Part shown: positions 1 through 7,451 of the stretch, in pieces
Position numbering within the stretch: position 1 is the first letter of the stretch
Layout: each line of letters starts with the position of its first letter
From: Candidatus Hydrogenedentes bacterium CG07_land_8_20_14_0_80_42_17
Lineage (GTDB): Bacteria; UBA8481
Reading direction: 5' to 3'
NCBI GenBank assembly: GCA_002780065.1
Contig: PEWQ01000060.1
Coordinates: 12,036-19,486 of the forward strand
Length of the DNA stretch: 7,451 bases
Notes under the pieces: model-generated
The model's database searches: none
What the model saw: only the letters and a program-made list of their open reading frames with translations
Told to the model about the DNA's origin: nothing
Position numbers and translations under genes: made by a program

Positions 1-11
1 GAGCGAGCATT

Positions 12-863
12 GTGGCGTGTGATCTCATTCTGGTAAATTATGCTTCTGCGCTTGATGCTAAGACTGCGATATTATCTGCCAAACATTGTTTGAGACCGAT
101 ACTGAATCGAATTATTGTAATAGAGAATGGAACCGGAGAAGCTGAAGAATTTCGACGAATCGGGTGCGAAGTCATAGAATTTTCCGAGAACAAAGGTTTT
201 GCTTATGCCGTAAATGCCGGAATTTCTGCATCGTTGCGAAGCAAGCGCCCTTCGAAACATGTTATGCTCATTAATCCTGACGCATATCTTTTGCCGGGAC
301 CGTGGTTGAGATTTTTTTCATGGATTGTTCCGGAGGTTGCGGCCGCGGGGCCCGCAGTGTTGTCTATGAGCGGAGAGATTCAGGCTTCTGTTTATTCAGA
401 ACCTCAGCCGTTCAAAATAGTAATGGAATTGCTGGGGGCACAGAAAATAATTCGTTGCATAGGAATTAAGAGAAGTATGCCGATTTTGAATACTCAAGTA
501 GATACGCTTCAAGGCTCCTGCATTGTCATTTCGTTAAACGCTTGGAAAAAAATAGGACCGTTCGACGAAAACTTTTTTATGTATCATGAAGAGACGGATT
601 GGTGCCTAAGGGCTCGCGATGCGGGTTTCTACAATATCTACGATCCTTCTGTTTCAATTGTGCATAAAGGAGGAATTGAAGTTCCTTCAGGAAGAGAGCT
701 TATGTATTTTCGAAGTGCGGTTCATCTTGTTGCAAAACGACGAGGCGAATCGGAAGCTCAAAGACTGCGGAATAATTTGCGGCGCGCGGCAAGAATAAAA
801 AGTATTTTCGAATTCGATTCTCGACGCAAAGAGGCGCTTATCAGAGTAGGAATGGAGTTATGA
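12..863 (+). CDS. GT2-family glycosyltransferase, rhamnosyltransferase-like
   Basis: Predicted cytoplasmic GT-A enzyme that transfers a sugar from a nucleotide-sugar donor onto a growing glycan; donor and acceptor cannot be read from sequence. Visible GT2 landmarks are the first strand DLILVNYAS (residues 4-12), VIENG (36-40) where the family usually has VDNGS, NKGFAYAVNAG (60-70), the metal/nucleotide motif LINPDA (86-91), and the acceptor-side block GPFDENFFMYHEETDWCLRA (182-201). This set is typical of the WbbL/rhamnosyltransferase-like branch. The 283-residue length is normal, and no membrane segment is evident. The start taken is GTG at 12, two residues before the first strand. The frame stays open to the window edge, so a start slightly upstream cannot be excluded. 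The 3' end overlaps the next gene by ATGA, which implies translational coupling. The family call is secure; the specificity is not. Confidence 0.9.
   Translation: MACDLILVNYASALDAKTAILSAKHCLRPILNRIIVIENGTGEAEEFRRIGCEVIEFSENKGFAYAVNAGISASLRSKRPSKHVMLINPDAYLLPGPWLRFFSWIVPEVAAAGPAVLSMSGEIQASVYSEPQPFKIVMELLGAQKIIRCIGIKRSMPILNTQVDTLQGSCIVISLNAWKKIGPFDENFFMYHEETDWCLRARDAGFYNIYDPSVSIVHKGGIEVPSGRELMYFRSAVHLVAKRRGESEAQRLRNNLRRAARIKSIFEFDSRRKEALIRVGMEL
848..851 (+). promoter_or_regulatory. Ribosome binding site of the second glycosyltransferase
   Basis: AGGA lies 8 bases before the ATG at 860, inside the end of the preceding gene. A GGAG at 854-857 is too close to the ATG to serve. The site supports the start at 860 in the ATGA overlap. 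Confidence 0.55.
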
Positions 864-2101
864 TTTTATTCTGCATTTCAGCTTCGCTTTTAGCGTGGAA
901 CCTCGCAGGTTATCCGATTCTTCTTTTTGTTATCGCAAATAGAAAAAAAGATTTTGTTCAATTCAGAAAAAAAACGATACGCGATGTTTCTGTGCTTGTT
1001 GCGGCGCATAACGAAGAGACGTGCATCAAAGAGCGAGTCGAAAATTTAAAAGCGAATGGTTCGTGGAGAAATGTGGAAATAATTGTCGTTTCAGACGGCT
1101 CTACTGATAAGACCGCTGAACTTGCCGAGAAGGCGGGCGCTCACGTAATCGAAAAGGAAAGAGCCGGAAAAATTTCGGCGTTATACAAAGCTATTTCAGA
1201 ATCAAAAGGTGAAGCTTTAGTTGTCACAGATGCGAACACGATCTTCTTACCAGGCGCGATTGATTTGCTTGTTGATCCGTTGGAGGACACTCGAGTTGGA
1301 ATTACTGCAGGAGATTTAATTTTAGAGAACGATGATGAAACTGCATCGAGCAGAGGAGAATCAATTTATTGGAAGTATGAGACATGGATAAAGAGAAACG
1401 CGTCGAATGCCGGATTGCTTCTAATGGGGGCAGGCGGGATATATGCAGTTAGAAAAGAAAATTGGCCGATGAATATTCCTGCGGACACTGCTGACGATTC
1501 TTATGTTCCACTCTCTTTGCACAAAAACGGGTTTATGAATATTTTTGTTCCTGAGGCTAGAGCAAAAGAACGCGCGGGAACATTAATGAAAGAAGAATGG
1601 AACCGCAGAATAAGAATGGTTGCTCAGGACACGAAGGTTGCAGTAGCGCTCTCTTTCGGACTGCCGAACAAGAAAACATTTTTTGCTTTAGTTTCACAAA
1701 AAGTTCTGCGCTGGCTGATTTTGCCATTGGCAGTTATTTTTCTCATAACCTCAAGAGATGCCGCGAAAAAATTAGAGCGAATGAAAGGCATTATTAGGTT
1801 GGCTCATTTGCCTCTAAAAGCCGCACTGCCGATTACAGGAGCAATAATTATGGCCGGAGCAATTGCTGAACGAAGAGGAAAAAAAATATCCGGTGTGTCA
1901 GTTGCATTTTATTTTTTTGGAGCGGCAACAGCGGCATTTGCAGGTTTAATTTTTGGAATGCTGGGAAAATCTAATGCGATCTGGAACAAAGCGGATTCCA
2001 CGAGAAAAACTAATGGAGTTAACCTAAATCTTTTGCAACAACACAATGGTCTTCCTCATTCCCACCCCTTGTTGAAGGAAGAGGCGACTAATGGATACTG
2101 A
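860..2101 (+). CDS. Membrane-anchored processive-type GT2 glycosyltransferase
   Basis: Inner-membrane glycosyltransferase of the broad PgaC/IcaA/hyaluronan-synthase-like group, predicted to add sugars from a nucleotide donor at the cytoplasmic face. One N-terminal membrane helix (about 2-26) precedes the GT-A domain. Visible motifs are VAAHNEE (47-53), VVSDGSTD (76-83), TDANT (123-127) as the DxD-like site, GAGGIYAVRK (190-199), the acidic pair D212-D213, and RRIRMVAQ (249-256) in place of the QxxRW of cellulose synthases. About three hydrophobic segments follow (roughly 271-295, 311-335, 343-368). The product, perhaps a homopolymer or a single addition to a lipid-linked glycan, cannot be decided. 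The last roughly 30 residues (385-413) are polar and low in family character; they look like translated spacer (see findings). The gene overlaps its neighbours by 4 and 11 bp. Confidence 0.88.
   Translation: MILFCISASLLAWNLAGYPILLFVIANRKKDFVQFRKKTIRDVSVLVAAHNEETCIKERVENLKANGSWRNVEIIVVSDGSTDKTAELAEKAGAHVIEKERAGKISALYKAISESKGEALVVTDANTIFLPGAIDLLVDPLEDTRVGITAGDLILENDDETASSRGESIYWKYETWIKRNASNAGLLLMGAGGIYAVRKENWPMNIPADTADDSYVPLSLHKNGFMNIFVPEARAKERAGTLMKEEWNRRIRMVAQDTKVAVALSFGLPNKKTFFALVSQKVLRWLILPLAVIFLITSRDAAKKLERMKGIIRLAHLPLKAALPITGAIIMAGAIAERRGKKISGVSVAFYFFGAATAAFAGLIFGMLGKSNAIWNKADSTRKTNGVNLNLLQQHNGLPHSHPLLKEEATNGY
2075..2084 (+). promoter_or_regulatory. Strong ribosome binding site of the DUF2723-like gene
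   Basis: The purine-rich AAGGAAGAGG ends 6 bases before the ATG at 2091. It lies inside the preceding gene and fixes the start of the overlapping downstream gene. Confidence 0.7.
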
Positions 2102-3533
2102 CACAAAACAAAGCTTGCTGGATGCCGCAGTCATTGCAATAAGCGCTTTTGTGCTTTATTTGATCTTTCTGCTTCCAGGTGTTGCGTGGGGGAATTCTGC
2201 TTCGCTTCAAACTTATGCGATAACACTTGCCTCGCCAAATCCATCACTCTATGCGGGTTTTGATCTCCCTTCTGCTCCTTCTCCAATTTATGCGTATCCT
2301 GCTCATGTATGGACAAAAATTATATTGTTTGGAAATCCGGCATGGCGAATAAATTTATTTTCAGCTTTTCTTTCGGCTCTGACATTAGCTCTTCTGGTCA
2401 TGGCAGTGAGAAACATTTCAAGTTCAAGGCTAACCTCGACGTGCGCGGCAATTTCGCTGATCTTTTCGCATTCGTGGTTTCTGAATTCTGTTATTCCGGG
2501 AACAGCAATATTGGCTTCGTTTATTTTTATGGTGCAGATTTTTTTATCGATAAGAGCTTTGATGACAAGGTCAATAAAAGCGGAGTCGCTTTCTTATTGC
2601 ACGGCGCTTATCGGTGCGCTTCTCGCTCCACACAATGCTTTGGTATTTTTGCTTCCTGCGTTATATCTCTTCCTTTCCAGATTCGCCGCTTCGTTCTGGA
2701 TATTCACCGGCCTTTCGCTTGCAGGAATAGTTTTCAAATCGGCAACGTCCGACTTTAGTATTAATTCGTATCCGTTATTAATTATCTTCAGCTTATTTGA
2801 ATTTCCTGTTGTCGCATCGTTATTAATTTTATATGGAACTATGCATTTAAAAAAGCGAATGCCGGAGCTTTTGAAATTTCTTCTTCTCGCATGGATTGGT
2901 TCTGCTCCTGCCACAGGAGGAACAGATTTGATAGGACTATTTGCCGAGATGAATTCGGCTCTACTTGCGCTTAGTTTGCTCACAGGATGCGGAGTCGAGT
3001 ATCTGCATGCGAGGATGATACGAAAGGAAGATTTGAAGAGATGGTCAAATCCGATTCTTATCAGCATTGTCGTAATTTTACCGCTCGTTTCCACTGCGTT
3101 GACTGCATATATTTTCAGGCATACGAGATTGGATACTTACATTGCAATGAAAAATGAAAAGATTATTTTGCGGGATAACCCATGGTGCGATGCAACATGG
3201 TATGCTCTGTGGCCGATGAAAAACGGGGAGGGTGGTGAAAAGCTTCTTGCTGATGCGGAGAGAAAAATTCCAAGTGGGAGCGTGATTTTAGCGGATCCTG
3301 AGACTATGCCGGTTCTCGATTATGCGCGTCGGGTTGAAGGCCGGCTCAATAACATTTTACTTTTGAGCGCAGACATTGACGAACAGCTTCCGGAATTGAT
3401 GAGCCTTTCTCTGGAAGGAAGGCGAATATTTCTCGCAGGCATAGATTCAAGGTATTATGATGCAGTTGCGCTTGGGAAAATGGGCAACATAGAATCCAGC
3501 GCCGGTTTTTTTGAATGGACGATGAAGAAGTGA
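2091..3533 (+). CDS. DUF2723-like polytopic membrane protein, putative divergent GT-C glycosyltransferase
   Basis: Polytopic inner-membrane protein with roughly nine or ten hydrophobic segments and a soluble C-terminal part from about residue 345 that probably faces the periplasm. The N-terminus matches the DUF2723 pattern: a hydrophobic helix (9-29), then WGNSAS (33-38) where the family has a W-x-D-S-G-E-like motif, then GNPAWRINLFSA (81-92), a clear DUF2723 signature. A late stretch, SVILADPETMPVLDYARRVE (397-416), resembles the family's 'D.dTfpl.Y.q.veg' region. DUF2723 includes the eukaryotic O-mannosyltransferase TMEM260, so a transferase using a lipid-linked sugar is the natural guess. 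The acidic residues of the first loop are absent here (N35 and S38), so activity is uncertain. At 480 residues it is shorter than many family members. It overlaps the preceding gene by 11 bp and carries a good ribosome binding site. Membership is likely; function is inferred. Confidence 0.72.
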   Translation: MDTDTKQSLLDAAVIAISAFVLYLIFLLPGVAWGNSASLQTYAITLASPNPSLYAGFDLPSAPSPIYAYPAHVWTKIILFGNPAWRINLFSAFLSALTLALLVMAVRNISSSRLTSTCAAISLIFSHSWFLNSVIPGTAILASFIFMVQIFLSIRALMTRSIKAESLSYCTALIGALLAPHNALVFLLPALYLFLSRFAASFWIFTGLSLAGIVFKSATSDFSINSYPLLIIFSLFEFPVVASLLILYGTMHLKKRMPELLKFLLLAWIGSAPATGGTDLIGLFAEMNSALLALSLLTGCGVEYLHARMIRKEDLKRWSNPILISIVVILPLVSTALTAYIFRHTRLDTYIAMKNEKIILRDNPWCDATWYALWPMKNGEGGEKLLADAERKIPSGSVILADPETMPVLDYARRVEGRLNNILLLSADIDEQLPELMSLSLEGRRIFLAGIDSRYYDAVALGKMGNIESSAGFFEWTMKK

Positions 3534-3587
3534 AATGCGGACGGTTTTATTTATATGAGAAATTATTTCAAATATGAGTTCTGAAAA
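3534..3587 (+). other. 54-bp intergenic gap, the widest inside the glycan operon
   Basis: An AT-rich spacer between the DUF2723-like gene and the dehydratase. It holds ATATGAG twice in direct orientation (3553-3559 and 3572-3578, start-to-start 19 bp) and an 11-bp palindrome, GAAATTATTTC (3559-3569), between them. No convincing terminator or -35/-10 pair is visible. It could carry a weak internal promoter or nothing at all. The dehydratase start at 3588 has no strong Shine-Dalgarno here. Confidence 0.4.
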
Positions 3588-5423
3588 ATGAAGAGACTTG
3601 TCATTATAATTTTCGATGCCGCAGGAATAGCTTCGGCCTTAATTATCGCGGCGGCAGTTCGATTCGACGCGAACATTCCTCCAGAAGAATTAAAACTCAT
3701 AATGCTTTCTATGCCGGCGGTCATAATTGGAAAGCTTGTTGCACTGATGCTGTTTCATTGCGATCAGTGGTCATTCAAATATGCAGGTTCTATGGAGCTT
3801 CGGAGACTTCTCGCGGCGCTCTCTCTGGGCTCTCTGCTTGGCTGGGCATTTACTTATCTAGTGGGGCCGGACGGCACTTCTCGGGCAGTATTGCTTCTTG
3901 AACCGCTCTTTTCGCTCTTCCTTTTAGGGGCGTTCAGGTTCGGACTGAGGCTGTTGCCGGACAGAATCCCTGCAATAGCTGAAGATCAACCGGGCGCTCG
4001 CAAGGTCATCATCATAGGCGCAGGCGATGCCGGTGTAATAACTCTGAAAGAGATACGAAGGCATCCGAACTCCGATATGGTTGTTGTCGGATTTATCGAT
4101 GACGATCCAAAAAAACACGGGCTGTGGATTGATGGAGTTCGAGTAATTGGCGGGCGAAACGAGATTTCATCCGCGGTGAAATCTCTAAGTGTTGACGAAT
4201 TGATTATCGCAATTCCTTCTGCCGGCGGTGAAACCATCAGGGAGCTAATTGACGCATGTCGGGAGGTAAAAACCCGTTTCAGAGTTGTGCCTGGACTGCT
4301 GTCGATTATTAAAGGAACGGTAACTTTTTCCAGAATCAGAGAAATTAAACCAGAGGATCTTTTGGGACGAGAGACCACAGAAATCGAGCCTGAACTTTTC
4401 AGAAAAGATTTTGACGGAAAAAAAGTTCTCGTCACCGGAGCTGGAGGTTCGATTGGCTCTGAGCTTTGTCGGCAACTCAATTACTCCGGGGCTGAATTGA
4501 TTCTGCTCGATCATTCCGAATCGGCTATCTATTCCATAGACAGCGAATTGAGGAGCAAGGGTCACGGTAAAATTATCAGCTTCATTGCGGATTTGAGAAC
4601 CCAAGAGAGAATAGAAGAGATAATCAGCACAGAAAAACCTGATTATGTTTTTCACGCGGCGGCATTCAAGCATGTTCCGCTTATGGAGGAGAACATATTC
4701 GAGGCTGTGACGACTAATATAATCGGAACAAAGAATCTTGCAGAGTCGTCGTTCAGGCACGGAGTGAAAAGGTTTACGTTCATTTCTACGGACAAAGCTG
4801 TTCGACCTACAAGCGTAATGGGCGCGACGAAACGAGCGGCTGAGATGTGGCTTTTCTCGAATGACTGGGAGCGAGTTGAAAATAAAATGTCAGTATCAGC
4901 AGTCAGGTTTGGAAATGTTTTAGGATCGAGCGGATCAGTTGTGCCGCTCTTCAGAAAGCAGATTGAGAGCGGCGGGCCGGTCACTGTGACTCATCCGAAT
5001 GTCGTCAGATTTTTCATGACGATTCCTGAGGCAGTTTTTCTTGTGATACACGCTTCTTTACTTGGAGATCTACACGACTTATTTGTGCTCGAAATGGGAC
5101 AGCCGATCAGGATTCTGGATCTAGCGAAGAATATGATAACACTTGCCGGGCTGAGGCCTGAGACAGATATTCCATTGCGGTTTACAGGTCTTCGACCTGG
5201 AGAAAAACTTTATGAAGAAGTTTTGACTGATGGTGAAGATGTATCGCCTACCGAAATAAAAAAGGTTTTTCGAATTGGCCGCCACAATGAAATATCGAAT
5301 GACTTTCCTAAAATGTTTGATGAACTTATTGCCAATGCCAGACCGGGTCGAAATGAAGTTTTGAAGGAATTGATTTGCCGTATAGTTCCGGATTTTCATC
5401 CGGATTTAATGCGCAGGGAGTAA
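3588..5423 (+). CDS. Membrane nucleotide-sugar 4,6-dehydratase, CapD/WbpM/PglF type
   Basis: Predicted to convert a UDP-HexNAc, most likely UDP-GlcNAc, to the 4-keto-6-deoxy sugar, the first step toward rare sugars such as bacillosamine, QuiNAc or FucNAc. The 611-residue length is usual for the large membrane form. Four N-terminal membrane helices lie at about 4-26, 39-59, 73-92 and 98-118. Next comes a Rossmann domain with IIGAGDAG (142-149) and VGFIDDDP, then the catalytic SDR domain with VTGAGGSIGSEL (282-293), FISTDKA (398-404) and SVMGATKR (409-416). Met411 sits where classical SDRs have Tyr, followed by Lys415; the Thr-Asp-Lys at 401-403 is intact. This Met form is the hallmark of PglF/WbpM-like enzymes. 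The typical C-terminal blocks RFGNVLGSSGSVVPLF and TGLRPGEKLYEE are present. It shares its N-terminal architecture with the next gene. The class is very secure; the exact sugar is not determined. Confidence 0.95.
   Translation: MKRLVIIIFDAAGIASALIIAAAVRFDANIPPEELKLIMLSMPAVIIGKLVALMLFHCDQWSFKYAGSMELRRLLAALSLGSLLGWAFTYLVGPDGTSRAVLLLEPLFSLFLLGAFRFGLRLLPDRIPAIAEDQPGARKVIIIGAGDAGVITLKEIRRHPNSDMVVVGFIDDDPKKHGLWIDGVRVIGGRNEISSAVKSLSVDELIIAIPSAGGETIRELIDACREVKTRFRVVPGLLSIIKGTVTFSRIREIKPEDLLGRETTEIEPELFRKDFDGKKVLVTGAGGSIGSELCRQLNYSGAELILLDHSESAIYSIDSELRSKGHGKIISFIADLRTQERIEEIISTEKPDYVFHAAAFKHVPLMEENIFEAVTTNIIGTKNLAESSFRHGVKRFTFISTDKAVRPTSVMGATKRAAEMWLFSNDWERVENKMSVSAVRFGNVLGSSGSVVPLFRKQIESGGPVTVTHPNVVRFFMTIPEAVFLVIHASLLGDLHDLFVLEMGQPIRILDLAKNMITLAGLRPETDIPLRFTGLRPGEKLYEEVLTDGEDVSPTEIKKVFRIGRHNEISNDFPKMFDELIANARPGRNEVLKELICRIVPDFHPDLMRRE
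5415..5420 (+). promoter_or_regulatory. Probable ribosome binding site of the sugar transferase
   Basis: AGGGAG overlaps the last codons of the dehydratase and ends 12 bases before the ATG at 5433. The spacing is somewhat long. It is the best Shine-Dalgarno-like match near this start, and the in-frame TAA at 5421 rules out any earlier start. Confidence 0.45.
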
Positions 5424-5432
5424 TTTAAGTTA

Positions 5433-6698
5433 ATGAAATCACTCCGAGGGCTTAACTCGATAATAGGCCTCATCTTTGATGCCGCAGTAGTTTACTTAGG
5501 AATCTCATCTGCGATATTTTTTAGATTCGGGAATGAAATTCCGGAACTTGACAGAGCTGTTTTGACTTTTGTGATTCCAACGATTTTTTTAACTCGGCTC
5601 GGCGCTTTTTATGCGGCGGGAATATACAGGCGGTCTTTTATACACCCGAGAATTTTCGATTATTCCGATATGCTTCAGGCATGGGCATCAGGAACAGTTA
5701 TTTTGGTGGCAGTGATATTTTTCGGAAGAGTGCTTGAAACCTCCCGCTTGTTTCTTGTTTACGAAGCAATTGCAAATTTTATTTTGGCGACAGGATGGCG
5801 CGCGGCATTCTCTGTTTGGGGAAGAAGAGTCGCGCCTGTACGTAAAGCTGTTTTTGTCGGATCGGGATTAGACATAGAGCGTCTGAATTTTTTTCTTGAA
5901 AGAGAAGGATGGGAATTCAGAATCAGCCGTTCCGTTTCACCTGAAGAATGGGAAAGGGGAGACGAAGAAATTCTGATTGTCAGAACGGACGACGCAAATC
6001 CCGGTTTGATTGCTAAAGCTGTTGGCATGGACATAGTGGCGATAGCGGGCATGAGTGAAATTCTGCTTTCGGGCGCAACGCCGATTCAGCTTGGAGGTAC
6101 GGTCTTTCTTGAAACTCGAGGAGTACGAAACGACCGACACTATCTTGCAGCGAAACGCTCGTTTGATATTGTAGCCGCGACATTTGGGCTTATTTTATTT
6201 TCACCTCTAATTATTCTCATATCCATGGCAATCAAGCTGACTTCGAAAGGGTCTGTGTTTTTCATTCAAAAAAGAGTTGGAATAAGAGGTAAGGAATTCA
6301 GGATAATAAAATTTCGAACCATGCGGAGTGGAAGCAAGGGGCCGGGAAGAACTGAAGAGAACGACAGCCGTGTGACTTCTTTCGGCAGATTTTTGCGATT
6401 ATGGTCGCTTGATGAATTGCCTCAATTACTGAATGTGTTAATTGGAAACATGTCCATCGTTGGTCCGAGACCGGAGATACTTGAGGTTGTCGAGAAGTGG
6501 AGTGAATGGCGCAAACAGGTATTGATGGTTCAACCTGGAATTACAGGGCTGGTGCAGGTTTTAGGAAGAGATGAATTATCCGAGGAAGAGAAGGAACGAC
6601 TCGATCTTTTTTATGCAATGAACCGTTCGCTCGAAATGGACGTATCGATAATTCTGAGAACGCTACGCTCCATTGTGAAGTATCGAGGCAGAGCATAG
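5433..6698 (+). CDS. Undecaprenyl-phosphate sugar-1-phosphate transferase, WbaP/WcaJ type
   Basis: Predicted initiating enzyme that moves a sugar-1-phosphate from a nucleotide sugar to a polyprenyl phosphate at the inner membrane, starting glycan assembly. Four N-terminal hydrophobic segments lie at about 9-32, 43-65, 84-98 and 105-123. A middle region begins at about residue 137 with AVFVGSG, a degenerate Rossmann-type entry. The C-terminal bacterial sugar transferase domain starts at KRSFDI (241-246), followed by the hydrophobic helix with a central Pro258. It then shows QKRVG (279-283), KFRTM (293-297), the catalytic Asp-Glu pair in SLDELPQLLNVL (325-336; D327, E328), and MSIVGPRPE (340-348). 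At 421 residues it is slightly short for the long form, because the middle domain is reduced. It is encoded 9 bp after the dehydratase, consistent with the two acting in sequence. The sugar could be a hexose or the dehydratase-derived HexNAc; sequence alone does not say. Confidence 0.94.
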   Translation: MKSLRGLNSIIGLIFDAAVVYLGISSAIFFRFGNEIPELDRAVLTFVIPTIFLTRLGAFYAAGIYRRSFIHPRIFDYSDMLQAWASGTVILVAVIFFGRVLETSRLFLVYEAIANFILATGWRAAFSVWGRRVAPVRKAVFVGSGLDIERLNFFLEREGWEFRISRSVSPEEWERGDEEILIVRTDDANPGLIAKAVGMDIVAIAGMSEILLSGATPIQLGGTVFLETRGVRNDRHYLAAKRSFDIVAATFGLILFSPLIILISMAIKLTSKGSVFFIQKRVGIRGKEFRIIKFRTMRSGSKGPGRTEENDSRVTSFGRFLRLWSLDELPQLLNVLIGNMSIVGPRPEILEVVEKWSEWRKQVLMVQPGITGLVQVLGRDELSEEEKERLDLFYAMNRSLEMDVSIILRTLRSIVKYRGRA

Positions 6699-6736
6699 GG
6701 TGCGAAGGATGAGTTATTAATGGTCAAACGAAACGT

Positions 6737-6821
6737 GTAATGTTGTAGAATGCGGTAGCCGCAGCAAATTTTAGTTAGACCGCGAATGGTAGCCGCAGGC
6801 TCCCAGCCTGCGTGGCAATCG
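6737..6821. repeat. Composite palindromic repeat, unit 1
   Basis: This unit is bounded by a 5' box, GTAATGTTGTAGAATGCGGT (6737-6756), and a 3' box, AGCCTGCGTGGCAATCG (6805-6821). Both boxes recur in unit 2, with 19/20 and 15/17 identity. The 48-bp interior contains two GGTAGCCGCAG copies (6754-6764 and 6788-6798). The second of these joins the 3' box to form a hairpin. It looks like a non-coding, REP-like intergenic repeat; no transposase is nearby. Confidence 0.75.
6794..6812. repeat. Perfect 8-bp hairpin in repeat unit 1
   Basis: CGCAGGCT (6794-6801) and AGCCTGCG (6805-6812) are perfect reverse complements around the loop CCC. There is no following T-run on either strand, so a terminator role is not supported. 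Confidence 0.85.
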
Positions 6822-6827
6822 AAATAT

Positions 6828-6893
6828 GTAATGTGGTAGAATGCGGTCGCCGCAGGCTCCCAGCCTGCGGCTGTTTAGCCTGCGTGACAAGCG
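6828..6893. repeat. Composite palindromic repeat, unit 2
   Basis: This second copy has its 5' box at 6828-6847 and its 3' box at 6877-6893, six bases after unit 1. The 29-bp interior differs in length from unit 1 and carries the complete hairpin core plus CTGTTT. AGCCTGCG therefore appears twice here (6862-6869 and 6877-6884), and either copy could pair with the same left arm. Confidence 0.75.
6849..6871. repeat. Perfect 10-bp hairpin in repeat unit 2
   Basis: GCCGCAGGCT (6849-6858) pairs perfectly with AGCCTGCGGC (6862-6871) around the loop CCC. The 25-bp core 6845-6869 matches 6788-6812 of unit 1 with one mismatch. It is followed by CTGTTT, not a true T-tract. Confidence 0.85.
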
Positions 6894-6917
6894 TGGAGCA
6901 TGACAGGTGAGGCGCTG

Positions 6918-7451
6918 TTACCTTCTAATCTTCAACTCTTTTTCGTCGATTATTATTTTACCTTTATTATTGTTGAAGCTGATGCTCTTGATTAAATCCC
7001 AGTGAAGCGCGGAAACATTTTTGCCTCGGCATTCTTTGTATGCCGAACCCAAAGCGAGATGAATTGTTCCGCCGATCTTCTCATCAAACAAAATCTCTTT
7101 TGTTGGAACTTTTATTCCGAAATTTGTGCCGATTCCAAATTCGCCAAGCCTTCTCGAACCTGAATCGGTGTCGAGCATCTTATTCAGGTAATCTTCTCCA
7201 CGGTCGGCATGTGCCTCTACAACTTGCCCCTTCTTGAATACTAATCTTACACCTTCGACAAGATGACCATCTCGAGCGGTGGGAATGTCAAAATAGATTT
7301 TGCCCTCGGTAGAAGTTTCTACCGGCGCAGTGAAGATTTCGCCGCTTGGTAAATTTTGAGTCGCTTCCGAATTTACAAACAACCTGCCCTTTACTGAAAA
7401 AGATAGATCAGTATCTTCTCCGATAATTCTTACCTGTTTTGCATTGCCGAT
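6918..7451 (-). CDS. M29-family metallo-aminopeptidase, C-terminal part, truncated by the window edge
   Basis: This is the last 177 codons of a cytoplasmic dinuclear-metal aminopeptidase of the AmpS/PepS/aminopeptidase T family, which removes N-terminal residues from peptides. The frame is open to base 7451, so the N-terminal half, including the true start, lies outside; full family members run to about 370-410 residues. Counting from the window edge, the fragment begins with DTDLSFSVKGR (13-23). It then shows NLPSGEIFTAPVE with Glu38, RRLGEFGIGTN with Glu104, FDEKIGGTIHLALGSAY with His131 and Tyr138, and SALHWDLI with His150 and Asp152. These are the conserved metal-binding and catalytic positions of the family, all intact. 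A TTG at 7382 could be taken as a start, but the family match runs straight through it. The gene converges on the glycan operon and has no evident link to it. Confidence 0.93.
   Translation of the reverse strand: MGNAKQVRIIGEDTDLSFSVKGRLFVNSEATQNLPSGEIFTAPVETSTEGKIYFDIPTARDGHLVEGVRLVFKKGQVVEAHADRGEDYLNKMLDTDSGSRRLGEFGIGTNFGIKVPTKEILFDEKIGGTIHLALGSAYKECRGKNVSALHWDLIKSISFNNNKGKIIIDEKELKIRR

Follow-up and report, generated by a model that had tools for sequence, protein, structure and literature searches.

A divergent TMEM260-like protein lacking the GT-C catalytic acids, a probable pseudoenzyme, in a glycan operon of Candidatus Hydrogenedentes

Members of the TMEM260-like family (Pfam PF11028, formerly DUF2723) have a GT-C fold, and eukaryotic TMEM260 is classified as CAZy GT117. 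In GT-C enzymes, the tip of the first juxtamembrane helix (JM1) carries the aspartate that serves as catalytic base (PMC12041525), and a first-loop aspartate is present in all surveyed GT-C/PMT-clan transferases of known structure (PMC7801869). The loop of TMTC that matches the external loop between TM7 and TM8 is described as critical for both catalysis and binding of the lipid-linked sugar (PMC7801869). When catalytic GT-C proteins are encoded in polysaccharide operons of the kind described here, they usually add sugars in the periplasm as part of a three-component system (PMC11127046).

By default, any GT-C protein is annotated as a glycosyltransferase. PIGU is a GT-C-fold protein in which the DxD acidic motif is replaced by SSW, and it makes up the GPI transamidase scaffold together with PIGT (PMC12653191). 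In the bacterial Wzx/Wzy pathway, the pseudokinase EcpK acts as a scaffold (PMC12004946). Full-text searches for DUF2723 and for GT-C pseudoenzymes found no paper in the literature collection covered.

The protein described here (P0001) is encoded in Candidatus Hydrogenedentes bacterium CG07_land_8_20_14_0_80_42_17 on contig PEWQ01000060.1, within a 7,451-nt stretch of DNA that was analysed as a whole and is called the window (Table 1). Its gene belongs to an eight-gene operon on the + strand, which in contig order encodes a GT4, a Wzy_C-TPR protein, a second GT4, a GT2, a membrane GT2, the 480-aa protein, a CapD-like protein and a priming transferase. The operon spans positions 7750-18733 of locus L013, and the window covers its end. 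The Wzy_C domain (O-antigen ligase/polymerase) fused to TPR repeats is encoded upstream of the window (L013, 8937-10877) and is a possible partner of the GT-C protein. Neither a Wzx flippase nor a visible dedicated polyprenyl-P-sugar three-component set was found in the operon; PF01943 flippase-family proteins are encoded on other contigs of both genomes compared below. Catalytic landmarks are intact in the remaining enzymes of the operon; in the second genome, two of the regular expressions used for these motifs, one each for the priming transferase and GT2, had no match. The start codon of the 480-aa ORF lies within the end of the upstream membrane GT2 gene.

Table 1. Features of the window (positions in nt; residue numbers refer to the 480-aa protein).
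Feature	Position	Strand	Basis or remark
GT2 glycosyltransferase, rhamnosyltransferase-like	12..863	+	operon member
GT2 membrane glycosyltransferase	860..2101	+	operon member; orthologue 52 % identical
Shine-Dalgarno-like ribosome-binding site AAGGAAGAGG	2075..2084	+	precedes 480-aa ORF
GT-C pseudoenzyme candidate, divergent relative of TMEM260-like/DUF2723	2091..3533	+	480 aa; ORF, hhalign, fold
WGNSAS, residues 33-38, site of the family G-D-S-G/A-E motif	2187..2204	+	alignment, helix position
N35 (catalytic-base position)	2193-2195	+	
S38 (second acid position)	2202-2204	+	
Residues 49-70, Pro-rich loop replacing HPPGYPLY, ~10 residues longer, holds D58 (2262-2264)	2235..2300	+	alignment
RINLFSA (86-92), kept family landmark R-x-N-L-x-S-A	2346..2366	+	alignment
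G137, where the family has the conserved glutamate of the second loop (AEVY)	2499..2501	+	alignment
Residues 216-223, external loop between TM7 and TM8, shortened (binds the donor in GT-C enzymes)	2736..2759	+	models, alignment
C-terminal external alpha/beta domain, ~356-480	3156..3530	+	common to L044-type catalytic short relatives and orthologue
CapD-like membrane nucleotide-sugar dehydratase/epimerase	3588..5423	+	motifs intact; orthologue 59 % identical
Priming polyprenyl-phosphate sugar-phosphate transferase (Bac_transf, TIGR03025)	5433..6698	+	motifs intact

The 480-aa protein is a divergent homologue of the TMEM260-like/DUF2723 family, despite a sub-threshold Pfam score. Against PF11028 it reached 10.7 bits (E 0.44), below the cut-off of 24.2, and an NCBIfam search gave no match. 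BLAST retrieved accepted family members at E 7e-14, for example L004, which itself scores 108 bits for PF11028. Also at E 7e-14, the Eisenbacteria protein L044 (JAHFBX010000121.1; PF11028 62 bits, PMT_2 49 bits) aligned to residues 10-463 with 25 % identity. When the sequence was compared by hhalign with a profile of eleven family members, the match extended over residues 13-427 (99.6 %, E 2.2e-24). An AlphaFold2 model (pTM 0.84, mean pLDDT 77.6) has the GT-C fold with juxtamembrane helices in the first external loop (EL1), and it matched the known structures of STT3A, PglB, ArnT and Pmt4 with Z scores of 24.5, 23.8, 22.8 and 22.2 respectively; the alignment behind the model included catalytic relatives, so the model alone is unable to show a change in the pocket. 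Thus, the description of the protein as clearly DUF2723 in the first-pass annotation holds for homology, by BLAST, profile-profile comparison and fold, and does not hold by the Pfam standard; of the profile and structure searches that it had proposed, the former missed the Pfam cut-off and the GT-C fold match succeeded. A PDB sequence search and a search of viral contigs revealed no relative, and PHROGs and PADLOC searches gave nothing useful. The protein shares with TMEM260-like proteins homology over nearly the whole length, the GT-C fold, the RxNLxSA landmark and the start of the C-terminal external domain, whereas the D/E dyad, HPPGYP, the second-loop glutamate and the donor loop are gone. 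L044, which is encoded in a polysaccharide gene cluster, resembles it in full-length alignment, helix order, short C-terminal domain and glycan context, but retains WGDDAEL, the AEVY glutamate and a TM7-TM8 loop of 23 residues, compared with 8 here.

At the first-loop site, the family consensus is G-D-S-G/A-E-L. The aspartate, present in 64 of 64 aligned homologues and in 62 of 62 picked by pattern, is replaced by N35, and the second acid, which is E or D in 62 of the 64 and K in two, is replaced by S38. Loss of both acids had been noted on first reading, and the positions then given for WGNSAS, for the landmark at residues 81-92 (GNPAWRINLFSA) and for the Pro-rich region were exact; the late block is likewise present, as VILADPETMPVLDY at residues 398-411. 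In the models, N35 starts helix 35-45, the first juxtamembrane helix, as D41 starts helix 41-51 in L044; the tip of JM1 therefore carries N35 and not the catalytic aspartate. One of the two scan patterns encodes the aspartate column as [DN], and because the scan pattern covers this column the count was redone on loci from whole-genome searches. The aspartate was present in 54 of 54 such loci that align at the site, the sole exception being the 480-aa protein itself. The pattern scan was run with alignment A6, A3 and A5 having diverged too far to serve.

The HPPGYP motif is also absent, with N50 where 52 of 53 relatives have H and L53 where 52 of 53 have G. The suggestion that this region had become a longer Pro-rich loop agrees with the spacing from W33 to R86, which is 53 residues here and 42-48 in the 53 relatives. 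Two further losses had escaped the first-pass annotation. The second-loop glutamate of the AEVY motif, conserved in 59 of 61 aligned homologues (51 of 53 relatives), is G137, and the TM7-TM8 external loop sits in a segment, P189 to P239, that is only 50 residues long here, whereas the 53 relatives have at least 76 (median 102); the helices otherwise correspond one-to-one in the models of this protein and L044. The retained positions, P29, G81, R86, N88, S91, G175 and G249, look mostly structural, and H181 is also retained.

The only other genome of the phylum that was compared, G001, belongs to the same order and a different family and carries all eight operon genes in unchanged order. The orthologue at this position, L003, reads WGREAAL, so that D is replaced by R and E by A; its second-loop glutamate is V, and its equivalent of P189-P239 has 48 residues. 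The acidic pair is therefore absent from both proteins in the same context. N35 and S38, whose conservation had been proposed as a check, are themselves not conserved, the orthologue beside the CapD-like and priming transferase genes having R and A. L003 also lacks RxNLxSA and H181, both kept in the window protein. It matched the family only weakly when compared alone by hhalign (85 %) and had no match to PF11028; in a quick tree with long branches, that of L003 being very long, the two proteins clustered together (SH-aLRT 93). A profile built from the two sequences gave full-length matches only in these two genomes among 386; 16 other genomes matched weakly (E 2e-5 to 8e-4) and partially, mostly in columns 82-226.

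Both genomes also encode a catalytic DUF2723 paralogue (L001, 1390-3219, G000:C85, and L129, G001:C103), and both of these proteins keep EDSAEL..HAPGYPLY. Since the orthologue shares the losses while neighbouring enzymes and catalytic paralogues keep their motifs, the losses, documented in two sequences only, affect this protein specifically and probably go back to an ancestor of both genomes. A sequencing or frame error was rejected as their cause because an independent genome carries the same losses. In some relatives the second acid alone is lost and D is kept, as in L005 (G021, WGDSAKL), L092 (G393, WQDSALF), L066 (GDVAKF) and L086 (GDTPKF), which shows that some family members can do without the second acid; these D-keeping DUF2723 relatives represent a milder step of the same erosion. 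The 47 genomes of the Eisenbacteria phylum contained catalytic short relatives (L044, L092) and no D-lacking one in the loci read. Within everything examined, the loss of D thus appears confined to the lineage of the window protein.

Because the catalytic acids and the donor loop are lost both here and in the orthologue, the 480-aa protein is probably a structural or binding partner and not an enzyme. The favoured reading, which we consider probable, is a GT-C pseudoenzyme retained in Wzy-type glycan assembly, either as a scaffold in the membrane or as a subunit that binds lipid-glycan. The first-pass annotation had listed a non-catalytic paralogue, with a scaffold or similar function, among its alternatives, and this is the one favoured here. 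Neither finding that it had named as refuting came about: the profile and fold matches to DUF2723/GT-C are significant, and the orthologue in the same context lacks the acidic pair. The protein would descend from an active DUF2723/TMEM260-like glycosyltransferase such as polysaccharide clusters encode. The catalytic base D, the partner acid, HPPGYP, the second-loop glutamate and half of the donor-loop region would have been lost before the two lineages diverged, and GT-CA-type sugar transfer from polyprenyl-phosphate donors would have ceased. The losses strongly suggest that the present protein would carry out no polyprenyl-phosphate sugar transfer by the usual GT-C mechanism, and the three-component role of periplasmic sugar addition seems to have been lost. 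The gene would have been kept for a membrane bundle and a C-terminal external domain that may bind or display a component of Wzy-type glycan assembly. The likeliest candidates are the lipid-linked glycan itself and an enzyme encoded nearby, for example the Wzy_C-TPR protein or the membrane GT2. More cautiously, and by analogy with known scaffolds, the protein may be proposed to act within the glycan machinery as a scaffold or to hold lipid-glycan there. Several points speak against a pseudoenzyme: the losses are seen in two sequences, of which L003 is very divergent; RxNLxSA and H181 are kept, which a fully dead enzyme would not need; and some acid remains, namely D367.

The main rival is a rebuilt and still active GT-C transferase that uses another acid (D58 or D367) or no general base, which we regard as unlikely. 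It would agree with the retention of the gene in the operon, with the preserved RxNLxSA and H181, and with the EL1 of L003, which is longer and rich in acids. However, the acids common to both orthologues are D4 (E in the other), E303 and D367, together with several C-terminal-domain residues, and none is shared in EL1, EL2 or the TM7-TM8 loop (EL4). D58, which had been put forward as a replacement catalytic acid, aligns with W in L003 and sits in the lowest-confidence loop of the model (pLDDT <50 at residues 49-60); this candidate was found to be unsupported. D367, in the external region, is common to the orthologue and the catalytic relatives, which may favour an active enzyme; these relatives have the normal D as well, and D367 is thus more likely to be structural or acceptor-related than a new base. 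The donor loop is short in both orthologues, surveyed GT-C/PMT-clan structures all have the first-loop aspartate (PMC7801869), and the operon is without a visible three-component set, all of which argue against a rebuilt transferase.

A decaying or relaxed gene, carried along in the operon with no present role, would explain why this is the fastest-diverging gene of the eight. The window protein and L003 are 27.9 % identical, the lowest value among the operon pairs, compared with 59.2 % for CapD, 51.6 % for the membrane GT2, 46.9 % for the priming transferase, 46.4 and 42.9 % for the two GT4s, 37.9 % for GT2 and 33.5 % for Wzy; the pair of catalytic paralogues (38.1 % identical) also diverged more slowly. 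In 100 simulated runs, neutral drift to 28 % identity introduced a mean of 20 stop codons and a minimum of 10, whereas the real frames, of 480 and about 517 codons in the identical operon slot across two families, are both open, which indicates that the gene is still selected. The ribosome-binding site, the start-stop overlap, the helices and the C-terminal domain are likewise kept, and simple decay is improbable, as had been argued earlier from the strong ribosome-binding site and intact frame. Least probable, and very doubtful, is a flippase-like translocase of lipid-linked glycans derived from the GT-C bundle. The operon has a priming transferase, glycosyltransferases and a Wzy_C protein but no Wzx, which would leave room for such a function; against it stand the PF01943 proteins elsewhere in both genomes, and GT-C bundles are not known to act as flippases.

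The pseudoenzyme reading has a more specific and only tentative form, in which the 480-aa protein would be to bacteria what PIGU is to eukaryotes. As an obligate GT-C subunit, without catalytic activity since before the split, it would join the membrane GT2 and/or the Wzy_C-TPR protein and hold a lipid-linked glycan in a surface-glycan pathway. Both proteins have a GT-C fold (Z 15.6 to 7w72_U) and a replaced acidic motif in the first loop, SSW in PIGU and WGNSAS here. In contrast, PIGU is eukaryotic, belongs to another GT-C lineage and has known complex partners, and the resemblance seen between the two is one of fold and replaced motif. The tyrosine pseudokinases EcpK and HfsB of Wzx/Wzy pathways are similar in that a dead enzyme homologue is retained in a bacterial polysaccharide pathway, although their fold is unrelated and their partner is a polysaccharide co-polymerase. 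If the pseudoenzyme reading is true, bacteria can also put GT-C bundles to non-catalytic use, here in building the envelope, much as eukaryotes have done with PIGU, and the absence of the first-loop D combined with a short TM7-TM8 loop would be a signature for finding others.

Beyond the end of the operon, and facing it, the minus strand of the window (6918-7451) encodes the C-terminal part of an M29 aminopeptidase, which is cut by the contig end.
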